NCBI GenBank assembly: GCA_023382455.1
Contig: JAHDVX010000005.1
Span: forward strand, 62,001-126,000
Source of the DNA: Flavobacteriales bacterium
Lineage (GTDB): Bacteria > Bacteroidota > Bacteroidia > Flavobacteriales_F > PHOS-HE28
Direction: 5' to 3'
Length of the DNA: 64,000 nucleotides
Every line of letters starts with the position of its first letter. Position 1 is the stretch's first letter. This document shows positions 1 through 64,000 of this stretch, in pieces. Made by a program: the position numbers and the translations under genes. A model generated the notes under the pieces. That model had not been told where the DNA came from. It did no database searches and saw only the letters and a program-made list of their open reading frames with translations.

Positions 1-427
1 TCAACAGCTCCACCTCGCGCACCCCGCGGCCCACCAGCACTTCCTCCAAGATCAGGCGCCCGAACCGCTCCATGACCGGCACCTCGCGGTATAGCCGCTG
101 CAAGTCCTCATAAGTGATCCCCAACAGGGTGCTATCCGTCACGGCCACCACGTCGAAGCGTGCCGGTTTCCGAGTGACGAACGACGCATATTCCCCGCTC
201 CAGCTGCCATCATAGGAGAAGCCTACGCAGATGTCCTCCCCGTCATGCGGGAACGACAGGCGCTGAACCCCGTCGCGCACGATGTAGAAATGCTCCTCCA
301 CTTTTCCCGCCGCACAGATGAAGGATTTCCGCGGGAAGTGGAATTCCTTCCAGCAGGGCAGTATGATCGCCCATTCCCGATCAGTGGGGTCGATGTATCG
401 CTGCAGGGTTCGGCGGACCAGTTCCAT
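1..427 (-). CDS. Crp/Fnr-type cyclic-nucleotide-binding regulator (partial, C-terminus off window)
   Basis: The first 142 residues are visible, from an ATG at 427 to the window edge, with no stop codon. The protein starts MELVRRTLQRYIDPTDREW and contains a cyclic-nucleotide-binding beta-roll: the stretch EEHFYIVRDGVQRL and the later GFSYDGSWSGEYASF follow the Crp/Fnr jelly-roll pattern at about residues 30-120, followed by the start of the long dimerisation helix (MERFGRLILEEVLVGRGVREVELL region). Bacteroidota encode many such proteins, usually about 190-230 residues; the helix-turn-helix half would lie outside the window, so DNA binding cannot be confirmed. The glycine-rich phosphate-binding cassette is not clear, so the ligand is unknown. 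The next gene (464-1216) has the same orientation and its stop lies 36 bp upstream of this start. Confidence 0.75.
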   Translation of the reverse strand, partial: MELVRRTLQRYIDPTDREWAIILPCWKEFHFPRKSFICAAGKVEEHFYIVRDGVQRLSFPHDGEDICVGFSYDGSWSGEYASFVTRKPARFDVVAVTDSTLLGITYEDLQRLYREVPVMERFGRLILEEVLVGRGVREVELL

Positions 428-463
428 ACAAGAACGCTCGTGCGGCGTGATCGACGATCGTGG

Positions 464-1216
464 TCAACGAAGCACGGTGAAACGCTGGCTTGAGATCTTT
501 CCGTCCGGCCCGGACACGCTCAGGACGTATATGCCTTCAGCTTCGCCAGCAAGGTTGATGGTTCCTTGCCCGATGAAATCGCGACGTGCCACTACACGCC
601 CGTTCACGTCCAGCACACGGGCGGTGGTATGGGCCATGCCCGGCAGGTCGATCACCAACTGCTGGCCGTTGGCCGCCGTGGGCCATTGGATCCGTGTATC
701 CAAGCCTGGTACGGCGTTCACGCCGGTGGCCAATTGCACCGTGCAGTTGTCATCCACCACCGGGGTCAGGCCTTCCGGGCAGAACATCATGTTGCTCATC
801 CAGAACGCGCTGGCGGAACAAGGGTGGGTTTGGCCGGCCACGGTGGGCATACCCGTGGCGCGGAACTCGATCACCGCGGAATTCGTGCCCGCCGACATCA
901 AAATGCCGCGTTCCACCGCTGCATCGATCACTATCCCGTTTCCTACGATGCCGTTGGTCAGCCCCGGAAGGATGCTCACATGGCCCGTGGGCGGAACGAT
1001 GGCCGTGATGACCGCTTTGTAGGCCACACCCGAGACCGTGCAGGGGGCCAGGTTGAACGTATAGTCCGGGTCGGGGTCGCAGCCGCCGTAGAACGTTTGG
1101 CTGTACAGCAGCATGTCCACCGGTTCGCCAACGGTCCAGTTTTGGGCATTCACCGATGCGCCCATCACAAGCGCAACCATTAAGGAAGGAAACTTCAGGG
1201 TTGTGCGCAAGCTCAT
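464..1216 (-). CDS. Secreted protein with T9SS type A C-terminal sorting domain
   Basis: 250 residues. I chose the ATG at 1216 because it gives a clean signal peptide (MSLRTTLKFPSLMVALVMGASVNAQ) and because a -7 box at 1238-1245 lies just upstream; the longer frame to 1309 would start upstream of that box. The middle of the protein has no domain I recognise but contains several cysteines (GGCDPDPDY, LAPCTV, HPCSAS, DDNCTV) that could form disulfides. The last 75 or so residues are a type A sorting domain: an immunoglobulin-like fold with VLDVNGRVVARRDF and the terminal GIYVLSVSGPDG...RFTVLR pattern. Such domains direct export through the type IX secretion system and anchoring or release at the cell surface. 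Function of the passenger domain is unknown. Confidence 0.85.
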   Translation of the reverse strand: MSLRTTLKFPSLMVALVMGASVNAQNWTVGEPVDMLLYSQTFYGGCDPDPDYTFNLAPCTVSGVAYKAVITAIVPPTGHVSILPGLTNGIVGNGIVIDAAVERGILMSAGTNSAVIEFRATGMPTVAGQTHPCSASAFWMSNMMFCPEGLTPVVDDNCTVQLATGVNAVPGLDTRIQWPTAANGQQLVIDLPGMAHTTARVLDVNGRVVARRDFIGQGTINLAGEAEGIYVLSVSGPDGKISSQRFTVLR

Positions 1217-1237
1217 GTGGTCAAGGTCTTGGAGTGC

Positions 1238-1245
1238 CAAAGCTA
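1238..1245 (-). promoter_or_regulatory. Predicted -7 promoter box for the T9SS protein gene
   Basis: Read on the minus strand the bases are TAGCTTTG, a full match to the Bacteroidota -7 consensus TAnnTTTG. It lies 21 bp before the ATG at 1216, which supports that start. A TTG at 1271-1273 is the only -33 candidate and its 25-bp spacing is long. Confidence 0.5.
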
Positions 1246-1332
1246 ACCGGAGCTTGATGTCGCTGGAGAGCAAGACCCCTTCAATCCCCGGACCCTTTCC
1301 GGAGGCCAAAAGGGAAGTACGTCGCTTATCCC

Positions 1333-1944
1333 TTACGCGAACTCACTGCCCGGATGGTAGCGCTTGACCAAGTGCAGCGTGTTGCGGTCGGTATGGTGCA
1401 TCTGCTTGCCGCCCAATGCGGCCAGCTTCAACACCAGGTCCTGGGCATAGCTGAAGGTCCCGTCGTCGTTGAGCTGGAAAGTACCGGTGAACTTGATGAG
1501 CTCCGCGCGCTGGGAGAGGTACTTGTTCTGCAAGATCCCATAATTCGGGTCGCCCGGGGTGGCGGTGAAGCTGAACTTGGTGTCCCGTGCCTTGGCCGTG
1601 CCGCCCGCGATCAGCGCGATGCCCCGGCCGAACACGTTGCACCGCATGATCGTCCCGGTCTTCTTTTCCCAGAGCAGGTAGCCCACCTCGTCGTGGAACG
1701 GGTCCATGGCCTCTTCGCCATGCCGCCAGGCCGTCATCTTGAAGTTGAGGCCCTCGAGCTCCTGCTGGCCATTCTCCTGCAAGGGAATTGGCTTGAACCA
1801 GGCTTTTTCGAAATAGCCCGTCTCGGTGGTCTCATCGTCCTTGTTGTGGTAGGAGAGGTCCACGCCCACATTGCCTTCCCATTCACCTACCAGCCAGCTC
1901 AAGGGACCCAGGCGCTGCGGGCCTTGGATTGATTTCTTCGCCAT
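1333..1944 (-). CDS. Nitrobindin-like haem-binding beta-barrel protein
   Basis: 203 residues. The N-terminal motif LVGEWEGNVGVDLSY matches the GxWxGxG signature of the THAP4/nitrobindin beta-barrel family, whose members bind haem b and react with nitric oxide or peroxynitrite. Later strands (FHDEVGYLLWEKKTGTIMR, FGRGIALIAGG, FTGTFQLNDDGTFSYAQDL) fit the ten-stranded barrel, and a late histidine (MHHTDRNTLHLVKR) sits where the family has its proximal haem ligand. Length is close to the bacterial family. No signal peptide is present, so it should be cytoplasmic. An ATG at 1944 begins MAKKSIQGPQRLGPL. The gene stands alone between the T9SS protein and ftsK. A fatty-acid-binding-like role without haem cannot be ruled out. 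Confidence 0.75.
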   Translation of the reverse strand: MAKKSIQGPQRLGPLSWLVGEWEGNVGVDLSYHNKDDETTETGYFEKAWFKPIPLQENGQQELEGLNFKMTAWRHGEEAMDPFHDEVGYLLWEKKTGTIMRCNVFGRGIALIAGGTAKARDTKFSFTATPGDPNYGILQNKYLSQRAELIKFTGTFQLNDDGTFSYAQDLVLKLAALGGKQMHHTDRNTLHLVKRYHPGSEFA

Positions 1945-2078
1945 GGTTACGTGTGTTTGTTTGTGGTGTCATGTTGCGGAACAACCGGCCGGATGAACAT
2001 GTTCATCCGGACCCCGAAATGTAGTGGATCACGCATATGGGCCCGCTCCGCCCCGGGCAAGGGGAGGAGGGACGGGCC

Positions 2079-4691
2079 TCAGAAGCCGTTGGTGCCCGGC
2101 CCGGCCGGTGTGCCCGCCGGGTGCAGCAGCTCATCCAAGGCGGCCTCGGTGGGCACCAGCACGCGGCGGGCCTTGCTGCCCTCGAAGGGGCCGAGGATGC
2201 CGGCGGCCTCCAGCTGGTCCACGATGCGGCCGGCGCGGTTGTAGCCCAGCTTCAGCTTGCGCTGGATCAGGCTGGTGCTGCCCTGCTGGGTCTGCACCAC
2301 TACGCGGGCGGCCTCCTCGAACATGCTGTCGCGATCACCGTCGTCCAAGGCGGCGCCTTCCCCTTCCTCGGTGGGTACCTCGGGCAGCAACAATGCATCG
2401 GGGTACCCGCGCTGGTTGCCGATGAATTCCGTGATGGCCTCCACCTCGGGCGTGTCCACGAAGGCGCACTGGATGCGGATCAGGTCGTTGCCGGTGCTCA
2501 GCAGCATGTCGCCGCGGCCGATCAGCTGGTCGGCGCCGCCCGCGTCCAGGATGGTGCGGCTGTCGATCTTGCTGGTGACCCGGAAGGCGATGCGCGCCGG
2601 GAAGTTGGCCTTGATGGTGCCGGTGATGATGTTCACGCTGGGGCGCTGCGTGGCGATGATCAGGTGGATGCCGATGGCCCGCGCCAGCTGTGCCAAGCGC
2701 GCGATGGGCGTTTCCACCTCGCGGCCTGCGGTCATGATCAGGTCCGCGAACTCGTCCACCACCAGCACGATGTAGGGCAGGAAGCGGTGGCCGTTCTCCG
2801 GGTTCAGGCGGCGCTGCACGAACTTGGCGTTGTACTCCTTCAGGTTGCGCACCCCGGCATCCTTGAGCAGCTCGTAGCGCTCGTCCATCTCGATGCACAG
2901 GCTGTTGAGCGTGGCCACCACCTTCTTGGTGTCCGTGATGATGGCCTCGCCCTCGCCGGGCAGCTTGGCCAGGAAGTGCCGCTCGATCTTGTTGAACAAG
3001 GTCAGCTCCACTTTCTTGGGGTCCACCAGCACAAACTTGATCTGGCTGGGGTGCTTCTTGTACAGCAGGCTCACCAGAATGGCGTTCAGGCCCACGGATT
3101 TCCCCTGGCCTGTGGCGCCGGCCATCAGCAGGTGCGGCATCTTGGCCAGGTCGGTCACGAAAGTCTCGTTGCTGATGGTCTTGCCCAGCACGATGGGCAG
3201 GTCGGCATTGCTGTTCTGGAACTTCTCGCTGGCCACCACCGCGCGCATGCTCACCACCTGCGGCTTGCTGTTGGGCACCTCGATGCCGATGGTGCCCTTG
3301 CCGGGGATGGGCGCGATGATGCGGATGCCCAGCGCGGCCAGGCTCAGCGCGATGTCGTCCTCCAGGTTCTTGATCTTGCTGATGCGCACCCCGGCCTGTG
3401 GCACGATCTCATACAGCGTGACCGTGGGCCCGATGGTCGCCTTGATCTTGTCGATGCCGATGCTGTAGTTGTTCAGCGTGGAGACGATCTTGTTCTTGTT
3501 CTCCTCCAGCTCGTCCTTGGTCACGGTGAGCTCGCCCGTGCTGTGCTCGGCCAGCAGGTCCAGGGTGGGGGGCACGTAGCTGCTGAGGTCCAACGTGGGG
3601 TCGTACTCGCCGAACTCCTTCAGCTTGTTCTCGATCTCGGCCTCGGTGAGGGCTTCTTCCTGCACGGTGGCCTCCACGCTGAAGCCGTTGGCCTCCTCGG
3701 TGATGGTGCTCAGGTCCAGTGCCGCGGCTACTGGGCTCATCACCACGGGAGCAGGCAGTTCCTCTGCTTCGGGCTCCGTGGTGAAGGGCGCTTCATCGGT
3801 CTCTTCCACTTCCTCCTCCGCTTCGTCCTCCTGTTCTTCAGCGTCCTCGTCCCCGGCAACTTCCTCCGTTTCGGCGGCCACCGGCACCGCCTTGATCCGG
3901 TTGCGGCGTGTTCCAGGGGCTTCCTCCGTGCCTTCTTCCACCGGTGCGGCCTCCTTGGGCTTGCGCTGGAAGAGGTCGCTGATCCAGGACAGGGAAGGGT
4001 TGAAGGTGTACACCAGGAAGGCAATGGCACTGAAGAGGATCAGGGCACCGGCCCCGAAGGTGCCCAGCCAGGAGCCCAAATGGTTGTTGATGGCGTAGCC
4101 GATGCCACCGCCGAGGATCTGCCATTCCCCCTTCGGGAAGAAGAAGCCCAGCAGGGTAGGCAGCCAGAAGATCACCGCCAGGCTCCAGCGCAGGGTTTTT
4201 CCAGCGGGGAGCAGCCAGGTGTGCAGTACCAGCCGCACACCGGCCAGGAAGGACCAGAGCACAAAGGTGAAGGCCGCCACCCCGAACCAGATGAAGATGA
4301 AGCGGTGGCTGATCAGCGCCCCCAGCTTGCCCAGCCAGTTCTCCACGCGCACATCCGGACTGAAGATCTCGCCCCACGAGCGGCTCATCAGGTCCTGGTC
4401 CAGCCGCCAGGTGAACAGGTAACTGGTGAAGGCCACCAGCAGGTAGCTCGAGGCCAGCACCAGGAAGAGGCCGGTGACCTTGTGCACGCGCTCATCGCCG
4501 AAGAAGGCCCGGATACGGGCCATGCGCCCCGCACCGGTGGCCGCGCCCGCCCTTGTCGTTGTCCGCGACTTCTTTGCCGGCCGCACCTCCTCGGCTTCAG
4601 CCTCGCGCAATCTGTTCTTCCTTTCTTTGGCCACCGGGCAATGGATTGGCCCTGTTCGGGCAGTCAGTCGGCCGTTCCGGGCCAAGGGCAT
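2079..4691 (-). CDS. ftsK: DNA translocase FtsK/SpoIIIE
   Basis: 870 residues. FtsK pumps double-stranded DNA at the division septum and coordinates chromosome dimer resolution. The N-terminal quarter carries four or five membrane segments (about residues 70-95, 130-160, 165-185, 205-232). An acidic linker follows (about 255-350), which is short compared with E. coli. The RecA-like motor contains Walker A GATGQGKS at about 525-532 and Walker B VVDEFADL at about 644-651, and the tail (about 795-870) is the winged-helix gamma domain that reads KOPS-like sites. The start is uncertain: ATG at 4691 or GTG at 4634, which gives MAKERKNRLREAEAEE, closer to usual family N-termini. A -7 box at 4720-4727 fits either. 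A long open frame on the opposite strand is a codon-bias shadow. Confidence 0.97.
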   Translation of the reverse strand: MPLARNGRLTARTGPIHCPVAKERKNRLREAEAEEVRPAKKSRTTTRAGAATGAGRMARIRAFFGDERVHKVTGLFLVLASSYLLVAFTSYLFTWRLDQDLMSRSWGEIFSPDVRVENWLGKLGALISHRFIFIWFGVAAFTFVLWSFLAGVRLVLHTWLLPAGKTLRWSLAVIFWLPTLLGFFFPKGEWQILGGGIGYAINNHLGSWLGTFGAGALILFSAIAFLVYTFNPSLSWISDLFQRKPKEAAPVEEGTEEAPGTRRNRIKAVPVAAETEEVAGDEDAEEQEDEAEEEVEETDEAPFTTEPEAEELPAPVVMSPVAAALDLSTITEEANGFSVEATVQEEALTEAEIENKLKEFGEYDPTLDLSSYVPPTLDLLAEHSTGELTVTKDELEENKNKIVSTLNNYSIGIDKIKATIGPTVTLYEIVPQAGVRISKIKNLEDDIALSLAALGIRIIAPIPGKGTIGIEVPNSKPQVVSMRAVVASEKFQNSNADLPIVLGKTISNETFVTDLAKMPHLLMAGATGQGKSVGLNAILVSLLYKKHPSQIKFVLVDPKKVELTLFNKIERHFLAKLPGEGEAIITDTKKVVATLNSLCIEMDERYELLKDAGVRNLKEYNAKFVQRRLNPENGHRFLPYIVLVVDEFADLIMTAGREVETPIARLAQLARAIGIHLIIATQRPSVNIITGTIKANFPARIAFRVTSKIDSRTILDAGGADQLIGRGDMLLSTGNDLIRIQCAFVDTPEVEAITEFIGNQRGYPDALLLPEVPTEEGEGAALDDGDRDSMFEEAARVVVQTQQGSTSLIQRKLKLGYNRAGRIVDQLEAAGILGPFEGSKARRVLVPTEAALDELLHPAGTPAGPGTNGF

Positions 4692-4719
4692 GCACGGCCC
4701 ATGGCCTTCGCGACCGAAG

Positions 4720-4727
4720 CAAAACTA
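4720..4727 (-). promoter_or_regulatory. Predicted -7 promoter box for ftsK
   Basis: Minus-strand bases TAGTTTTG match TAnnTTTG exactly. The box is 28 bp upstream of the ATG at 4691 and 85 bp upstream of the alternative GTG at 4634. No convincing -33 TTTG lies 17-23 bp further upstream. Confidence 0.45.
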
Positions 4728-4792
4728 CCGGGACGGGAAAGGGGAACGCGCCCTCGGCGGCGCCTATTATCAACAACCCGATGTGGCGGGGC

Positions 4793-5500
4793 TCAGTGGC
4801 TGAAAGCGCCGAGCACTTCGTCCAGTTGTGCGCGCAGCACTTCGGGGCTGACGCGCTGGTGGTTGGCCCGGTCGGCGAACAGCAAGGGGTCCACCTTGCC
4901 CAGGTGCACCTTGGTGGCCTCCAGGCGCATGCGTACATTGTTCTGAACCAGCTCGAAGCGCATCAGCATGCCAGGCACCTCACCATAAGGGCCATACCAG
5001 TTGGGGGAATCGATGCCGATGTCCTCGGTGAACCACACCTCGGCCTCAGGGGTGCCGATCGCATCATACACCAGGTAGGCTTGCCGGCAGGGCAGCCCGG
5101 CAATGGTGTCGCGCGCCTGGGTCTGGATCATGGCCATGCTGGGCGGGGTGTCATTGAGTTGCTGCAGGTCGCGGCGGCCCATGGACGCCACCAGGCTCTT
5201 GCCCATGATGCTCATGTGGTAGTCCACCACCTTCTTCGGGGTGTTCACCACCATGCTGGTCTTGAAGATGCCCATGCCGGCGCTCAGGTCCAAGGACTGG
5301 TGCTCCTGGTCGAAGCTCAGTACGGCCTTGGTCGGCAGTATGTCGGCCATCAGGCCGTCAGGGTCCATCCCGGGGAAGGAAATGGCGTACTCAATGCTTC
5401 CTTCGCCTGCGGAGCCGCCCAGCAACGGGCGCGAGCAACCGGTTGACATGAGCACGGGTCCGGCGGCGAGCAGGAGCAGGAAGGTCTTGATGGGGCTCAT
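4793..5500 (-). CDS. Predicted lipoprotein of unknown function
   Basis: 235 residues from the ATG at 5500; an in-frame TTG at 5509 is a less likely start. The N-terminus MSPIKTFLLLLAAGPVLMSTGC is a lipoprotein signal with the lipid cysteine at residue 22, so the mature protein should be attached to a membrane. The body (EGSIEYAISFPGM, TKAVLSFDQEHQSLDLSAGMG, YHMSIMGKSLVASM, IAGLPCRQAYLVYD, AEVWFTEDIGIDSP) resembles small Bacteroidota lipoproteins of the DUF4412/LolA-like sort, which form half-barrels able to hold a hydrophobic ligand, but I see no catalytic motif and do not assign a function. It lies 58 bp downstream of the M23 peptidase gene on the same strand and may be co-transcribed with it. 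Confidence 0.75.
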   Translation of the reverse strand: MSPIKTFLLLLAAGPVLMSTGCSRPLLGGSAGEGSIEYAISFPGMDPDGLMADILPTKAVLSFDQEHQSLDLSAGMGIFKTSMVVNTPKKVVDYHMSIMGKSLVASMGRRDLQQLNDTPPSMAMIQTQARDTIAGLPCRQAYLVYDAIGTPEAEVWFTEDIGIDSPNWYGPYGEVPGMLMRFELVQNNVRMRLEATKVHLGKVDPLLFADRANHQRVSPEVLRAQLDEVLGAFSH

Positions 5501-5558
5501 CGGCGGCAAGGTGGCCCTGCTACGGAAATGGTGTCCACAACGTTGCGTTCCAGTGGGT

Positions 5559-7325
5559 TCAGCGGGTAAAGCTGCGGGTCAGCCGGCTGCGGTTCCCGCG
5601 TTCATCGGAAACCTCCAGCTCAAAGCGGTGTTCGCCCGGGGTGTCGCTGTACCGGTCGAAGCTGTGGACCAGGGTGTGCGACTTGGGTTCGTACTCCATC
5701 AGGATCCACTTGCCGTCCAGCCGCGCGTGCCACTGGTCCACGCCGGAAAGGTCGTCCTGCACCCGCACCTTGAAGCTGCGCCGCCCGCGCATCGCCGGGG
5801 CCAGTCCGATGGGGGTGAGCACGGGTGGCGTGGTGTCCAGCATCACCGTGTAGCTGCCCAGGGTGCGTATGCCCGCCGTAACGCGACCGGCTGCCCACGT
5901 GCCTCCCTCGGCCACCGGCTTGCCCTTGACCAGGCGCACCAGCAGCAGGTTGCCCGTATGGGCCGGTGCCACCGGTTCGGTGACCTCCAGGGAAAGCTCG
6001 GCCGACAAGTTGAGCGGGATGGTCTCATCCCCGATCTCGAACAGGGGCGAGCGTGCCTGCGCCGGTGCCTGCTTGCGGGAGACCTGGATGTAGGTGTCCT
6101 CGTACAAGCTGTTGGGTGGCAGCGAGAAACGGATCCCCGCTTCCTCGATCACCTGCGATCGGTCGAAGGGGACAAGCCGCCCCTGTGCGGGTGCCTTGGG
6201 CCATTGCCGGGCCTCAGTCGCCGTGGCTCCGCGAAGGGTGAAGCGCAGCGTGGACCGGTTGCCGGACGCATCGGTGGCTTCCACTTCCACGACATGGTCG
6301 CGGCCCGGCACCACGGTGATCCGGCCCGGCGACGCTTCGCCGCCGTACACATCCAGCCGGTTGTTCGGCAGTTTGTAGCAGCGGTTGTAGTGCATGCCCT
6401 TTTGCTTGAACAGGCCGTAGTCCGTGTAGGCGTTCACATAGCGTTGCACGCCGAAATCCACTTCGTTCAATCCGATGGAGCACACCGTGCGCCCATCCAC
6501 CCGCACCACCAGCTTGCGAATGCCGCAGATGTTGGTGCTGTTGCTGTACCGGTCGAAGGTGTTCACCGCCAGCCCCACGGTGCCGAAGGCCAAGGGAATG
6601 GCGCCGTCCTTGAGCACGAAGGTGGAATCGCTCTGCTCCGTTGCCGGAAACCCGGCCGAACCCGCCGGATAGGGAGCGGTCCGCGAGGTGGAATCCAGCG
6701 GATACAGGCGCAGGCCGGTGAAGGTGGGCGGTACCCGGTCCCTGGTCTTCAGGCCGTAGGCTTCGGGGTCCAAGGCGTGCTGGTCCGAGGTTCGGCGCAC
6801 CTCGTAGTGCAGGTGGGGGGCCGAGGAGCCCCCGGTATTGCCGCTGAAGGCGATCACTTCCCCTTGGGCCACCGGAAGTTCGTTCCCCTTGAAGTAGTGG
6901 TCCACACTGAAGCTGCGCGCGGTGTATTGCAGCGCCAGCAGGGTGTCCGCCAGGCGGCCGGCCAGCCGGTCCAGGTGCCCATAGACCGTGGTGTAGCCCG
7001 AAGGATGGTCGATGTAGACCGCTTTTCCATAGCCCCAGGGGCTGATCTTGATCCGGCTTACCCAACCATCGGCGGTGGCTTTCACCGGAAGCCCGATACG
7101 GCCATTGGTCTTCAAGTCCAAGCCCGAATGAAAATGGTTGGTGCGCAGCTCCATGAAATTGCCCGACACCTCCACCGGAATGTCCATGGGGTGAACGAAC
7201 CCGGGGGAGGTTGATTGTCCTTTTGCAATTGAAGTTAACAATGTCAATGTGCAGAAAACCAATAGTTTGCCTTGCCTCACTTTATGTTCTTGTTTGAGTG
7301 TTGAATGGGAAATCCAGGCGACCAT
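5559..7325 (-). CDS. Secreted M23 family metallopeptidase
   Basis: 588 residues. LytM/M23 enzymes are zinc peptidases that cut peptidoglycan cross-bridges. The catalytic domain follows directly after the signal peptide: NHFHSGLD supplies the HxxxD zinc ligands and APHLHYEVR the HxH pair, with the glycine turn GDVIAFSGNTGGSS-like segment between. The remaining C-terminal 400 residues are beta-rich (RVPPTFTGLRLYPLDS, VLDTTPPVLTPIGLAPAMRG, GEHRFELEVSDERGNRSRL) and look like Ig-like modules. An ATG at 7325 or a GTG at 7280 (MRQGKLLVFCTLTLLTSIAKGQ) may be the start; the GTG gives a more normal signal peptide. Full zinc motif suggests an active enzyme, unlike EnvC/NlpD-type activators. It is divergent from the zapA operon. 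Confidence 0.9.
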   Translation of the reverse strand: MVAWISHSTLKQEHKVRQGKLLVFCTLTLLTSIAKGQSTSPGFVHPMDIPVEVSGNFMELRTNHFHSGLDLKTNGRIGLPVKATADGWVSRIKISPWGYGKAVYIDHPSGYTTVYGHLDRLAGRLADTLLALQYTARSFSVDHYFKGNELPVAQGEVIAFSGNTGGSSAPHLHYEVRRTSDQHALDPEAYGLKTRDRVPPTFTGLRLYPLDSTSRTAPYPAGSAGFPATEQSDSTFVLKDGAIPLAFGTVGLAVNTFDRYSNSTNICGIRKLVVRVDGRTVCSIGLNEVDFGVQRYVNAYTDYGLFKQKGMHYNRCYKLPNNRLDVYGGEASPGRITVVPGRDHVVEVEATDASGNRSTLRFTLRGATATEARQWPKAPAQGRLVPFDRSQVIEEAGIRFSLPPNSLYEDTYIQVSRKQAPAQARSPLFEIGDETIPLNLSAELSLEVTEPVAPAHTGNLLLVRLVKGKPVAEGGTWAAGRVTAGIRTLGSYTVMLDTTPPVLTPIGLAPAMRGRRSFKVRVQDDLSGVDQWHARLDGKWILMEYEPKSHTLVHSFDRYSDTPGEHRFELEVSDERGNRSRLTRSFTR

Positions 7326-7451
7326 CTGGAGTGTTCGGCCTTTCGGTGGTGCAAGCTATCGGTTCCCTTCCTGTGATCTCCCGGCGTGGGTTGTCAGGCC
7401 ATCAACAATCGGCCGTGCATACAAAGGGCATGCAACTGCGGCCCGGCCGGT

Positions 7452-7459
7452 TATCTTTG
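7452..7459 (+). promoter_or_regulatory. Predicted -7 promoter box for the coiled-coil/zapA/rny operon
   Basis: TATCTTTG matches TAnnTTTG exactly and ends 34 bp before the ATG at 7494. The expected -33 region has no TTTG, so the promoter would be weak or activator dependent. Confidence 0.45.
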
Positions 7460-7493
7460 GCCTCGGACCATAACGGTCTTCTGTTCAGTGCAA

Positions 7494-7781
7494 ATGGAAG
7501 GACTGCTGGAGCGCATTGCCACGGCGCGTGTACAGGTGCAGCGATCGCTGGCTGAGCGCGCCCGGCTCTCGGCCGCAGTGGAGGCCTTGGAGGCCCGCGT
7601 GCGCGAGTGTGCCCGTGAAGGGGAAGTGCTCAAGGCCCGGATCCAGGAACTGGAACAGGAGAACGAGGTTCTTCGTACCGTGAAAGCCACCGACAAGGAG
7701 GCCCAGCGGGAAGGAGTGAAGGAAGAGATCGACGAACTGGTGCATGATATCGACCGGTGCCTGGCATTGCTGAACGGATGA
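7494..7781 (+). CDS. Small coiled-coil protein preceding zapA
   Basis: 95 residues from ATG 7494. Almost the whole sequence is a predicted coiled coil: LLERIATARVQVQRSLAERA and EALEARVRECAREGEVLKARI, then IQELEQENEVLRTVKATD, rich in Ala, Glu, Arg and Leu in heptad spacing. The end ([19 protein letters not shown]) is typical of a small protein found directly upstream of zapA in Bacteroidota. Its stop overlaps the next start as ATGA (7778-7781), so translation is probably coupled. By size, fold and neighbour it could play a ZapB-like role at the division ring, but this is inference; there is no clear sequence match to ZapB. Confidence 0.7.
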   Translation: MEGLLERIATARVQVQRSLAERARLSAAVEALEARVRECAREGEVLKARIQELEQENEVLRTVKATDKEAQREGVKEEIDELVHDIDRCLALLNG

Positions 7782-8083
7782 CTGGACCGGACATGAACAC
7801 CACGGAAGAGCGATCAATTCGGATTGAATTGGCCGGCCGGGCCTATCCCCTCACCATCCATGTGGACGAGGAGGAGAACATCCGTGCGGCCGCCCGGGAG
7901 ATCAATGAAAGCATGGGCCGCTTGAAGGCGAGCTACCCGCTCACCGACAAGCAGGACCTGTTGGCCATGGCCGCGTTGGAAGTGACCACGCGCGCCTTGA
8001 ACCTGGCCAGGCCCCCAGCCGCCGGCATCGAGGAACAGGTGCTGAAGGAATTGGACGGGCTGCTGAAGGATCTCGACGGCTGA
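7778..8083 (+). CDS. zapA: Cell division protein ZapA
   Basis: 101 residues. ZapA cross-links FtsZ filaments and stabilises the Z ring. The N-terminal domain has the family pattern [37 protein letters not shown], followed by [20 protein letters not shown], the conserved DxxxLLAMxALxLA region, and a C-terminal helix ([18 protein letters not shown]). I chose the ATG at 7778 because it overlaps the preceding stop as ATGA; ATG 7793 (MNTTEERS) is an alternative and fits the family start better. The gene lies between the coiled-coil gene and rny, an arrangement common in this phylum. Confidence 0.88.
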
Positions 8084-8144
8084 TCCGGCCTGCACGCCAC
8101 GAAGCGCCCATGGTCCACTGGTTGAACGACTAAAAACAGTGGAA

Positions 8145-9692
8145 ATGGAATTTGACATCATAGCGATCGTGATCGGCGTGGTTGTCGGCGTGGTTGCCGG
8201 CGGCGCCATCACCTACGTGCTGCTCAACAACCTGATGAAGAAACGCAGCAGCGGCATTCTGGCCAAGGCCGAAGCCGAGGGCGAGGCCATCAAGAAGGAG
8301 AAGATCCTGCAGGCCAAGGAGAAGTTCCTGCAGATGAAGGATGAGCATGAGCGCGAGGCCAGGGAACGCGAGAAGCGGATCCAGCAAGGCCAGGAGAAGC
8401 ACAAGCAGCGCGAGCAGCAGCTCAGCCGCCAGCAGCAGGAACAAGCCCAGAAGGAGAAGGCCCTGGAGGCCGCGCGCCTGGACCTGGAGCAGCGCGCACA
8501 GGGCCTTGAGGTGCGGCGCCTGGAATTGGAGAAAGCACAGGAGAAGCAGGTGGCCCAGCTCGAACGCATCAGCGGTCTCAGCGCCGAGGAGGCCAAGAAG
8601 CAACTGACCGACAGCCTGCGCGACGAGGCCCGCACACGCGCCATGGCCCTGGTGAAGGACGTCACCGAGGAGGCCAAGCTCACCGCCAACAAGGAGGCCA
8701 AGCGCATCATCATCCAGACCATCCAGCGCGTGGCCACCGAGCATGCCGTGGAGAACGCCGTGAGCACCTTCCACATCGAGAACGACGAGTTCAAGGGCCG
8801 CATCATCGGCCGTGAAGGCCGGAACATCCGCGCACTGGAGGAGGCCACCGGCGTGGAGATCGTGGTGGACGACACCCCGGGCGCCATCATCCTCAGCTGC
8901 TTCGACCCCGTGCGCCGCGAAATGGCACGCCTCGCCCTGCACCAGCTCGTCAAGGACGGCCGCATCCACCCGGGCCGCATCGAGGAGATCGTCGCCAAGA
9001 CCCGGAAGCATCTGGAAGAGGAGATCCTGGAGATCGGCAAGCGCACCTGCATCGACCTGGGCATCCACGGCCTGCACACCGAGCTCATGCGCATGGTGGG
9101 CCGCATGCGCTACCGCAGCAGCTACGGCCAGAACCTGCTGCAGCACAGCCGCGAGACCGCCAACCTGTGCGCCACCATGGCCGCCGAACTGGGCCTCAAC
9201 GTGAAGGCGGCCAAGCGCGCGGGCCTCCTGCACGACATCGGCAAGGTGCCCGATGACGAGCCCGAACTGCCACACGCCCTCCTGGGCATGAAGCTCGCCG
9301 AGAAGTACGGCGAGAAGCCCGATGTCTGCAACGCCATTGGCGCCCACCATGACGAGATCGAGATGACCAGCCTGCTCGCACCCATCGTGCAGGCGTGCGA
9401 CGCCATCAGCGGCGCCCGCCCTGGCGCCCGACGCGAGGCCGTGGAGCAGTACATCAAGCGGCTCAAGGACCTGGAGAGCATCGCCATGAGCTACCAGGGC
9501 GTTTCCAAGGCCTACGCCATCCAGGCCGGGCGCGAGCTGCGCGTGATGGTGGAGAGTGAGCGCGTCAGCGACGGGGATGCCGACAGCATCAGCATGAGCA
9601 TTGCCGACCGCATCCAGAATGAAATGACCTATCCGGGGCAGGTGAAAGTGGTGGTGATCCGCGAGAAACGTTCCATGGCCGTGGCCAAGTAG
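8145..9692 (+). CDS. rny: Ribonuclease Y
   Basis: 515 residues from ATG 8145; a GTG two codons earlier (8139) is also possible. RNase Y is a membrane-bound endoribonuclease that starts bulk mRNA decay. The N-terminus is a single membrane helix ([23 protein letters not shown]), followed by a long charged coiled coil (about residues 30-200, rich in Lys, Glu and Gln). The KH RNA-binding domain is seen in [19 protein letters not shown], and the HD phosphohydrolase domain has the catalytic [12 protein letters not shown]. The C-terminus ([40 protein letters not shown]) is the standard family ending. Length equals the family norm of about 510-525. Confidence 0.97.
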
Positions 9693-9727
9693 CACCCTGC
9701 ACCAGCGCACCACCGCCGGGCCCGACC

Positions 9728-10423
9728 ATGCACCTGACCGCCGCGCAACAAAGGGACGTGTTCCAGTGGGACGTGCGCACCTGGAGCAAGGCACTGCCGC
9801 TCTGGCAACAAGCCTTGGACGCGCGGCCGGCTCCCCAACGGACCCTGGCGGTCGGCGAGCGGGGCGGGGGCCTGAGCCTCTGGCTGGCCATGAACGGCCA
9901 CCAGGTGGTGTGCAGCGACCTCCGGCCCATGCCGCCTGAAACCCGCGCCTTGCACCAGCGCCACGGCGTGGCCCACCGGATCGAGTACCGGACGATCGAT
10001 ATCGGCCACATCGACTTTCCCGATGCCCATTTCGACGTCGCCGTTTTCAAGTCCGTGATCGGGGCCTTGGGATCGAAGGAGGCCCAGGCCCGTGCCGTGG
10101 CCGAACTGTGCCGTGTGTTGCGGCCCGGTGGCGTGCTCCTCTTTGCGGAGAACCTCGAAGGCACCTGGTTGCACAAGGTCCTGCGAAAACGGTTCACCGC
10201 TTGGGAGGGGTACTGGCGTTATCTCCGTTGGCCACAGGACCGGGACCTGTTCAACGGCTTCCGCTCCTGCGATTTCCGTATGTTCGGCCTGCTGGCCAAC
10301 TTGGGGCGTAATGAGGCCCAACGTACACTGCTTTCACGTGCTGACGACCTGTGGACACCTGTGCTGCCCAAGCGGTGGTGCTATGTGCTGGCGGGGGTGT
10401 GCCGAAAGGATGGATCAGCGTGA
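9728..10423 (+). CDS. Class I SAM-dependent methyltransferase
   Basis: 231 residues from ATG 9728. The fold follows methyltransferase type 11: motif I is TLAVGERGGGLSLWLA (glycine-rich SAM loop), an acidic end of strand two is VVCSDLRPM, motif II is FDVAVFKSVIGALG, and motif III is LCRVLRPGGVLLFAENL. The last 70 residues (KVLRKRFTAWEGYWRYLRWPQD) are specific to it. The substrate cannot be told from the sequence; in this group it is often a lipid, sugar or quinone. It is directly followed, within a few bases, by a nucleotide-sugar epimerase, so a role in polysaccharide or glycolipid modification is plausible but not shown. Confidence 0.82.
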   Translation: MHLTAAQQRDVFQWDVRTWSKALPLWQQALDARPAPQRTLAVGERGGGLSLWLAMNGHQVVCSDLRPMPPETRALHQRHGVAHRIEYRTIDIGHIDFPDAHFDVAVFKSVIGALGSKEAQARAVAELCRVLRPGGVLLFAENLEGTWLHKVLRKRFTAWEGYWRYLRWPQDRDLFNGFRSCDFRMFGLLANLGRNEAQRTLLSRADDLWTPVLPKRWCYVLAGVCRKDGSA

Positions 10424-10446
10424 CAAGAACCCGGCCCAGACCCCGT

Positions 10447-11442
10447 ATGCCTGAACGCAGATCCGGCCCCGACCTGCCAACCACCATCCTCGTTACCGGT
10501 GGTGCCGGGTTCATCGGCTCCCATGTGTGCGATGCCTTGCTCGCACAGGGCCATGCCGTGCGCTGCATGGACAACCTGGCCACCGGGAACCTGGGGAATA
10601 TTGCCCACCTCCAAGGGATGGAGGGATTCACCTTCCTGCCAGGCGACATCCGTGATGCAGCCACGGTGCATGGTGCCATGGAAGGTGCCACGGCCGTGGT
10701 ACACCTGGCCGCGCTGGGCAGCGTGCCCCGCTCCATCACTTTCCCGCTGGACAGCGAGGGCGTGAACCTCGCCGGGTTCCTGCACATATTGGAAGCTGCA
10801 CGCGAGCTGGGTGTGAAACGCATCACCTACGCCAGCAGCAGCAGCGTGTACGGCGATAGCACCCTGCTGCCCAAACGCGAGGGCAGCGAAGGAAGCCCCC
10901 TCTCGCCCTACGCCGTCAGCAAGGCCATGGACGAAGCCTACGCGGCGCTTTACCACAGGCTCTACGGCCTGGAGACCATCGGCCTGCGCTTCTTCAACAT
11001 CTTCGGCGAGCGCCAGGACCCGGAAGGCGCCTACGCCGCCGCCATCCCCCGCTTCATGCGTGCACTGCTCCGCCATGAAAGCCCGGTGATCAACGGCGAC
11101 GGTGCGCAGACCCGCGACTTCACCTACGTGGGCAATGCCGTGCAGGCCGTGCAACGCGGGCTGCAAGCCCCGGCCCAGCTCGCCGGCCAGGTGTTCAACA
11201 TCGCCTGCGGCGAGCGCTGCAACCTGTTGGACCTCTTGGGACGCATCCGCAGCCGCCTCGCAACCATCGATCCCGCCATCGCCCACTTGCAACCGCAGCA
11301 CGGCCCCGAACGGGCAGGCGATGTCCGCGATTCCCTGGCTGACATCTCCAAGGCCCGTGAACAGCTTGGGTACCGTCCGCGGTTCAGCTTGGACGAGGGG
11401 TTGGACCGTGCCGTACCTTGGTATGCGGAGAATTGGAGATGA
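10447..11442 (+). CDS. NAD-dependent nucleotide-sugar epimerase (SDR family, UDP-GlcNAc 4-epimerase/WbpP-like)
   Basis: 331 residues from ATG 10447. An alternative GTG at 10420 overlaps the upstream stop as GTGA. The Rossmann motif GGAGFIG is at about residues 18-24, and the SDR catalytic pair Tyr155/Lys159 is in SPYAVSKAMDEAY. The stretch VHLAALGSVPRS and ITYASSSSVYGDS are typical of the extended SDR group that epimerises UDP-GlcNAc, UDP-GlcNAcA or UDP-glucuronate at C4. The late GERCNLLDLLGRI region and a DVRDSLADISKAREQLGYRP end are standard. The product would feed surface polysaccharide or O-glycan synthesis. A weak hairpin follows the stop (11442-11458). Confidence 0.88.
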   Translation: MPERRSGPDLPTTILVTGGAGFIGSHVCDALLAQGHAVRCMDNLATGNLGNIAHLQGMEGFTFLPGDIRDAATVHGAMEGATAVVHLAALGSVPRSITFPLDSEGVNLAGFLHILEAARELGVKRITYASSSSVYGDSTLLPKREGSEGSPLSPYAVSKAMDEAYAALYHRLYGLETIGLRFFNIFGERQDPEGAYAAAIPRFMRALLRHESPVINGDGAQTRDFTYVGNAVQAVQRGLQAPAQLAGQVFNIACGERCNLLDLLGRIRSRLATIDPAIAHLQPQHGPERAGDVRDSLADISKAREQLGYRPRFSLDEGLDRAVPWYAENWR

Positions 11443-11458
11443 CCCTTCCCGAAAGGGT
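11442..11458 (+). terminator. Possible weak terminator after the epimerase gene
   Basis: ACCCTT and AAGGGT form a 6-bp stem around a 5-base loop directly after the stop codon. There is no T tract, so it may be only an mRNA 3' end structure. Confidence 0.3.
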
Positions 11459-11507
11459 ATAAGGCAGTAAGGGAGGAGAAGAAGGGAAGTAACAAAGACT
11501 GAAGATC

Positions 11508-11876
11508 ATGGCAACGGAAAAGAAGACATTGGTGCTGGGTGCCAGCCTGAAGGAGGAGCGCTATTCCAACAAGGCGATCCGCGACCTGCGGAAGTATGGC
11601 CACCCCGTGGTGGCCGTGGGCCTGCGCGAAGGCCAGGTGCTGGACGTGCCCATCGTGAAGGACATCCCGCCGGGCACCGACGTGGACACCGTGACCATGT
11701 ACCTGAACGCGCACAACCAGGAGCCGTGGGAAGCCCGGATCCTGGGCCTGCACCCCAAGCGCATCATCTTCAACCCCGGCGCGGAGAACCCGGCATTCGC
11801 CAGGAAGGCGCAGGCGGAAGGCATTGCCACCGAGGAGGCCTGCACGCTGGTGCTGCTGCACACCGGGCAGTTCTGA
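11508..11876 (+). CDS. CoA-binding (Rossmann) domain protein
   Basis: 122 residues. The protein is a single CoA-binding Rossmann domain like YccU: it starts TLVLGASLKEERYSNKAIRD, with the glycine-poor dinucleotide loop, followed by YGHPVVAVGLREG, then VDTVTMYLNAHNQEPWEARIL and IIFNPGAENPAFARKAQAEG. The domain occurs in succinyl-CoA synthetase alpha and in redox-sensing proteins, but as a stand-alone protein its role is not settled. No signal peptide, so cytoplasmic. It stands between the epimerase and lysA and has no evident metabolic link with either. Confidence 0.85.
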   Translation: MATEKKTLVLGASLKEERYSNKAIRDLRKYGHPVVAVGLREGQVLDVPIVKDIPPGTDVDTVTMYLNAHNQEPWEARILGLHPKRIIFNPGAENPAFARKAQAEGIATEEACTLVLLHTGQF

Positions 11877-11971
11877 GCGTGGTGCATTCCGCGGCGGCGT
11901 GAACCCTTCATCACCGCATTCCGCGCCTCGTGCAGGGGCACGATTACATTCGCCGCCTCGCAGACCATACC

Positions 11972-13225
11972 ATGGAATTATCGGGGGGGGAATACAGCAT
12001 CGGCGGACTGCCGGTGCTTGGGCTGGCGCAGGCCGTGGGCACGCCGGCATACGTGTACCACGCACAGGTGATGGAGCGGCAGGCCAAACGTCTGCAACAG
12101 GCATTCATGGCCACGCCCACGCGCTTCATGTACGCCTGCAAGGCGCTCTCCAATCTGGCCGTGCTGCGCCACATGCGCACCCTGGGCCTCGGCCTGGACA
12201 CGGTGAGCATCGAGGAGGTGCAGTTGGGGCTGAAGGCCGGGTTCCGACCGGACGAGGTGCTCTTCACGCCCAACATGGTGCCCTTTACCGAAGTGCAGCA
12301 GGCGGTGGAGCTGGGCGTGCACATCAACATCGACAGCATCCCCATGCTGGAGCGCTTCGGCCAGGCCTACGGAGGCAAGGTGCCGCTGTTCCTGCGCATC
12401 AACCCCCACATCATGGCCGGGGGCAACGAGCGCATCAGCACCGGCCACATCGACAGCAAGTTCGGCATCAGCATCCACCAGCTCCGCCACGTGGAGCGCG
12501 TGGTGGCCAGCCACGGCCTGCGCGTGGAGGGCCTGCACATGCACACCGGCAGTGATATCCTGGACACCGGCGTATTCCTGCGCGGCGCCGAGTTGCTGCT
12601 GGAGACCGCCGACCTCTTTCCCCACCTGCGCTACCTTGACCTCGGCAGCGGCTTCAAGGTGCCGTACAAGCCCGACGACATCAGCACTGACGTGGAGGAA
12701 CTGGGCCAATTGCTGGGCCAGCGGATCCAGCAGTTCAATGCCGGCCGCGAAACGCCCGTGGAACTTTGGTTCGAGCCGGGCAAGTTCCTGGTGAGCGAGG
12801 CCGGCGTGCTGCTGGTCTCGGTCTCCCTGGTGAAGCAGACCACCGCCACCGTCTTCGCCGGTGTGGACAGCGGCCTCAACCACCTGATCCGCCCCATGTT
12901 CTACGGCAGCCACCACGGTATCGTGAACGTGAGTCGGCCACAAGGCCACAAGCGCATCTACACCGTGGTGGGCTATATCTGTGAAACCGACACCTTCGCC
13001 TGGGACCGCCAATTGCCCGAAGTACACGTGGGTGATGTGCTCGCCTTCCTCAACGCCGGCGCCTACGGCTTCAGCATGGCCAGCAACTACAACTCACGGC
13101 CACGCCCCGCAGAAGTTTTGGTGAAGGACGGCAAGGCCATCCTGATCCGCCGACGGGAGACCATCGAGGACCTGCTGGCATTGCAAGTGGAGGAGCCGCT
13201 TACAGCCGCTCCAGTTTCCATGTGA
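11972..13225 (+). CDS. lysA: Diaminopimelate decarboxylase
   Basis: 417 residues from ATG 11972; the frame stays open upstream to a GTG at 11930. LysA removes CO2 from meso-diaminopimelate to give lysine, the last step of the DAP pathway. It is a PLP enzyme of the alanine-racemase fold: the Schiff-base lysine is K57 in MYACKALSN, the glycine loop is LGLDTVSIEEV and LDLGSGFKVPY, and the phosphate and substrate site is seen in WFEPGKFLVSEAG. The C-terminal beta domain holds CETDTFAWDRQLPEVHVGD and NAGAYGFSMASNYNSRPRP, the catalytic cysteine and tyrosine region from the partner subunit. Length fits the family. It converges on the restriction-modification gene. Confidence 0.93.
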   Translation: MELSGGEYSIGGLPVLGLAQAVGTPAYVYHAQVMERQAKRLQQAFMATPTRFMYACKALSNLAVLRHMRTLGLGLDTVSIEEVQLGLKAGFRPDEVLFTPNMVPFTEVQQAVELGVHINIDSIPMLERFGQAYGGKVPLFLRINPHIMAGGNERISTGHIDSKFGISIHQLRHVERVVASHGLRVEGLHMHTGSDILDTGVFLRGAELLLETADLFPHLRYLDLGSGFKVPYKPDDISTDVEELGQLLGQRIQQFNAGRETPVELWFEPGKFLVSEAGVLLVSVSLVKQTTATVFAGVDSGLNHLIRPMFYGSHHGIVNVSRPQGHKRIYTVVGYICETDTFAWDRQLPEVHVGDVLAFLNAGAYGFSMASNYNSRPRPAEVLVKDGKAILIRRRETIEDLLALQVEEPLTAAPVSM

Positions 13226-13271
13226 TCGGAGGGCAGCCCCCGGCACGCTGTAACGTTTCATATAGGGCATG

Positions 13272-13303
13272 CTCTGGCACGAGCGTGGACACCCGCGCCA
13301 GAG
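13272..13303. terminator. Possible bidirectional terminator between lysA and the RM gene
   Basis: CTCTGGC and GCCAGAG form a 7-bp stem with an 18-base loop in the 106-bp gap between two convergent genes. No T tract follows on either strand. Confidence 0.35.
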
Positions 13304-13331
13304 TGAGGGAGGTGGAAGGTTTTCATTACAC

Positions 13332-16292
13332 TCAATCTTCGCTGGCCTCCACCACCTTCACCTCCTCCTCGTTCAATCCATAAAGCGCGTACACGGCTTC
13401 ATTGATCCGTGATTCAAGATGCGCGATGCGTCGGTTCAACTGTTCTGGCTCGCGGGCTTCGGCCGCCTGGGGAACGATCTCCAGCAGCATCCGTACATGC
13501 TTGACGATCTCCGATTCCAACTTCTTGTTCGGCCGTGGCATGGGAAGCTGTGCGATCGACCGCGCCTGGATTTCGCTGAACACCTTCTTGGTGGACTTCA
13601 GGAACCGGGTGTAATAAAAATTCCACAGCTTGGAATTAAACAGGCCAAGGATCACCTCCAACTCGCGCTCCACGCCAGGCTTCAGGTTGATGGCCACCAG
13701 CGTGTTCAGGGCGTAGAACTGCCGATCGTCGATGGTGGCGATCAGGCTGGATGACACCCGCCGGAACAGGATCTTCTTTGGTGACAGGAAAATGTCCTCC
13801 CGCTTGCAACTGTGGATCGCGTCAAGGTCGTAGCGTAAGTACTTGCCGTTCCAATCAGTGCGGTATCGGTGTATCTCGCGTCCATCCAGCACCGACTTGT
13901 AGTCCTTGCCCATTGCGCGGTCGAAGAGGTGTGCCGCACGGTTCCCTTTGAGCGCGATGGCTTGATTGATCGAAGCAATGTCGCCCAACATGCCGGCGGA
14001 ACGCCCATCGATCACCGACCGCAGGCAACGAATGTCTTCGTCGGCCTCCACCGAGAATTGCGCCTGCGGATCGTCCAGATAAACGGCGATCGGTATGGAA
14101 CGGGAAACGGCCTGCCGGTCCTTGTCCATGTTGGTTATGATGACCGGCGCGTTTCGTGATGGCTGTTTGTCAAGCAGAAGGGTCACGGCTTCCACCACCG
14201 CATCCGCGAACGGCGGCTTCTCATACGTGACGATCTCGCGCAACTGTGCATGATCGAGGATATGTCTGCGGAGCCCGCGATAGTATTCCTGCGTCAGTAC
14301 GGTGTTGGGCACGATGAAGCCAAGTTTCCCTCCATGACGTAGCAGATCGATGCCCTTTTCGATGAAGAACCCGAAGGTGTTCATGCGACCCATTGATGAG
14401 CAATAGTTGGCGAGCAGGTAGCGCTTCTGCTCCTCATCGAACCATTCGTACATGGCCTGCTGCACGTAAGGAGGGTTGCCGATCACCACGTCGAACCCTC
14501 CGCTCTCCATTCTCCCGTATCGGCCTGGCGGCTCGCTGATGCCGTGGCCGAACCGGGCGCCCAGATCTTTTCCTTCTTCGTGCAACTGCTCTATGGTGGA
14601 TTTGACCTTGGCGTTGTATGCGTCGATTTCCTCCTGCGGGGATAGGAAGGCCGCTTCCCTATTGAACACGGCCTTGAATTCCCGTCTCCAATCAAAGGGG
14701 CGGATCCTCTGTTCAAGCCCGAAATGGGTCATGCCGTCATAGATGTCCGGTGCGATCAGGCTGTTGCCGCACTGGATGTTGCGGTCCAGCGTGGGCAGAA
14801 CGCGCTCGTGGAAGAGGCCGAGCTGCTGGTTGATGCTGGCCTCGGTCTCGCCTTCCATGCACTTCAGCAGCAGGCTCAACTTGGTCACTTCCACGGCGTT
14901 GGCATCCAGGTCCACGCCGAAGATGTTGTTCACCAGGATGCGCTTCTTCTCGGCGGTGGTGAGCTCTCCGTCGGGCCGCAGCTTGTCGCTCTTTTTGCCG
15001 GTGCGCATCTTCTTCAGCGCTCCGTATTGTTCCTTGTGCCAGTTCAGCAGGTATTCGTAAGCACCCAATAAGAAACTGCCGCTGCCGCAGGCGGGGTCCA
15101 CGATGCGGAGCTTCTCCACCTGTGCGGGCTTTTTGTCCTTCACCAGTTCGCCCACGGTGCGCTCCACGATGTATTGCACGATGTATTGCGGCGTGTAGTA
15201 CACCCCGCCGGCGTGGCGCACCTCCGGCTTTTCCTCGATGCGCGCCCGGTGCCCCGTGCCGATGCGGATCTGCTTGCCCAGGAACTGCTCGTAGGCGCTG
15301 CCCAGGATCTCCACGCTGATCACGCTGAATTCATACGGGCTCTCCGGGTAGTAGAGCTCCCCGATGACGGTCTTCATCACCTTGTTGTCCACGGTGATGC
15401 TTTCGCTTACTTGGTCTTTCTTGAAGTCGAAGAGGCCGCTGTTGTAGCGCCGGTCGGCCTGTTGGAAGAGGTCGAAGAGCTTGGGGTAATGGTCGCCCTT
15501 TTCCTTCAGGACGGCCTTGAGCTGTCCGTAGGGCTCCACCCCGCGGTCCTCGGCGATGCGCAGAAAGATGAGGCGGTCGATGAGGTGCTGCACGGCGAAG
15601 TTGATGCCGTCCTCGTCCAGGTGCTTGTTGCGGATGCTGATGCTGGTGGCCAGGTAGGTGCGCCAGTTGTCCAAGCTTTGCAGGAAGGCGGTGTCCACGG
15701 TACTGGTGCCGCGCTTGTGGGCATCACTTTTCAGGAAGCGGTCGAAGCTGCCTTTCAGCACCTGTTCCTTGCTGAAGGTGCCCCACAGGAAATCGAACTC
15801 CTGGAGGTATTCACGGAAGGTGAGGTATTTGATCCGGGCCTTGCTGGCCTGGTCCTTTAATTCCGGCCGTTGGGTGCAATCATACACGCTGAACTCCTCG
15901 AAATCGGTGAGGATGCTCAAGGGCAACTTGGCGCTCCAGGCGTAGCGGCGCACCTGGTAGGCGGGTTCCACCTCGGACTTCACCTTCACGGCGGGCTTCT
16001 TGGCCTCCACGAAGAAGAGGCGTTTGCCGCCGGGCAGGCGGAAGCTGTAGTCCGGGGCTTTCAGCGCGCCGCCCACCTTCACCTTGTCCTCATGGATCAC
16101 TTCGCGGTAAGCCTCGGCAAAGCCTTGGCTGTTGTTCATGTCCCAGCCGAGGAGCTTGAAGAAGGGGTCGATGAAGTCCTTGCGCACCAAGGCTTCGCTG
16201 TATGCGTTGCGTTTGTAATCCTCGTACTGCTCCGTGAAGCGGGCCACGAGCTTTTCGAGTTCGGCCTTGGCGGTTTCCTTCGGGGTGGGCAT
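13332..16292 (-). CDS. Type IIG-like single-chain restriction-modification enzyme (Eco57I-type N6-adenine methylase)
   Basis: 986 residues combining cleavage, methylation and recognition. The N-terminus has a PD-(D/E)xK nuclease: Asp81 in KAPDYSF and Glu96/Lys98 in FFVEAKKP. A helical connector leads to the methylase, with SAM motif I DPACGSGSF at about residues 399-407 and the adenine-methylase motif NPPY at 606-609, preceded by GGFDVVIG. The last third (about 690-950) is the TaqI-like specificity domain. No separate methylase or specificity gene is adjacent, so one protein probably does everything. The part coding the C-terminal third (13332 to about 14500) is visibly less GC-rich than the N-terminal part and than its neighbours, which suggests exchange of the recognition domain. 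All catalytic motifs are intact. ATG at 16292 starts MPTPKETAKAELEKL. Confidence 0.92.
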   Translation of the reverse strand: MPTPKETAKAELEKLVARFTEQYEDYKRNAYSEALVRKDFIDPFFKLLGWDMNNSQGFAEAYREVIHEDKVKVGGALKAPDYSFRLPGGKRLFFVEAKKPAVKVKSEVEPAYQVRRYAWSAKLPLSILTDFEEFSVYDCTQRPELKDQASKARIKYLTFREYLQEFDFLWGTFSKEQVLKGSFDRFLKSDAHKRGTSTVDTAFLQSLDNWRTYLATSISIRNKHLDEDGINFAVQHLIDRLIFLRIAEDRGVEPYGQLKAVLKEKGDHYPKLFDLFQQADRRYNSGLFDFKKDQVSESITVDNKVMKTVIGELYYPESPYEFSVISVEILGSAYEQFLGKQIRIGTGHRARIEEKPEVRHAGGVYYTPQYIVQYIVERTVGELVKDKKPAQVEKLRIVDPACGSGSFLLGAYEYLLNWHKEQYGALKKMRTGKKSDKLRPDGELTTAEKKRILVNNIFGVDLDANAVEVTKLSLLLKCMEGETEASINQQLGLFHERVLPTLDRNIQCGNSLIAPDIYDGMTHFGLEQRIRPFDWRREFKAVFNREAAFLSPQEEIDAYNAKVKSTIEQLHEEGKDLGARFGHGISEPPGRYGRMESGGFDVVIGNPPYVQQAMYEWFDEEQKRYLLANYCSSMGRMNTFGFFIEKGIDLLRHGGKLGFIVPNTVLTQEYYRGLRRHILDHAQLREIVTYEKPPFADAVVEAVTLLLDKQPSRNAPVIITNMDKDRQAVSRSIPIAVYLDDPQAQFSVEADEDIRCLRSVIDGRSAGMLGDIASINQAIALKGNRAAHLFDRAMGKDYKSVLDGREIHRYRTDWNGKYLRYDLDAIHSCKREDIFLSPKKILFRRVSSSLIATIDDRQFYALNTLVAINLKPGVERELEVILGLFNSKLWNFYYTRFLKSTKKVFSEIQARSIAQLPMPRPNKKLESEIVKHVRMLLEIVPQAAEAREPEQLNRRIAHLESRINEAVYALYGLNEEEVKVVEASED

Positions 16293-16376
16293 CGGGTGGT
16301 GAAGGTATCCGGGCCGCGTGAATTGGCGATGGTGCCAACCGAGGTGGATGAACAGTTCCGCGTGGAAATGACCAGA

Positions 16377-17561
16377 TCACAACCGGCCCAGTTCCTGCGT
16401 GATCGCTTTGCAGGCATGCCGAACGTGTTCTTCGTTGATTACCAGCGGCGGCGCGATGCGGAAGGCCTCCGGGCAGCTCAGGAACCAGAAGCCCAGCACG
16501 CCCTGCTCCAGGCAGCCCATGACCACGCGCTGCACCTTGTCGGCGTCGCCCAGGTCCACGGCGAGCATCAGGCCCATGCCGCGCACCTCGCGGATGGCCG
16601 GGTGGACCAGCAGTTCCTTGAAGAGCGAGCCCATGCGCCGTGCGTTTTCCGGCAGGCCCTCTTCCAGCAGTACCTCAAGCGCGGCAAGGCCTGCGGCGCA
16701 CGGGATGGGGTGCCCGCCGAACGTGGTGATGTGGCCCAGCACCGGGTGGTGGGTGAAGAGCGCCATGTGCTCGCGTGAACTGACGAAGGCGCCGATGGGC
16801 ATGCCGCCGCCCAAGGCCTTGCCCAGCACCAGGATGTCCGGCACCACGCCGAAATGCTCGAAGGCGAAGAGCTTGCCCGTGCGCCCGAAGCCGGTCTGCA
16901 CTTCGTCGAACACCAGCATTGTGCCCGTTTCATCGCAGCGCTGGCGCAGGGCCAGCATCCACGCGGCATCGGGCACGCGGATGCCCGCATCGCCTTGGAT
17001 CGGTTCCACGATCACGGCGGCGGTGCGTTCGTCGATCAACGCGAGGTCCTCCGCGACGTTGAAGTGCATGAAATGCACGTCCGGCAGCAGCGGGCGGTTG
17101 CGGTATTTCTTCTCTTCGTTGCCGGTGATGCTGAGCGAGCCGTGCGTGCTGCCGTGGTAGCTTTTGTGGCAGGCCACCAGCCGCGTGCGGCCCGTGATGC
17201 GCTTGGCCAGCTTGATGGCCGCCTCATTGGCCTCGGTGCCGCTGTTCACGAAATAGGTGCAGTTCAGCGCCGGCGGCAGCACGGAGGCGAGTCGCTCGGC
17301 ATAGCGCACCTGCGGTTCCTGGATGAACTCGCCGTAGGGGATCACGTGCAGGTAGCGGCCGGCTTGTTCGTTGATCGCGGCGACCACTTTCGGGTGCCGG
17401 TGCCCCGTGTTGTTCACGGCCAGGCCGGCCACCAGGTCCAGGTAGCGCTTGCCGTCGCGGGTGTGCAAGTGGCAGCCTTCCGCACCGATGATGTCCAAGG
17501 CGATGGGGAAGGGGCTGGTCTGGGCGAGGTGCTGTTCAAATGCGGTCTTCAGGTGGGACAT
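16377..17561 (-). CDS. Class III (aspartate/ornithine-type) PLP aminotransferase
   Basis: 394 residues from ATG 17561. Class III aminotransferases move an omega- or alpha-amino group between amino and keto acids. The family pattern is clear: LDLVAGLAVNNTGHRHPKV near the N-terminus, NSGTEANEAAIKLAKRITGR for the cofactor phosphate loop, VFDEVQTGFGRTGKLFAFEHF with the pyridine-binding Asp, and VLGKALGGGMPIGAF with the PLP lysine. The sequence resembles a Bacteroidota group close to acetylornithine, ornithine and lysine aminotransferases, but specificity cannot be read. Given arginase and arginine decarboxylase in the window, ornithine is a candidate, by inference only. A -7 box lies 4 bp before the ATG, suggesting a leaderless message. 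Confidence 0.88.
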   Translation of the reverse strand: MSHLKTAFEQHLAQTSPFPIALDIIGAEGCHLHTRDGKRYLDLVAGLAVNNTGHRHPKVVAAINEQAGRYLHVIPYGEFIQEPQVRYAERLASVLPPALNCTYFVNSGTEANEAAIKLAKRITGRTRLVACHKSYHGSTHGSLSITGNEEKKYRNRPLLPDVHFMHFNVAEDLALIDERTAAVIVEPIQGDAGIRVPDAAWMLALRQRCDETGTMLVFDEVQTGFGRTGKLFAFEHFGVVPDILVLGKALGGGMPIGAFVSSREHMALFTHHPVLGHITTFGGHPIPCAAGLAALEVLLEEGLPENARRMGSLFKELLVHPAIREVRGMGLMLAVDLGDADKVQRVVMGCLEQGVLGFWFLSCPEAFRIAPPLVINEEHVRHACKAITQELGRL

Positions 17562-17565
17562 GCCG

Positions 17566-17573
17566 CAAAGGTC
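17566..17573 (-). promoter_or_regulatory. Predicted -7 box almost touching the aminotransferase start
   Basis: Minus-strand GACCTTTG (followed by C) matches TAnnTTTG at six positions including the whole TTTG half. Only 4 bp separate it from the ATG at 17561, so transcription would begin at or inside the start codon. Confidence 0.35.
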
Positions 17574-17610
17574 GCGCTTGGCCCGGTGGCCCGGCGTGCC
17601 GCGCGCGGGA

Positions 17611-18198
17611 TCAGTTACCCTCCTCCGGATCGGTATCCTCCGGCCCGAAGAGGTCATCGCCGGGCATGTCCTCCTCATCACGGCCGAGGTCGCCGATGAT
17701 GTCATCCCCGGGATTGATGCCCGGCGGGTTGAACAGGCCCCAGTCGTCGGCGATGAAGCGCTTCATGTCGAAGGCCTGCACCCAGTCCACGAAGAGCTTG
17801 CGGAATTCCTCCACTTCCTCGCGGAGCAGGTTGAAGTAGCGCGGCTCATCGTAGCCGAACATCTCCAGGCCGCGCAGGCCCACGACCAATTCGCGGGCCG
17901 CCTTGCGGATCAAGGTGGCGTTCTCCATGCGCAGGTCGTACACGTCGGCGCCCTCGGCCCCGGCGATCTTCGCCGGGATCAGGATGGCCGCCCCGTACAT
18001 GTCGTCCATCTGGTGCTGGAGCGCTTCCTGCCTGTATTCGGCCTCGCTTTTGTCGTCGCCCGGGGCCGGTGCGTCGTTCTTCTTCGGCTCCGGGGCCGCG
18101 GCCAGAATGTGCCGCACCAGGTTGCGGATTTCCTCTGCCTTCTTCATCAACGGCACGGCCTGGGGCAGCCGGAAGCGATCTTCCAAGGAGTAGTGCAT
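17611..18198 (-). CDS. Conserved hypothetical protein, acidic C-terminus
   Basis: 195 residues, no signal peptide and no recognised domain. The N-terminal two thirds look helical (LPQAVPLMKKAEEIRNLVRH; EYRQEALQHQMDDMYGAAI; LIRKAARELVVGLRGLEMFG; LLREEVEEFRKLFVDWVQAF), a compact four-helix arrangement. The last 40 residues are acidic and glycine/proline-rich (PGINPGDDIIGDLGRDEEDM, DPEEGN). The pattern suggests a soluble cytoplasmic protein found in related Bacteroidota. It sits 49 bp upstream of the aminotransferase gene on the same strand. A possible -7 element (TACCTTGC, 18221-18228) lies 22 bp before its ATG. No function is assigned. Confidence 0.7.
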   Translation of the reverse strand: MHYSLEDRFRLPQAVPLMKKAEEIRNLVRHILAAAPEPKKNDAPAPGDDKSEAEYRQEALQHQMDDMYGAAILIPAKIAGAEGADVYDLRMENATLIRKAARELVVGLRGLEMFGYDEPRYFNLLREEVEEFRKLFVDWVQAFDMKRFIADDWGLFNPPGINPGDDIIGDLGRDEEDMPGDDLFGPEDTDPEEGN

Positions 18199-18278
18199 GG
18201 GGTGTTGGAACTAGGATGCTGCAAGGTAATCCGCCGGACGACGTGGCGATGGCCGGCCCCGTGCCCGGGGTAGCGCGC

Positions 18279-18761
18279 TCAGCGCGGCGGGCCCGGGCGG
18301 CGGTTCCCGGGGGAGCGCCGGTCCAGCGCGCGCTTGAACACTTCGCGCGTGAAGTCGCGCTCGGTGCGGTCCAGGTACAGCGCCTTGCGGGCGCCGATGG
18401 CATCTTGGAATTGCAGCATGTACTTCTCCCAGATGGCGTTCTCGCGGCGGCGTTGGTCGATTTCCTGCGCCAGCATGGGCGCGGCCTGCGCATCGGTCAA
18501 GCGGGCAAAGTCGGGCCGGTCGCGCCGGCTGTCGCCCGCGGCTTTCCGCACGGCGTTGATCTCGCTGTCGTACTGGTTGTAGATCGGCCAGAACACTTGG
18601 GCTTCTTCGGGGGAAAGTTGGAGGCGCTGGGTGATGAAGGCCACTTTCTGCGCCTTGATCTCGGCCATGCGCTCGGGCGGAATGCCCTGGATGTCGTCGT
18701 TCTGGCCAAGGGCCAGCACGGGCAGGAGCAGGGAAAGGGCAATGGTGCAGGGGCGGCTCAT
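18279..18761 (-). CDS. Secreted Spy/CpxP-like protein, third gene of a sigma factor operon
   Basis: 160 residues from ATG 18761, which overlaps the previous stop as ATGA. The signal peptide is MSRPCTIALSLLLPVLALGQ. The mature part resembles small periplasmic Spy/CpxP-type helical proteins of Bacteroidota: ERMAEIKAQKVAFITQRLQL followed by SPEEAQVFWPIYNQYDSEIN, then a basic middle and EKYMLQFQDAIGARKALYLD. The pattern of about 25-residue hook-shaped helices with Leu-Ser-Pro-Glu-Glu-Ala is typical. Such genes commonly follow an ECF sigma factor and an anti-sigma-like gene in this phylum and may sense envelope stress. The C-terminus (RRSPGNRRPGPPR) is basic and proline-rich, probably disordered. 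Confidence 0.72.
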   Translation of the reverse strand: MSRPCTIALSLLLPVLALGQNDDIQGIPPERMAEIKAQKVAFITQRLQLSPEEAQVFWPIYNQYDSEINAVRKAAGDSRRDRPDFARLTDAQAAPMLAQEIDQRRRENAIWEKYMLQFQDAIGARKALYLDRTERDFTREVFKRALDRRSPGNRRPGPPR

Positions 18762-19213
18762 TCGTTGGGGAGGCATTGCAGCACGTCGTACATGGAGGGT
18801 TGTTCGTGGTCGAAGTAGGCCAGGGCTTCGTCGTCGGAGAGTTCCACGGCCACGCTGTCCCAGGCGGCATGGTTGGAGTAGGCATCGGCTTCCGCGGCCT
18901 CCGGCCTGAACTCGGGAAGCAGGGAGATGAACTCCTGCGGGCTGAGTTCGGGGACGGCCGCAGCACGGGGGCCGCCGCCGGGCCGCCACAGCCAAACGGC
19001 CGCGGCCAGCAGTGCCAGCACCGGCAGGGCCCAAGCCCACGGCCGTGTCCCGGGGCGGCCCGGGGCCTTGGCGCGCTGCACGGCCAGGGCCTGCACGCGG
19101 TGGGGGAATTGCTCAAAGAAGCCGTCCGCCACGAGGAAGGGATCCTCCTTGGGCAGGGCGTGCAGGCGCGGGGCCAGGCGTTGCCATTGGGCGTTGTTGC
19201 CGTCGGCTTCCAT
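18758..19213 (-). CDS. Single-pass membrane protein, probable anti-sigma factor
   Basis: 151 residues. The N-terminal half is cytoplasmic (QRLAPRLHALPKEDPFLVAD, GFFEQFPHRVQALA), a single membrane helix is WAWALPVLALLAAAVWLW at about residues 60-77, and an acidic periplasmic tail follows (SPQEFISLLPEFRPEAAEAD; YFDHEQPSMYDVLQCLPNE). The DPFxVPxxYFExxPxRV-like opening is shared with proteins that follow ECF sigma genes in Bacteroidota. Start ATG 19213 is 3 bp from the sigma factor stop and the end overlaps the Spy-like gene as ATGA, so the three genes form one translationally coupled unit. Anti-sigma activity is inferred from the arrangement; no zinc-binding HxxxCxxC motif is present. Confidence 0.65.
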   Translation of the reverse strand: MEADGNNAQWQRLAPRLHALPKEDPFLVADGFFEQFPHRVQALAVQRAKAPGRPGTRPWAWALPVLALLAAAVWLWRPGGGPRAAAVPELSPQEFISLLPEFRPEAAEADAYSNHAAWDSVAVELSDDEALAYFDHEQPSMYDVLQCLPNE

Positions 19214-19216
19214 CGT

Positions 19217-19801
19217 TCACGGATTTTGACGCTTCCCGGCGGCGAGGGTTTGATCGGCCCGGGTGAGCATCCCTTCGATCTTCTTCACCGCGATGTGGAA
19301 GCTGGCCTTCAACGCGCCTTCGCTGGTGCCCGTCACGCGGCTCATCTCGCTGTATTTCATGCCGTCGAAGTATTTCATGGTGAAGACGGCGCGCTGCTTG
19401 GGCGGCAGGTTCATCACCGCACGTTGGAGCTGCTGCTGGATGGCATCACCGCTGAAGTGTTCCTCGGAGATGAGCGTGGCGGTGAGTTGCTGGGACAGCT
19501 TGCGCTCGTTGAACAGGCACCGGCGCTTCAGCCGCCGCAGGTGGGAGATGCTTTCGTTGTGGGCCACGCGGAAGAGCCAGGTGTCCAGGCGGGCCTCGCC
19601 CCGGAAGTTATCCAGCCCCGTCCAGGCCTTGAGGAACACGTCCTGCAGGATATCCTCGGTCTCCGCCGGGTCGGTGACCATGCGGCGGATAAAGGCGTAG
19701 AGCCGGCGCTGGTGCAGCCGCACGATCTGGTTGAAGGCGTAGTGGCGGCTTTCCTCCTTGCGGAAGAGCGCCAGCAGTTCCTGGTCGCCTGGCTCGTTCA
19801 T
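19217..19801 (-). CDS. ECF-type RNA polymerase sigma factor (sigma-70 family)
   Basis: 194 residues from ATG 19801. It has region 2 (FNQIVRLHQRRLYAFIRRMV; DPAETEDILQDVFLKAWTGL; NFRGEARLDTWLFRVAHNES) with the -10 melting and core-binding helices, and region 4 (AVMNLPPKQRAVFTMKYFDG; MKYSEMSRVTGTSEGALKAS; FHIAVKKIEGML) with the -35 helix-turn-helix. Regions 1.1 and 3 are absent, as in group 4 sigma factors. The length agrees with the family. It heads a coupled operon with an anti-sigma-like and a Spy-like gene and starts 31 bp after the transketolase C-subunit stop, so read-through from the metabolic gene is possible. The regulon cannot be inferred here. Confidence 0.93.
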   Translation of the reverse strand: MNEPGDQELLALFRKEESRHYAFNQIVRLHQRRLYAFIRRMVTDPAETEDILQDVFLKAWTGLDNFRGEARLDTWLFRVAHNESISHLRRLKRRCLFNERKLSQQLTATLISEEHFSGDAIQQQLQRAVMNLPPKQRAVFTMKYFDGMKYSEMSRVTGTSEGALKASFHIAVKKIEGMLTRADQTLAAGKRQNP

Positions 19802-19832
19802 CCGCGGAAGGTGCGTTGAACGGGAAGCGGGA

Positions 19833-20786
19833 TCACTTGCGCGCGATGGCCTTCTTGGCGGCCTTCACCACGTCGGGCGTGTCCAGGCCGTACTTGGCCA
19901 GCAATTGGTCCGGCGTGCCGCTTTCCCCGAAGCTGTCGTTCACCGCCACATACTCCTGCGGCGTGGGCAGTTCGCGCGCGAGCAGTTGGGCAATGCTGTC
20001 GCCCAGGCCGCCGTACCGGTTGTGTTCCTCGCAGCTCACCGCGCATCGTGTCCTGCTTACAGAACGAAGGACGGCCTCCTCGTCCAAGGGTTTAATGGTG
20101 TGCACGTTCACCACCTCGGCGCTGATGCCTTCCTTTTCCAGTTCGGCCGCGGCCTGCAACGCTTTCCACACCAGGTGGCCGCAGGCGAAGATGCTGACGT
20201 CGCTGCCCTCGGTGAGCACCTGCGCCTTGCCGATCTCGAACGGCATGTCCACCGGGATGAACACCGGCCACTTCGGGCGGCCGAAGCGCAGGTACACCGG
20301 CCCCTCGTGGTCGGCCACGGCGATGGTGGCCTGCTTGGTCTGGTTGAAGTCGCAAGGCACGATCACCGCCATGCCGGGCAGCATCTTCATCAGGCCGATG
20401 TCCTCCAGGATCTGGTGCGTGGCGCCATCCTCGCCCAGGGTGAGGCCCGCGTGGCTGGCGCAGATCTTCACGTTCTTGCCGCTGTACGCGATGCTCTGGC
20501 GGATCTGGTCGTACACACGGCCGGTGCTGAAGTTGGCGAAGGTGCCGGTGTAGGGGATCTTGCCGCCGATGGTCATCCCTGCGGCCATGCCCATCATGTT
20601 GGCCTCGGCAATGCCCACCTGGAAGAAGCGTTCGGGGAATGCCTTGGCGAAGGCGTCCATCTTCAGCGATCCGGTGAGGTCGGCGCACAGCGCCACCACG
20701 CGGTCATCGGCCTTGCCGATCTCCAGCAAGCCTTCGCCGAAGCCGCTGCGGGTGTCCTTTTGGTCGAGTACGGGGTAGGAGGTCAT
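19833..20786 (-). CDS. Transketolase, C-terminal subunit
   Basis: 317 residues from ATG 20786. Transketolase moves two-carbon ketol units in the pentose phosphate pathway. This half carries the pyrimidine-binding and C-terminal domains: [40 protein letters not shown] with the catalytic Glu that activates thiamine diphosphate, [20 protein letters not shown], and the late [18 protein letters not shown]. The N-terminal half is encoded at 22479-23354, about 1.7 kb upstream, rather than directly next to it: a von Willebrand A gene lies in between. The two subunits should assemble to an alpha2beta2 enzyme. Split transketolases are normal in Bacteroidota; the separation is the odd part. Confidence 0.93.
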
Positions 20787-20841
20787 GGGAGGAAGGTGAG
20801 GAGGTAAGGGAAGCGATTGAGGCAAGGTGGAAGGCGGGCGT

Positions 20842-22437
20842 TCAAAGTTCGATGTTCAGGGCCCTTCCGCTGGCGATGGTGAAGTCCTTCACCACGGAGA
20901 AGGCTGTTTCGCGGGCATCGGCGGGGCGCTGCACCACGCGGTAGTCGCCGGGCAGCAGCTTGAACTGGTTGCGTTCCAGGCGCGGGTCCAGGTCCACCAC
21001 CCATTCCAGTTCGTTCCCATTCCGCTTGAACACCGCACCGGGCCCGGCGGCCTTGGCCACCACGTTCAACGTGCCGCTCCTGGGGATGCCCACCGGCGTG
21101 GTTTCCCCTTGGCGGATCACCACGTTGGGGATCAGCAGCCGGGGAAGGGTGAGCACTTCCAGGTCGTATGTGCCGGTGCGGTAGAGCTGGCTGGTGTTCA
21201 TGGGCTGGGCGTTCACCGTGGCCGCATCGCCCTGCTTGCGCACGATGCACGCCACGGGGAATTCCGCGGTCACGGCCCCTTCGATCTTCAGGTCCAAGCG
21301 GCCTTGCCCGGCCACCAGCGCGATCACGTTGTGGCGCCCCGGCTCAATGGCCACGTTCTCCTTCACGCTCGGTGGCACGGTGTGCGCCACGATGCGGTAG
21401 GTGTACACGGGGTCGATGTCCAGCGTGTCCGGCACGCCGCGCCGGTTGATGGTGTGCACGAAGTCGTAGCGGCCCTCGCCGGTGCGCTGGTCGTAGAAGG
21501 TGACGGGCACATCGGTCTCCGTGGGCCGGCTGTCGTCGGTGAGCAGCAGCAGCTGGGTGGTGGTGTTGCTCAAGGCCTGGTCGATCACCACGCGCAGGAC
21601 GCGGTCGAAGGTCTCGGGCGTGCCCGCGTCGTAGTAGTTGCCCACGCACTTCAGGCTGAACTTGTTGGCCTCCTCGATGCCGATGCCGATGACGAAGGGC
21701 TTGAGCACGATTCCTTTCGCCTGCAGGGCGCGGCTCACGGCGCAGGGGTCCTCGTCGCACGCCTCGATGCCGTCGGTGATGAGGATGATGACGTTGCGCG
21801 CCTTGTTGTCGGGGAAGTCGCCCGCGGCCTTCTCCAGCGATCGCGCGATGGGCGTGGTGCCCAGGCAGCGCACCTCGTTCATCCGGTTGCGGATGGCCTG
21901 CGCGTTGCCCGGCGCGAAGGGCACTTCCAGCTTGGTGTCGTCGCAATCCTGCTTGCCTGGCTCAATGCGTGTTTGGTGCCCGTACAGGCGCAGCGCCAAT
22001 TCCACGTTGGGCTTGGTTTCCAGTGAGGCCAGTGAACCCTGCAACACGCGCCGGGCCACGGTGATGCGCGGCTCGTTCTCCCAAAAGGCGTTCATGCTGT
22101 TGCTGCAGTCCACCACGAAGAGGATGCGGGTGAGCCGGGTTTCTTCCCGGGGCTGGGTATAGGTCACGAATGGCAGGAGGATGAGCAGGAGGGCAGGGAG
22201 GTGGGAGCGGAGGGGATGGGAGGCGTTCGGTGGGGTGGACGGATAAGGAGGGAGAGCGGGGCAAGGGCGGTTGGAACCGGTGCGCCGGATGGATGCTTGG
22301 CGCAGCGGACCATGTAAGGGAACAGGGGCGGGCCAAGGTGTCTGCTCCGGCCTGGACCGCAACCAGCCGGAGACGCGCCGTACAACAGATGCACACCACT
22401 CACCGAATACCATGGATGCCATTATAACGCGGTCCAT
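20842..22437 (-). CDS. Secreted von Willebrand factor A domain protein (start codon uncertain)
   Basis: Open frame of 531 codons. The vWA domain starts [20 protein letters not shown] with the metal site DCSNS, followed by [17 protein letters not shown] (MIDAS Thr) and [17 protein letters not shown] (MIDAS Asp). The second half is beta-rich ([60 protein letters not shown]) and reads like two or three Ig-like modules. A strong signal-peptide core ([16 protein letters not shown]) lies at codons 80-95, but no ATG, GTG or TTG is found just before it; in-frame ATGs lie only at 22437, 22422 and 22413, which would add an odd Pro/Arg-rich leader of more than 70 residues. The gene divides the two transketolase genes. 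Function unknown; homologous proteins bind surface ligands. Confidence 0.82.
22191..22220 (+). other. G-quadruplex-capable G-rich tract at the 5' end of the vWA gene
   Basis: The plus strand contains five GGG or GGGG runs separated by 2-6 bases (GGGCAGGGAGGTGGGAGCGG then AGGGGATGGG), enough for an intramolecular G-quadruplex; more GGG runs follow up to 22267. The tract is the template strand for the region that encodes the signal peptide of the vWA gene. Confidence 0.5.
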
Positions 22438-22478
22438 GGCAAAAACGTGCCGAAGTGCATGGGGCGGTCACGGCGCGC

Positions 22479-23354
22479 TCAGAAATCCCCAAGGGTTTCG
22501 GGCAACTGCTTCAAGGCGGCCTCCAGCTGCGCATCGTTGGGCGCTATGCCGTGCCAAGCGTGGCTACCCTCCATGAAGTCCACGCCCTTGCCCATTTCGG
22601 TGCGCATCAAGATCATCACCGGCTTGCCCTTCCCGGTGCGGCCCTTGGCTTGCTCCAGTCCTTCCAGTACGGCAGCCATGTCATTGCCGTTCATCTCCAG
22701 CACGTCCCAGCCGAAAGCCGCCCACTTGGCGCGCAGGTCGCCCAGGGGCATCACGTCGTCCACATCGCCGTCGATCTGGCGGCCGTTCCAGTCGATGGTG
22801 GAGATCAGGTTGTCCACTTGCTTTCCGACGGCGGCCATGGCGGCTTCCCAGATCTGGCCTTCCTGCAGTTCGCCGTCGCCATGCAGGGAATATACCAGCG
22901 AGGGGTCGCCGTTGAGCTTCTTGGCCAAGGCCGCGCCCACGGCCACGCTAAGCCCCTGGCCCAAGGATCCGCTGGCCACGCGCACGCCGGGCAGGCCCTC
23001 GTGCGTGGTGGGGTGCCCTTGCAGGCGCGAACTGATCCTCCGGAAGGTCTTCAGTTCGTCCAGCGGGAAGTATCCGCTGCGCGCCAACACGCTGTAGAAC
23101 ACCGGGCTGATGTGACCGTTGCTGAGGAAGAAGAGGTCCTCGCCGATGCCGTCCATGGTGAAGTTCTCCGCGTCATGGCGCAGCGCGTGGAAGTACAGGG
23201 CCACCAGGAAGTCCGTGCAGCCCAGGGAGCCGCCGGGGTGGCCGCTCTGGCAGGCGTGCACCATGCGCACGATGTCGCGGCGCACCTGGCTGGCGATGGA
23301 ACGGAGCTCCTGGACGGAGGCTTTGCGGGCTTCAGCCTGGTCGGTCTGGGTCAT
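22479..23354 (-). CDS. Transketolase, N-terminal subunit
   Basis: 291 residues from ATG 23354. It is the diphosphate-binding half of transketolase: RRDIVRMVHACQSGHPGGSL has the conserved SGHPGG, LFFLSNGHISPVFYSVLARS is the substrate and cofactor loop, VASGSLGQGLSVAVGAALA follows, and YSLHGDGELQEGQIWEAAMA is the thiamine-diphosphate GDG motif, ending with NLISTIDWNGRQIDGD. Together with the subunit at 19833-20786 it should form a full enzyme. An imperfect -7 box (TACCTTCG, 23379-23386) lies 24 bp before the ATG. The region between this gene and the VOC gene (149 bp) has no other obvious feature. Confidence 0.93.
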   Translation of the reverse strand: MTQTDQAEARKASVQELRSIASQVRRDIVRMVHACQSGHPGGSLGCTDFLVALYFHALRHDAENFTMDGIGEDLFFLSNGHISPVFYSVLARSGYFPLDELKTFRRISSRLQGHPTTHEGLPGVRVASGSLGQGLSVAVGAALAKKLNGDPSLVYSLHGDGELQEGQIWEAAMAAVGKQVDNLISTIDWNGRQIDGDVDDVMPLGDLRAKWAAFGWDVLEMNGNDMAAVLEGLEQAKGRTGKGKPVMILMRTEMGKGVDFMEGSHAWHGIAPNDAQLEAALKQLPETLGDF

Positions 23355-23503
23355 CTTCGGCGGAACGGGAATGTGCGGCGAAGGTATCCCGAAGCCCAGC
23401 GCTTCGCCGGTGGCGTGGAAAAGTCGCCGGTTTTGTGGATTGTGCCCCGGTCCACGGTAGAAGCGCGGGTGGGAGATCCGTTGGCGGGGCCTGTCCGCGC
23501 GGT

Positions 23504-23923
23504 TCAGCCCTTGCGGAACAAGCTGGCCGGGTCCTCGAAGGCCTTGAACTCGATGGCGTGGCCATCGGGATCCTCGATGAAGAAGCTGTGTTGTTCGCCC
23601 ACTTCGCCCTTCATCACCACCTGGGGTTCGATGAAGAAGCGGACGCCGAGCTTTTTGCACTTGTCGCGCATTTTCCGCCAATCGGCCAGGTCCAGCACGA
23701 TACCCCAGTGGTTGCTGGGCACGTGGCTTTGCGGGTTGTAGGTGTTCGCGGTCTTCACCACCATGGGCACCTGTTGGATGGTGAGCTGGTGGCCGAAGAA
23801 GTCGTAGTCCACCCAGGTATCGGAACTGCGGCCTTCCGCACAGCCCAACAAGCCGCCGTAGAAGGCCTTGATCCGTTTGAGGTCGGTGGTGGCGAATGCC
23901 AAGTGGAAGCGGCCGTTCAGCAT
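23504..23923 (-). CDS. VOC superfamily (glyoxalase/extradiol dioxygenase fold) protein
   Basis: 139 residues. The vicinal-oxygen-chelate fold is seen as two beta-alpha-beta-beta-beta units: FHLAFATTDLKRIKAFYGGL and LGCAEGRSSDTWVDYDFFGH in the first, and GIVLDLADWRKMRDKCKKLG and QHSFFIEDPDGHAIEFKAFE in the second. The closing DPDGHAIEFKAF has the usual metal-ligand glutamate, with His from FHLAF and NHWGIVL as further ligands. Substrates in this superfamily range from methylglyoxal adducts to aromatic diols and antibiotics, so no reaction is assigned. The ATG at 23923 is only 16 bp from a block of 8-bp tandem repeats (23940-23995), which therefore occupies its promoter region. Confidence 0.85.
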   Translation of the reverse strand: MLNGRFHLAFATTDLKRIKAFYGGLLGCAEGRSSDTWVDYDFFGHQLTIQQVPMVVKTANTYNPQSHVPSNHWGIVLDLADWRKMRDKCKKLGVRFFIEPQVVMKGEVGEQHSFFIEDPDGHAIEFKAFEDPASLFRKG

Positions 23924-23939
23924 GGGGAAGGGAGGTGAT

Positions 23940-24066
23940 GATCGGACGATCGGACAATCAGATGATCAGACAATCAGAAGGTCAGGTGATCAGGCGTGAT
24001 GGGGATGAGGATGAACCGGCAGTGGCTGCATTTGCTCATTTTTTCCGATCATCCGATAAGCTGATC
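23940..24066. repeat. 8-bp degenerate tandem repeat with inverted counterpart
   Basis: Seven head-to-tail 8-bp units run from 23940 to 23995: GATCGGAC, GATCGGAC, AATCAGAT, GATCAGAC, AATCAGAA, GGTCAGGT, GATCAGGC. The consensus is about GATCAGAC. After 47 bp of non-repeat sequence, three units in the opposite orientation follow (24043-24066; read on the minus strand GATCAGCT, TATCGGAT, GATCGGAA). The whole can fold as an imperfect hairpin. It fills the gap between the VOC gene start and the stop of the next gene. Confidence 0.8.
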
Positions 24067-24070
24067 TGGT

Positions 24071-24427
24071 TCAGTCCTCGTCGTCGTCACCGTCACCGTC
24101 GTCCGCAGTGGGGGCGTCGTCGGTCTCCTCCTCTTCCTCCTCATCGGCACCTTCCAGGTCGTCGGCGCCTTCAATTTCGTCGCCACCGCTTTCGCGGTCC
24201 TCGCCTTCCTGTTCCAGGAATTCCTCGATCTCCTCGCGTACCTGGGCGTTCATCTTGATCAGGTACATCACGTCGGGTGTGCGCAGTTCGATCACGCGCA
24301 GGGTTTCGCCCTTGGGCGTGGTCACGGTGCGGATATGGCTGTTCTCAACGCCATCCGGATATTGTTCCTGCAGCTTTTCACGCAGGTCGTCCGTCAGGGT
24401 GTCGAATGAACGGATTCGGCGTTCCAT
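24071..24427 (-). CDS. Small conserved hypothetical protein with polyacidic tail
   Basis: 118 residues from ATG 24427. The first 70 residues form a compact basic-to-neutral part (MERRIRSFDTLTDDLREKLQ; YPDGVENSHIRTVTTPKGET; LRVIELRTPDVMYLIKMNAQ), a mixed beta/alpha unit common in Bacteroidota proteins of unknown function. The last 45 residues are almost only Asp, Glu, Gly and Ala, ending in GDGDDDED, so this tail is disordered and strongly negative. No signal peptide or membrane segment. It starts 8 bp downstream of the deoxyhypusine-synthase-like gene and is probably in the same transcript. An acidic tail could bind polyamines, which the upstream genes would make; that is speculation. Confidence 0.72.
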   Translation of the reverse strand: MERRIRSFDTLTDDLREKLQEQYPDGVENSHIRTVTTPKGETLRVIELRTPDVMYLIKMNAQVREEIEEFLEQEGEDRESGGDEIEGADDLEGADEEEEEETDDAPTADDGDGDDDED

Positions 24428-24435
24428 GGGAGGTG

Positions 24436-25413
24436 TCACTGGTCGAGGATGTATGCAAAGATCAACGGGGCCACAATAGTAGCATCGCTTTCCACGATGA
24501 ACTTCGGGGTGTCGATGTCGAGCTTGCCCCAGGTGATCTTTTCGTTGGGTACGGCGCCGCTGTAGCTGCCGTAGCTGGTGGTGCTGTCGCTGATCTGGCA
24601 GAAGTAGCTCCAAAAGGGCACGTGGTCGCGCTCCAGGTCCTGATGCAGCATGGGCACCGTGCAGATGGGGAAATCGCCGGCGATGCCGCCCCCGATCTGG
24701 AAGAAACCGATGCCTTCGGTTCCCGCGTTTTCGGTGTACCAGTCGGCTAGCCACATCATGTACTCGATGCCGCTCTTCATGATGCCCGGCGTGCAGTCGC
24801 CCACGATGCAGTGGGCGGCGAAGATGTTGCCCATGGTGCTGTCCTCCCAGCCCGGGCAGATGATGGGCAGGTTGCGCTCGGCGGCCGCCACCATCCAGCT
24901 GTCCCGCGGGTCGATCTGGTAGTACTGCTTCAGTACGCCGGAGTTGATCAGTTCGTAGAAAAGCTCGTGCGGGAAGCGGCGCTTGCCGTTCTGCTGGCCG
25001 TCCTTCCACAGGTCCACGGCATGTTTTTCCAAGCGGCGGAAGGCCTCCTCCTCGGGGATGCAGGTGTCGGTCACGCGGTTCATGCCGCGGTCCAGCAGGG
25101 CACGTTCCTCGGCCGGGGTGAGGTCGCGGTAGTGGGGCACGCGCTGGTAGTGGTCGTGCGCCACCAGGTTCATCACGTCCTCCTCCAGGTTGGCGCCCGT
25201 GCAGCTGATGATGTCCACTTGGCCTTGCCGGATCATTTCAGCCAGGCTCTTGCCCAGCTCGGCGGTGCTCATGGCGCCGGCCAGGGAGATCAGCATTTTC
25301 TTGCCCGCGGCCTTGTGGGCCTTGTAGGCTTTGGCGGCGTCCATCATGGCGGCTGCATTGAAGTGCAGGAAGTGCCGCTCCATGAAGGACGATATCGGAC
25401 GGGAGTTGCTCAT
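24436..25413 (-). CDS. Deoxyhypusine-synthase-like protein (probable homospermidine/spermidine-type synthase)
   Basis: 325 residues from ATG 25413. Deoxyhypusine-synthase-like proteins use NAD to move the aminobutyl group of a polyamine. The fold is clear: KMLISLAGAMSTAELGKSLA with the NAD loop, IISCTGANLEEDVMNLVAHD, ICPGWEDSTMGNIFAAHCIV and FFQIGGGIAGDFPICTVP. The catalytic lysine is kept (Lys297 in EKITWGKLDIDTP). Bacteria have no eIF5A, so the protein substrate of the eukaryotic enzyme is absent; bacterial relatives make homospermidine or related polyamines. It lies 144 bp downstream of speA, which supports a joint polyamine pathway. An imperfect -7 box (TACCTTTC, 25449-25456) precedes the ATG. 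Confidence 0.88.
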   Translation of the reverse strand: MSNSRPISSFMERHFLHFNAAAMMDAAKAYKAHKAAGKKMLISLAGAMSTAELGKSLAEMIRQGQVDIISCTGANLEEDVMNLVAHDHYQRVPHYRDLTPAEERALLDRGMNRVTDTCIPEEEAFRRLEKHAVDLWKDGQQNGKRRFPHELFYELINSGVLKQYYQIDPRDSWMVAAAERNLPIICPGWEDSTMGNIFAAHCIVGDCTPGIMKSGIEYMMWLADWYTENAGTEGIGFFQIGGGIAGDFPICTVPMLHQDLERDHVPFWSYFCQISDSTTSYGSYSGAVPNEKITWGKLDIDTPKFIVESDATIVAPLIFAYILDQ

Positions 25414-25557
25414 GGTGCTCGTCAAGGTCAATGGGTCGATTTCGGCGCGAAAGGTATAGGCTTGCCGGTGATCCCGGTAGCGGTTGCTGCCCGGTATTTC
25501 CGTGCCGTGGGGAAGCTGCCGCAGCACGGGCACCGGTGCCCCGGGAGGGCGGTTCGT

Positions 25558-26946
25558 TCAGTATCCCAGCAGCTCCAGCATGCGGTCGGCGCTCTGGGTC
25601 TCGCTGAACACGGTGTCCACGAGGGTGCCGTCGGCCAGGCGGTCGATCAACACGTATTTGGGCTTGGGGATCAGGCAGTGCTGTATGCCACCGTAGCCGC
25701 CCAGCGTGTCCTGGTACGCCCCGGTGTTGAAGAAGCCGAGATACTGCGGCCGGTCCTCGCGGAAGCGCGGCATGTAGATGGCGTTCACGTGCTGCTCGCT
25801 GTTGTAGTAGTCGTCGCTGTCGCAGGTCATGCCCCCGAGGAAGACGCGCTCGTACTCGTCCTCCCAGTTGTTGATGGGCAGCATCAGGAAGCGCCGGTTG
25901 ATGGCCCAGCTGTCGGGCAGCGTGGTCATGAAGCTGCCGTCGATCATGTTCCAGCGCTCCTTCTCGTTCTGCTTTTTCTGGTTGAGGATGCTGAAGAAGG
26001 TGGCGCCGCTTTCCCCCACGGTGTAGCTGCCGAACTCACTGTAGAGGTGGGGCTCCTGCACGCCGTTCTCGTCGCAGATGTCCTTGATGCGTCCCACGAT
26101 CTCGCCTACCATGTATTCCACGTCGAAGTGGCGGTTCAGGCTGTTGTCGATCGGCAGGCCCCCGCCGATGTCCAGGGTGTCCAGGGTGGGGCAGAGCTTC
26201 TTGAGGTCGCAGTACACGTTGACGCACTTGGTCAGCTCGTTCCAGTAGTAGGCGCTGTCGCTGATGCCGGTGTTGATGAAGAAGTGCATGAGCTTGAGCC
26301 GGAACTTGCGCTGCTTGCCCACGTTGCGCATGTAAAAGGGGATGATGTCCTTGTAGCCCACGCCCAGGCGGCTGGTGTAAAACTCGAACTTGGGGGCTTC
26401 CTCCGCCGCGATGCGGATGCCGATGTCGCACGGGCCGGTGATCGCCTCATCCAACGCCCACAGCTCGTTCATGTTGTCGATGATCGGGATCACGTTCACC
26501 CCGTTGTTCTTCAGCCGGCCGATGTTGCGGATGTACCGCTCGTCCTTGTAACCGTTGCACAGGATGATGGATTCGCGCGGCATCTCACCCGATACCATCA
26601 GCTTTTCGATGATGTCGATGTCATACGCACTGCTGGTCTCCAGGCTGACGCCCTTCTTGAGCACCTCGCGCACCACGTAGCTGAACTGGTTGCTCTTGGT
26701 GCAGTAGAAGTAGTCGTACGTGCCCTGGTAGCCATGCTCCTGGAAGGCCTTGGCGAAGTATTGCCGCGCCTGCTCCACCTTCTGGCCGATCCTCGGCAGG
26801 TACATGATCCGCAGCGGCGTGCCATGTTTCTTGATGATCTCCATCAAGGGCAGGCCGTTCCAGGTGAGCTCCCCGTTCTCCAGCCCGAATTCACGCTGGG
26901 GGAAATCAAAGGTCTGCTCGATCAGGTCGATGTAGCGGGTCTTCAT
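25558..26946 (-). CDS. speA: Biosynthetic arginine decarboxylase
   Basis: 462 residues from ATG 26946. It converts arginine to agmatine, the first step of the arginine route to putrescine. It has the PLP-dependent group IV decarboxylase fold: the Schiff-base lysine is Lys84 in YFYCTKSNQFSY, the glycine loop is LDTLDIGGGLPIDNS, the phosphate site is HLYSEFGSYTVGESG, and the C-terminal active-site strand is FLGGMTCDSDDYYNSEQHVN with the catalytic cysteine. It is the short Bacteroidota form; the long E. coli enzyme has over 630 residues. Its partner agmatinase is not here; the ureohydrolase at 58937 looks like arginase instead. The 771 bp upstream carry no intact gene. Confidence 0.92.
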   Translation of the reverse strand: MKTRYIDLIEQTFDFPQREFGLENGELTWNGLPLMEIIKKHGTPLRIMYLPRIGQKVEQARQYFAKAFQEHGYQGTYDYFYCTKSNQFSYVVREVLKKGVSLETSSAYDIDIIEKLMVSGEMPRESIILCNGYKDERYIRNIGRLKNNGVNVIPIIDNMNELWALDEAITGPCDIGIRIAAEEAPKFEFYTSRLGVGYKDIIPFYMRNVGKQRKFRLKLMHFFINTGISDSAYYWNELTKCVNVYCDLKKLCPTLDTLDIGGGLPIDNSLNRHFDVEYMVGEIVGRIKDICDENGVQEPHLYSEFGSYTVGESGATFFSILNQKKQNEKERWNMIDGSFMTTLPDSWAINRRFLMLPINNWEDEYERVFLGGMTCDSDDYYNSEQHVNAIYMPRFREDRPQYLGFFNTGAYQDTLGGYGGIQHCLIPKPKYVLIDRLADGTLVDTVFSETQSADRMLELLGY

Positions 26947-27523
26947 GCCACGAAGGGGGCGGAGAGGTTGAAGGTGTTGGAGGGAAATTGCCCCAGGCCC
27001 CGGTCGTATGGACCGGGGCACGGAGCGTGGACCTGCCCTGTACGGGACAGGCATGGGCCGGTGGAAAGAAGGGCGTTGGCTGGTGCGCGACGGCGGCTCC
27101 GTGCGGCCGCAGGCGGGAGGGTCACGCACGCGTCCATCAGCGGAAGGGAACAAGGGCGCCCAACGGGACCATGGCCTTGGCACACGCCGCCGGGTTGGCC
27201 GACGCGGGTGCATCGCAGATATGGAAGCGGACAGGGGCTGCCATGAACTTGTGGCGTGCAAAGTAATGGCCCCGGAAGTTGTTGTGTCCGCAAGGGTGGA
27301 AAAATGAAGGCGTAGGGCGACGGCCAACATGGTGCAGCCATGGTGGGTGATGGCCGTGCCTTGCTGCGGGATGCACTTCGGCCATGGAACAAATGGACCC
27401 CGGGCATGCGGCCTCATGCTTGCCGGTTCTATCCTGCGGTCTCACCGGTCCAGCGGGCATTTTGTACCGTCCTGCTTGGTGCGTCGAGGCCGTTCCCGGT
27501 GTGCCTCCCAAGGTGATCCATGG

Positions 27524-27634
27524 CGTATGCTCCAGCATCTTCTCCAGGCCGTCCAACAGGATGGGCTGGTCATCGGCCGACAACAAGATGCACGGTGCCT
27601 GATCCAGGAAGATGGTGAAGGCCGGGTTGAACAA
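27524..27634 (-). pseudogene. Remnant of a response-regulator receiver domain
   Basis: The minus-strand translation contains APCILLSADDQPILLDGLEK followed by MLEHTPWITLGGTP, about 37 residues. This matches beta-1, helix-1 and beta-2 of a receiver domain: the double acidic pair (ADD) that binds magnesium, then the DGL helix, then the hydrophobic second strand. The phosphoacceptor Asp, the Thr/Ser, the Lys and the output domain are missing in all three frames downstream. It looks like the 5' end of a LuxR-type response regulator gene left after a deletion. Confidence 0.4.
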
Positions 27635-27660
27635 ACCCCTTCGGGAGATATGGGAGAATG

Positions 27661-27684
27661 TCCCGAACCCCGCGGTAATCGGGA
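27661..27684 (-). terminator. Possible terminator downstream of corA
   Basis: TCCCGA and TCGGGA form a 6-bp stem with a 12-base GC-rich loop, 34 bp after the corA stop. There is no clear T tract, so it may be an mRNA end or Rho-independent only weakly. Confidence 0.3.
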
Positions 27685-27717
27685 AAACCCCGGGTATTGA
27701 TCGTCGGAATTGCGGCT

Positions 27718-28773
27718 TTAGAGCCAGCGCTTATGGCGGAACCAGAGAAGCATGCCGCCCGCGATCGCGGCCATCAGCCCCATCACGGCGAAATAGCCGT
27801 AGGGCCAGCGCAGCTCGGGCATGTTGTCGAAGTTCATGCCGTAGATGCCCACGATGAAGGTGAGCGGGATGAAGATGGTGCTGATCACGGTAAGCAGCTT
27901 CATCACTTGGCCCATGCGCATGTTCAGCCCCGCGTGGTAGGTGTTCTCCAGGTTGGCCAGCTGGTCGCGCAGCATGCCGATGCTTTCAGCGATGTACACG
28001 GTGTGGTCCTGCAAATCGTTGATGTAGCGCCGTGTGCCCTTGTCGATCAGTTCGTTGGGCACGGTGCTCATCCGGCCGGCGAGTTCGCGTGTGGGGGTCA
28101 CCTGGCGCGTCACCTCCATCAGTTTCCGCCGCAGGGCCTGCATGGCCACCAGGTCGGCCGGCCGGGGCCTGTGCATGACGCGGTCCTCCATTTCCTCCAC
28201 GCGCCGGTCCAGGTCCTCCACGATGCTGAAGTAGTTGTCCACGATCACGTCCAGCAAGGAGTAGAGCAGGAAGTCCGCTCCTTTCTTGCGAAGGCGCCCG
28301 GTGTTATGGCGGATGCGGTCGCGCACGGGATCCAGCACGTCCCCCGGCTCGTTCTGGAAACTGATCACCAACCCCTTGGCCAGCACGAAGCTGATCTGCT
28401 CGCTCCATACCTCCCCGCCGTCCGGCGAGAGGCTGAGCATCTTCACCACCACGAAGAGCTGGTCCTGGAATTCGTCGATGGTGGGCCGGTGGTCCGCGTT
28501 CAGCACATCCTCCAGCAGCAGTTGGTGCAGCCCGAAGCGTTCGCCGATGGCCTTGATGGCCTTCAGGTCGGCCAGGCCGTTCACATCGATCCAGGTCACC
28601 GTGCGGCCGGGATCGCCCACCTCGATGCGGTCCGGTGACACGCCGTCCTGCTCGGTGAACTGGTCGCCATCATACACGAAGACCTGTACCGAGGTGTCCA
28701 GCACGGGGTCTTCACCCACCGGGACCAACGATCCCGGGGGCAGGCCTGCCTTTTCACTTCTGACCTTGGCCAT
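27718..28773 (-). CDS. corA: Magnesium/cobalt transporter CorA
   Basis: 351 residues from ATG 28773. CorA forms homopentameric channels for Mg2+, Co2+ and Ni2+. The cytoplasmic funnel makes up most of the protein (VTWIDVNGLADLKAIKAIGE; DHRPTIDEFQDQLFVVVKML; DVIVDNYFSIVEDLDRRVEE). The two C-terminal membrane helices carry the signature GMN at residues 312-314 in IVGIYGMNFDNMP, followed by the family MPEL loop and a basic end (FRHKRWL). Length equals the family norm. The start overlaps the end of the mechanosensitive channel gene by 20 bp, so the two are coupled and perhaps act together in ion balance. Confidence 0.95.
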   Translation of the reverse strand: MAKVRSEKAGLPPGSLVPVGEDPVLDTSVQVFVYDGDQFTEQDGVSPDRIEVGDPGRTVTWIDVNGLADLKAIKAIGERFGLHQLLLEDVLNADHRPTIDEFQDQLFVVVKMLSLSPDGGEVWSEQISFVLAKGLVISFQNEPGDVLDPVRDRIRHNTGRLRKKGADFLLYSLLDVIVDNYFSIVEDLDRRVEEMEDRVMHRPRPADLVAMQALRRKLMEVTRQVTPTRELAGRMSTVPNELIDKGTRRYINDLQDHTVYIAESIGMLRDQLANLENTYHAGLNMRMGQVMKLLTVISTIFIPLTFIVGIYGMNFDNMPELRWPYGYFAVMGLMAAIAGGMLLWFRHKRWL

Positions 28774-29668
28774 GGCTGGCGGTTGGGCGGGTGTGGTCCG
28801 TCTGAATGGCCCTGCGGATGGGCAGCGCGAAGGGGATGCCCTGGGCAAGGAAGGATTCGAGCACGGCCTGGTTCAGGTCGTAGTGCATGCGGCGTGCGGT
28901 CACCGGGTCCTTTGCCCAGACGTACATCCGCAGGGTGATGGCCCCTTCGTTGATCTTCACCAGGCGCACGGTGATCGGCTCGTTGGGGTCCTCCATGTTG
29001 GTGGTGGCCGGGCTGGGGATGCGGTCGGGGTGCAGCAGGGCCTGGTGCTGCATCAGGGCCATGGCCATGTTCACGTCGGCGTGCAGGGCCAGTTCAAATT
29101 CGATGAACTCGCAGGTGCTCTCGTCGCGGATGCTGCTGTTGACGATGCGGTCCTCGCTGAGGATGGAATTGGGGATCACCAGGCGCCGGTTCTCGAATGT
29201 GAGGATGGTGGTATGCCGCAGGTTGATATCCTCCACCACGCCGAAGATGCCGGCCTCCCCGGCCTGGATCATGTCCCCCACGCGGAAGGGCTTGAAGGCC
29301 ACGATGAAGACCCCGCTGATGATGTCGCTCAGGGCCTTCTGCGCCGCAAAGCCGATGACCACCGCCAGGATGCCCGCGCCGGCGAAGAAGGTGAAGGCCA
29401 GTGCGCGCAACGAAGGGATCACGTAGATGATGCCGACCAGCGCCAGGATCACCATCAAGGTGCGCACCCCGTTGCGGAAGAAACGGTAGCGCGTCATCTC
29501 CTCGCGCCCTTGCTCCTTCGAGCGTTTGTAGGCGCGGCGCAGGCCGAAGTAGATCAGCCGCTCCACGAACCAGGCCGCGAACAGGATGGCCGCGATCTTC
29601 AGCACCACCAGCAGGTCCATGCCCAGGCTGCGCAGGAATTGTTCGAATTTTCCGATTTCCGTGTCCAT
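28754..29668 (-). CDS. Small-conductance mechanosensitive channel (MscS family)
   Basis: 304 residues from ATG 29668. MscS-type channels open under membrane tension and release solutes. Three membrane segments are visible (VVLKIAAILFAAWFVERLIY; TLMVILALVGIIYVIPSLRA; ALAFTFFAGAGILAVVIGFA), the last being the pore helix with the glycine/alanine pattern FFAGAGILAVVIGFAAQKAL. The beta domain follows (SGVFIVAFKPFRVGDMIQAG; EDINLRHTTILTFENRRLVI; PNSILSEDRIVN) and then the C-terminal alpha/beta domain. A longer frame starts with GTG at 29716 but an imperfect -7 box (TAAGTTCG, 29684-29691) 15 bp before 29668 supports the shorter start. The 3' end overlaps corA by 20 bp. Confidence 0.93.
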   Translation of the reverse strand: MDTEIGKFEQFLRSLGMDLLVVLKIAAILFAAWFVERLIYFGLRRAYKRSKEQGREEMTRYRFFRNGVRTLMVILALVGIIYVIPSLRALAFTFFAGAGILAVVIGFAAQKALSDIISGVFIVAFKPFRVGDMIQAGEAGIFGVVEDINLRHTTILTFENRRLVIPNSILSEDRIVNSSIRDESTCEFIEFELALHADVNMAMALMQHQALLHPDRIPSPATTNMEDPNEPITVRLVKINEGAITLRMYVWAKDPVTARRMHYDLNQAVLESFLAQGIPFALPIRRAIQTDHTRPTASHGQGQK

Positions 29669-29683
29669 GTCCGGTTCCGTCGG

Positions 29684-29691
29684 CGAACTTA
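29684..29691 (-). promoter_or_regulatory. Predicted -7 box for the mscS-corA operon
   Basis: Minus-strand TAAGTTCG differs from TAnnTTTG at one position. It ends 15 bp before the ATG at 29668 and argues against the longer GTG start at 29716. Confidence 0.35.
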
Positions 29692-29773
29692 GACCGGGCA
29701 CCCTGCAAGGCGTCACCGCGCGCGGAAAGCGATCAACGATCGGCCGTGCATGACCGCTGCCTCATGGCGGTGG

Positions 29774-30481
29774 TCAGACGTCCGCCAAGGAGCTGCGCAG
29801 CTCCACGCCCCCGGCCACCTCCTTGGGTTCCCGGCCATGGCGGAACACCCGCATGCCCACGCCTTCCACGAAGAGCCGGTCGCCTTCCACATGGAGCAGC
29901 GAGCCCTCCCGCAGGCCGGCCACCACGCTCTTGGGGTTCAATGCCAGGTATTCCGCCAAACGCTGGTCGCGGCTTTCACCGCCTTGCCCTGGAATGGTGG
30001 CCTCGGTGTAGTGCGGGTTGATCTGGAAGGTGACCAGGCCCATGGCCCGCAGAGTGGGCACCTCGGTGACGGGCATGTCGTTGGTGGTCATGATCGTGGG
30101 GCAGGCCACGTTGCTGCCCGCGCTCCAGCCGATGTACGGAAGGCCGCCCAGCACCCGCACGCGGATGGCCCGTAGCAGCTCCGTGCTGTACAGGCTGCGC
30201 AGCAATTGGAAGGTGTTGCCGCCACCCACCATCACCGCGTCGGCGCTGCCCAAGGCCTTGGTCTTGTCCGTTTCGGCGTGCAGGCTGAATACCTCGTGGC
30301 CCAACGGGGCCAGGGCCTCGCGCACGCGGTGGGTGTAGTCGTCCTGAGCGATCGTTACGGCCGCGAACGGAACGAAGGCGATCCGCTTCCCGGCGCCCAG
30401 AAAGGCCTCCATGTGCGCACGAGGCCAGCTTAGAAAGGCCTCCCCGGGTATGGTGGAGTTGGACAGAAGAAGAAGTCGCAT
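29774..30481 (-). CDS. pepE: Dipeptidase E (aspartyl dipeptidase, S51 family)
   Basis: 235 residues from ATG 30481. PepE cuts dipeptides with N-terminal aspartate. The nucleophile is Ser120 in GWSAGSNVA, the same residue number as in the Salmonella enzyme, with the catalytic region DAVMVGGGNTFQLL before it and the His in the INPHYTEA segment (about residue 157). The family ending GLREGSLLHVEGDRLFVEGV is present. Length equals the family norm of about 230. It is cytoplasmic, without signal. It probably acts with the secreted dipeptidyl-peptidase at 37809, whose predicted products include dipeptides ending in acidic residues. A possible -7 element (TACCTTG) is at 30501-30507. Confidence 0.93.
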   Translation of the reverse strand: MRLLLLSNSTIPGEAFLSWPRAHMEAFLGAGKRIAFVPFAAVTIAQDDYTHRVREALAPLGHEVFSLHAETDKTKALGSADAVMVGGGNTFQLLRSLYSTELLRAIRVRVLGGLPYIGWSAGSNVACPTIMTTNDMPVTEVPTLRAMGLVTFQINPHYTEATIPGQGGESRDQRLAEYLALNPKSVVAGLREGSLLHVEGDRLFVEGVGMRVFRHGREPKEVAGGVELRSSLADV

Positions 30482-30602
30482 GGTGCCGTGGATGTTGCCG
30501 CAAGGTAGTTTTTTGCCCCGTTGGCCTGCAGGGGGAATGTTGGTCCCTCAACATGAATGGCCGCCCAAGGCGCAGCCCGCTGGCGCCGGACCGATGGTCG
30601 GA

Positions 30603-31073
30603 TCACTTCTTCTTCGGTCCGGGCAACAGCTGTCTCTCATATAGGCTGATCCAATCCTTTACGCTGATCTTCCGCATCAATTGGCCGATCAGCGCGTACG
30701 GGATGGCGTCCGGCTTCTTGAAACGGATGCAGCTCTTGCCCATGTCCAGCTTCTGCTTGCAATGCTTGGGCCATTCGCCGGTGAACCAAGCCAGCAGCGC
30801 CGGGTTGGCATAGATGCCCATGTGATACAGGTTGATGCTCTGCTTCTGTGAGGCGATCCCGGCAAAGGGCAATGGTTCGCTCGGGTTGCAGTGGTAGCCC
30901 GCCGGGTACAGCGCATGCGGCACCACGTAGCCCAAGCCGCCGTAGCTGATGGCTGCCTCAAAGCCCTTGGGCAGGTTCTTCACGATCACTTCGTGCAGTT
31001 TGTGGAAGGCCGCGGCCCGTTCCTCGGGGATGTTAGCGAGGATATCTTGGACGGTGGTGCCGGTTGGTTTCAT
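30603..31073 (-). CDS. DUF1801 (YdhG-like) domain protein
   Basis: 156 residues from ATG 31073; ATG 31109 adds twelve residues. The family features are TVQDILANIPEERAAAFHKL at the start, LPKGFEAAISYGGLGYVVPH in the core, and KSCIRFKKPDAIPYALIGQL near the end, with a tail IGQLMRKISVKDWISLYERQ. The fold is that of frataxin-like/YdhG proteins whose role is unknown. No signal peptide. It ends in GPKKK. It has no neighbour of related function; the T9SS operon downstream of its promoter region starts on the other side of a short gap and may be transcribed separately. Confidence 0.85.
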   Translation of the reverse strand: MKPTGTTVQDILANIPEERAAAFHKLHEVIVKNLPKGFEAAISYGGLGYVVPHALYPAGYHCNPSEPLPFAGIASQKQSINLYHMGIYANPALLAWFTGEWPKHCKQKLDMGKSCIRFKKPDAIPYALIGQLMRKISVKDWISLYERQLLPGPKKK

Positions 31074-31134
31074 GGGCTGGGAGGTTTCTGGCTGGAAGTA
31101 TCGGTGCATTGATCCCGGAACGGGGGCACGTTGC

Positions 31135-33078
31135 TCAGGGCGTACCCATCACCTGCTCCACCTCGATGCGCCGCTCCTTTGCTGCGCCCACGCTGTACAC
31201 GCTGTGGCGGAGGTCATCCAGCCGGTCGCTCACGGAGGTGTCGGCGGTGCTCTTTCCGAACGGTTTGGCAACGAGCGTGAGCCGCCCGCCGTTGACCGCC
31301 GTGCCGTCCAGGTAGGGCAGGAGCTTGGCCCCATCGGCGCGGCGCAGGTAGTTCGCCAGGCTGGCGATGCGGCGCATCGAGAGGTTCTTGTTGTAGTCGC
31401 TCTTGGCCAATGGGCTGGCGTAGCCGCGGATCACCAACGTGATCTGTTGGCCTTCATCCAAGGCTTCGGTGAGCAGCGTGATGAAGTCGTTGAGTTGCGC
31501 ATAGCCTGCTTCCACATGATCCCCGAAGAATGCATCGAAGGCCGCACTGCCGCCCGCGATACTGCTCCAGGCCGAATCGTATGTCGGCTTCAGGGCCTGA
31601 TAGCTGCGGAAGGTCTGGGCATAGTCCAATGTGGTGGTGGTGTCCCAACTGCGTGGATTCGGCTCGTCGTTGTGGAAGTACAGGCGGATGGGCAGCTTTT
31701 CGCGCAGCGAGGTGATGCGCTTGGCTGCCTCAATGGCCCTTACGGTGTCAACGGTAATGATCGGCGGAGGCTCCTTTGCTTGACCTGGATACCGGAACCG
31801 GTACAGGTCGTTGCAGCAGGTGCTTCCTTCTTCCGCGAACGAACCCTCGCGGTTGCTGGTGAACCAGCCCTGCCGGGACTTCCCGTCGTAAGCGGGGTAC
31901 AGGTCGTTCGCCGGTCCGTTGAAGGGCGGACCCATGTTCTCCGGCTTCCCCGGAGCCGCTGTGCTGTACCTGCATTTGAACAGGTCGTAGCCGCCCAGCC
32001 CGGGCAGGAAATCGGAGCTGAAGTAGAGCGTGCTGTCGGTGGCATCGAAATAGGGCGTCACCTCGTTGCCGGGCGTGTTCACCGCAGCGCCCAGCGGTTT
32101 CAATTCGCCCAGCTTGTTGCCTACGAGCAGGCCTTGCCAGATGTCCATGCCGCCTTGTCCGCCCGGCATGTTGCTCGCGAAGAAGAGCATCTCCGCACCT
32201 TCGATGGCGGCCACCATGGGCTGGGTGGCGGTGCTGCCCGGCACACGCAGCAGCACGGTGCCCGTGTCGTCCATGTGGTGCAGGTCCAGCGCATGGATGG
32301 CGAATTCGCCCGGGGCTTCCTCGCGGCTGAAGAAATACCAGCGCCCGTCCAAGCTCCAGGTGCTGTTGGCGTTATTGCGGCCGTTGTCCACGTTGATCGG
32401 CAAGGCTTCCGGTTCCGACCACTTCCCCGCATTTTCATGAGCCCGGAAGATCCTTGCCTTGTAGTCCGCGGTGTCCTCCACCTCGCCGTCCGCATTCACA
32501 TTCCCGCGCAGTGACGTGAAGTACAGCGCGCTGTCCGGCCCGATGCGTGCCCCGAACTCGCTGGCAAAGCTGTTCACCGGCATGGGCAGGTGCTCCACTT
32601 CCACGATGCTGTCGGGCTTCATTTCCATGGCCAGGCGGCAGCCTTCCAGCCCGTTCTCCGCGCGCTGCGCCACCACCGAATGTTTGTCAAGTTCCTTCTG
32701 CTTCACCTTGGCCCAGGTGCGTGCGGCATCGTGGTACTGCACCATGCTCATTTGCATTTCCGCCAGCCAGGGCAGGGCTTCCGGGTGCTTCCGGCCGTGG
32801 TCCTTGCGCTGCACCTTGTCGTAGAAAAGCGCGGCCTCGCCGTACTGGTGGCTCAGCCGGCAGGCCTCGGCGTACTTCCATTGTGTCTCCATGATCCCGG
32901 GTGCCGCCTGCAAGGCCTCGCCGTAATAGCGCGATGCGCCGTAATGCTCGCCCAGCGCCATGGCATGATCGCCCCAAGTGATGAGCTGCGCGGCACTTTG
33001 TGCCGATCCGGCCATGGCCATCAGCACGGCGCCCATCAGCACCAGCAGGCGGAGGCTTCGCTTTCCCGGCTTCATCAC
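31135..33078 (-). CDS. OmpA-family protein with TPR and PD40 repeats, T9SS-associated
   Basis: 647 residues from ATG 33078, overlapping the PorP stop by 4 bp (ATGA-like). After the signal peptide (LRLLVLMGAVLMAMAGSAQ) it has tetratricopeptide-like helices (YGASRYYGEALQAAPGIMET; WKYAEACRLSHQYGEAALFY), then a beta-propeller of PD40-type blades (WSLDGRWYFFSREEAPGEF; GAEMLFFASNMPGGQGGMDI; DSTLYFSSDFLPGLGGYDLF), then an OmpA-like peptidoglycan-binding part (LVIRGYASPLAKSDYNKNLS). Its layout matches PorE/SprE-like outer-membrane partners of PorP. In this operon it would connect the surface protein to the cell wall. The tail after OmpA is longer than usual. Confidence 0.88.
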   Translation of the reverse strand: MMKPGKRSLRLLVLMGAVLMAMAGSAQSAAQLITWGDHAMALGEHYGASRYYGEALQAAPGIMETQWKYAEACRLSHQYGEAALFYDKVQRKDHGRKHPEALPWLAEMQMSMVQYHDAARTWAKVKQKELDKHSVVAQRAENGLEGCRLAMEMKPDSIVEVEHLPMPVNSFASEFGARIGPDSALYFTSLRGNVNADGEVEDTADYKARIFRAHENAGKWSEPEALPINVDNGRNNANSTWSLDGRWYFFSREEAPGEFAIHALDLHHMDDTGTVLLRVPGSTATQPMVAAIEGAEMLFFASNMPGGQGGMDIWQGLLVGNKLGELKPLGAAVNTPGNEVTPYFDATDSTLYFSSDFLPGLGGYDLFKCRYSTAAPGKPENMGPPFNGPANDLYPAYDGKSRQGWFTSNREGSFAEEGSTCCNDLYRFRYPGQAKEPPPIITVDTVRAIEAAKRITSLREKLPIRLYFHNDEPNPRSWDTTTTLDYAQTFRSYQALKPTYDSAWSSIAGGSAAFDAFFGDHVEAGYAQLNDFITLLTEALDEGQQITLVIRGYASPLAKSDYNKNLSMRRIASLANYLRRADGAKLLPYLDGTAVNGGRLTLVAKPFGKSTADTSVSDRLDDLRHSVYSVGAAKERRIEVEQVMGTP

Positions 33079-34151
33079 AATTGGTCCGGACAGGCTTTGA
33101 AATGCACGGGTACCGCCGGGCGCTTGCGGAACACGCGGATGGCCGTCACCTCGAAGCCGCCCCGATTGCGGCTCGCGGGTTCCAGGCGGCTCAGGTTGAT
33201 GTCGTAGCTGGCGCCGATGGTCCAGCCGTCGTGTTCCAGGCCCGCGTAGAGGTAGCCCGCATCCTTGGCCCGCATGAACAGCCCGGCCTGCACGGTGCGC
33301 AGCAGGCCCCAGCGGTCCAGCAGGATGTAACGGAGCATGCCCCCGGCGTCAAGCTCGCGGAATTTCCCTTGGCCTTGCCATTGGAGCATGGGCAGCAGGT
33401 CCAGCTTTTCGCTTACGGGGAACTGTGCGCCTGCATGCACCACCGTGCGCAGGTCCAACGGCGATGGCTGGGCGTTGAAGAGGGATACGTCCGGCGTGGT
33501 GAGGTTGAACAGCGCCAATCCGCCGTGGAAAGCATGCCGCTTGTCCGGCGACCAGCGGTAGCCCACGCCTGCATGCACATCGGCGCGGGATCGGGCATCA
33601 CGCGGGATCTGTTCGCCGGTGCCGAGCGAAGGGTCGTAGCTAAAGCCGTTGTACTGGGCGTCGAAGCGCAGACCACCGGTGCTGATGCCCACCTGCGTGA
33701 ACCCGAATTGCGTGCCCGCGCTCAGGTGGTGGTGCCTGCCCGCATCCAGGGCCACGGTCCAGCTGGCGCCGAGGTCGGCGTGAAAGGTGTTGAGCCGCGA
33801 GGTGCCGGCCCGGTCGTTGTACAACCAGGCGCCGAGCCCGAGGCCTTCCACGCCGGCCAGGTTCGCCGCGTCGCCGCCGATGCCGAAGGTGCTGTACGGC
33901 ACGGTGACGCTTCGCCATTGCTGGCGGTAGATCGCGCCCAGCCTGTAATCCCCATCGAACTGTCCGATGTTTCCGGGGTTCTGCGCGTACGGCGCGTTGA
34001 AGAATTGGGAGAAATGGATGTCCTGGGCGCGGAGGGTACCGCAGGTGAATGCCGCCAAGAGCCACAAGCACCAAGCCGCAAGCTGCAAGCCGCAAGCTTC
34101 GGGCTTCCCGGCTTGCAGCTTGTGGCTTGTGGCCTGCATCTTCATCTTCAT
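33075..34151 (-). CDS. PorP/SprF family type IX secretion outer-membrane protein
   Basis: 358 residues from ATG 34151, which overlaps the upstream stop by one base (TGATG). PorP/SprF proteins are 14-strand outer-membrane barrels that hold T9SS surface proteins. The mature start DIHFSQFFNAPYAQNPGNIG is the family hallmark, followed by repeated barrel strands (DYRLGAIYRQQWRSVTVPYS; LGLGAWLYNDRAGTSRLNTF; GVGYRWSPDKRHAFHGGLAL) and a last strand ending in a basic tail. The signal peptide is unusual: codons 6-33 (ATSHKLQAGKPEACGLQLAA then WCLWLLA) are encoded by a palindromic AAGCTGCAAGC-type repeat (34062-34132). The next gene is OmpA-like. Confidence 0.92.
   Translation of the reverse strand: MKMKMQATSHKLQAGKPEACGLQLAAWCLWLLAAFTCGTLRAQDIHFSQFFNAPYAQNPGNIGQFDGDYRLGAIYRQQWRSVTVPYSTFGIGGDAANLAGVEGLGLGAWLYNDRAGTSRLNTFHADLGASWTVALDAGRHHHLSAGTQFGFTQVGISTGGLRFDAQYNGFSYDPSLGTGEQIPRDARSRADVHAGVGYRWSPDKRHAFHGGLALFNLTTPDVSLFNAQPSPLDLRTVVHAGAQFPVSEKLDLLPMLQWQGQGKFRELDAGGMLRYILLDRWGLLRTVQAGLFMRAKDAGYLYAGLEHDGWTIGASYDINLSRLEPASRNRGGFEVTAIRVFRKRPAVPVHFKACPDQL
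34062..34132. repeat. Palindromic AAGC-rich repeat inside the PorP signal-peptide coding region
   Basis: The plus strand carries CCACAAGCACCAAGCCGCAA then GCTGCAAGCCG (34062-34092), a 16-base loop and CGGCTTGCAGCTTGTGGCTTGTGG (34109-34132). The two arms pair almost perfectly. The units are AAGC-CNC-AAGC-type. It lies fully inside codons 6-33 of the PorP/SprF gene and is read in frame. Confidence 0.85.
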
Positions 34152-37100
34152 CACCGGATCACCGTTACATTCCCCTTGTGGAAATACGTCTGCCCGTCCA
34201 CGCATTCCACGGTCAGCCAATACACGTAGACCGCCGGGTCCACCGGCTTGCCCTTGTACCGCCCATCCCAGCTTTCCGCCGGGTCATCGGTGCTGTACAC
34301 CAGTTCTCCCCAACGGTCGAACACCTTGAATTCCATGCTGGCGATGTGGCGGCCCCGCACGAACAGCGCATCGTTGTTGCCATCGCCGTTGGGCGTAAAG
34401 GCATCGGGCACGAAGATGTCCGGGTCGTCGCAGACCAGTTCGTGCACCTTCACCGTCACGGAATCCACGGCGGTGCACGTGCCGTCGCTCACGGTGACGA
34501 TGAACGTGGTGGTGGCCTGCACCATGGCCGTGGGTGCCGCAATGGCCGGGTCGCTCACCGCGGTGGCGGGTTGCCAACTGTAGGTGACGCCGTTGGCCGG
34601 CGTGGCCAGCAGGTGGACCGTGGTCCCCGGAACCACCAGGTCCTGGTCCACGTTGGCGGTCACCACCGCGCCGTTCATCAACGACACGTTCACCCAGGCA
34701 CTGTCGGACCAAGTGCATCCGCCGGGTGCGGTCACCGAGGCGGCGAACCACGTGGCGTCGGGCGGGCTCACGGTGATCTGTGTGCTGCCTTGGCCCGAAA
34801 GTACCAGGCCCGCCGGGGACCAGGAGATGGAGGACCCCGCATCAATGCCGCTGAGGCTCACCAGGGCGGTGTCATCGGCGCAGATCTGCAGGTCCGGTGA
34901 GATGGCGGCCTGGGCCAGGGAGGTGGTCACGGTCAACTGTCCGGTGGCTACGCAGCCGCCACCGCTGGAGGCTTGCACATGGAAGGTGCCGGCCGCCACG
35001 GGGTTGAGGAGGGCGGTGCTGTCCGTGGGTGAGGCATTCAGCGTATCGGTGAATTGGGCGTTGGAGGACCATTGCCACGTGAGGGCGGTGCCCTGTGCAT
35101 CGGCCACGAGCAGCAGGCTGTCCGTGGGGCCGCACACGGCGATGTCCGCCAACGCTTGCAGGCTGGGTGCGGCAGGCCCCACCTGCACCTGGATGCTGGC
35201 GGAGTCCATGCCGTTGCAGGTCGCGGGGTTGCTGGCGATGAGGCTCACGGTGTACGTGCCGGGTGCGGCGTACGTATGCGATGGAGCCTGGGCCGTGGAG
35301 GTGGTGCCATCGCCGAAGTCCCAGAGCCAGGAGCTGCCCAGGCTTCCCAGGTTGCTGAACTGCACCGTGCTTCCGGCGCATATCAGGGGAGGGGCGCTCA
35401 ACCCGGCGATGACCAGCGGCGCATCGAAGTCGAACTTGAAGACGCCCAGGTTGCAGTTCGGCGAGTTGTTGGTGCTGCTCCACGCGTTGGGCGAGCTGGG
35501 GAAGTCGTCGTGCCCGCCGCATCCTGCGCACACCGCGCCGTAGACCCGTCCGCGCCGGTCGAAACGGCTGGTGCCACCGTCCACATGCTCCAGGCTCTGC
35601 GGCCCGCCGAAGTAGGTGGCGTAGGCCAGCCCCGTCATGTCGATATCGTAGACCGCCAGGTAGAAATCGTTGCCGTCCGTGGTGGGCTGATAGGCATCGG
35701 GCGTCACCGGAAGCCCGTTGGTGGTGAGGGAGCCCTGCACGGCGCTGCCCCATCCGCTGATGTAGATCTTGTCGCAGTAGTCCACCAGGAAGGCGGTGGG
35801 CGAGATGTTGGGCACACCTACGCCGGGCCCGCTGGTGGCGCCCGTGCGCGTGCTCCACACCGTGCTGCCGAGGTCATTGGCCACCTTGGCCAGCAGTTGC
35901 CCGCCGCCAGCCTGGGAGTAGCTGGCGCCACTGATCAGCGCACCGGCAGGCGCGGCAGTCTGGCCGAACAGGTAGATGTGGTCCGCATCGTCCAGGTCCA
36001 CGAAGTAGAATTGGTCGTACGCATCGCTTCCGTAGTAGGTGGCGGCCAGCAGGTTGCTTCCGTCCGCAGTGAACTTGGCCACGAAGGCATCGGCGCTGCC
36101 GCCGTTGTACACGGGGCCCAGCGAACCCGCGGTGCCGGGGATGTTGATGGAGAAGGTGCCGCCGGCGATGATGATGCTTCCTTGGCTGTCCTGCTCCAGG
36201 GAATAGGCCGCATCCGCTTGGCTGCCCCCGAAGAAGGTGCTCCAGTTCAGTGTGGTGAACCCGGGGTCGGTCTCGAACAGCACCGCATCATGCGGGCCGC
36301 CGGCAAAAGTGGTGCTGAAGGCGCCCGGCGTAGTGGGGAAGTTGGTGCTTTGCGTGCAGCTGGCGACCAGGATGTTGCCGTTGGCGGCCAGTTCCACCTC
36401 GCCGCGCATCTCGTCGGCGTAGTTCATCCGCAGGTTGCCGGAACTGTTGATGCCATCGTTGCCGCTGCCGCCGATGTAGGTGCTGCCCAGCAGTTGGCTG
36501 CCATCGGCGCTCAGCCGCGCCAGCACCATGTCCGTGCCCTGCGGATACCGGGTGCCGATGCCCACCGGCGTGAAGCTGGTGCCGCCGCCGAATGCGGGTT
36601 GCAGCGCGCCCGCCGTGGTCGGAAAATTGGAGGAACCCGTGGTGCCCAGCACGATGAGCTCCCCGCTGGCATTCACGATCAGGCTGTGCGGCAGGTCGTC
36701 GCCTTGGCCACCAAGGAAGGTGCTCCAGATCAGGAAGGTGCCGGTGGTGTCCCACTTGGTCAGCGCCATGTCGGTGCCCGGGTTCTGGTTGCCCGTGCCG
36801 CCATTCCAGGTCACGTCATAAGCGCCCACCGTGCTCGGGTAGCCTTGCCCGAAGGCGCTGCTGCCGGAGTAGAGGAAGCCCGCCGCATCGAAGGTGGCGG
36901 TGTAGCCGAAGTTGTCCGATGTGGAGCCCGAGTAACTGCTGAAGGCGATGGTGGGGTCGATCACCAGTTCGAATGCCCGGTCGTATTCGCCGACCTGGAA
37001 CGTTACCACGTTGCCTTTGAGCTGGTAGCGGCAGGCCACGCGCACTTGTTCACCACCTTTCATCTGGTAGGCCAGCGGAACTTCCTCGATCATCGGCCCC

Positions 37101-37678
37101 AATGACGTCCCGATCATCAGGCGGCCGTTCTCCAAGGCGATCTTGTCGGCGCCTTCGTAGGTGAAGCGGAGGTCCGCAGGATTAGCCCCGGGCGCCAACA
37201 CCAGATCGTATTTCAGCACCTCGCCCCCTTGCCGCAGCCGCAGGTCCACGCCGGGATACAGCCCGTGCTGCACCACGATGGACCAGGCATGGGCGTTGGC
37301 GGCCCACTGCGTGGGGTCGTTCCCGATGAAGTAGTTGTACGCACCGCGCTGCACGCCCAACCCTTCGCAACGCACGGGGCCAGGTGCATCCAGGAAGCGC
37401 AACCGCAAGGCATGGTGTCGGATGGTGCGCGAGGCTTCCGGGTCATAGCCCGCCCCATGACCGGCGTGCAGCTTGGCGATGGCCGAGGCATCGTAACGGT
37501 CCACCAGGATGCTGCCCCGCTCGCACCAGATGGTGGCATCGGGCACCTCGGCCTTGAAGGTCACCGCCTGCGGCCACTGCCCCCGGTTCTCGATGAACCG
37601 GAGCGCGGGTTGGGCATGAAGGACGACACCGGACAGGAGCAAGGACAGGGAAAGGCAGCGCAGCGCTGAGGTAGGCAT
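34151..37678 (-). CDS. Large T9SS cell-surface protein with DUF7948, SBBP repeats, PKD and gliding C-terminal domain
   Basis: 1175 residues. A signal peptide (ALRCLSLSLLLSGVVLHAQ) is followed by a DUF7948 N-terminal domain starting FIENRGQWPQAVTFKAEVPD (about residues 25-250), then a long run of SBBP-type beta-propeller repeats (FLGGQGDDLPHSLIVNASGE; STYIGGSGNDGINSSGNLRM; STFFGGSQADAAYSLEQDSQ; about 250-740). A PKD domain follows (WLWDFGDGTTSTAQAPSHTY; about 760-840), with further beta-sandwich modules, and the end is a gliding-motility-associated C-terminal domain, DPDIFVPDAFTPNGDGNNDA (about 1085-1175). That domain is the export signal for T9SS cargo of the SprB type. The operon order cargo, PorP, OmpA suggests its own export partner. 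The SBBP repeats probably form a propeller exposed to the medium. Confidence 0.93.
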   Translation of the reverse strand: MPTSALRCLSLSLLLSGVVLHAQPALRFIENRGQWPQAVTFKAEVPDATIWCERGSILVDRYDASAIAKLHAGHGAGYDPEASRTIRHHALRLRFLDAPGPVRCEGLGVQRGAYNYFIGNDPTQWAANAHAWSIVVQHGLYPGVDLRLRQGGEVLKYDLVLAPGANPADLRFTYEGADKIALENGRLMIGTSLGPMIEEVPLAYQMKGGEQVRVACRYQLKGNVVTFQVGEYDRAFELVIDPTIAFSSYSGSTSDNFGYTATFDAAGFLYSGSSAFGQGYPSTVGAYDVTWNGGTGNQNPGTDMALTKWDTTGTFLIWSTFLGGQGDDLPHSLIVNASGELIVLGTTGSSNFPTTAGALQPAFGGGTSFTPVGIGTRYPQGTDMVLARLSADGSQLLGSTYIGGSGNDGINSSGNLRMNYADEMRGEVELAANGNILVASCTQSTNFPTTPGAFSTTFAGGPHDAVLFETDPGFTTLNWSTFFGGSQADAAYSLEQDSQGSIIIAGGTFSINIPGTAGSLGPVYNGGSADAFVAKFTADGSNLLAATYYGSDAYDQFYFVDLDDADHIYLFGQTAAPAGALISGASYSQAGGGQLLAKVANDLGSTVWSTRTGATSGPGVGVPNISPTAFLVDYCDKIYISGWGSAVQGSLTTNGLPVTPDAYQPTTDGNDFYLAVYDIDMTGLAYATYFGGPQSLEHVDGGTSRFDRRGRVYGAVCAGCGGHDDFPSSPNAWSSTNNSPNCNLGVFKFDFDAPLVIAGLSAPPLICAGSTVQFSNLGSLGSSWLWDFGDGTTSTAQAPSHTYAAPGTYTVSLIASNPATCNGMDSASIQVQVGPAAPSLQALADIAVCGPTDSLLLVADAQGTALTWQWSSNAQFTDTLNASPTDSTALLNPVAAGTFHVQASSGGGCVATGQLTVTTSLAQAAISPDLQICADDTALVSLSGIDAGSSISWSPAGLVLSGQGSTQITVSPPDATWFAASVTAPGGCTWSDSAWVNVSLMNGAVVTANVDQDLVVPGTTVHLLATPANGVTYSWQPATAVSDPAIAAPTAMVQATTTFIVTVSDGTCTAVDSVTVKVHELVCDDPDIFVPDAFTPNGDGNNDALFVRGRHIASMEFKVFDRWGELVYSTDDPAESWDGRYKGKPVDPAVYVYWLTVECVDGQTYFHKGNVTVIR

Positions 37679-37808
37679 TGGAAAGCACCAAGATAGCCAT
37701 GGGGTGCAACATCGCCCCGGGAATCAGGACCGTGCCCGACCTTTCCGCCAGCCACTACCTTGCCCGCCCATGGTAACTTGCCCGGCCCTGAAATTGAAAA
37801 ACATCCCC

Positions 37809-40001
37809 ATGCATCGTCATCGACTGGCTTCGTTCGCTCTCCTGATCCCGCTGCTCCTGCACGCCATGGTGCTCCGTGCCCACGAAGGCATGTGGGTGCC
37901 CACCCTGCTGAAGGCCATCGAAGGTGACATGCGCACCGAGGGACTGCGCATTTCAGCGGAGGACATCTACAGCATCAACCACGGCAGCCTCAAGGATGCG
38001 GTGGTGCTCTTCGGCGGCGGATGCACGGGAGAGGTGGTGAGCACCCAAGGCTTGATCTTCACCAACCACCACTGCGGCTACAGCGCCATCCAGCAGCTCA
38101 GCAGCCTGGAGCACAACTACCTGCGTGATGGTTTCGCGGCGGCCAGTCTGGCCGATGAACTGCCGAGCCCGGGCCTCACCGCCACCTTCATCGTCCGCAT
38201 GGAGGATGTCACCGATCGCATGATGAAAGCCTTTACGCCGGGCATGAGCGAAGAGGACCGTGACAAGGCCGCCGAGTCCGCCGCGGAAATCATCAGCCGG
38301 GAGGCTGAGGAAGGAACCGGCTACAAAGCGGTGGTCCGCCCCTTCAACTATGGCAACAGCTGGTTCCTCATTGTCAGCGAGACCTTCAACGACGTGCGCC
38401 TGGTGGCCGCGCCGCCCAGCAGCATCGGCAAGTTCGGCGGCGATACCGACAACTGGATGTGGCCCCGGCACACGGGCGATTTCAGCGTGTTCCGCATCTA
38501 CGCCTCGCCGGACAACAAGCCTGCCGAGTTTGCCGAGGGGAACAAGCCCTTCGTGCCGCGCAGCAGCATGCCCATCTCCCTGGACGGCGTGCGCGAGGGC
38601 GACTTCGCCATGATCTTCGGCTTCCCCGGCAGCACCCAGCGCTACCTGCCCAGCTACGGTGTGGACCAGGTGATGCAACAAGTGGATCCCCTGCGGATCG
38701 AGATGCGGACCGCCAGCCTCAAGGTGATTGATGCGGCCATGCTCGGCAGCGAGCAGGCCAAGCTGCAGTATGCCAGCAAGCAAAGCCGTATCAGCAACGG
38801 GTGGAAGAAATGGATCGGTGAGGTGCGCGGCTTGCAGGAGTTGGATGCCTTGCAGCGGAAGGAGGAGCAGCAGCGTGCGTTTGCCAAGAGGGCTGCAGGG
38901 AAGCCGGAGTACGACCAGGTGCTGGGCAGGCTGGAGCAGCTCTACGCCGAGTACCTGCCGTATGACATGGCCCGCAACCTGTTCGTGGAGTTCGTCTACA
39001 TGGGTCCGGAGTTCATGCGCTTCGCCCAGGGATTCCAGAAGCTGATCGAACAGCATGCCGGGCTGAAGGAGCAGGGAAAGCTGGATGCCGAGCTGGACAA
39101 GTTGCGCATGGCCGCACAAGGCTATTTCAAGAACTACATCCCGGAGGTGGACCGGAAGGTCTTCCAAGCCCAACTGCCGATCTACCACAAACACGCGGGC
39201 AGCTGGCCCAAGGCCCTGGCCGCGATCGACCACAGGTTCGGCGGCGATGAAGAGCGGTTCGCCGCAGACCTGTTCCGCAAGAGCCTCTTCACAGATTCAA
39301 CACGGCTTTACAAGGCGTTGGACCGCTTCTCCGCCGGTATGGCCAAGCGTATGGCCAAGGACCCGGCCTTCCTCCTCGTGAAAGGCCTTACCGAGGATTA
39401 TCTGCAGCACGTGAGGCCCCGCCAGGCCGAATTGGCCGATAGCTTGCAAGCCGCCATGCGTACCTATTCCCGGGGCTTGATGGAGCTTTTCCCCGAGAAG
39501 ACCTGGTGGCCCGATGCCAACAGCACCCTGCGCCTGAGCTACGGCCGCGTGGAGGGAGCCGCCCCCCGCGACGGCATGCGCTATGAACCGTTCACCACGC
39601 TGGATGGCGTGATGGCCAAGGCCGACCCCGCCAACCCGGACTTCGAGGTGCCCGCCAAGTTGAAGGAACTCCAGCAGGCCAAGGACTTCGGCCCCTACGG
39701 CCAGGGCGGCCAAATGCCCGTGTGCTTCCTCTCGTCGCTGCATACCACCGGCGGAAACAGCGGCAGCCCCGTGCTCAACGGCAACGGCGAGCTTATCGGC
39801 ATCAACTTCGACAGGACCTGGGAAAGCACCATGAGCGACATCCTCTTCGATCCGGCCAAGTGCCGGAATATCTCCGTGGATGTGCGCTATGTCCTGTTCA
39901 TCCTGGACAAATACCTCGGTGCCAAGCGCCTGGTGGAGGAGATGAAGCTGGTGTCCCGGCCAGCCGCACCGCCGGTGATCGAGTTGCCCATTCACAAGTG
40001 A
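37809..40001 (+). CDS. S46 family dipeptidyl-peptidase, DPP11-like (Asp/Glu-specific)
   Basis: 730 residues from ATG 37809. S46 peptidases remove dipeptides from the N-terminus of oligopeptides in the periplasm of asaccharolytic Bacteroidota. Signal: LASFALLIPLLLHAMVLRAH. The catalytic serine is Ser651 in GGNSGSPVLNG and the histidine lies in FTNHHCGYSA at 87-88. At 18 residues after the serine, in GINFDRTWE, there is an arginine (Arg669): the position is Gly in DPP7 and Arg in DPP11, where it binds acidic side chains. So the enzyme should be DPP11-like, for Asp or Glu at P1. It overlaps nothing and is followed by a pterin dehydratase gene; the two may share a promoter. Confidence 0.92.
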   Translation: MHRHRLASFALLIPLLLHAMVLRAHEGMWVPTLLKAIEGDMRTEGLRISAEDIYSINHGSLKDAVVLFGGGCTGEVVSTQGLIFTNHHCGYSAIQQLSSLEHNYLRDGFAAASLADELPSPGLTATFIVRMEDVTDRMMKAFTPGMSEEDRDKAAESAAEIISREAEEGTGYKAVVRPFNYGNSWFLIVSETFNDVRLVAAPPSSIGKFGGDTDNWMWPRHTGDFSVFRIYASPDNKPAEFAEGNKPFVPRSSMPISLDGVREGDFAMIFGFPGSTQRYLPSYGVDQVMQQVDPLRIEMRTASLKVIDAAMLGSEQAKLQYASKQSRISNGWKKWIGEVRGLQELDALQRKEEQQRAFAKRAAGKPEYDQVLGRLEQLYAEYLPYDMARNLFVEFVYMGPEFMRFAQGFQKLIEQHAGLKEQGKLDAELDKLRMAAQGYFKNYIPEVDRKVFQAQLPIYHKHAGSWPKALAAIDHRFGGDEERFAADLFRKSLFTDSTRLYKALDRFSAGMAKRMAKDPAFLLVKGLTEDYLQHVRPRQAELADSLQAAMRTYSRGLMELFPEKTWWPDANSTLRLSYGRVEGAAPRDGMRYEPFTTLDGVMAKADPANPDFEVPAKLKELQQAKDFGPYGQGGQMPVCFLSSLHTTGGNSGSPVLNGNGELIGINFDRTWESTMSDILFDPAKCRNISVDVRYVLFILDKYLGAKRLVEEMKLVSRPAAPPVIELPIHK

Positions 40002-40046
40002 TGCCGTGATCAAGTTGGCCGGCCGCAGATCGAAGATCCAGCCATC

Positions 40047-40280
40047 ATGTGGAACGAGACCGAAGGAAAATTGGAGCGCACCTTCAGTTTTGCCAACTTC
40101 AGTGAGGCCTTCGCCTTCATGACGCGCGTGGCCCTGGAGGCGGAGAAGATGGGCCACCATCCCGAATGGGCCAACGTGTACAACACCGTCACCATCAAGC
40201 TCTGCACGCATGATGCCGGTAACCGCGTGACCGACAAGGACCGGAAGCTTGCATCGGCGATCGACACGCTGGTATCCTGA
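40047..40280 (+). CDS. phhB: Pterin-4a-carbinolamine dehydratase
   Basis: 77 residues from ATG 40047. The enzyme dehydrates 4a-hydroxytetrahydrobiopterin so that the pterin cofactor can be recycled. The signature is [20 protein letters not shown] followed by [20 protein letters not shown], with the three histidines and the aspartate typical of the family active site. The shorter form without an N-terminal extension is normal. It lies 45 bp downstream of the S46 peptidase gene. A hairpin (40284-40320) follows directly. Apart from aromatic amino acid hydroxylases, other pterin enzymes could use it; none lies in this window. Confidence 0.93.
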
Positions 40281-40283
40281 CAA

Positions 40284-40320
40284 AACACCCCGCAACCTGC
40301 GGGGCAGGGAGCGGGGTGTT
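40284..40320. terminator. Bidirectional terminator between phhB and the DUF1573 gene
   Basis: AACACCCCGC and GCGGGGTGTT form a perfect 10-bp stem around a 17-base loop, in the 60-bp gap of a convergent gene pair. There is a short A run before (CAAAA) and TT after, so it can act both ways. Confidence 0.65.
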
Positions 40321-40340
40321 CATGCCGGAACCGGCCGGGC

Positions 40341-40868
40341 TCAGATGCCCTTCTGCACGTCTGCCGAAATGCGCAGCACCGTCTGCGAAGGCTCGGTGTT
40401 AGCCGTGACCGTCACGGTCTTGTTCTGCTTGCCTTCCTGCTTGCCCGGCTTGTATTCGATCTTGAGCTCTCCGGATTCGCCCGGGGCGATGGGGTGCTTG
40501 GGATAGTCGGGCACGGTGCAGCCGCAGCTGCCCACGGCGTTGGTGATCACCAGCGGCTCCTTGCCCGTGTTGGTGAACTTGAAGGCGTAGTGGTTGTCGC
40601 TGTCCTGCATGATCTTGCCGAAGTCATGGCTGGAGGTGGCGAAGCCGATGCTGGTGGTGGGGCCCGTGGGCTCCGGTTGGCTGGCCGCGGCGGGCGGGGT
40701 CAGCGGGTCGAAGGTGTTGCTGGGGGCCGTGGTCACGGTGGAAGCGGCCTTTTGCGGCAAGGGAGCGAAGGTGGTGGGCGGGGCAGCGTCGTTCCGCTGG
40801 CTGACGGCCATGAACACAACTCCGGCGGCGATCACGGCCAGCACGGCGATCTTGATGTTCTCTTTCAT
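40341..40868 (-). CDS. DUF1573 domain protein
   Basis: 175 residues from ATG 40868. It starts with a membrane helix (IKIAVLAVIAAGVVFMAVSQ), then a proline/threonine-rich linker (about 25-75), then a DUF1573 domain: SSHDFGKIMQDSDNHYAFKF, TNTGKEPLVITNAVGSCGCT and PGESGELKIEYKPGKQEGKQ. The conserved CGC/SCGCT loop and the domain's Ig-like fold (ASH-related) suggest binding to another surface protein. The domain faces the periplasm and may be lipid-free anchored. Common in Bacteroidota; function unknown. A -33/-7 pair at 40894-40925 gives the only well-spaced promoter in the window. Confidence 0.85.
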   Translation of the reverse strand: MKENIKIAVLAVIAAGVVFMAVSQRNDAAPPTTFAPLPQKAASTVTTAPSNTFDPLTPPAAASQPEPTGPTTSIGFATSSHDFGKIMQDSDNHYAFKFTNTGKEPLVITNAVGSCGCTVPDYPKHPIAPGESGELKIEYKPGKQEGKQNKTVTVTANTEPSQTVLRISADVQKGI

Positions 40869-40893
40869 CGATGGGATGGTTGAATGGGAAGCG

Positions 40894-40925
40894 CGAAAAT
40901 AGGCCAAGCACCACGGACCGGCCAA
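40894..40925 (-). promoter_or_regulatory. Predicted promoter of the DUF1573 gene
   Basis: On the minus strand TTG (40923-40925) is followed after 21 bp by TATTTTCG (40894-40901), one base off TAnnTTTG. It ends 25 bp before the ATG at 40868. Confidence 0.45.
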
Positions 40926-40980
40926 CCTGCCGGCCGGTGCTTAACAGGTGTTGTATGTCGGGAAGATGGATGGTCCGGAC

Positions 40981-42567
40981 CTACCGCTCGGCCAACTTGG
41001 CGCGTTGCAGGGCGGGGTCCTGCACCACTTTCAAGGCCTCATCGTAGCTGCGGTCCACCGGGTTGTTGGAGTTGATCACCTTCCAGTAGGCCGAGGTGTC
41101 CCACAGGTCGCGGGCGATCAGCGCCTTGAGACGCAGGTCCACCAGCGGTTTCGATCGGGCCATGCCCGCGCTGTCCGGCTCGATCTTCGCCTCCATGGCC
41201 TGGGTTTGAAGCAGGTCCTCGAGGTCGGCCTCCACGGTGAATCCGGCGATGAAGTCATCCACCGTCCGGTACTGGCGCGTCAGCTTGCTGCGGTTGCGGT
41301 CCACGTAGTTCAATGCCGTGGTGTTGGTGATGCCCTTGCGCACCAATTGGCCGAACCATGCCGAGCTCAGCGTGGTGTCGATCGGCACGAAAACGTCCGG
41401 GATGATGCCGCCGCCGCCATACACCACGCGCTTGTTGTTGGTGTAGTACTTCACCGTGTCCCGCACATGGATGCTGTCCGCGTTGGTCAACTCGCCGTCA
41501 TGCAGCCGTTCGATGCGGTCGTGCCGGTACGCTTCCAGGCCGTCGGCGTAGGATTTCTGGATGCAGCGGCCGCTGGGGGTGTAGTAGCGTGATACCGTGA
41601 GCCGGACCGCGGATCCGTCGGGCAGCATCACCGGGCGCTGCACCAGGCCCTTGCCGAAGGAACGGCGGCCCACCACCACGGCCCGGTCCCAGTCCTGCAT
41701 GGCCCCGGTAACGATCTCGCTGGCCGAGGCGCTGCCTTCATCGATCATCACCACCAGGTGCCCCTTCGGGAAGCTGCCCGCATCGGTGGCATAGGTGTCC
41801 TCCCGCGGCGTGGCGCGCCCCTCGGTGTACACGATCAGTTTGCGGTCATCCAGGAACTGGTCCGCCATCTCGATGGCCGAGCGCAGGTAGCCGCCACCGT
41901 TGCCCTGCAGGTCCAGGATGAGGTCCTTCATGCCTTGCTTCTTGAGCTCGTCCAGTTTTTCGGTCAGCTCCTTGGTGGTGGTGGCCCCGAAGCGGCTTAC
42001 CTTGATGTAGCCCACGCCCGGCGCCGCCATGTACGAGGCTTCGATGCTGTAGATGGGGATCTTGTCCCGGGTGATCGTGAAGTCGAGCAGGTCCGTTTCG
42101 CCCTGCCGGATCACGCCGACATTCACCTTGGTGCCCTTGGGGCCCCGCAGCAGCTTGATCACATCGGCGTTCTTCACGCCCGTGCCCGCCACCGTGCTGT
42201 CGTTCACGCTCACCACCCGGTCGCCCGCGCGGATGCCCACGCGCTCGCTCGGCCCGCCCGCTATGGCATCCACCACATAGATGGTATCCCGCACGATGTT
42301 GAATTGGATGCCCACACCCTCGAAGTTGCCCTTCAGCGGCTCGTTCACCTGCTCCAGGTCCTCCTTGGGGATGTACACGCTGTGCGGGTCCAGCTCGGCC
42401 AACATGCTCACGATGGCCTTGTCCACCAGTTTGTTGTCATCCACGCTGTCCACGTACATGTTGTCGATCTGGTACAGCAGCGCCTGCAGCTTGGTGGCGG
42501 CCGTGCTGGGCTGGGCGAGCACCGGTGCCGTTACCAAGGCAAGAATGGCGGGAAGAAGCTTTCGCAT
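40981..42567 (-). CDS. S41 family C-terminal processing peptidase
   Basis: 528 residues from ATG 42567. These serine peptidases cut substrates near their C-termini in the periplasm. The order is signal (LLPAILALVTAPVLAQ), N-terminal helices, PDZ domain (GVGIQFNIVRDTIYVVDAIA; GGPSERVGIRAGDRVVSVND; about 80-165), then the catalytic core with the Ser/Lys dyad: DEGSASASEIV (serine about 281) and FGKGLVQ (Lys306), 25 residues apart as in CtpB and Prc. GVGYIKVSRFG and LILDLQGNGGG are also family motifs. The C-terminal 120 residues are extra helices common to Bacteroidota members. It has its own probable promoter (42639-42646, one mismatch). Confidence 0.94.
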   Translation of the reverse strand: MRKLLPAILALVTAPVLAQPSTAATKLQALLYQIDNMYVDSVDDNKLVDKAIVSMLAELDPHSVYIPKEDLEQVNEPLKGNFEGVGIQFNIVRDTIYVVDAIAGGPSERVGIRAGDRVVSVNDSTVAGTGVKNADVIKLLRGPKGTKVNVGVIRQGETDLLDFTITRDKIPIYSIEASYMAAPGVGYIKVSRFGATTTKELTEKLDELKKQGMKDLILDLQGNGGGYLRSAIEMADQFLDDRKLIVYTEGRATPREDTYATDAGSFPKGHLVVMIDEGSASASEIVTGAMQDWDRAVVVGRRSFGKGLVQRPVMLPDGSAVRLTVSRYYTPSGRCIQKSYADGLEAYRHDRIERLHDGELTNADSIHVRDTVKYYTNNKRVVYGGGGIIPDVFVPIDTTLSSAWFGQLVRKGITNTTALNYVDRNRSKLTRQYRTVDDFIAGFTVEADLEDLLQTQAMEAKIEPDSAGMARSKPLVDLRLKALIARDLWDTSAYWKVINSNNPVDRSYDEALKVVQDPALQRAKLAER

Positions 42568-42690
42568 GGGAGGTCGGATGAAGGTGCGGCTGGCGGCCCG
42601 TTTGGTCGGGGCGCGGATTCCGCGGCCAGCGGTGAACACGAAGTTAACGGATGCCTTTCTACGTGCGTACGGCCGTGCGGTTAACGGATG

Positions 42691-43224
42691 TTACGGTTTC
42701 CGCGGCGTGCCGAACAGGAAGGTGCCGCCCTGCTTCAGTTCGCCCTTGCGCCATTTCTCCTTCCGCACCAGCTTCCCGTCCTCGTAGTACTTCCAGCGGC
42801 CATGTTTCAATCCTTCCTTGTAATGGCCCACGATGCCCTGGTCCCGGAAGGCCCACGTGCCGTCGCGCTTGCCCATGCGGTACTGGCCCTTGACGGTGAT
42901 GATGCCCGTGGGGGCGTACTCGGTCCAGTCGCCATGCAGGCTTCCCCAGCCGTACACCGCGAAGAGCAGTTGCTTGCCGTCGGGATAGAAAGCGCGGTAG
43001 ATGCCGCTGGGTTTGCCGCGCTTGAAGTCGATCTGCACCGCCGTGCGGGTGGTGTCGAAGGCGTATTTGCCCACCAGGCGGAAGCGTTCGGCCGCAGGCT
43101 TGGGGCCATACACCACCGCATAGGCCGTGGTGTTTCCGTGTTCGGTGATGAAGAGGGAGTCCGGCTGGGCGTGAAGGAGGGAGGCGGCCAGGAGGGCCGC
43201 AGGGAGGAGGAGCTTGCGGGGCAT
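42691..43224 (-). CDS. Secreted MORN-repeat (YwqK-like) protein
   Basis: 177 residues from ATG 43224. A signal peptide (LLLPAALLAASLLHAQ) is followed by repeated MORN-like units: FKRGKPSGIYRAFYPDGKQL, YGWGSLHGDWTEYAPTGIIT, GQYRMGKRDGTWAFRDQGIV, HYKEGLKHGRWKYYEDGKLV and RKEKWRKGELK. Each unit has the GxxxGxWxxY form. In this phylum such proteins are called YwqK-type antitoxins, but the name does not imply toxin inhibition, and no toxin gene is next to it. Position between a PBP1C and an S41 protease suggests an envelope role by association only. The protein should face the periplasm. Confidence 0.78.
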   Translation of the reverse strand: MPRKLLLPAALLAASLLHAQPDSLFITEHGNTTAYAVVYGPKPAAERFRLVGKYAFDTTRTAVQIDFKRGKPSGIYRAFYPDGKQLLFAVYGWGSLHGDWTEYAPTGIITVKGQYRMGKRDGTWAFRDQGIVGHYKEGLKHGRWKYYEDGKLVRKEKWRKGELKQGGTFLFGTPRKP

Positions 43225-43228
43225 GGGT

Positions 43229-45613
43229 TCAGCGCGCTTTCCCGGCCCCGCCCACCACGGTGAACTCACGGTGCAGCGCATGGCCTGCGGCATCGGTCAA
43301 AGTTAGGCGGTGCGGCCCCTCGCCCGGGGAGATCGCCATGCGGTGGGCACCGGTGGTGGTGCCGATGAAGCGGCCGTCCAGGTCCCAGTACAAGGTGGCG
43401 CCGGCATCGCGGTGGGCCACTTCCACCACGGTGTGCCCGCGGCTTCCGTCCAGCTGCACGGGGATCAGCAACGTGGCGCCTTCCTCCGGGTAGAGGATCT
43501 CCATGGGCTGGTCGTTGCCGCTGGTCCCCGGCTTCCATGGCGGCAGTGGGCGGTATGCGGGATGGCTGATCGCGTAGTAGTGTTCCATGGCCGGCGGCAG
43601 CACGAACCAATTCGCCATGATGCCCGGCCCTTGGCTGATGCGCCAACGCCCCGATGGGTCCAGCAGCACCTTGCGGTGGAAGGGGCATGTTGCCGTGCGC
43701 ATGGCTTGTGGCGGCAGCCAAGCCGTATCCGCCTGCGGGCAATCCATGCCGGCGCGGTATCCGCTGGTGCGGCACAGGACGCCTTGCACCATCTCGTCGT
43801 AGGGCGGTTCGGGCGCGGGGCCGGACGGCAGCAGGTTGAACAGGTCGAAGAGGAGCGGGGCAGCGGCCAGCGTGCCGGTGAGGCCGGGGCGCCCCTCGCC
43901 GCTGGCGTTCCCTGTCCACACGGCCACGCAATGCCGGCCGGTAAGCCCGATGGCCCAGGCGTCGCGATGCCCGAAGCTGGTACCCGTCTTCCAGGCAATG
44001 TGCTTTTGCCCCGAGAATTGGCGCCAGCCTTCCTCGTCCGCAGGACGGGCCACCTCGCGCAGCGCCTTCAGCGTGAAGTGGATGGCGCTGGCCTGCAGCA
44101 CCGGCGGGCCTTCCAGTTGCGTGGTGTCCGGGGCATCGGCTTCAACCAGGGCATGCGGTGGGCGTACGTCGCCTTGCCGGTAGGTCAGGCCCAAGCGCCC
44201 GTAGTGGTTGAGCACGCGCCCCATGCTGGCGTACGCACCGGCCAGTTCCCACAAGGTGGCCTCGGCGCCGCCCACCACCAGGGAAAGGCCGTAGTTCGCT
44301 GCACTGCGGTCGATGCTGGAGAGGCCCATGGCGCGCAGCAGGCGCAGGGTGCGCTCCACACCGTGGGCGTGCAGGGCGCGCACGAACGGCACGTTCAACG
44401 AGCGGGCCAGGGCCTCGGAGGCGGGCACTGCGCCGCTGTAGCGCTCATCGTAGTTGCGCGGGGCGAAATCATTGTACCGCGTGGGGATGTCGGCCACCAG
44501 CATGTCCGGCGCCAGCTCGCCGCCCTGGACCATGTCCGCATAGAGGAAGGGTTTCAGCACGCTGCCCGTGCTGCGCCGAGCCCGGATGATGTCCACCGCC
44601 TCCGCATGCGCGGCTCCCGCATAGCCCAGGTTGCCCACGTAGGCCAGTACCTCGCCGGTGTTCACATCCATCACCAGGGCCGCGGCATTGTGCACCTCAT
44701 TGGCGATGAGCCGCGCGGCATAGCGGTCCGCGGCTTCCGCAGCCCGGTCCTGCAAGGCCCCTTGCAAGGTGGATCGCAGGAGTTGCCCCTCATGCCCCTG
44801 TGCCGCCAGCGTGGCCAGCAGGTGCGGTGCGCGCCGGGGCAAGGCCCGCGGCCCTTCCGGAAGCGGCTCTTCCCGCGCCAGCGACCATTCCATGCTGTCG
44901 ATGGCCTGCACGGCCAGCAAGCGGTCCAGCAAGCGGTTGCGCTTGGCCAGCAGGGCGGCGTGCCCCTTGCCGGGGTAGATGGCGGAAGGTGCGTTGGGCA
45001 GCACCGCGAGCACCGCGTTCTCGCTCCAGCTCAGGCGCCCGGCCGGCCTGCCGAAATAGCGCCAGGCCGCGGCATCCAGCCCCACCACGTTCCCGCCGAA
45101 CGGGGCGTTCGCCGCGAAGAGCTGCAAGATCTCCGCCTTGCTGTACCGCAGCTCGATGCGCAGCGCCAACAAGGCCTCCACGAATTTCTCGCCGTAGGTG
45201 CGCGGCCGGTTGCCGCGCGCCATCCGCGCCACTTGCATGGTGAGGGTGCTGCCCCCGCTCACCACGCGGCCCGCCTTGCGGTTCTGCAGCCACGCGCGCA
45301 CCAGCGACTGAGGCCGGATGCCCCAGTGGTCCCGGAAATGCCGGTCCTCGAATTGCACGATGCACGTGGCAAACCGCCCGGGTACCTCGCCCGTTGCCGG
45401 GAATCGCCATTGCCCGTCCTTGGCGGCGGTGGCGCCCAGCAGCTCGCCGTCGCGGTCCACCAGCACCGTGGAGCAAGGGGCATGGAACAGCAGGCCCAGG
45501 GGCCACCACCGTGCCCAAATGAACACCAGCAGCAGGGCGGCCAACGCGTAAAGCCAACCCCGCCTGCCGCGTGACCGGGGCGGGTTGTTCACGGAGCTTG
45601 GTCCGGGGCCCAT
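43229..45613 (-). CDS. pbpC: Penicillin-binding protein 1C
   Basis: 794 residues from ATG 45613. Class A PBPs polymerise and cross-link peptidoglycan. A membrane helix (LYALAALLLVFIWARWW) is followed by the glycosyltransferase domain, with the catalytic Glu in IVQFEDRHFRDHWG and SGGSTLTMQVARM. The transpeptidase part has the SxxK serine in TGSVLKPFLYADM, the SxN-like SLNVPFV and the KTG in AWKTGTSFGHRD. The C-terminal 110 residues are a PBP1C-specific beta domain (PMEILYPEEGATLLIPVQLD). PBP1C often sits next to an alpha-2-macroglobulin gene; none is seen here. A -7 box lies 5 bp before the ATG. Confidence 0.95.
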   Translation of the reverse strand: MGPGPSSVNNPPRSRGRRGWLYALAALLLVFIWARWWPLGLLFHAPCSTVLVDRDGELLGATAAKDGQWRFPATGEVPGRFATCIVQFEDRHFRDHWGIRPQSLVRAWLQNRKAGRVVSGGSTLTMQVARMARGNRPRTYGEKFVEALLALRIELRYSKAEILQLFAANAPFGGNVVGLDAAAWRYFGRPAGRLSWSENAVLAVLPNAPSAIYPGKGHAALLAKRNRLLDRLLAVQAIDSMEWSLAREEPLPEGPRALPRRAPHLLATLAAQGHEGQLLRSTLQGALQDRAAEAADRYAARLIANEVHNAAALVMDVNTGEVLAYVGNLGYAGAAHAEAVDIIRARRSTGSVLKPFLYADMVQGGELAPDMLVADIPTRYNDFAPRNYDERYSGAVPASEALARSLNVPFVRALHAHGVERTLRLLRAMGLSSIDRSAANYGLSLVVGGAEATLWELAGAYASMGRVLNHYGRLGLTYRQGDVRPPHALVEADAPDTTQLEGPPVLQASAIHFTLKALREVARPADEEGWRQFSGQKHIAWKTGTSFGHRDAWAIGLTGRHCVAVWTGNASGEGRPGLTGTLAAAPLLFDLFNLLPSGPAPEPPYDEMVQGVLCRTSGYRAGMDCPQADTAWLPPQAMRTATCPFHRKVLLDPSGRWRISQGPGIMANWFVLPPAMEHYYAISHPAYRPLPPWKPGTSGNDQPMEILYPEEGATLLIPVQLDGSRGHTVVEVAHRDAGATLYWDLDGRFIGTTTGAHRMAISPGEGPHRLTLTDAAGHALHREFTVVGGAGKAR

Positions 45614-45618
45614 GGCGG

Positions 45619-45626
45619 CAAAGATG
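45619..45626 (-). promoter_or_regulatory. Predicted -7 box almost touching the pbpC start
   Basis: Minus-strand CATCTTTG (then C) differs from TAnnTTTG in one base. Only 5 bp separate it from the ATG at 45613. Confidence 0.35.
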
Positions 45627-45735
45627 CAGGCGGGGCGTCCCGCGTCCGCCGTTCCGGTGCCTGCCCGTATTTTGCACCGGCCCCCGCCGATGCCGGGGCT
45701 GGTTGAAGTCCATCACTCGCGCGATCACTCTACCG

Positions 45736-47388
45736 ATGAAGTACCGTCTCCCCACATGGGTGGCCATGGCCGCCACCACCACCCAGCTCCTGGCCCAGGT
45801 TTCCGTGGGTGGAACCCCCTACAGCCTACGCGCCGCGCTGCCGTGGACGAATGTGCCCACCGTGCATGGCACCCCGTTCAATGCCGCCGCCGTGGCGGAG
45901 GAGGACGCCCGGCGCGAGGCCGAGGGCCTGGTGCCCGCCTACGCCCGGGTCCTCCCCGTGAATGCAGGCCTGTACGACGCGGGCCAATGGGCCACGCTCC
46001 CCAACGGCGACCGCCTTTGGCGCCTGCGCGTGGCCAGCACCGGCGCCTTGGCCACGGAGCTTTTCTACACGGACTTCCACCTGCCGGCCAATGCCACGCT
46101 GCACGTGTTCAGTGAGGATGGTTCCACCGTGTTGGGGGGCTTCACCGCCTTCAACAACCGGACGGAAGGCGAGTTCACCACGAGCCTGGTGCCCGGCGAG
46201 GCCAGCCTGGTGGAGTACTATGAACCGGCCGCCGTGGCGGGTGAAGGAAACCTGCACATCTCCGGCGTGGGCCATGCCTACCGCGATGTGGCCGAGGTGA
46301 CCGCCTCGGGCGCTTGCGAGGTGGACGTGAATTGCAGCGAGGGCAATGATTGGCACCCGCAACGGGATGCCACCGTACGCATCAGCATCCAGGAAGGCGG
46401 CTTCATGTTCTGGTGCACCGGGGCCTTGGTGAACAACCTGGCACAGGACTGCAAGCCTTATTACCTCACCGCCCAGCATTGCTACACCGGGGCCAACCAG
46501 TCCGAGCTGAACCAGTGGAAGTTCTATTTCAACTACGAGAGATCGGGCTGCGGCTCCGGGTCATCGCCCTCCAACCATACCATGGTGGGCTGCTTCAAAC
46601 GTGGCGCCAGCAACGACAATGGTGGCGATAGCGGCTCCGATTTCCTGTTGGTGGAAGGCACCACCGCCGCCATCCCGGGGTCCTATAACCCGTATTGGGC
46701 GGGCTGGGATGCCTCGGGCACGGGCGGCAACAACGGCGTGGGGATCCATCACCCGGCAGGCGACAGGAAGAAGATCAGCTCCTACACCACCCCCTTGGCC
46801 TCCAGCACCTGGGGCGGCGTGTCCGGCACCCACTGGCGCGTGAAGTGGGCCGCCACGGCCAACGGGCACGGGGTCACCGAGCAAGGTTCGTCGGGTTCGC
46901 CGCTATTCAATGCCGCCAAACGGATCATCGGTACGCTCACGGGCGGAACCTCCTCTTGCAGCAACGTCAACGGGTTCGACTATTACGGCAAGATTAGCTA
47001 CCACTGGCAGAGCAATCCCGGGCCTTCCTCCATGCGCCTGAAGAATTTCCTGGACCCGGCGGCCACCGGCACGCTCAGCATGGACGGCAGCTACGACCCC
47101 TGCGGCATGTACGTGGGCATTGCCGGCACGGATGCACCGGTGGGGCACCTGCAGGTTTGGCCCAACCCCACCACGGATGCAGTCGTGGTTTCGTTCCCGG
47201 GCCAGACCAGGGAAGGCCTGCTCGAGGTACACGACATGGGCGGGCGGATGGTGGCCGGCCATTCGGTCGGCTTGGAGCCTGAATTCCGCCTGAACACCAC
47301 CGGCCTGCAGGCCGGTGCCTACCTGCTGCGCTGGGTGGTGGACGGGCACACCAAGGCCACCGCCCCGCTTATCGTGGTGCAGCCGTAG
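45736..47388 (+). CDS. T9SS-secreted lysyl-endopeptidase-like serine protease
   Basis: 550 residues from ATG 45736. Signal MKYRLPTWVAMAATTTQLLAQ. A propeptide-like segment follows to about residue 195. The chymotrypsin-fold triad is seen as His248 in YYLTAQHCYTG, Asp302 in GSDFLLVEG and Ser386 in EQGSSGSPLFN. Cysteine-rich spacing (CEVDVNC, WCTGALVNN, DCKPYYL) resembles lysyl endopeptidase (Achromobacter protease I). The end is a type A sorting domain (HLQVWPNPTTDAVVVSFPGQ to GAYLLRWVVDGHTKATAPLI), so it is exported via T9SS. It should process proteins outside the cell. The specificity-pocket Asp cannot be placed with certainty. It is divergent from pbpC and converges on the next gene with a 20-bp overlap. 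Confidence 0.88.
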   Translation: MKYRLPTWVAMAATTTQLLAQVSVGGTPYSLRAALPWTNVPTVHGTPFNAAAVAEEDARREAEGLVPAYARVLPVNAGLYDAGQWATLPNGDRLWRLRVASTGALATELFYTDFHLPANATLHVFSEDGSTVLGGFTAFNNRTEGEFTTSLVPGEASLVEYYEPAAVAGEGNLHISGVGHAYRDVAEVTASGACEVDVNCSEGNDWHPQRDATVRISIQEGGFMFWCTGALVNNLAQDCKPYYLTAQHCYTGANQSELNQWKFYFNYERSGCGSGSSPSNHTMVGCFKRGASNDNGGDSGSDFLLVEGTTAAIPGSYNPYWAGWDASGTGGNNGVGIHHPAGDRKKISSYTTPLASSTWGGVSGTHWRVKWAATANGHGVTEQGSSGSPLFNAAKRIIGTLTGGTSSCSNVNGFDYYGKISYHWQSNPGPSSMRLKNFLDPAATGTLSMDGSYDPCGMYVGIAGTDAPVGHLQVWPNPTTDAVVVSFPGQTREGLLEVHDMGGRMVAGHSVGLEPEFRLNTTGLQAGAYLLRWVVDGHTKATAPLIVVQP

Positions 47389-47758
47389 CCGGCACTTGGG
47401 CCGGCGGGTGTTGCGGTGTGCGCGGCATGGTGCCCGCTGCGATCAGGTTCACCGGCAACTTGCGTGTGGCGTATTTGCGCGCCAGCTCGGTGCGGCTCAG
47501 GTCGCCTTCCTCCGTGGTCGCGAACCGCAGCACATCGATGTCCGTGGTGTCGGTGAAGGACTGCGGCCACTGTCCACGCACCCAGCGGATCAGCTGCGGG
47601 GTGGTGTACATCTCCGTGGTCTCGAACAACGGCGAGATCTCCACCACCGGGCCGTTGCGCCAGTTGCCGATGGCGTAGCTGTAGATGGTGTTCTGGGCGG
47701 ATGCCACGGCCGGAAGCAGCACCAGGAAGGCCACGGCAAGGATGCTTTGCTTGATCAT
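47369..47758 (-). CDS. Small secreted hypothetical protein
   Basis: 129 residues from ATG 47758. Signal MIKQSILAVAFLVLLPAVASAQ. The mature part is NTIYSYAIGNWRNGPVVEIS, then PLFETTEMYTTPQLIRWVRG and DIDVLRFATTEEGDLSRTEL; the end is proline-rich (TMPRTPQHPPAQVPATAAPR). I recognise no family. Its last codons overlap the 3' end of the convergent protease gene by 20 bp, so the proline-rich tail is probably secondary to the overlap. A -7-like element (CATCTTTG, 47776-47783) lies 17 bp before the ATG. It is likely periplasmic or surface-exposed. Confidence 0.62.
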   Translation of the reverse strand: MIKQSILAVAFLVLLPAVASAQNTIYSYAIGNWRNGPVVEISPLFETTEMYTTPQLIRWVRGQWPQSFTDTTDIDVLRFATTEEGDLSRTELARKYATRKLPVNLIAAGTMPRTPQHPPAQVPATAAPR

Positions 47759-47864
47759 GCTGAAGGCTTCAATTGCAAAGATGGGGCCAATGGCGCGCCA
47801 TGGAGGTCCGCATGATTCCCCGGTCGCACGGTTCCTGCAGGATGCTATGATCCCGCCCGATGGA

Positions 47865-48383
47865 CTACTTGAGGAAGGCCCCGAGCATCCACTGTTGTTT
47901 CTCGAACCGCGCGATGAGGTCCACCATCATGCTTTCGGTGGGCAGGTCATCCAGGTCGTCCGCCAGGTCCGCCGTGGCGTACATCAGTTTGATCAGGATC
48001 CCGTAGTCGGCCAGCAGGTTGCCTGCCATTTTCTTGGCGGAGGGTACTTGCATGTCTTCCTTGATGGGCGAGGCCGCCAGGTATTCCGCGAAGGTGCTCA
48101 ACGGCCGCTCACCGAATACCCGGATCCGTTCGGCGATCGCATCGATGTCGCCATGCACCTGGCCGTACTGTTGCTCCGTGATCTCGTGCAGCTCGAAGAA
48201 TTCATCGCCTTCCACGTTCCAGTGGTAGTTGTGCAATTTCTGGTAATGCACCTGGCAGGCCGCCAACAGGGTGTTCAGTGAATCCGCCAGTTGCTTGCGC
48301 TCCTTGGTGCTCCAACGCGAGGTTTGTACGGGCTTGCTTTCCGGTGATCGGGTGGCCTTTGCCTTTTTCTTCGCCATGGTCAT
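47865..48383 (-). CDS. dps: Dps-family ferritin-like DNA protection protein
   Basis: 172 residues from ATG 48383; ATG 48377 is also possible. Dps forms 12-subunit shells that oxidise iron with hydrogen peroxide and protect DNA. The dinuclear site ligands are in QVHYQKLHNYHWNVEGDEFF (His) and GQVHGDIDAIAERIRVFGER (Asp/Glu). The N-terminal tail is strongly basic (MAKKKAKATRSPESK), the part used for DNA binding in E. coli Dps. The rest is the four-helix bundle, ending with MVDLIARFEKQQWMLGAFLK. Size equals the family norm. A near-match -7 box (TACCTTTA, 48401-48408) lies 17 bp upstream. Confidence 0.94.
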   Translation of the reverse strand: MTMAKKKAKATRSPESKPVQTSRWSTKERKQLADSLNTLLAACQVHYQKLHNYHWNVEGDEFFELHEITEQQYGQVHGDIDAIAERIRVFGERPLSTFAEYLAASPIKEDMQVPSAKKMAGNLLADYGILIKLMYATADLADDLDDLPTESMMVDLIARFEKQQWMLGAFLK

Positions 48384-48440
48384 TTGGTTTTCTGGTGCCC
48401 TAAAGGTATCGTGCCCTGCGGGGATTGAAACTGAGCGGGC

Positions 48441-48797
48441 TCACCGTATCCTGCTGCGAATGATCAGGAAGACCATCACGGCGAAAGTGATCAGCAGGCC
48501 GAGGAACTCCCGGCTGTCCTCGATCACGGGCGTGGAGGCCTTCATCTCCCCCGTGATGTCCGGGAAACCCTGCTGCGCCCAGTGCAGTATGCCCGGTGCG
48601 GCGAGGAGCATCCAGATGCCGAAGGTCAGGGTGACGCCCCACAGCCACCACTTCGGGTATCTGCCGAAGGCGGCCAGGCCGCACGATACCGCGATCGCCA
48701 GGTAGCCCAAGGTCCAGTGGATGGGATCCGGGTCGTTCAGTTGCAGGTAGGCAAAGACCAGGAACACGAACGTCAGCAGGAGGAGAAGGATCTTCAT
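48441..48797 (-). CDS. TMEM220-like small membrane protein
   Basis: 118 residues from ATG 48797. Four membrane helices are expected (ILLLLLTFVFLVFAYLQL; WTLGYLAIAVSCGLAAFG; WWLWGVTLTFGIWMLLAAP; LGLLITFAVMVFLII). The motif YLQLNDPDPIHW after helix 1 is the hallmark of the TMEM220/family 220 membrane proteins. A short acidic loop (FPDITGEMKASTPVIEDSRE) precedes the last helix. The role of the family is not known. It starts 5 bp after the stop of the TonB receptor gene, so it is probably co-transcribed with it. No ligand or transport motif is visible. Confidence 0.85.
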   Translation of the reverse strand: MKILLLLLTFVFLVFAYLQLNDPDPIHWTLGYLAIAVSCGLAAFGRYPKWWLWGVTLTFGIWMLLAAPGILHWAQQGFPDITGEMKASTPVIEDSREFLGLLITFAVMVFLIIRSRIR

Positions 48798-48802
48798 GGT
48801 GT

Positions 48803-51130
48803 TCAGAATTCGATGCGGTAGCTCAGATTCGGGATGATGCCCAGCTGGTATTTGGTCACCATTTCGCCCTTGCGGAGATCGTAATAGCGGAAGGCCGCAT
48901 TCCTGGTGTTGGCCACGTTCTGCAGGTCCAGCGACCACATGCCGGTGCGGCCCTTGCGGTCATGCTTCAGGTAGGCCCGCAGGTCGATGCGCAGGAAGCC
49001 CGGCAATTGCTCCGGCCCGGATGTGCCCCGGAACAGCACATGGCCGTTGATGTCCGTCAGGGTGGGGAGGGGCGGATCGTACATGCCGCCCATCGCGTTC
49101 ACGCGGCCGCTGATGCCCCAGGTGCGCACCACATCCGCTTTTTCCTTGCGGAATTCCTTTCCGCCGAAGAGGTTCAGCAGGTAGCGGTTGTCCCAGCGGC
49201 TGTCGCGCTCCTTGCCGTCAGCGCCTTCATAGGTGCTTTGGAACACCGTGCCGTTGAACTGGTAGAAGAAGCCGTTCGCGAAGCGATGGTCCAGCGTCAG
49301 TTCCAGGCCGGTGTTTTGTGCGCTGCCGGTGGCGATGATCGGCACCACCACCTGTTCATCCCAGATGTTCACCATGCTGAAGTCGCCATAGCTCGCGTTG
49401 AAGAAGGGATCTGCGCTCACCGGCACATCCTCCAACGCTTGCCAATAGCCTTCCACGTGGATGTTGATGCGGTCATTCACGGGATGGTCATAGCCGAGCA
49501 CAATGTCCTGTGAACGGGTGAGGCCGAGCTCTTCCGTTGGAAAGGGCGGCAGGGGTGAGGCGGCTAACGATTGCCATTGCGGCAACTGTGCGCGAATCCC
49601 GTAGGCCAGCGCTAGGGATCGCCCGTGCCGCATGCGCCATTGCAGCGAGGCGCGTGGTTCCGCGGCAGTCCCGCCCATCCACGTGAAATGCGCTGCACCG
49701 ATACCCAAGCTGGCCAACAGGTGTTCGGTAATGCCCCAGCGTCCTTTCAGCCAGGGGCGGACCAGCCACGCCGCCACATCCGAGTTCTGAATACTGCTGA
49801 GGCGCCGCTCCGTGGCGCTTGCGCCTGCAGCATAGCGGAAGCGCCCGCCGATCGCGCCTTCCACCTTCACCATGCCCGAAAGCTTGCGTTCGCTCAGCTT
49901 GGCCTCCGTGCGGTAGCCCACGGAATAGTCGTTGTTCAGGAAATCCTCGGTGCGGTCCTGGTCGATCTCGCTGATCACCACGGCGGAGGAAAGTGTGGTG
50001 CGGTTGCCCAGCGAAGTGCGCAGGCTCGCGCCCGCCGCCCCCATGCTGGACGAATAGTCGATGTTGCGGCTGTCCTTGTCCACTTCCCATTGGGTGGTGT
50101 CGTGTACCGCTTTGAAGACGTTGCTGCTGGTACCGCCCAGGCCGAAGAGGTGCAATTCGCCGCGCTTGCCGGCCGGCAGCGCCACATGGAACGCCAGGTC
50201 CTGGAAGGTGATGGCCTCATCGCCCAGGTCCACTCCCATGGCACCCAGCAGGCCCACGGTTGAATAGCGGTAGTTGGCCAGGTAGGACGAGCGCCCGCCC
50301 TTGCCGATGGGGCCTTCCGTGGAAAGCTCCAGGCCCAGCAGGCCGGCCTGCGCGGTCCATTCACGTACCTGCATGTTGCCGTTGCGCAGCCGCATGTCCA
50401 GGATCCCGCCCAAAGCATTGTCACGGTCCACGGGCAGCACACCGGTGAGCAGTTGCGAGGGCCCCAGCAGCTGGGCGCTGAGGATGCTGACGCCGCCGCC
50501 GCTGAGCGTGGGCATGTCCGTGGCCGTGCCGGCGTTGCCGGTGTGGTTGGGGTTCACGATCTCCACGCCCTCCAGCGTGTAGGCGTTTGCATTGGGCGAA
50601 TTGCCACGGATCATGAGGTGGTTGGCCTGGTCGTTGGCGTTGGCCACGCCGGGCATGGCGGAGACCAGCCGTGCGGGATCGCTGAACGTGGCCGGCCAGC
50701 GTAGGCTCTGCTCCACGGTGAACGGGCGCACGCCCAAGGGCGACAGCTGCTCGCGGGCCAGCGCGCTGATGGTGACCGCTCCCAAGGCCTGGGCCGAAGG
50801 TGAAAGCTCCACGCGTTGTTCCGCCTGTTTGCCGGCGCGCAGCCACAACTCCGGCACTTCCAACGTGTCGTAACCCACCGCCGCAACCCGCAATGCATAG
50901 TGGCCAACCGGTATGGCGCTGATCCGGAAATGCCCAGTGCTGTCGCTGGTGGTGGTGAGCGAAATGTTGCCCGGTACCAGCCATGCCGAAGCACCCGGCA
51001 CCGGCTGCAAACTGCGCGCATCAACCACCAGGCCGGGCAGGCTGGCCATGGGGGGCTGGCCGAAGGCTTGAACGGATACCAGGAAGAAGAAGAGGGTGGG
51101 AATGAGGGGGGTGGTCCCTGGGCATTGCAT
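48803..51130 (-). CDS. TonB-dependent outer-membrane receptor
   Basis: 775 residues from ATG 51130. Signal TLFFFLVSVQAFGQ. A carboxypeptidase-regulatory-like domain comes first (LVVDARSLQPVPGASAWLVP; GHFRISAIPVGHYALRVAAV), then the plug (DPARLVSAMPGVANANDQAN; HLMIRGNSPNANAYTLEGVE), then the barrel (ELTLDHRFANGFFYQFNGTV) and a final strand ending NLSYRIEF, with a C-terminal phenylalanine as in outer-membrane barrels. No SusD partner is adjacent, so it is not a glycan-utilisation SusC pair. The substrate is unknown. The divergent gene at 51290 encodes a cysteine-rich outer-membrane-type protein, so a metal or metal complex is one possibility. Confidence 0.93.
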   Translation of the reverse strand: MQCPGTTPLIPTLFFFLVSVQAFGQPPMASLPGLVVDARSLQPVPGASAWLVPGNISLTTTSDSTGHFRISAIPVGHYALRVAAVGYDTLEVPELWLRAGKQAEQRVELSPSAQALGAVTISALAREQLSPLGVRPFTVEQSLRWPATFSDPARLVSAMPGVANANDQANHLMIRGNSPNANAYTLEGVEIVNPNHTGNAGTATDMPTLSGGGVSILSAQLLGPSQLLTGVLPVDRDNALGGILDMRLRNGNMQVREWTAQAGLLGLELSTEGPIGKGGRSSYLANYRYSTVGLLGAMGVDLGDEAITFQDLAFHVALPAGKRGELHLFGLGGTSSNVFKAVHDTTQWEVDKDSRNIDYSSSMGAAGASLRTSLGNRTTLSSAVVISEIDQDRTEDFLNNDYSVGYRTEAKLSERKLSGMVKVEGAIGGRFRYAAGASATERRLSSIQNSDVAAWLVRPWLKGRWGITEHLLASLGIGAAHFTWMGGTAAEPRASLQWRMRHGRSLALAYGIRAQLPQWQSLAASPLPPFPTEELGLTRSQDIVLGYDHPVNDRINIHVEGYWQALEDVPVSADPFFNASYGDFSMVNIWDEQVVVPIIATGSAQNTGLELTLDHRFANGFFYQFNGTVFQSTYEGADGKERDSRWDNRYLLNLFGGKEFRKEKADVVRTWGISGRVNAMGGMYDPPLPTLTDINGHVLFRGTSGPEQLPGFLRIDLRAYLKHDRKGRTGMWSLDLQNVANTRNAAFRYYDLRKGEMVTKYQLGIIPNLSYRIEF

Positions 51131-51289
51131 GATGCGATGTTACGGAATCCGGGTTGCGGGGAACCGCAAGGCCGGGCGACATGCCCTGTAACCCTGGGCT
51201 ACGGGGTGCATCAGATGGGCATTGGGAAGGAGCCGGTCCGCTGGACCCAAGGTCCTTCGCCTGGACCGTCCCGCAACAACCTGCACGCC

Positions 51290-52243
51290 ATGAAGAAACC
51301 CATCCTCACCATCCTGCTTTCCCTTTCCGTTATGATCGCCATGGCCTGCGATCAATGCAGTTGCGGCCTGCTGCTGGGCGTGCAGCCCCACGACCATGCC
51401 AGCAATATCGGCCTGCAGTGGCGCATGCGCTACCTGCAAGGTGAGCGGGCCGGGGCGCTACCGGTGCAAATACCCAAGCATGGCGGCCACGACCATGGGG
51501 CCGGAGGGACCTTGGAGCGCATCGAGGAGTTCTATGCCGTTACCGAACTGTTTGGCCAGGCGTGGCTGAGCGACCGGTTCAGCCTGTCCGGAAGCTTGCC
51601 TGTATTGCGCAACTCCCGGATGGTGAACGGGGAGAACACCGCCCGCTTGACCGGTATCGGCGATCCCATGTTGCTGGCACGCTATGCGGTGTTGGGCTCC
51701 ACCACCGGGTTGGACACCGCCGTGGTGCGCCACCGGCTCACCGTTGGACTGGGCGTGAAGGTGCCGTTGGGCCGGACGGATGTCAGTTGGCAGGGCGAAC
51801 GGTTGGACCATGACTTCCAACCTGGCACCGGCACCTGGGACGGCCTGCTGAGCCTGGAGTACATGGTACGGGGCAGGCAATGGGGAGCTTCGGCATCCGT
51901 GCTGGGCCGCTACAATGGTGGCGCAGCGGACGGCCACCGCATGGGCAACAGCGCCACGATCACCGCGGAGCTCTTCCGCATCATCCCGGTAAAGGGGGTG
52001 AAGCTCCTGCCATCGGTGGGCGGGTATGTGGAAATGGCACGCCCGGAGAGCAATTATGGTGTGCAGGAGGAAGATACCGGCGGGAACGTGCTCTTCAGCC
52101 ACCTCGGGCTGCGCCTCTGGTGGGCCAACCTGGGCCTTGCCGCCACCTGGCAACATGCCTTGATCAACGATTTGGGCACCGCGATGACACCGAACCGGGA
52201 ACGCTTCACCGCAGGTATATCCTATAGCTTTGGCCGCGAATAA
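51290..52243 (+). CDS. Cys-rich-start outer-membrane-type protein (ACDxC family), divergent from TonB receptor
   Basis: 317 residues from ATG 51290. The signal peptide is ILTILLSLSVMIAMA, and the mature protein would begin CDQCSCGLLLGVQPHDHASN, with three cysteines in five residues and then His-rich stretches (HGGHDHGAGG). The ACDxCxC start is known from a Bacteroidota family found next to TonB receptors and metal genes. The remainder is beta-barrel-like: FGQAWLSDRFSLSGSLPVLR, LTVGLGVKVPLGRTDVSWQG, GASASVLGRYNGGAADGHRM, LGLRLWWANLGLAATWQHAL. Lipoprotein anchoring at the first Cys is an alternative reading. Role in copper, zinc or other metal uptake or sensing is inferred only. Confidence 0.72.
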   Translation: MKKPILTILLSLSVMIAMACDQCSCGLLLGVQPHDHASNIGLQWRMRYLQGERAGALPVQIPKHGGHDHGAGGTLERIEEFYAVTELFGQAWLSDRFSLSGSLPVLRNSRMVNGENTARLTGIGDPMLLARYAVLGSTTGLDTAVVRHRLTVGLGVKVPLGRTDVSWQGERLDHDFQPGTGTWDGLLSLEYMVRGRQWGASASVLGRYNGGAADGHRMGNSATITAELFRIIPVKGVKLLPSVGGYVEMARPESNYGVQEEDTGGNVLFSHLGLRLWWANLGLAATWQHALINDLGTAMTPNRERFTAGISYSFGRE

Positions 52244-52335
52244 GCAACGTGGCGCACGGGCCGGTCCAGGCCGGGTGCCGTGCGCATCATCAACAACATG
52301 GGCCGCTGCATCAACGGCTTGTAGTTGGCGCGTGG

Positions 52336-52351
52336 GGTGGCGCAAGCCACC
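52336..52351. terminator. Terminator hairpin between the convergent genes at 52243 and 52362
   Basis: GGTGGC GCAA GCCACC is a perfect 6-bp stem closed by a GNRA tetraloop. It stands between two convergent stop codons. No T tract follows. Confidence 0.45.
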
Positions 52352-52361
52352 GGTTGCCGGA

Positions 52362-53621
52362 TCAGCCTTTGCCGCGCGGCTTCAGCAGTTCCATCAGCCG
52401 GCGGCCGTCCTCGCTGCCTGGAAGGAGGTCGCGCAGCCGCGATCCCGTGATCCGCATGAAGGCCACGGTCTGGTAGAGGGCGTTGAGTGCGTATGCGCTG
52501 GTGGCGGTGATGGCCGCGCCCGGCAGGCCGTATTCGGGAATGAGCCAAAGGCCGGCCACGATGGTGGCCACGAGGCCCAGGCCGGAGCCCACCACGTTGT
52601 GGATGTTGCGCGCCGTTCCGCTGAAGAAATGGCTGTAGGCCTGCGACGCCGCCATGCCCAGGATGCCGGGTGCCAGCAGGAGGATCAACGGGGAGATGCC
52701 CTTGATGTCCGGACCGAAGATCCATTGGAACAGGGAAGGGGGAAGCACCAGCAACACCAGCACCACGGCCATCGCACTGGCCATGGAAAGCTTCAGGAAG
52801 GTGAGCGTCAGTTGCCGCTGGACCTCCAGGTGGCGCAGGTTGCTGATCTTGCTGTACAGCACCAGTGAAAGGCTTTTGGGCACCAGCCAGGAACCTTCAG
52901 CCAGTTGGTTGGCCACGGTGTACACGCCCAGCACGGCGGTCCCCTTGAACTTCTCGATCAGCCAGTAGGCCAGGCGGTAGTTCAGCAGTTGCGTGCCGTT
53001 CGCCAGCTGGACATAGGTGCCCTGCCGCAACAGCAAGCGGAGCACCTGCACCGGTTCATGCTGCACCACGGCCACCTGCCTGCTTATCGCCCAGGTGCTG
53101 AAGGCCAATGCCACCGCCCCGGATGCGTAGGCCGCCTCCACGAAGGCGAAGGCATCGGCGCCCGGCGCCCGGGCCAGCCAAGCGAACGCCGCCACCAGTA
53201 CGGCGGCCTGCACCACGGTGATCCAATTGTTCGCCCGGATGCGCTGCTGGCCGATGAGCACGCTCAGGTGGATGGCATGCATGCCCTGCAGCAGGGCCAA
53301 CAGGGCCACATGCGCCGCGTAGCCTTGCGGCACCAAGGCAAACACCTTCACCGCGCCGAAGCCGATGGTTGCCGCCAGCAGCGCCCACAGGTAGCAAGGC
53401 GGCAGCAGTCTCCGCAAGGGGACGCGCGGCACCAGGTACACCAGTGCGCTGCCCCCCACCAGCTCCATGCCCAAGCGCACCAGGGTGATGCCCAGCACCA
53501 CCAGCCCGATGGTGCCCAGGCCCTCCGCGCCCAGCCGGTGCCCCGCCACCACGGATACCAGCAGGCCCATCACCGTGGTGAGGATGCGCGCCGCTATGGT
53601 GCCGGAGATCGCCTTGCGCAT
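52362..53621 (-). CDS. Wzx-like oligosaccharide flippase
   Basis: 419 residues from ATG 53621. It is a MATE/MVF-type flippase that would move undecaprenyl-linked oligosaccharide across the inner membrane. About 12 membrane helices are visible (AARILTTVMGLLVSVVAGHR; GLVVLGITLVRLGMELVGGS; AVVLVLLVLPPSLFQWIF; PLILLLAPGILGMAASQAYS). A short basic C-terminus follows (LMELLKPRGKG). It starts 2 bp after the stop of the next gene upstream (53624) and belongs to a three-gene surface glycan cluster with a formyltransferase-type enzyme and a GT4. No Wzy polymerase is in the window. Confidence 0.86.
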   Translation of the reverse strand: MRKAISGTIAARILTTVMGLLVSVVAGHRLGAEGLGTIGLVVLGITLVRLGMELVGGSALVYLVPRVPLRRLLPPCYLWALLAATIGFGAVKVFALVPQGYAAHVALLALLQGMHAIHLSVLIGQQRIRANNWITVVQAAVLVAAFAWLARAPGADAFAFVEAAYASGAVALAFSTWAISRQVAVVQHEPVQVLRLLLRQGTYVQLANGTQLLNYRLAYWLIEKFKGTAVLGVYTVANQLAEGSWLVPKSLSLVLYSKISNLRHLEVQRQLTLTFLKLSMASAMAVVLVLLVLPPSLFQWIFGPDIKGISPLILLLAPGILGMAASQAYSHFFSGTARNIHNVVGSGLGLVATIVAGLWLIPEYGLPGAAITATSAYALNALYQTVAFMRITGSRLRDLLPGSEDGRRLMELLKPRGKG

Positions 53622-53623
53622 CG

Positions 53624-55201
53624 TTACGCCTTGCTGGAGCTGCCGATTCCGAATTTCCGGCTCCTCCCGGCCGGTTTTTGAAGCCCGTCCACCAAGGTCA
53701 CACGGCCCACCTGACTTACTGTGCGGATGCCGTGCGACCATTGGCCGTGCATGGGTTCCAACAGGTCGCCCACCTCTTCCCGGAACAGCCGGGGGGTGAG
53801 CTCGACCACCCGACATATTCGGATCCGGGGAACGGGTCGGGAAAGGTCCTGCACCGGGCGCCAAAGCGCACCGCCCTCCAGGAAAGGCGTACCGCCCGGC
53901 CGCGAGGAACGAAGGTCGGTTTTCAGCGGGTCCATCAGGTGCGGCTCGTAAGGGCCCTCGGGCCGATCGGCGTGGAAGGCACGAAGCATCGCATCCGGCA
54001 GACGTGGGTCGGTGCCCATCAACCACCAACGCCCTTGGTACGCGAACAGCGTGGGTGAATGCAGCGGCAGGTCCAGGAGTGTGTGGCGATGCACAAGGTC
54101 GGTGGCGTCCTCGTTCACCTCGTACAGGTCAAGGCGGCCGCTGGCGCATTGCTCGGGCACCACGAAGCGGTGGCCTTCATGCTCCACGAGGCAGGGGTAC
54201 GAGAGGCTGCCGTCGGCCTCCAGGACTGTCCGTGACCGTTTCAGGTTGTTGTCGCGCTTGGGCCTCAACCTGGCGATCACGGGATGCTTATGCCGCCGCC
54301 CGGCTTTTTCATAGAGCACGTTCAGCTGATCATCTTCCACCCAGCCGAAGGGTCGGCCCCGTGAACTGCCGGTGGCCGGCGCCGGCAGCCAACGTACGTT
54401 CCGGCTCGGGTCCGCCGCGAGCAATGAACCGATCGGATTGGGCAGGATGCCGATGTTCCATTCCTGTGGTTCTGCAGGGGCCTCGCGGCCTTGCTTCAAG
54501 CCGAGGTACTGCCTTAGGCGCATGCGGATCATGGCCAGGTCGCCCGGTGTGCTGCAGGGTTGCCGGCAGGGTTGCACCGGTGAACCCGTGCCCGCCTCCG
54601 GATCACCGGCAAGGATCGCATGGCATACTTGGCCGGGCCACAGGGCACAGCAGGAAAGGATGGTGCTAGCGGTCGCTTCGGCATCACCGAGCGGGAAGCA
54701 GCCGCACCGCAGGGCGAAGGTTTCATCCCGCCCCGGCAGGGTGCGTTCCAACAGGACATCGATGTGCGGTTCACCCCGCAACGACTGGACAATACCGGGC
54801 ACCGGATCAGGGCTGTGGCCGCCACCCCAGCGGAAACGCCAAAGCCCGTGCCGAAGCTTGGTGCCCGGTGGAAGTGCGGGCGGATCGCCACCCAACTGGA
54901 GCATCAGGTCGATGGTGCCGCCCTGAAACAGCTCCTGGGCATCGCGCCCCAGGCCCGCAAGGCGACGCAAACCGCCGGGCATTTCGGTGGGAGGGAGGCT
55001 CCGGAGCTGGTCCGAGGTCCGACCATTCAACCAGCGACGGTATCGGCCGCCTGTTTTCCCTACTTGTCCATGGGGCAACTCCTGGATGGCAGCTACTTCC
55101 ACGCGGGGCACCTGCATCAGGGCTTGGATGCAATCCCGCTGCCACCCCCGAAGGAGCCCTTCCCCCAGGGCGACCACCACGCGCAGGCCCGCTTCAGCCA
55201 T
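53624..55201 (-). CDS. Formyltransferase-like/beta-propeller glycan enzyme (glucosamine inositolphosphorylceramide transferase-like)
   Basis: 525 residues from ATG 55201. The N-terminal 170 residues look like a formyltransferase-type Rossmann fold (VVVALGEGLLRGWQRDCIQA; IDLMLQLGGDPPALPPGTKL; GLWRFRWGGGHSPDPVPGIV). The C-terminal 290 residues resemble a GH43-like five-blade propeller (LSYPCLVEHEGHRFVVPEQC; RLDLYEVNEDATDLVHRHTL; YQGRWWLMGTDPRLPD; GQWSHGIRTVSQVGRVTLVD), as in plant glucosamine inositolphosphorylceramide transferase family proteins. Together the pattern suggests a modified-sugar transfer. Reaction not known. It overlaps the GT4 gene by 8 bp and touches the flippase gene. Confidence 0.7.
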   Translation of the reverse strand: MAEAGLRVVVALGEGLLRGWQRDCIQALMQVPRVEVAAIQELPHGQVGKTGGRYRRWLNGRTSDQLRSLPPTEMPGGLRRLAGLGRDAQELFQGGTIDLMLQLGGDPPALPPGTKLRHGLWRFRWGGGHSPDPVPGIVQSLRGEPHIDVLLERTLPGRDETFALRCGCFPLGDAEATASTILSCCALWPGQVCHAILAGDPEAGTGSPVQPCRQPCSTPGDLAMIRMRLRQYLGLKQGREAPAEPQEWNIGILPNPIGSLLAADPSRNVRWLPAPATGSSRGRPFGWVEDDQLNVLYEKAGRRHKHPVIARLRPKRDNNLKRSRTVLEADGSLSYPCLVEHEGHRFVVPEQCASGRLDLYEVNEDATDLVHRHTLLDLPLHSPTLFAYQGRWWLMGTDPRLPDAMLRAFHADRPEGPYEPHLMDPLKTDLRSSRPGGTPFLEGGALWRPVQDLSRPVPRIRICRVVELTPRLFREEVGDLLEPMHGQWSHGIRTVSQVGRVTLVDGLQKPAGRSRKFGIGSSSKA

Positions 55202-56315
55202 GCTGCAAGATCTGGTGATAGGCCGCGTCGAATGCCCGGGCCACCACGGGCTTGCTGAAATGGTCCACCGCATAGGTGCGTATGCCGGCCGGGGCGAATC
55301 GGCGTTGCCCGCGCGCCAAGGCCAGCATGCCGTCCCGCAGTGCATCGATGTCCCCGCGTGGGATCATGATGCCGCGCTCACCGGACAGGTGTTCCGGAAT
55401 GCCGCCCACCGCCGTGGCCAGCACGGGCATGCCGCATGCGAAGGCTTCCAGCATCACACAGGGCAGGTTCTCGTGGTTGCTGGGCAGCACGAACACGTCG
55501 CTTTCGCGCATGCTGCGCGCGATCTCCGCGGGTTCCGAGGGGCCGCTGAAGCGCACGGCCTCGGGCCCCAGGCCGAGCCCGGCCGCGGTGGCCTGATGGG
55601 GCGCCGGGTCGCCGTCCCCCAGGATGTGCAGTGTGGCCGCTGGTACGGCTTGGCGGGCCTGGGCAAAGGCGTTCAACAGGCCTGTCACGTTCTTGTGGGC
55701 ATCCACCAGGGTGGAAACGTGCAGGAACCGGATGGCCGGTTGGGGCCGCTCCGCCGCTGGTGGATGGAAAAGATCCGTGTCCACCACGTTGGGGATGACC
55801 GTGTACGGCGCGGTGAACCCGTGGCGCCGCATGGCCCCGGCCAGTTGCTCGCTTACCGGGCACAGCAGCGAGGCCCTCCGGGCAGCCATGCGCATGGCGA
55901 TGCGGACCGGGAACGGCAGTTGGCGAACGGCATCCAAGTGGTAGCCCGTCCAGTTCTCGCTGACCAGGAACGGTGTCTTCCACCGCCGATGGATGCCCAC
56001 CAGCGGAGCAGCAGTGGCATGCAGGATGTTCCCGTGCACCACGTCGAACCGGGCCTCTACAGCCAACTGGCCGATCCGCCTGAGCAGGGCTTGCAGGCGC
56101 TGCCATGGCCCGCCGGGGCTGTACAACACGTGCTCGGTAAGCCGCCCAAGGGTGGTGGTGGTCCATTCCGCACGGGTTAAGGAGAGGTCCTTCACCGTGT
56201 GCACCACGGTCACATCATGCAGGGTGGCCACCGCCTCGGCATGGCGTTGCACGAAATTTCCCAAGGTGGGATGGGTGCGGTTGGGGTACCAACCCGGCAG
56301 GAACAGGACGTGCAT
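55194..56315 (-). CDS. Family 4 glycosyltransferase
   Basis: 373 residues from ATG 56315; a TTG at 56324 is less likely. GT4 enzymes add a sugar from a nucleotide donor with retention. The N-terminus is HVLFLPGWYPNRTHPTLGNF, VVHGNILHATAAPLVGI is the acceptor-side fold, and the donor site is RFLHVSTLVDAHKNVTGLLN with LPSNHENLPCVMLEAFACGM, containing the conserved Glu residues (E...E7E pattern) and PVLATAVGGIPEHLS. The family length is normal. It is the first gene of the cluster with the formyltransferase-like enzyme and the flippase. A -7 box (56322-56329) lies 6 bp before the ATG, implying a leaderless transcript. Sugar specificity is unknown. Confidence 0.92.
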   Translation of the reverse strand: MHVLFLPGWYPNRTHPTLGNFVQRHAEAVATLHDVTVVHTVKDLSLTRAEWTTTTLGRLTEHVLYSPGGPWQRLQALLRRIGQLAVEARFDVVHGNILHATAAPLVGIHRRWKTPFLVSENWTGYHLDAVRQLPFPVRIAMRMAARRASLLCPVSEQLAGAMRRHGFTAPYTVIPNVVDTDLFHPPAAERPQPAIRFLHVSTLVDAHKNVTGLLNAFAQARQAVPAATLHILGDGDPAPHQATAAGLGLGPEAVRFSGPSEPAEIARSMRESDVFVLPSNHENLPCVMLEAFACGMPVLATAVGGIPEHLSGERGIMIPRGDIDALRDGMLALARGQRRFAPAGIRTYAVDHFSKPVVARAFDAAYHQILQHG

Positions 56316-56321
56316 GCCGTG

Positions 56322-56329
56322 CAAAGTAA
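56322..56329 (-). promoter_or_regulatory. Predicted -7 box almost touching the GT4 start
   Basis: Minus-strand TTACTTTG (then C) differs from TAnnTTTG in one base. It ends 6 bp before the ATG at 56315. The same TTACTTTG occurs before the CDF gene. Confidence 0.4.
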
Positions 56330-56349
56330 GCCTGTGCCGTGCCTCCGAT

Positions 56350-56357
56350 TATATTTG
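56350..56357 (+). promoter_or_regulatory. Predicted -7 box of the tRNA-His gene
   Basis: TATATTTG matches TAnnTTTG exactly and ends 32 bp before the first base of the tRNA. No clear -33 TTTG. Confidence 0.55.
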
Positions 56358-56389
56358 CGGCCCGTTTGGCGCTCCGCCTTGCGGAAATG

Positions 56390-56455
<66 letters not shown>

Positions 56456-56463
<8 letters not shown>

Positions 56464-56504
56464 CAACAAGAAGCCCCGTGAGGGGCTTTTTTGTTGGGTG
56501 GAAG
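56456..56504 (+). terminator. Intrinsic terminator of tRNA-His with an extended stem that includes the tRNA 3' end
   Basis: The core is AAGCCCC GTGA GGGGCTT followed by TTTT (56471-56492). The stem extends outward: CTTCCACCCAACAA on the left (56456-56469) pairs with TTGTTGGGTGGAAG on the right (56491-56504). The left outer arm is the 3' acceptor strand of the tRNA plus its discriminator. Confidence 0.85.
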
Positions 56505-56508
56505 GCCC

Positions 56509-56590
56509 AGCCGCGCAGCGGCTGCTGACCGCGAAGCGGGCAGTGGATCGAAGTTTATCCCGAGCTTGTCGCGGGAAGCCCGGTCTTCCA
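56509..56590 (+). repeat. Hairpin cluster and partial copy of the tRNA-His 3' end
   Basis: Three small hairpins follow each other: AGCCGC-GCA-GCGGCT (56509-56523), CCGC-GAA-GCGG (56529-56539) and TCCC...GGGA around 56558-56576. They are followed by AGCCCGGTCTTCCA (56577-56590), a 14-bp direct copy of bases 56448-56461 at the end of the tRNA. The arrangement resembles a remnant att-like duplication or a dispersed repeat. Confidence 0.6.
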
Positions 56591-56623
56591 TCAACCGGTG
56601 CGCCGCATCGTCTTCCCAGCCCG

Positions 56624-57628
56624 CTACACCACCCCCTTCCCGCTGTCCGCACCGTGCTTCTTGTCCGCCAGTACCGTGGTCAGGTCCCAAGGGATCCGGC
56701 GCACCAACGGAGCTTGGCGCACCGGGCAATCCGCGATCTCGCAGATCGTGCACGACTGCGGCACACAGGGGTCCATGTGGATGAAGAACTCCACCTCCCG
56801 GCCGGAACGCTCGTTCACCAGGGCGGCCAGCTCGGAGATCTCGCGGTGGCCGCCCTCCACGGTGAAGTACCATGGCACGGTGACGTGGCAATCGATGTGC
56901 AGGGTACTGCCGAATTTGATGATCCGGAAGTTATGCATGTCGATCCACGCCGGCTTGCGGTGCGCCTCGATGATCTTCAACAGTGCCGACGCCACCGTCA
57001 TGTCGGTCTCGTCCATGATGCCGCCCACACTGCGGCGCACCACCTGAATGCCCTGCCAGCTGATGAACAGGGCTAAGGTGATGGCCAGCACACCGTCCAA
57101 CCAGATCTGGCCGGTAAAATGGATCACCAGCAGGCCGGTAACCAGGGCGGCGGAGCTCCAGGCATCGGACAGCAGGTGGGTGCCGCCACCTTCCAGGGCC
57201 ATGGAATGGGTGCGCCGCCCCCGGGAGCGCAGCAGCAGGCCCAGCACAAGGTTCACCACGCCGGTGGCCGCCACCAGTGCCGTGCCTTGTCCCAATTCAT
57301 GCACCTGTACCCCCGCGATCCACGCTTCGATGGCCTTGTAAATGATGAAGATCCCGGCCACCGTTACCAGCGAGCCCTCCACCAGGGCGCTGATGAACTC
57401 CGCTTTGCCATGGCCGTACGGGTGCTCGCGGTCGCGGGGCTTGGCCGCAACCATCAGGCTGAACAATGCAAAGGCGCCCGCAGCCACGTTCACAATGCTT
57501 TCCAGCGCATCGCTGAGCACGGCATTGCTGTGGGTGATCCGCCAGGCGAGGAACTTCACCGCCATCAGCAAGGCACCGATGGCGAGCACCCACGCCTGCA
57601 TGCGGATATTGGCCGCGCGTTCCGTCAT
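56624..57628 (-). CDS. Cation diffusion facilitator (CDF) transporter with Cys-rich C-terminus
   Basis: 334 residues from ATG 57628. CDF proteins export divalent metals (usually zinc, iron or manganese) against protons. Six membrane helices are visible (QAWVLAIGALLMAVKFLAWR; IVNVAAGAFALFSLMVA; ALVEGSLVTVAGIFIIYKAI; VAATGVVNLVLGLLLRS; SSAALVTGLLVIHFTGQIW). Metal-site Asp residues occur in HSNAVLSDALESIVN and GTHLLSDAWSSAAL. The cytoplasmic domain ends with PCVPQSCTICEIADCPVR, containing four cysteines, which is unusual for the family and may bind a metal. It is divergent from nhaA with 42 bp in between and each gene has its own near-start -7 box. Confidence 0.9.
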   Translation of the reverse strand: MTERAANIRMQAWVLAIGALLMAVKFLAWRITHSNAVLSDALESIVNVAAGAFALFSLMVAAKPRDREHPYGHGKAEFISALVEGSLVTVAGIFIIYKAIEAWIAGVQVHELGQGTALVAATGVVNLVLGLLLRSRGRRTHSMALEGGGTHLLSDAWSSAALVTGLLVIHFTGQIWLDGVLAITLALFISWQGIQVVRRSVGGIMDETDMTVASALLKIIEAHRKPAWIDMHNFRIIKFGSTLHIDCHVTVPWYFTVEGGHREISELAALVNERSGREVEFFIHMDPCVPQSCTICEIADCPVRQAPLVRRIPWDLTTVLADKKHGADSGKGVV

Positions 57629-57633
57629 GCGGC

Positions 57634-57641
57634 CAAAGTAA
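57634..57641 (-). promoter_or_regulatory. Predicted -7 box almost touching the CDF start
   Basis: Minus-strand TTACTTTG (then GG) differs from TAnnTTTG in one base and lies 5 bp before the ATG at 57628. Confidence 0.4.
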
Positions 57642-57655
57642 CCGTGCAGGGGCTG

Positions 57656-57663
57656 TAAACTTG
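57656..57663 (+). promoter_or_regulatory. Predicted -7 box almost touching the nhaA start
   Basis: TAAACTTG differs from TAnnTTTG in one base and ends 7 bp before the ATG at 57671. Confidence 0.4.
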
Positions 57664-57670
57664 TGCCCCG

Positions 57671-58861
57671 ATGAATGCGACCTCCCGGTCCCGGCTGCGC
57701 AGGCCCGTGAACCTTTTCCTGGATCTCCTCAAAAGCGAGCAGGCCTCCGGTGTGCTGCTGGTGCTCTGCACCGCCATTTCCTTGATCCTCACCAATTCCT
57801 CCACCGGCCCGGCCTACACGGCCATCTGGCACCATCATCTTCCCGGAGGCTCCGTGGAGTATTGGATCAACGACGGCCTGATGGCCATCTTCTTCCTGAT
57901 GGTGGGCCTGGAGCTGGAACGCGAGGTGTACATCGGCGAGCTGTCCACGCGCAGCAAGGCCATGCTGCCCGCGCTGGCCGCGCTGGGCGGCATGCTGGTG
58001 CCTGCGGGCATCCACCTGTTCTTCAACCATGGCCTGCCCACCCAGTCGGGTGCGGGCATCCCCATGGCCACCGATATCGCCTTCGCCATCGGCATCCTTT
58101 CGCTGCTCGGCGACCGCGTACCCTTCTCGCTGAAGGTCTTCCTCACGGCCTTGGCGGTGATCGACGACCTGGGCGCCATCGTGGTGATCGCCCTGTTCTA
58201 TTCCGGTGGCCTGCAATGGGCCTGGCTGGGCGGCGCTGCGGGCATTTTCGCGGTGCTGCTGTTGCTCAATCGCCTTCGTGTACACGTACTGCTGCCTTAC
58301 CTCGTACTCGGCGTCGGCATGTGGTACTGCATGCTGCATTCCGGGGTGCATGCCACCATCTCCGGCGTGCTCCTGGCCTTTGCCATTCCCTTCGGTGACG
58401 GAAGCCCCGGCACCATCTCCTCCAAGCTCCAGCATTTCCTCCACAGGCCGGTCGCCTTCGGGATCATGCCGCTTTTCGCCTTGGCCAACACCTGCCTGGT
58501 GCTGGAGCCGCACTGGTACGAGCACCTGTGGACCGCCAATGGCTGGGGCATCTTCCTCGGGCTGGTTGTGGGCAAGCCCTTGGGCGTCCTCCTGTTCTGC
58601 GGCGTGGCCATTTTCACCGGCCTTTGCACCTTGCCGAACGGGCTTTCCTGGAAGAAGTTCGCCGGGGCAGGGGCCTTGGCGGGCATCGGCTTCACCATGT
58701 CCATCTTCATCACCATGCTGGCTTTCGAGGATGCGGAGCACATCACCTCATCCAAGACCACCATCCTGGTGGCCTCCACGGTGGCGGCCATCATCGGCTA
58801 CTCGTGGTTGCGCCTCACCTTGCCCCATCTGCCCAAGCAGTCGGCCAACGAAGCAGGGTAG
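57671..58861 (+). CDS. nhaA: Na+/H+ antiporter NhaA
   Basis: 396 residues from ATG 57671. NhaA exports sodium in exchange for two protons and regulates pH and salt. Twelve membrane helices fit. The two ion-binding aspartates are in ALAVIDDLGAIVVIALFY, preceded by TDIAFAIGILSLLGDRVPFS, both family signatures. SGVHATISGVLLAFAIPF and the late KKFAGAGALAGIGFTMSIFI are also typical, with the family lysine. Length equals the norm. The start is about 7 bp from its -7 box, so the transcript may be leaderless. No nhaR-type regulator is adjacent. It pairs with a metal exporter, which suggests a joint role in cation balance. Confidence 0.95.
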   Translation: MNATSRSRLRRPVNLFLDLLKSEQASGVLLVLCTAISLILTNSSTGPAYTAIWHHHLPGGSVEYWINDGLMAIFFLMVGLELEREVYIGELSTRSKAMLPALAALGGMLVPAGIHLFFNHGLPTQSGAGIPMATDIAFAIGILSLLGDRVPFSLKVFLTALAVIDDLGAIVVIALFYSGGLQWAWLGGAAGIFAVLLLLNRLRVHVLLPYLVLGVGMWYCMLHSGVHATISGVLLAFAIPFGDGSPGTISSKLQHFLHRPVAFGIMPLFALANTCLVLEPHWYEHLWTANGWGIFLGLVVGKPLGVLLFCGVAIFTGLCTLPNGLSWKKFAGAGALAGIGFTMSIFITMLAFEDAEHITSSKTTILVASTVAAIIGYSWLRLTLPHLPKQSANEAG

Positions 58862-58905
58862 GGCCTTTTCGAATTGCCCGGAAAAACCCGCGCGGGCGGG
58901 GCGTT

Positions 58906-58913
58906 TACCTTTG
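58906..58913 (+). promoter_or_regulatory. Predicted -7 box of the arginase operon
   Basis: TACCTTTG (then C) matches TAnnTTTG exactly and ends 23 bp before the ATG at 58937. The nearest TTG (58874) is 29 bp upstream. Confidence 0.55.
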
Positions 58914-58936
58914 CAGCTCTTGGAAAACGCCTGCAC

Positions 58937-59878
58937 ATGGAAGTGAGATTGATCGAAGCCGCCTCGGAGATCGGGGCTGGCACCCGCGGTACAAGCCTGG
59001 GCATGGGCGCCTTGCGTGTGGCTGCCTGGAAGATGGGAAGCGAGCTTTTCGGCCATGCCGAGGAAAGCATCCTGCGCGACGAGAACGACGTGCTGTATGA
59101 GGACGACAATTCCTCGCCCAATGCCCACCACATCGATGGCCTGATCCGCTTCGAGTCCGACCTGGCCTACGAAGTGTACAAGTACCAGCGCAACAACGTG
59201 TTCCCCATCATCATCGGCGGCGACCATTCCATTGCCATCGGCTCGGTGAGCGGCACCAAGATGGCCCATGCCAGCGAGCGCATCGGCGTGGTCTGGATCG
59301 ATGCCCATGCCGACCTGCACAGCCCATGGACCACACCCAGCGGAAATGTGCACGGCATGCCCTTGGCCCTGCTGATGAACATCGAGAAGAAGGGGAACAA
59401 CCGCCCGCGCATGTTCACCCTCGACGTGTGGGACCGCCTGCGGAAGATCGGGGCCAGCGGACCCAAGGTGCTCCCCGAAGACCTCGTGTTCATCGGCCTG
59501 CGTGATTTCGAGGCCGAGGAGGCCGCCATCATCAAGGAGCACAACATCAAGGTGATCACCGTGGAGGAGCTGCGCGCGAAAGGCGCTGCCGCCGTGGTGA
59601 AGGAAGTGCTGGCCTACCTCGGCGCATGCGACAAGCTCCACGTGAGCTTCGATGTGGACAGCCTGGACCCGAGCATCTCCGTGGGCACGGGCACGCCCGT
59701 GCCCAACGGCCTCTTCCTCGATGAGGCCCGCACGCTGCTCACCGACTTCTGCTCCGACCCGAAGACCGTGGCCCTTGATGTGGTGGAGATCAATCCCGCG
59801 CTGGACACCAGGAATGCCATGGCCGAGAGCGTGCTCACGGTGATGGAGCCCCTGTTCCCCATCCTGCGCGCCCGCTGA
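58937..59878 (+). CDS. rocF: Arginase
   Basis: 313 residues from ATG 58937. Arginase hydrolyses arginine to ornithine and urea with two manganese ions. The metal ligands are in GGDHSIAIGS (94-103), IDAHADLHSP (121-130) and SFDVDSLDPS. The stretch TTPSGNVHGMPLAL after the second motif is the arginase hallmark (TSPSGNxHGMP) and points away from agmatinase. The stop overlaps the next start by one base (TGATG), so this is the first gene of an operon with CtlX and ArgS. Ornithine produced here could be used by the class III aminotransferase at 16377; that is inference. The conserved GLR loop (FIGLRDFEAEEAAIIKEH) is present. Confidence 0.88.
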   Translation: MEVRLIEAASEIGAGTRGTSLGMGALRVAAWKMGSELFGHAEESILRDENDVLYEDDNSSPNAHHIDGLIRFESDLAYEVYKYQRNNVFPIIIGGDHSIAIGSVSGTKMAHASERIGVVWIDAHADLHSPWTTPSGNVHGMPLALLMNIEKKGNNRPRMFTLDVWDRLRKIGASGPKVLPEDLVFIGLRDFEAEEAAIIKEHNIKVITVEELRAKGAAAVVKEVLAYLGACDKLHVSFDVDSLDPSISVGTGTPVPNGLFLDEARTLLTDFCSDPKTVALDVVEINPALDTRNAMAESVLTVMEPLFPILRAR

Positions 59879-60840
59879 TGCCTTCCGCGATGGAAGCGCA
59901 TCCGCAAGTGGCCGGAAGTGTGATCCTCGTCAAGCCCGTCGGCTTCGGCTTCTCGCTGGAAACGGCGGCCTCCAACGGGTTTCAGAGGAACCTGCCCGGC
60001 CAGGACCTGCGCGCGCAGGCCATGCGGGAGTTCGATGGCCTGGTGCATGCACTCACCGAACGCGGCATCGGCGTCACCGTGCTGGACCCCGTGGACCCGC
60101 AGGCGCCGGATGCCGTCTTCCCCAACAACTGGTTCAGCACCGATGCCCAGGGGCGCATCGTGCTGTACCCGATGGAGGCACGCTCGCGCCGCAGCGAACG
60201 CGACCCGAACCTGGGTGGGCTGCTTGGTGCGCGTGGCTTCACCGTCGTGGAAACCGTGGCCCTAAGCCACTGGGAGCAGCAGGGCAAGGCCTTGGAAGGC
60301 ACTGGCAGCCTGGTGCTGGACCGCACGGCGCGGGTGGCCTATGCAGCGCGTTCCTCCCGCACGGATGAAGCCGTGCTGCAGGCCTGGTGCGAGCTTACGG
60401 GATTCAGCCCTTGCACCTTCACCGCCACCATGGACGGCCGCGCCGACGGCCAGCCCGTGTACCACACCAATGTGCTGATGACCGTCGGCGAGCGCTTCGC
60501 CATGGCCTGCATGGCCAGCGTGCCCGACCTCCATGAGCGCCACTTGCTCGGCTCGGAGATCGCCAAGGCCCGCAAGGAACTGGTGCAGATCAGCTTGGAG
60601 CAGATGCATGCCTTCGCGGGCAATGCGCTCCAGCTGCGCAGCGCGCAAGGCAGCTTCATCTTCCTCTCGGAACAGGCGTTCCGTTCACTTCAGCCGGACC
60701 AGGTGCGGCAATTGCGCAAGCACGGCGAGCTGGTTCCCGTGGCCGTGCCCACCATCGAGACCGTGGGCGGGGGAAGCATCCGCTGCATGCTGGCCGAGAA
60801 CTTCCTTCCTTTGCGCCCCCAGTCCTGTCCGCCCCACTGA
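59878..60840 (+). CDS. ctlX: CtlX-like hydrolase (arginine deiminase-fold, citrulline utilisation)
   Basis: 320 residues from ATG 59878. The protein has the amidinotransferase/arginine-deiminase fold. Motifs are PDAVFPNNWFSTDAQGRIVL (substrate carboxylate and Asp), HWEQQGKALEGTGSLVLDRT, PVYHTNVLMTVGERFAMACM with the catalytic His, and ETVGGGSIRCMLAENFLP, where Cys303 is the nucleophile. It matches the CtlX family, proposed to act on citrulline and found beside arginine genes in Bacteroidota. The exact reaction (citrulline hydrolysis or a related step) is family knowledge, not shown here. It is coupled to both neighbours by TGATG overlaps, with arginase in front and ArgS behind. No signal peptide is present. 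Confidence 0.85.
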   Translation: MPSAMEAHPQVAGSVILVKPVGFGFSLETAASNGFQRNLPGQDLRAQAMREFDGLVHALTERGIGVTVLDPVDPQAPDAVFPNNWFSTDAQGRIVLYPMEARSRRSERDPNLGGLLGARGFTVVETVALSHWEQQGKALEGTGSLVLDRTARVAYAARSSRTDEAVLQAWCELTGFSPCTFTATMDGRADGQPVYHTNVLMTVGERFAMACMASVPDLHERHLLGSEIAKARKELVQISLEQMHAFAGNALQLRSAQGSFIFLSEQAFRSLQPDQVRQLRKHGELVPVAVPTIETVGGGSIRCMLAENFLPLRPQSCPPH

Positions 60841-62651
60841 TGTTCCAAGACCGCCTTCAAGCGCTGTTGCTGCCCGCCGTGCAGAACGCCTTTCGCGAAT
60901 TGTTCGGCCAGGCCCCGGATGCCGTGGCCTTCCAGTCCACCCGGCCGGAGTTCGAGGGGGATATCACCATCAACGTCTTTCCCTTCCTGAAACTGAGCGG
61001 AAAGGGGCCGGAGCAGACCGCCACTGCCGTCGGTGGACACCTGGTGCAGCATGCCGGCATCGTGGAGCGGTTCAACGTGGTGAAGGGCTTCCTCAACATC
61101 GTGATCGCCGATGCGCATTGGCAGGCTTTCCTGCACGAGGCCGCGGAACACGACCTGCTGCAGTTCCCTTCCACCGGCCAGCAGGTGATGGTGGAATACG
61201 CCAGCCCCAACACCAACAAGCCGCTGCACCTGGGCCACGCGCGCAACATCTTCCTCGGGGATTCGGTGGGCCGCATCCTGCAGGCCGCGGGCCACGACGT
61301 GGTGCGCGCCCAGATCATCAACGACCGGGGTATCCACATCTGCAAGAGCATGGTGGCCTGGCGGCAATTCGGTAACGGCGAAACCCCCGAAAGCAGCGGC
61401 CTGAAGGGCGACAAGCTGGTGGGCAAGTACTACGTGGAGTTCGACAAGCTGCACAAGCAGCAGGTGGCCGAACTGGAGGCCGGTGGAATGGCGCCGGAGG
61501 ATGCCGCCAAGAGCACGCCGATCCTGCGTGAGGCCCAGGAAATGCTGCGCCAATGGGAGGAGGGCGATGCCGAGGTCCGTGCCCTCTGGGCCCGCATGAA
61601 CGGCTGGGTGTACGACGGCTTCAACGCCACCTATGCCCGCATGGGCGTGGGTTTCGACAAGGTGTATTACGAAAGCGAAACCTATCTCCTGGGTAAGCAG
61701 GACGTGCTGGACGGCGTGGCCAAGGGCGTGTTCTTCAAGAAGCCCGACGGCAGCATCTGGGTGGACAACACCGCGGAGGGCCTGGATGAAAAGGTGCTCA
61801 TGCGCGGCGATGGCACCAGCCTGTACATGACGCAGGACATCGGTACGGCCATCCGCCGCTTCGAGGAGTTCCCCGCGATGCAGCGCATGATCTACACCGT
61901 GGGCAACGAGCAGGACTACCACTTCAAGGTGCTCTTCCTCATCCTGAAGAAACTGGGCTATGCCTGGGCCGACGGCCTGTACCACCTGAGCTACGGCATG
62001 GTGGACCTGCCCAGCGGCAAGATGAAGAGCCGCGAAGGCACCGTGGTGGATGCCGATGAACTGATGGAGGAAGTGGTGCAGGAGGCCCGGAAGATGGGCG
62101 AGGAGCTGAGCAAGCTCGACGACTTTTCCGAGGCGGAGAAGGATGTCCTCTACGAGATGGTCGGCATGGCCGCGCTGAAGTATTTCCTCCTGAAGGTGGA
62201 CCCGAAGAAGCGCATGCTCTTCGACCCCAAGGCCAGCATCGACCTGCAAGGGCACACCGGGCCGTTCATCCAGTACACGTATGCGCGGATCAAGAGCCTG
62301 CTGCGCAAGGCACAAGTGGCGGGCGATGGCCCTTCGTGGTCAGGTGGCACCCCCGAACAACCAACGGTCGACAACCATCAACTCCTTCCCGAGGAGCGTG
62401 CGGTGATCAAGCTGTTGCACCAGTTCCCCGCCGTGCTGAACGATGCCGCCCTGAAGCTGGACCCCGCCGCGCTGGCCAACCACACCTACGAGGTGGTGAA
62501 GGCCTACAACAGCTTCTACCAAAGCGTCCCGGTGCTCAAGGAGGAGGACGCCGCGAAGCGTGCCTTCCGCCTGGAGCTCAGTGCTACGGTGGCGCACATG
62601 GTGAAGAAGGCGATGTGGTGCCTGGGCATCGAGGTGCCCGAGCGCATGTAA
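60840..62651 (+). CDS. argS: Arginyl-tRNA synthetase
   Basis: 603 residues from ATG 60840, coupled to ctlX by TGATG. The enzyme charges tRNA-Arg. It is a class I synthetase: HIGH-like HLGH at 130-133 in NKPLHLGHARN, and the KMSKS-like loop GKMKSREGTVVDADELME. The N-terminal Add-1 domain is EGDITINVFPFLKLSGKGPE, and the C-terminal anticodon domain ends with KAMWCLGIEVPERM. The end is typical for the bacterial form. The stop TAA (62649-62651) is at the edge of a MITE-like element, which has used TAA as target. Confidence 0.96.
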   Translation: MFQDRLQALLLPAVQNAFRELFGQAPDAVAFQSTRPEFEGDITINVFPFLKLSGKGPEQTATAVGGHLVQHAGIVERFNVVKGFLNIVIADAHWQAFLHEAAEHDLLQFPSTGQQVMVEYASPNTNKPLHLGHARNIFLGDSVGRILQAAGHDVVRAQIINDRGIHICKSMVAWRQFGNGETPESSGLKGDKLVGKYYVEFDKLHKQQVAELEAGGMAPEDAAKSTPILREAQEMLRQWEEGDAEVRALWARMNGWVYDGFNATYARMGVGFDKVYYESETYLLGKQDVLDGVAKGVFFKKPDGSIWVDNTAEGLDEKVLMRGDGTSLYMTQDIGTAIRRFEEFPAMQRMIYTVGNEQDYHFKVLFLILKKLGYAWADGLYHLSYGMVDLPSGKMKSREGTVVDADELMEEVVQEARKMGEELSKLDDFSEAEKDVLYEMVGMAALKYFLLKVDPKKRMLFDPKASIDLQGHTGPFIQYTYARIKSLLRKAQVAGDGPSWSGGTPEQPTVDNHQLLPEERAVIKLLHQFPAVLNDAALKLDPAALANHTYEVVKAYNSFYQSVPVLKEEDAAKRAFRLELSATVAHMVKKAMWCLGIEVPERM

Positions 62652-62834
62652 GAGCCTGTTTGGAATCTCTTCACAGGCGCCCTCCGACCTCTTCCCGCAA
62701 GCGGGATGAAGCATTTCCGCCCGGACTTCCCCGAAAAATGTTCCCGTAGGCACCGCTACGCGAACATTTTTCGGCATCGTCCGATCCAAAAAACAGTCTC
62801 GGAGGCCATCCCGCAAGAGATCCCAAACAGGCTC
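62652..62834. mobile_element. MITE-like element with 18-bp terminal inverted repeats and TAA duplication
   Basis: The ends GAGCCTGTTTGGAATCTC (62652-62669) and GAGATCCCAAACAGGCTC (62817-62834) are inverted repeats with one mismatch. TAA flanks both sides (62649-62651 and 62835-62837), a 3-bp target duplication as made by IS5-family elements of the IS1031 type. The 183-bp element has no coding capacity. Inside is a near-perfect hairpin (62731-62749 and 62756-62774; CCGAAAAATGTTCCCGTAG) and a small TCCCGC-AA-GCGGGA hairpin. It is a non-autonomous relic; no transposase is present. Confidence 0.75.
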
Positions 62835-62848
62835 TAAGAGCCACCGGC

Positions 62849-63841
62849 TCACTGGCCAGGATCCGCCTTCAGGTCTTCCAGTTGCTTGCGGAACTGCTCC
62901 ATCTGCTCCTGCAATTGGTCGATCTGCTTTTGCAGGTCCGGCCCAACGCCTTGCAGGTTGAATGACCGCATGCTGGGCATGGCGCCTCCCCAGGCCAGGT
63001 CATCGTCGCGTTCACCAAGCGTGCCGTTGAGTTGGTGCTTCTTCCCGTCGCGCATCACGGTCACCGAGATGCTGTCGCCCGGGGCTTGGGCGGCCACTTG
63101 CTGCGCCAGGTCGGCGAAATCCGCCACGTCCTTGTCATTCAGCCGGGTGATCCGGTCGCCTTTCTCGATACCCATCCGTGCAGCGGCAGACCCAGGTTCC
63201 ACGGCTCCCACCACGGCACCACCGTTCTCCTGGCTTTCGCCAGGCCGTATGCCCAGGAAGGCGCGGGGCTTCGTTTCCAACCTCCACGGCAGGTTCCAGG
63301 CACCCATGATGTCCGAGTCCTCAAGCAGCTCCAGATTGCCGAAGGAGTGCACCTCCGGTCGCTCGGCCAAGGTCACCTCCACCGTGGTGCTCTTGCCATT
63401 GCGCGTGTAGGTCAGGGGCATCCGGTCGCCGGGTTGGTGCGCACCCACCACGCCCGTCACTCCTTCTGGCCCGGTGATCGCCTTGCCGCCCATGGCGGTG
63501 ATGATATCGCCTTCCTGCAGGCCGGCCGTGGCGGCTGGTGTGCCGGGGCTCACGTGCACCACATGCGCGCCTTCCTCCGCCTTGCCGGATGCGGGCATGC
63601 TCGCCAGGCTGACGCCAAGCAGCGCTCCCCCGGTTGGTGCGTCCAGGTCCACCAAGGCCTGCAGGCTGTCCTGCAAGGCCGCTTCGCTGGGCGCGGTGAA
63701 TTCCTTGATCACCTTCCGCGTGTTCCCGTTCACGCTGTGTTCCATCTCGATGCGCACGTGGTGCTCCTCCTGTGCCATGGCCGGGGCGGCCAGCAGGCTG
63801 AGGGCGAGCCACGCAAGGAGGGAGGTCCGTACCGTTTTCAT
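62849..63841 (-). CDS. Periplasmic protein with two PDZ domains
   Basis: 330 residues from ATG 63841. Signal SLLAWLALSLLAAPAMAQ. PDZ domains bind C-terminal peptide tails. PDZ1 is GALLGVSLASMPASGKAEEG to DIITAMGGKAITGPEGVTGV (about 70-160), and PDZ2 is RAFLGIRPGESQENGGAVVG to KGDRITRLNDKDVADFADLA (about 195-285). The C-terminus is a short coiled coil (GPDLQKQIDQLQEQMEQFRK) that may allow oligomers. No protease triad is present, so it is not a HtrA-type enzyme; it may recruit partners in the periplasm. The last 14 bases before its stop meet the MITE-like element. Confidence 0.82.
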   Translation of the reverse strand: MKTVRTSLLAWLALSLLAAPAMAQEEHHVRIEMEHSVNGNTRKVIKEFTAPSEAALQDSLQALVDLDAPTGGALLGVSLASMPASGKAEEGAHVVHVSPGTPAATAGLQEGDIITAMGGKAITGPEGVTGVVGAHQPGDRMPLTYTRNGKSTTVEVTLAERPEVHSFGNLELLEDSDIMGAWNLPWRLETKPRAFLGIRPGESQENGGAVVGAVEPGSAAARMGIEKGDRITRLNDKDVADFADLAQQVAAQAPGDSISVTVMRDGKKHQLNGTLGERDDDLAWGGAMPSMRSFNLQGVGPDLQKQIDQLQEQMEQFRKQLEDLKADPGQ

Positions 63842-63917
63842 GGTTGTTCTGGTTTGATCGTCCATCAAAACAACCATGGTCCGGCCCGGATTGTTCCGCA
63901 CCGATCGTGAAGGTTTC

Positions 63918-64000
63918 CTAATGCCCTGGTACCTGGGCTGTGGAGCTGGAAGGCTGCCGCAGGCCCGGGAGGTACACGCTCAGAACTTCGGGCAGGGCAC
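63918..64000 (-). CDS. Possible C-terminal fragment of a gene extending past the window
   Basis: On the minus strand the last 27 codons of an open frame (ALPEVLSVYLPGLRQPSSST, ending AQVPGH) finish with a TAG at 63918-63920. The frame is open to the window edge. It may be the end of the gene that precedes the PDZ protein. The piece is too short for a family assignment. Confidence 0.3.
   Translation of the reverse strand, partial: ALPEVLSVYLPGLRQPSSSTAQVPGH

Follow-up and report, generated by a model that had tools for sequence, protein, structure and literature searches.

An in-frame heptamer palindrome in the predicted PorP signal peptide of a Flavobacteriales bacterium, and the association of such repeats with S23 genes

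Introduction

How does a palindromic repeat come to be translated within a signal peptide, and what does it contribute to the protein? The question is raised by a porP/sprF gene of a Flavobacteriales bacterium (assembly GCA_023382455.1), located in a stretch of 64,000 nucleotides (contig JAHDVX010000005.1, positions 62,001 to 126,000) hereafter termed the window. An earlier reading of the letters alone (the original prediction) had placed an inverted repeat in frame near the start of this gene.

The porP palindrome and its translation

The porP/sprF coding sequence in the list of open reading frames (33075..34151 of the window, minus strand) encodes 358 amino acids and is assigned by PF11751 (E = 1.8e-33). 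The upstream gene (34151..37678, minus strand) contains DUF7948, PKD and a CHU_C type IX sorting domain, and its TGA shares one base (A) with the porP ATG at 34151, giving the TGATG overlap that had been described. The in-frame inverted repeat in the PorP signal peptide is likewise present, and slightly larger than the 34062-34132 first given: inverted repeat search, folding and arm mapping together define a palindrome at 34058..34136 (minus strand). Inverted repeat search places the arms at 34065-34092 and 34109-34136 (28 nt, 86% complementary). The original prediction spoke of AAGC/GCTT units; the repeat stands, but the actual unit is 7 nt long, AAGCYRC, and the palindrome consists of degenerate heptamers arrayed in inverted orientation, (AAGCYRC)n / (GYRGCTT)n. 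Its predicted fold is strong both as RNA (z = -5.2) and as single-stranded DNA (z = -7.3), with 0/200 shuffles as good in either case.

On the coding strand, the 5′ arm (CAGGCCACAAGCCACAAGCTGCAAGCCGGGAAGC, 34103..34136, minus strand) forms codons 6-17 and is translated as QATSHKLQAGKP, part of the basic n-region, while the 3′ arm (GCTTGCGGCTTGCAGCTTGCGGCTTGGTGCTTGTGGCTCT, 34058..34097, minus strand) forms codons 19-32, translated as ACGLQLAAWCLWLL, the hydrophobic core. The hydrophobic window LAAWCLWLLAAF has a hydropathy of 2.16, compared with 2.07-2.36 in the signal peptides of repeat-free relatives, and as predicted from hydropathy PorP has the features of a Sec signal peptide, namely a basic n-region and a hydrophobic core at the N-terminus. 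Judged by hydropathy and relatives, the palindrome supplies much of the predicted n-region and most of the predicted core, and PorP would be exported with a palindrome-encoded signal peptide. The repeat had been thought to leave a usable hydrophobic core; arm mapping supports a stronger statement, as the 3′ arm is itself most of that core.

This property appears to follow from the orientation of the arms. Whichever strand is read, the AAGC arm of an AAGC...GCTT palindrome comes first, and any copy in frame would therefore encode a basic polar peptide and then a hydrophobic one. In simulation the first arm averages a hydropathy of -0.85 with a charge of +1.7, and the second a hydropathy of +1.68; only 0.9% of random stop-free heptamers match the basic-then-hydrophobic pattern on both counts. 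AAGC arrays are also found at the N-termini of four other secreted proteins: two PorP paralogues and, with one arm only, a phosphoesterase-like protein in G015, and a protein in G019 whose tail is of the type IX sorting kind.

Sister copies in the genome

The exact pattern AAGCYRCAAGCYRCAAGC has 8 matches at 4 places in the 3.43-Mb genome, against 0 for the reversed control. With up to 3 mismatches (≤3), the whole genome yields 100 matches compared with 16 in the control, and these cluster at ~12 places. The majority of AAGC copies are intergenic, and several lie shortly upstream of start codons, preceding genes read as recG, surE and glyS as well as an M28 peptidase gene. The names recX, recG, surE and glyS are read from the sequences, the M28 peptidase being the one among these genes tested with Pfam. 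Besides porP, in-frame copies occur twice within an IcmF-type fused mutase, a 1253-aa open reading frame whose domains are B12-binding, MeaB GTPase and mutase, and once in a fused MutA-MutB-like frame, at the linker.

A scan for any 7-nt array, applied to 858 kb taken in stretches (25% of the genome), found ~12, of which those in coding sequence are the porP palindrome and the two IcmF sites. A simple codon-bias gene finder calls ~95% of this sample coding; that so few arrays are coding indicates strong exclusion from genes, though not without exceptions. The ~12 sister copies bear out the view that the porP palindrome is one copy of a dispersed, mostly intergenic repeat that here lies in frame, where an isolated repeat would have suggested chance. 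Signal-peptide and start regions had been named as places to look for further copies; they recur at signal peptides in relatives, and some are shortly before starts.

Two further observations concern gene starts. At the 5′ end of the recX-like gene (L031, G000:C7:37601-37675, G000 being this genome), whose start codon may fall within an arm, and of the gene for the secreted M28 peptidase (L038, G000:C12:109532-109603), an AAGC palindrome may supply the start codon or first codons.

Orthologous sites across the genus

Orthologous sites were compared in 45 genomes of the genus, mostly metagenome assemblies; among named relatives, the nearest are metagenome assemblies of uncultured Flavobacteriales, and an order-level search for relatives yielded the same genus only. 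Among these genomes, IcmF has in-frame inserts at two positions in nearly every species, and the inserts belong to unrelated repeat families: SHKPQA/SHEPRAT (AAGC type), GVDELRVSGLRV, ADGSVSGLADG, ANGPISELAN and others. The second insert is absent in L095, L098 and L099, and the first is nearly absent in L102. Periodicity of 7 nt is higher in the inserts than in the gene body (17.0/28 versus 10.6), and at site 1, the site for which fold scores are used, fold z reaches -7. Where the IcmF locus is complete, the reading frame is intact through every insert, an indication that read-through is under selection.

The porP site varies in a similar manner. Signal peptides of 19-31 aa and no structure occur in seven species, and signal peptides of 41-57 aa containing hairpins of unrelated sequence occur in L056 (this genome), L071, L072 and L074 (fold z of -4.3, -6.9, -6.6 and -4.3, respectively), with weaker folds in L066 and L070. 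Palindrome-free relatives have a different, shorter PorP N-terminus, rather than the same N-terminus encoded without the repeat that chance would have suggested. The MutA-MutB linker is a third site with an empty/filled pattern, L265 being without the repeat. Dispersed copies, in-frame placement and orthologous sites both empty and differently filled are all observed directly. The relatives compared are too far apart for a target-site duplication to be read, and none showed an exact gain or loss with one; of the features of a MITE, inverted arms are present and no parental transposase was found.

The icmF loci show other peculiarities. Over ~800 nt, including the second palindrome, the genes of L086 and L087 (G000 and G034) are practically identical, compared with 70-92% likeness elsewhere, which looks like recombination, with contamination of one assembly as the alternative. 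Partial C-terminal copies of icmF are also found within ~15 kb of the full gene (G000:C7:97627-98871 and C7:108021-108719, in L319 and L320); one contains a different kind of in-frame insert, and similar partial copies exist in many relatives.

Association with S23 genes

If the palindromes are dispersed, what might disperse them? No gene lies inside the porP palindrome itself. Elsewhere in this genome a pair of AAGC arrays flanks a gene of the S23 family (PF05635; C15:56146-56463, L034), beside the gene read as glyS. PF05635 is present in 44/45 genus genomes and 116/148 genomes of the phylum, and in 0/14 control genomes. S23 genes have 7-nt arrays on both sides, with periodicities of 20.6 and 21.1 against 13.8 about 1 kb away, and the enrichment is significant in the genus (Mann-Whitney, p = 3e-15) and in the phylum sample (p = 8e-11). 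S23 genes are associated with inverted heptamer arrays: pairing of the two flanks exceeds 99% of the mismatched-flank control at 8/30 loci in the genus and 12/30 in the phylum sample. A strong inverted pair is found at only part of the S23 loci, and some loci, e.g., L189, are built of 8-nt units. Large open reading frames around S23 genes were considered as host proteins and set aside; they look out of frame or of low complexity and lie upstream of the S23 start.

We know of no recombinase or nuclease activity of S23 proteins. The only solved relative found was 2gsc. In the open-access literature, no report was found that connects heptamer palindromes to S23 genes or any palindrome to a signal peptide. 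The solo palindromes, including the porP copy, may be a small form of S23 elements. A broader proposal, which we advance tentatively and hold to be somewhat less likely true than false, is that S23 is the trans-acting agent of heptamer palindromes mobile across the Bacteroidota, whose solo copies invade genes in frame and whose AAGC flavor is a ready-made signal peptide.

Other in-frame insertions in the genus

Heptamer palindromes are not the only in-frame insertions in this genus. DUF559 is found in frame in leucyl-tRNA synthetase, IcmF, HsdM, HsdR and an Eco57I-type methylase, most often between the arms of another palindrome family; it was rejected as a partner of the heptamers, given this different family and a slight 7-nt signal. 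Six genomes have the nuclease-like DUF559 domain in frame where the editing domain of leucyl-tRNA synthetase begins (L147, L148, L150, L154, L155 and L156, in G031, G020, G006, G024, G004 and G007, with Pfam confirmation for L147 and L154), flanked by palindrome-family arms CTCACCCC..CTCTCC / GGAGAGGGG. The IcmF of L104/L152 (G039) and L105/L153 (G025) has DUF559 between palindromic arms where other species have heptamer palindromes. The restriction-modification proteins HsdM, Eco57I-type methylase and HsdR contain in-frame DUF559 in L146 (G033), L151 (G042), L159 (G040) and L160 (G037), the last read from sequence only. The HsdR of this genome (L273, G000:C2:247500-252500) has an in-frame Y1 transposase domain flanked by repeat-encoded GGPPGPPRSTG peptides; L278 and L279 also have the Y1 domain. 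Taken together, the DUF559, Y1 and heptamer cases make in-frame palindromic inserts a general habit of the genus.

Origin of the palindrome

We consider it probable that palindromic elements of degenerate 7-nt units spread and are tolerated in genes, and that the porP stretch is one such element in solo form, used here as a signal peptide. The elements lie mostly between genes; copies within genes would persist if their units are stop-free, their length keeps the frame and the position tolerates extra residues, as signal-peptide N-termini and interdomain linkers may. In porP the AAGC flavor would be more than tolerated, being translated as a basic polar and then a hydrophobic segment. The elements presumably move, and may be spread by S23 or an S23-dependent process.

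Could the arrays instead arise where they stand? Replication slippage would make short heptamer arrays at tolerant sites (linkers, n-regions of signal peptides), and small inverted repeats would let template switching render them palindromic, with no mobile element involved and S23 genes simply lying in similarly loose intergenic DNA. This origin, which we regard as possible but rather unlikely, would accommodate the different unit sequences at the same positions in different species, as well as the porP sites of L057, L058 and L060, which have tandem arrays only and lack an inverted arm. It also suits arms that are weakly mirrored: likeness is 15.7 within elements and 12.9 between them (sd 5), a weak excess that speaks little for exact mirror copying of the arms, which was considered and dropped. 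Local origin is harder to reconcile with one unit family at ~12 unlinked places in a single genome, also flanking the S23 gene there, and with the specificity of the S23-flank enrichment, which is absent 1 kb away and at Y1 transposases and slight at DUF559.

A role as a regulatory RNA hairpin, tuning PorP translation behind the coupled TGATG, is improbable. The original prediction suggested that an mRNA fold might modulate translation, and a strong hairpin is indeed predicted to start ~16 nt past the porP start codon, at a place where the unrelated sequences of L071, L072 and L074 also fold. As a general function the suggestion is not supported: seven relatives share the coupled porP start yet have neither palindrome nor structure, and others have weak structure or none. 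The same elements are, moreover, mostly between genes or deep inside IcmF and MutAB, and copies that sit mid-protein, as in IcmF, can have no role in initiation.

A REP-associated Y1 (RAYT) transposase, as in REP/REPIN systems, is a very unlikely agent of spread: of the 7 Y1 transposase genes in this genome none is close to any AAGC site, nor do their flanks show 7-nt periodicity, so that Y1 was rejected as the mobilizer. Signal peptides are compositionally biased, but a chance inverted repeat in biased coding sequence has a negligible probability, contradicted by the fold z-scores, the reversed-pattern control and the sister copies alike.

Comparison with known systems

The solo element proposed here most resembles two known systems. 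Rickettsia palindromic elements (RPE) are conserved families of ~150 bp (Ogata et al., 2000; reviewed in PMC10969869). As with RPE, the repeats described here are dispersed palindromes with intergenic copies that are also translated in frame in unrelated protein genes, the in-frame insertions being in PorP, twice in IcmF and in the MutA-MutB linker. Unlike RPE, they occur in another phylum, are ~80-100 nt long and linked to S23, and differ in unit sequence between species at the same site, with an AAGC flavor that would yield signal-peptide-like peptides; their degenerate 7-nt unit structure sets them apart from the RPE families as described in PMC10969869.

S23 genes of Coxiella and Leptospira lie in stem-loop intervening sequences of 23S rRNA, and the origin and function of the protein are unknown (PMC4990558). 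Stem-forming inverted repeats, a PF05635 gene in the loop and sporadic distribution are common to both systems, and the sister locus at C15:56146-56463 has inverted repeats around its PF05635 gene. However, the S23 loci described here are between protein genes and not in rRNA, their arms are heptamer arrays, and gene-less solo copies are found inside protein genes. Intervening sequences of this type are removed from the RNA by RNase III; here the frame stays open through every insert, which argues for translation.

TAACTGA heptamer repeats of Beggiatoaceae, Cyanobacteria and some Bacteroidetes (PMC4679880) are similarly dispersed 7-nt units, mostly intergenic and often just before starts. These are direct repeats, practically never inverted, in which forward stops block long translation, and no S23 link is reported for them; the units here are inverted AAGCYRC. 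Coding palindromes of Nematomorpha mitochondria (PMC6649704) are also inverted repeats translated inside genes, but are perfect and comprise conserved residues, in contrast to the imperfect arms and extra residues in tolerant positions seen here. REP/REPIN-RAYT systems (PMC3733652, PMC3116915) share short, palindromic, dispersed repeats; the elements here differ in having no Y1 transposase nearby, 7-nt units and coding copies. The porP element works like RPE and the rRNA intervening sequences and is a member of neither, nor of REP/RAYT, because at least one defining feature of each is lacking.

Implications

These data extend palindromic repeats translated in frame in conserved enzymes to a phylum beyond Rickettsia. 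Caution is called for with the gene models and domain alignments of these genomes, which include repeat-encoded segments. The association with heptamer arrays offers a hint, from genomic context, at what the widespread S23 proteins do, and porP is an example of a repeat that appears to hand a protein its export signal. Were S23 to drive the palindromes and the AAGC flavor to act as a signal peptide, bacteria could gain a new export signal, or replace an old one, in a single step.
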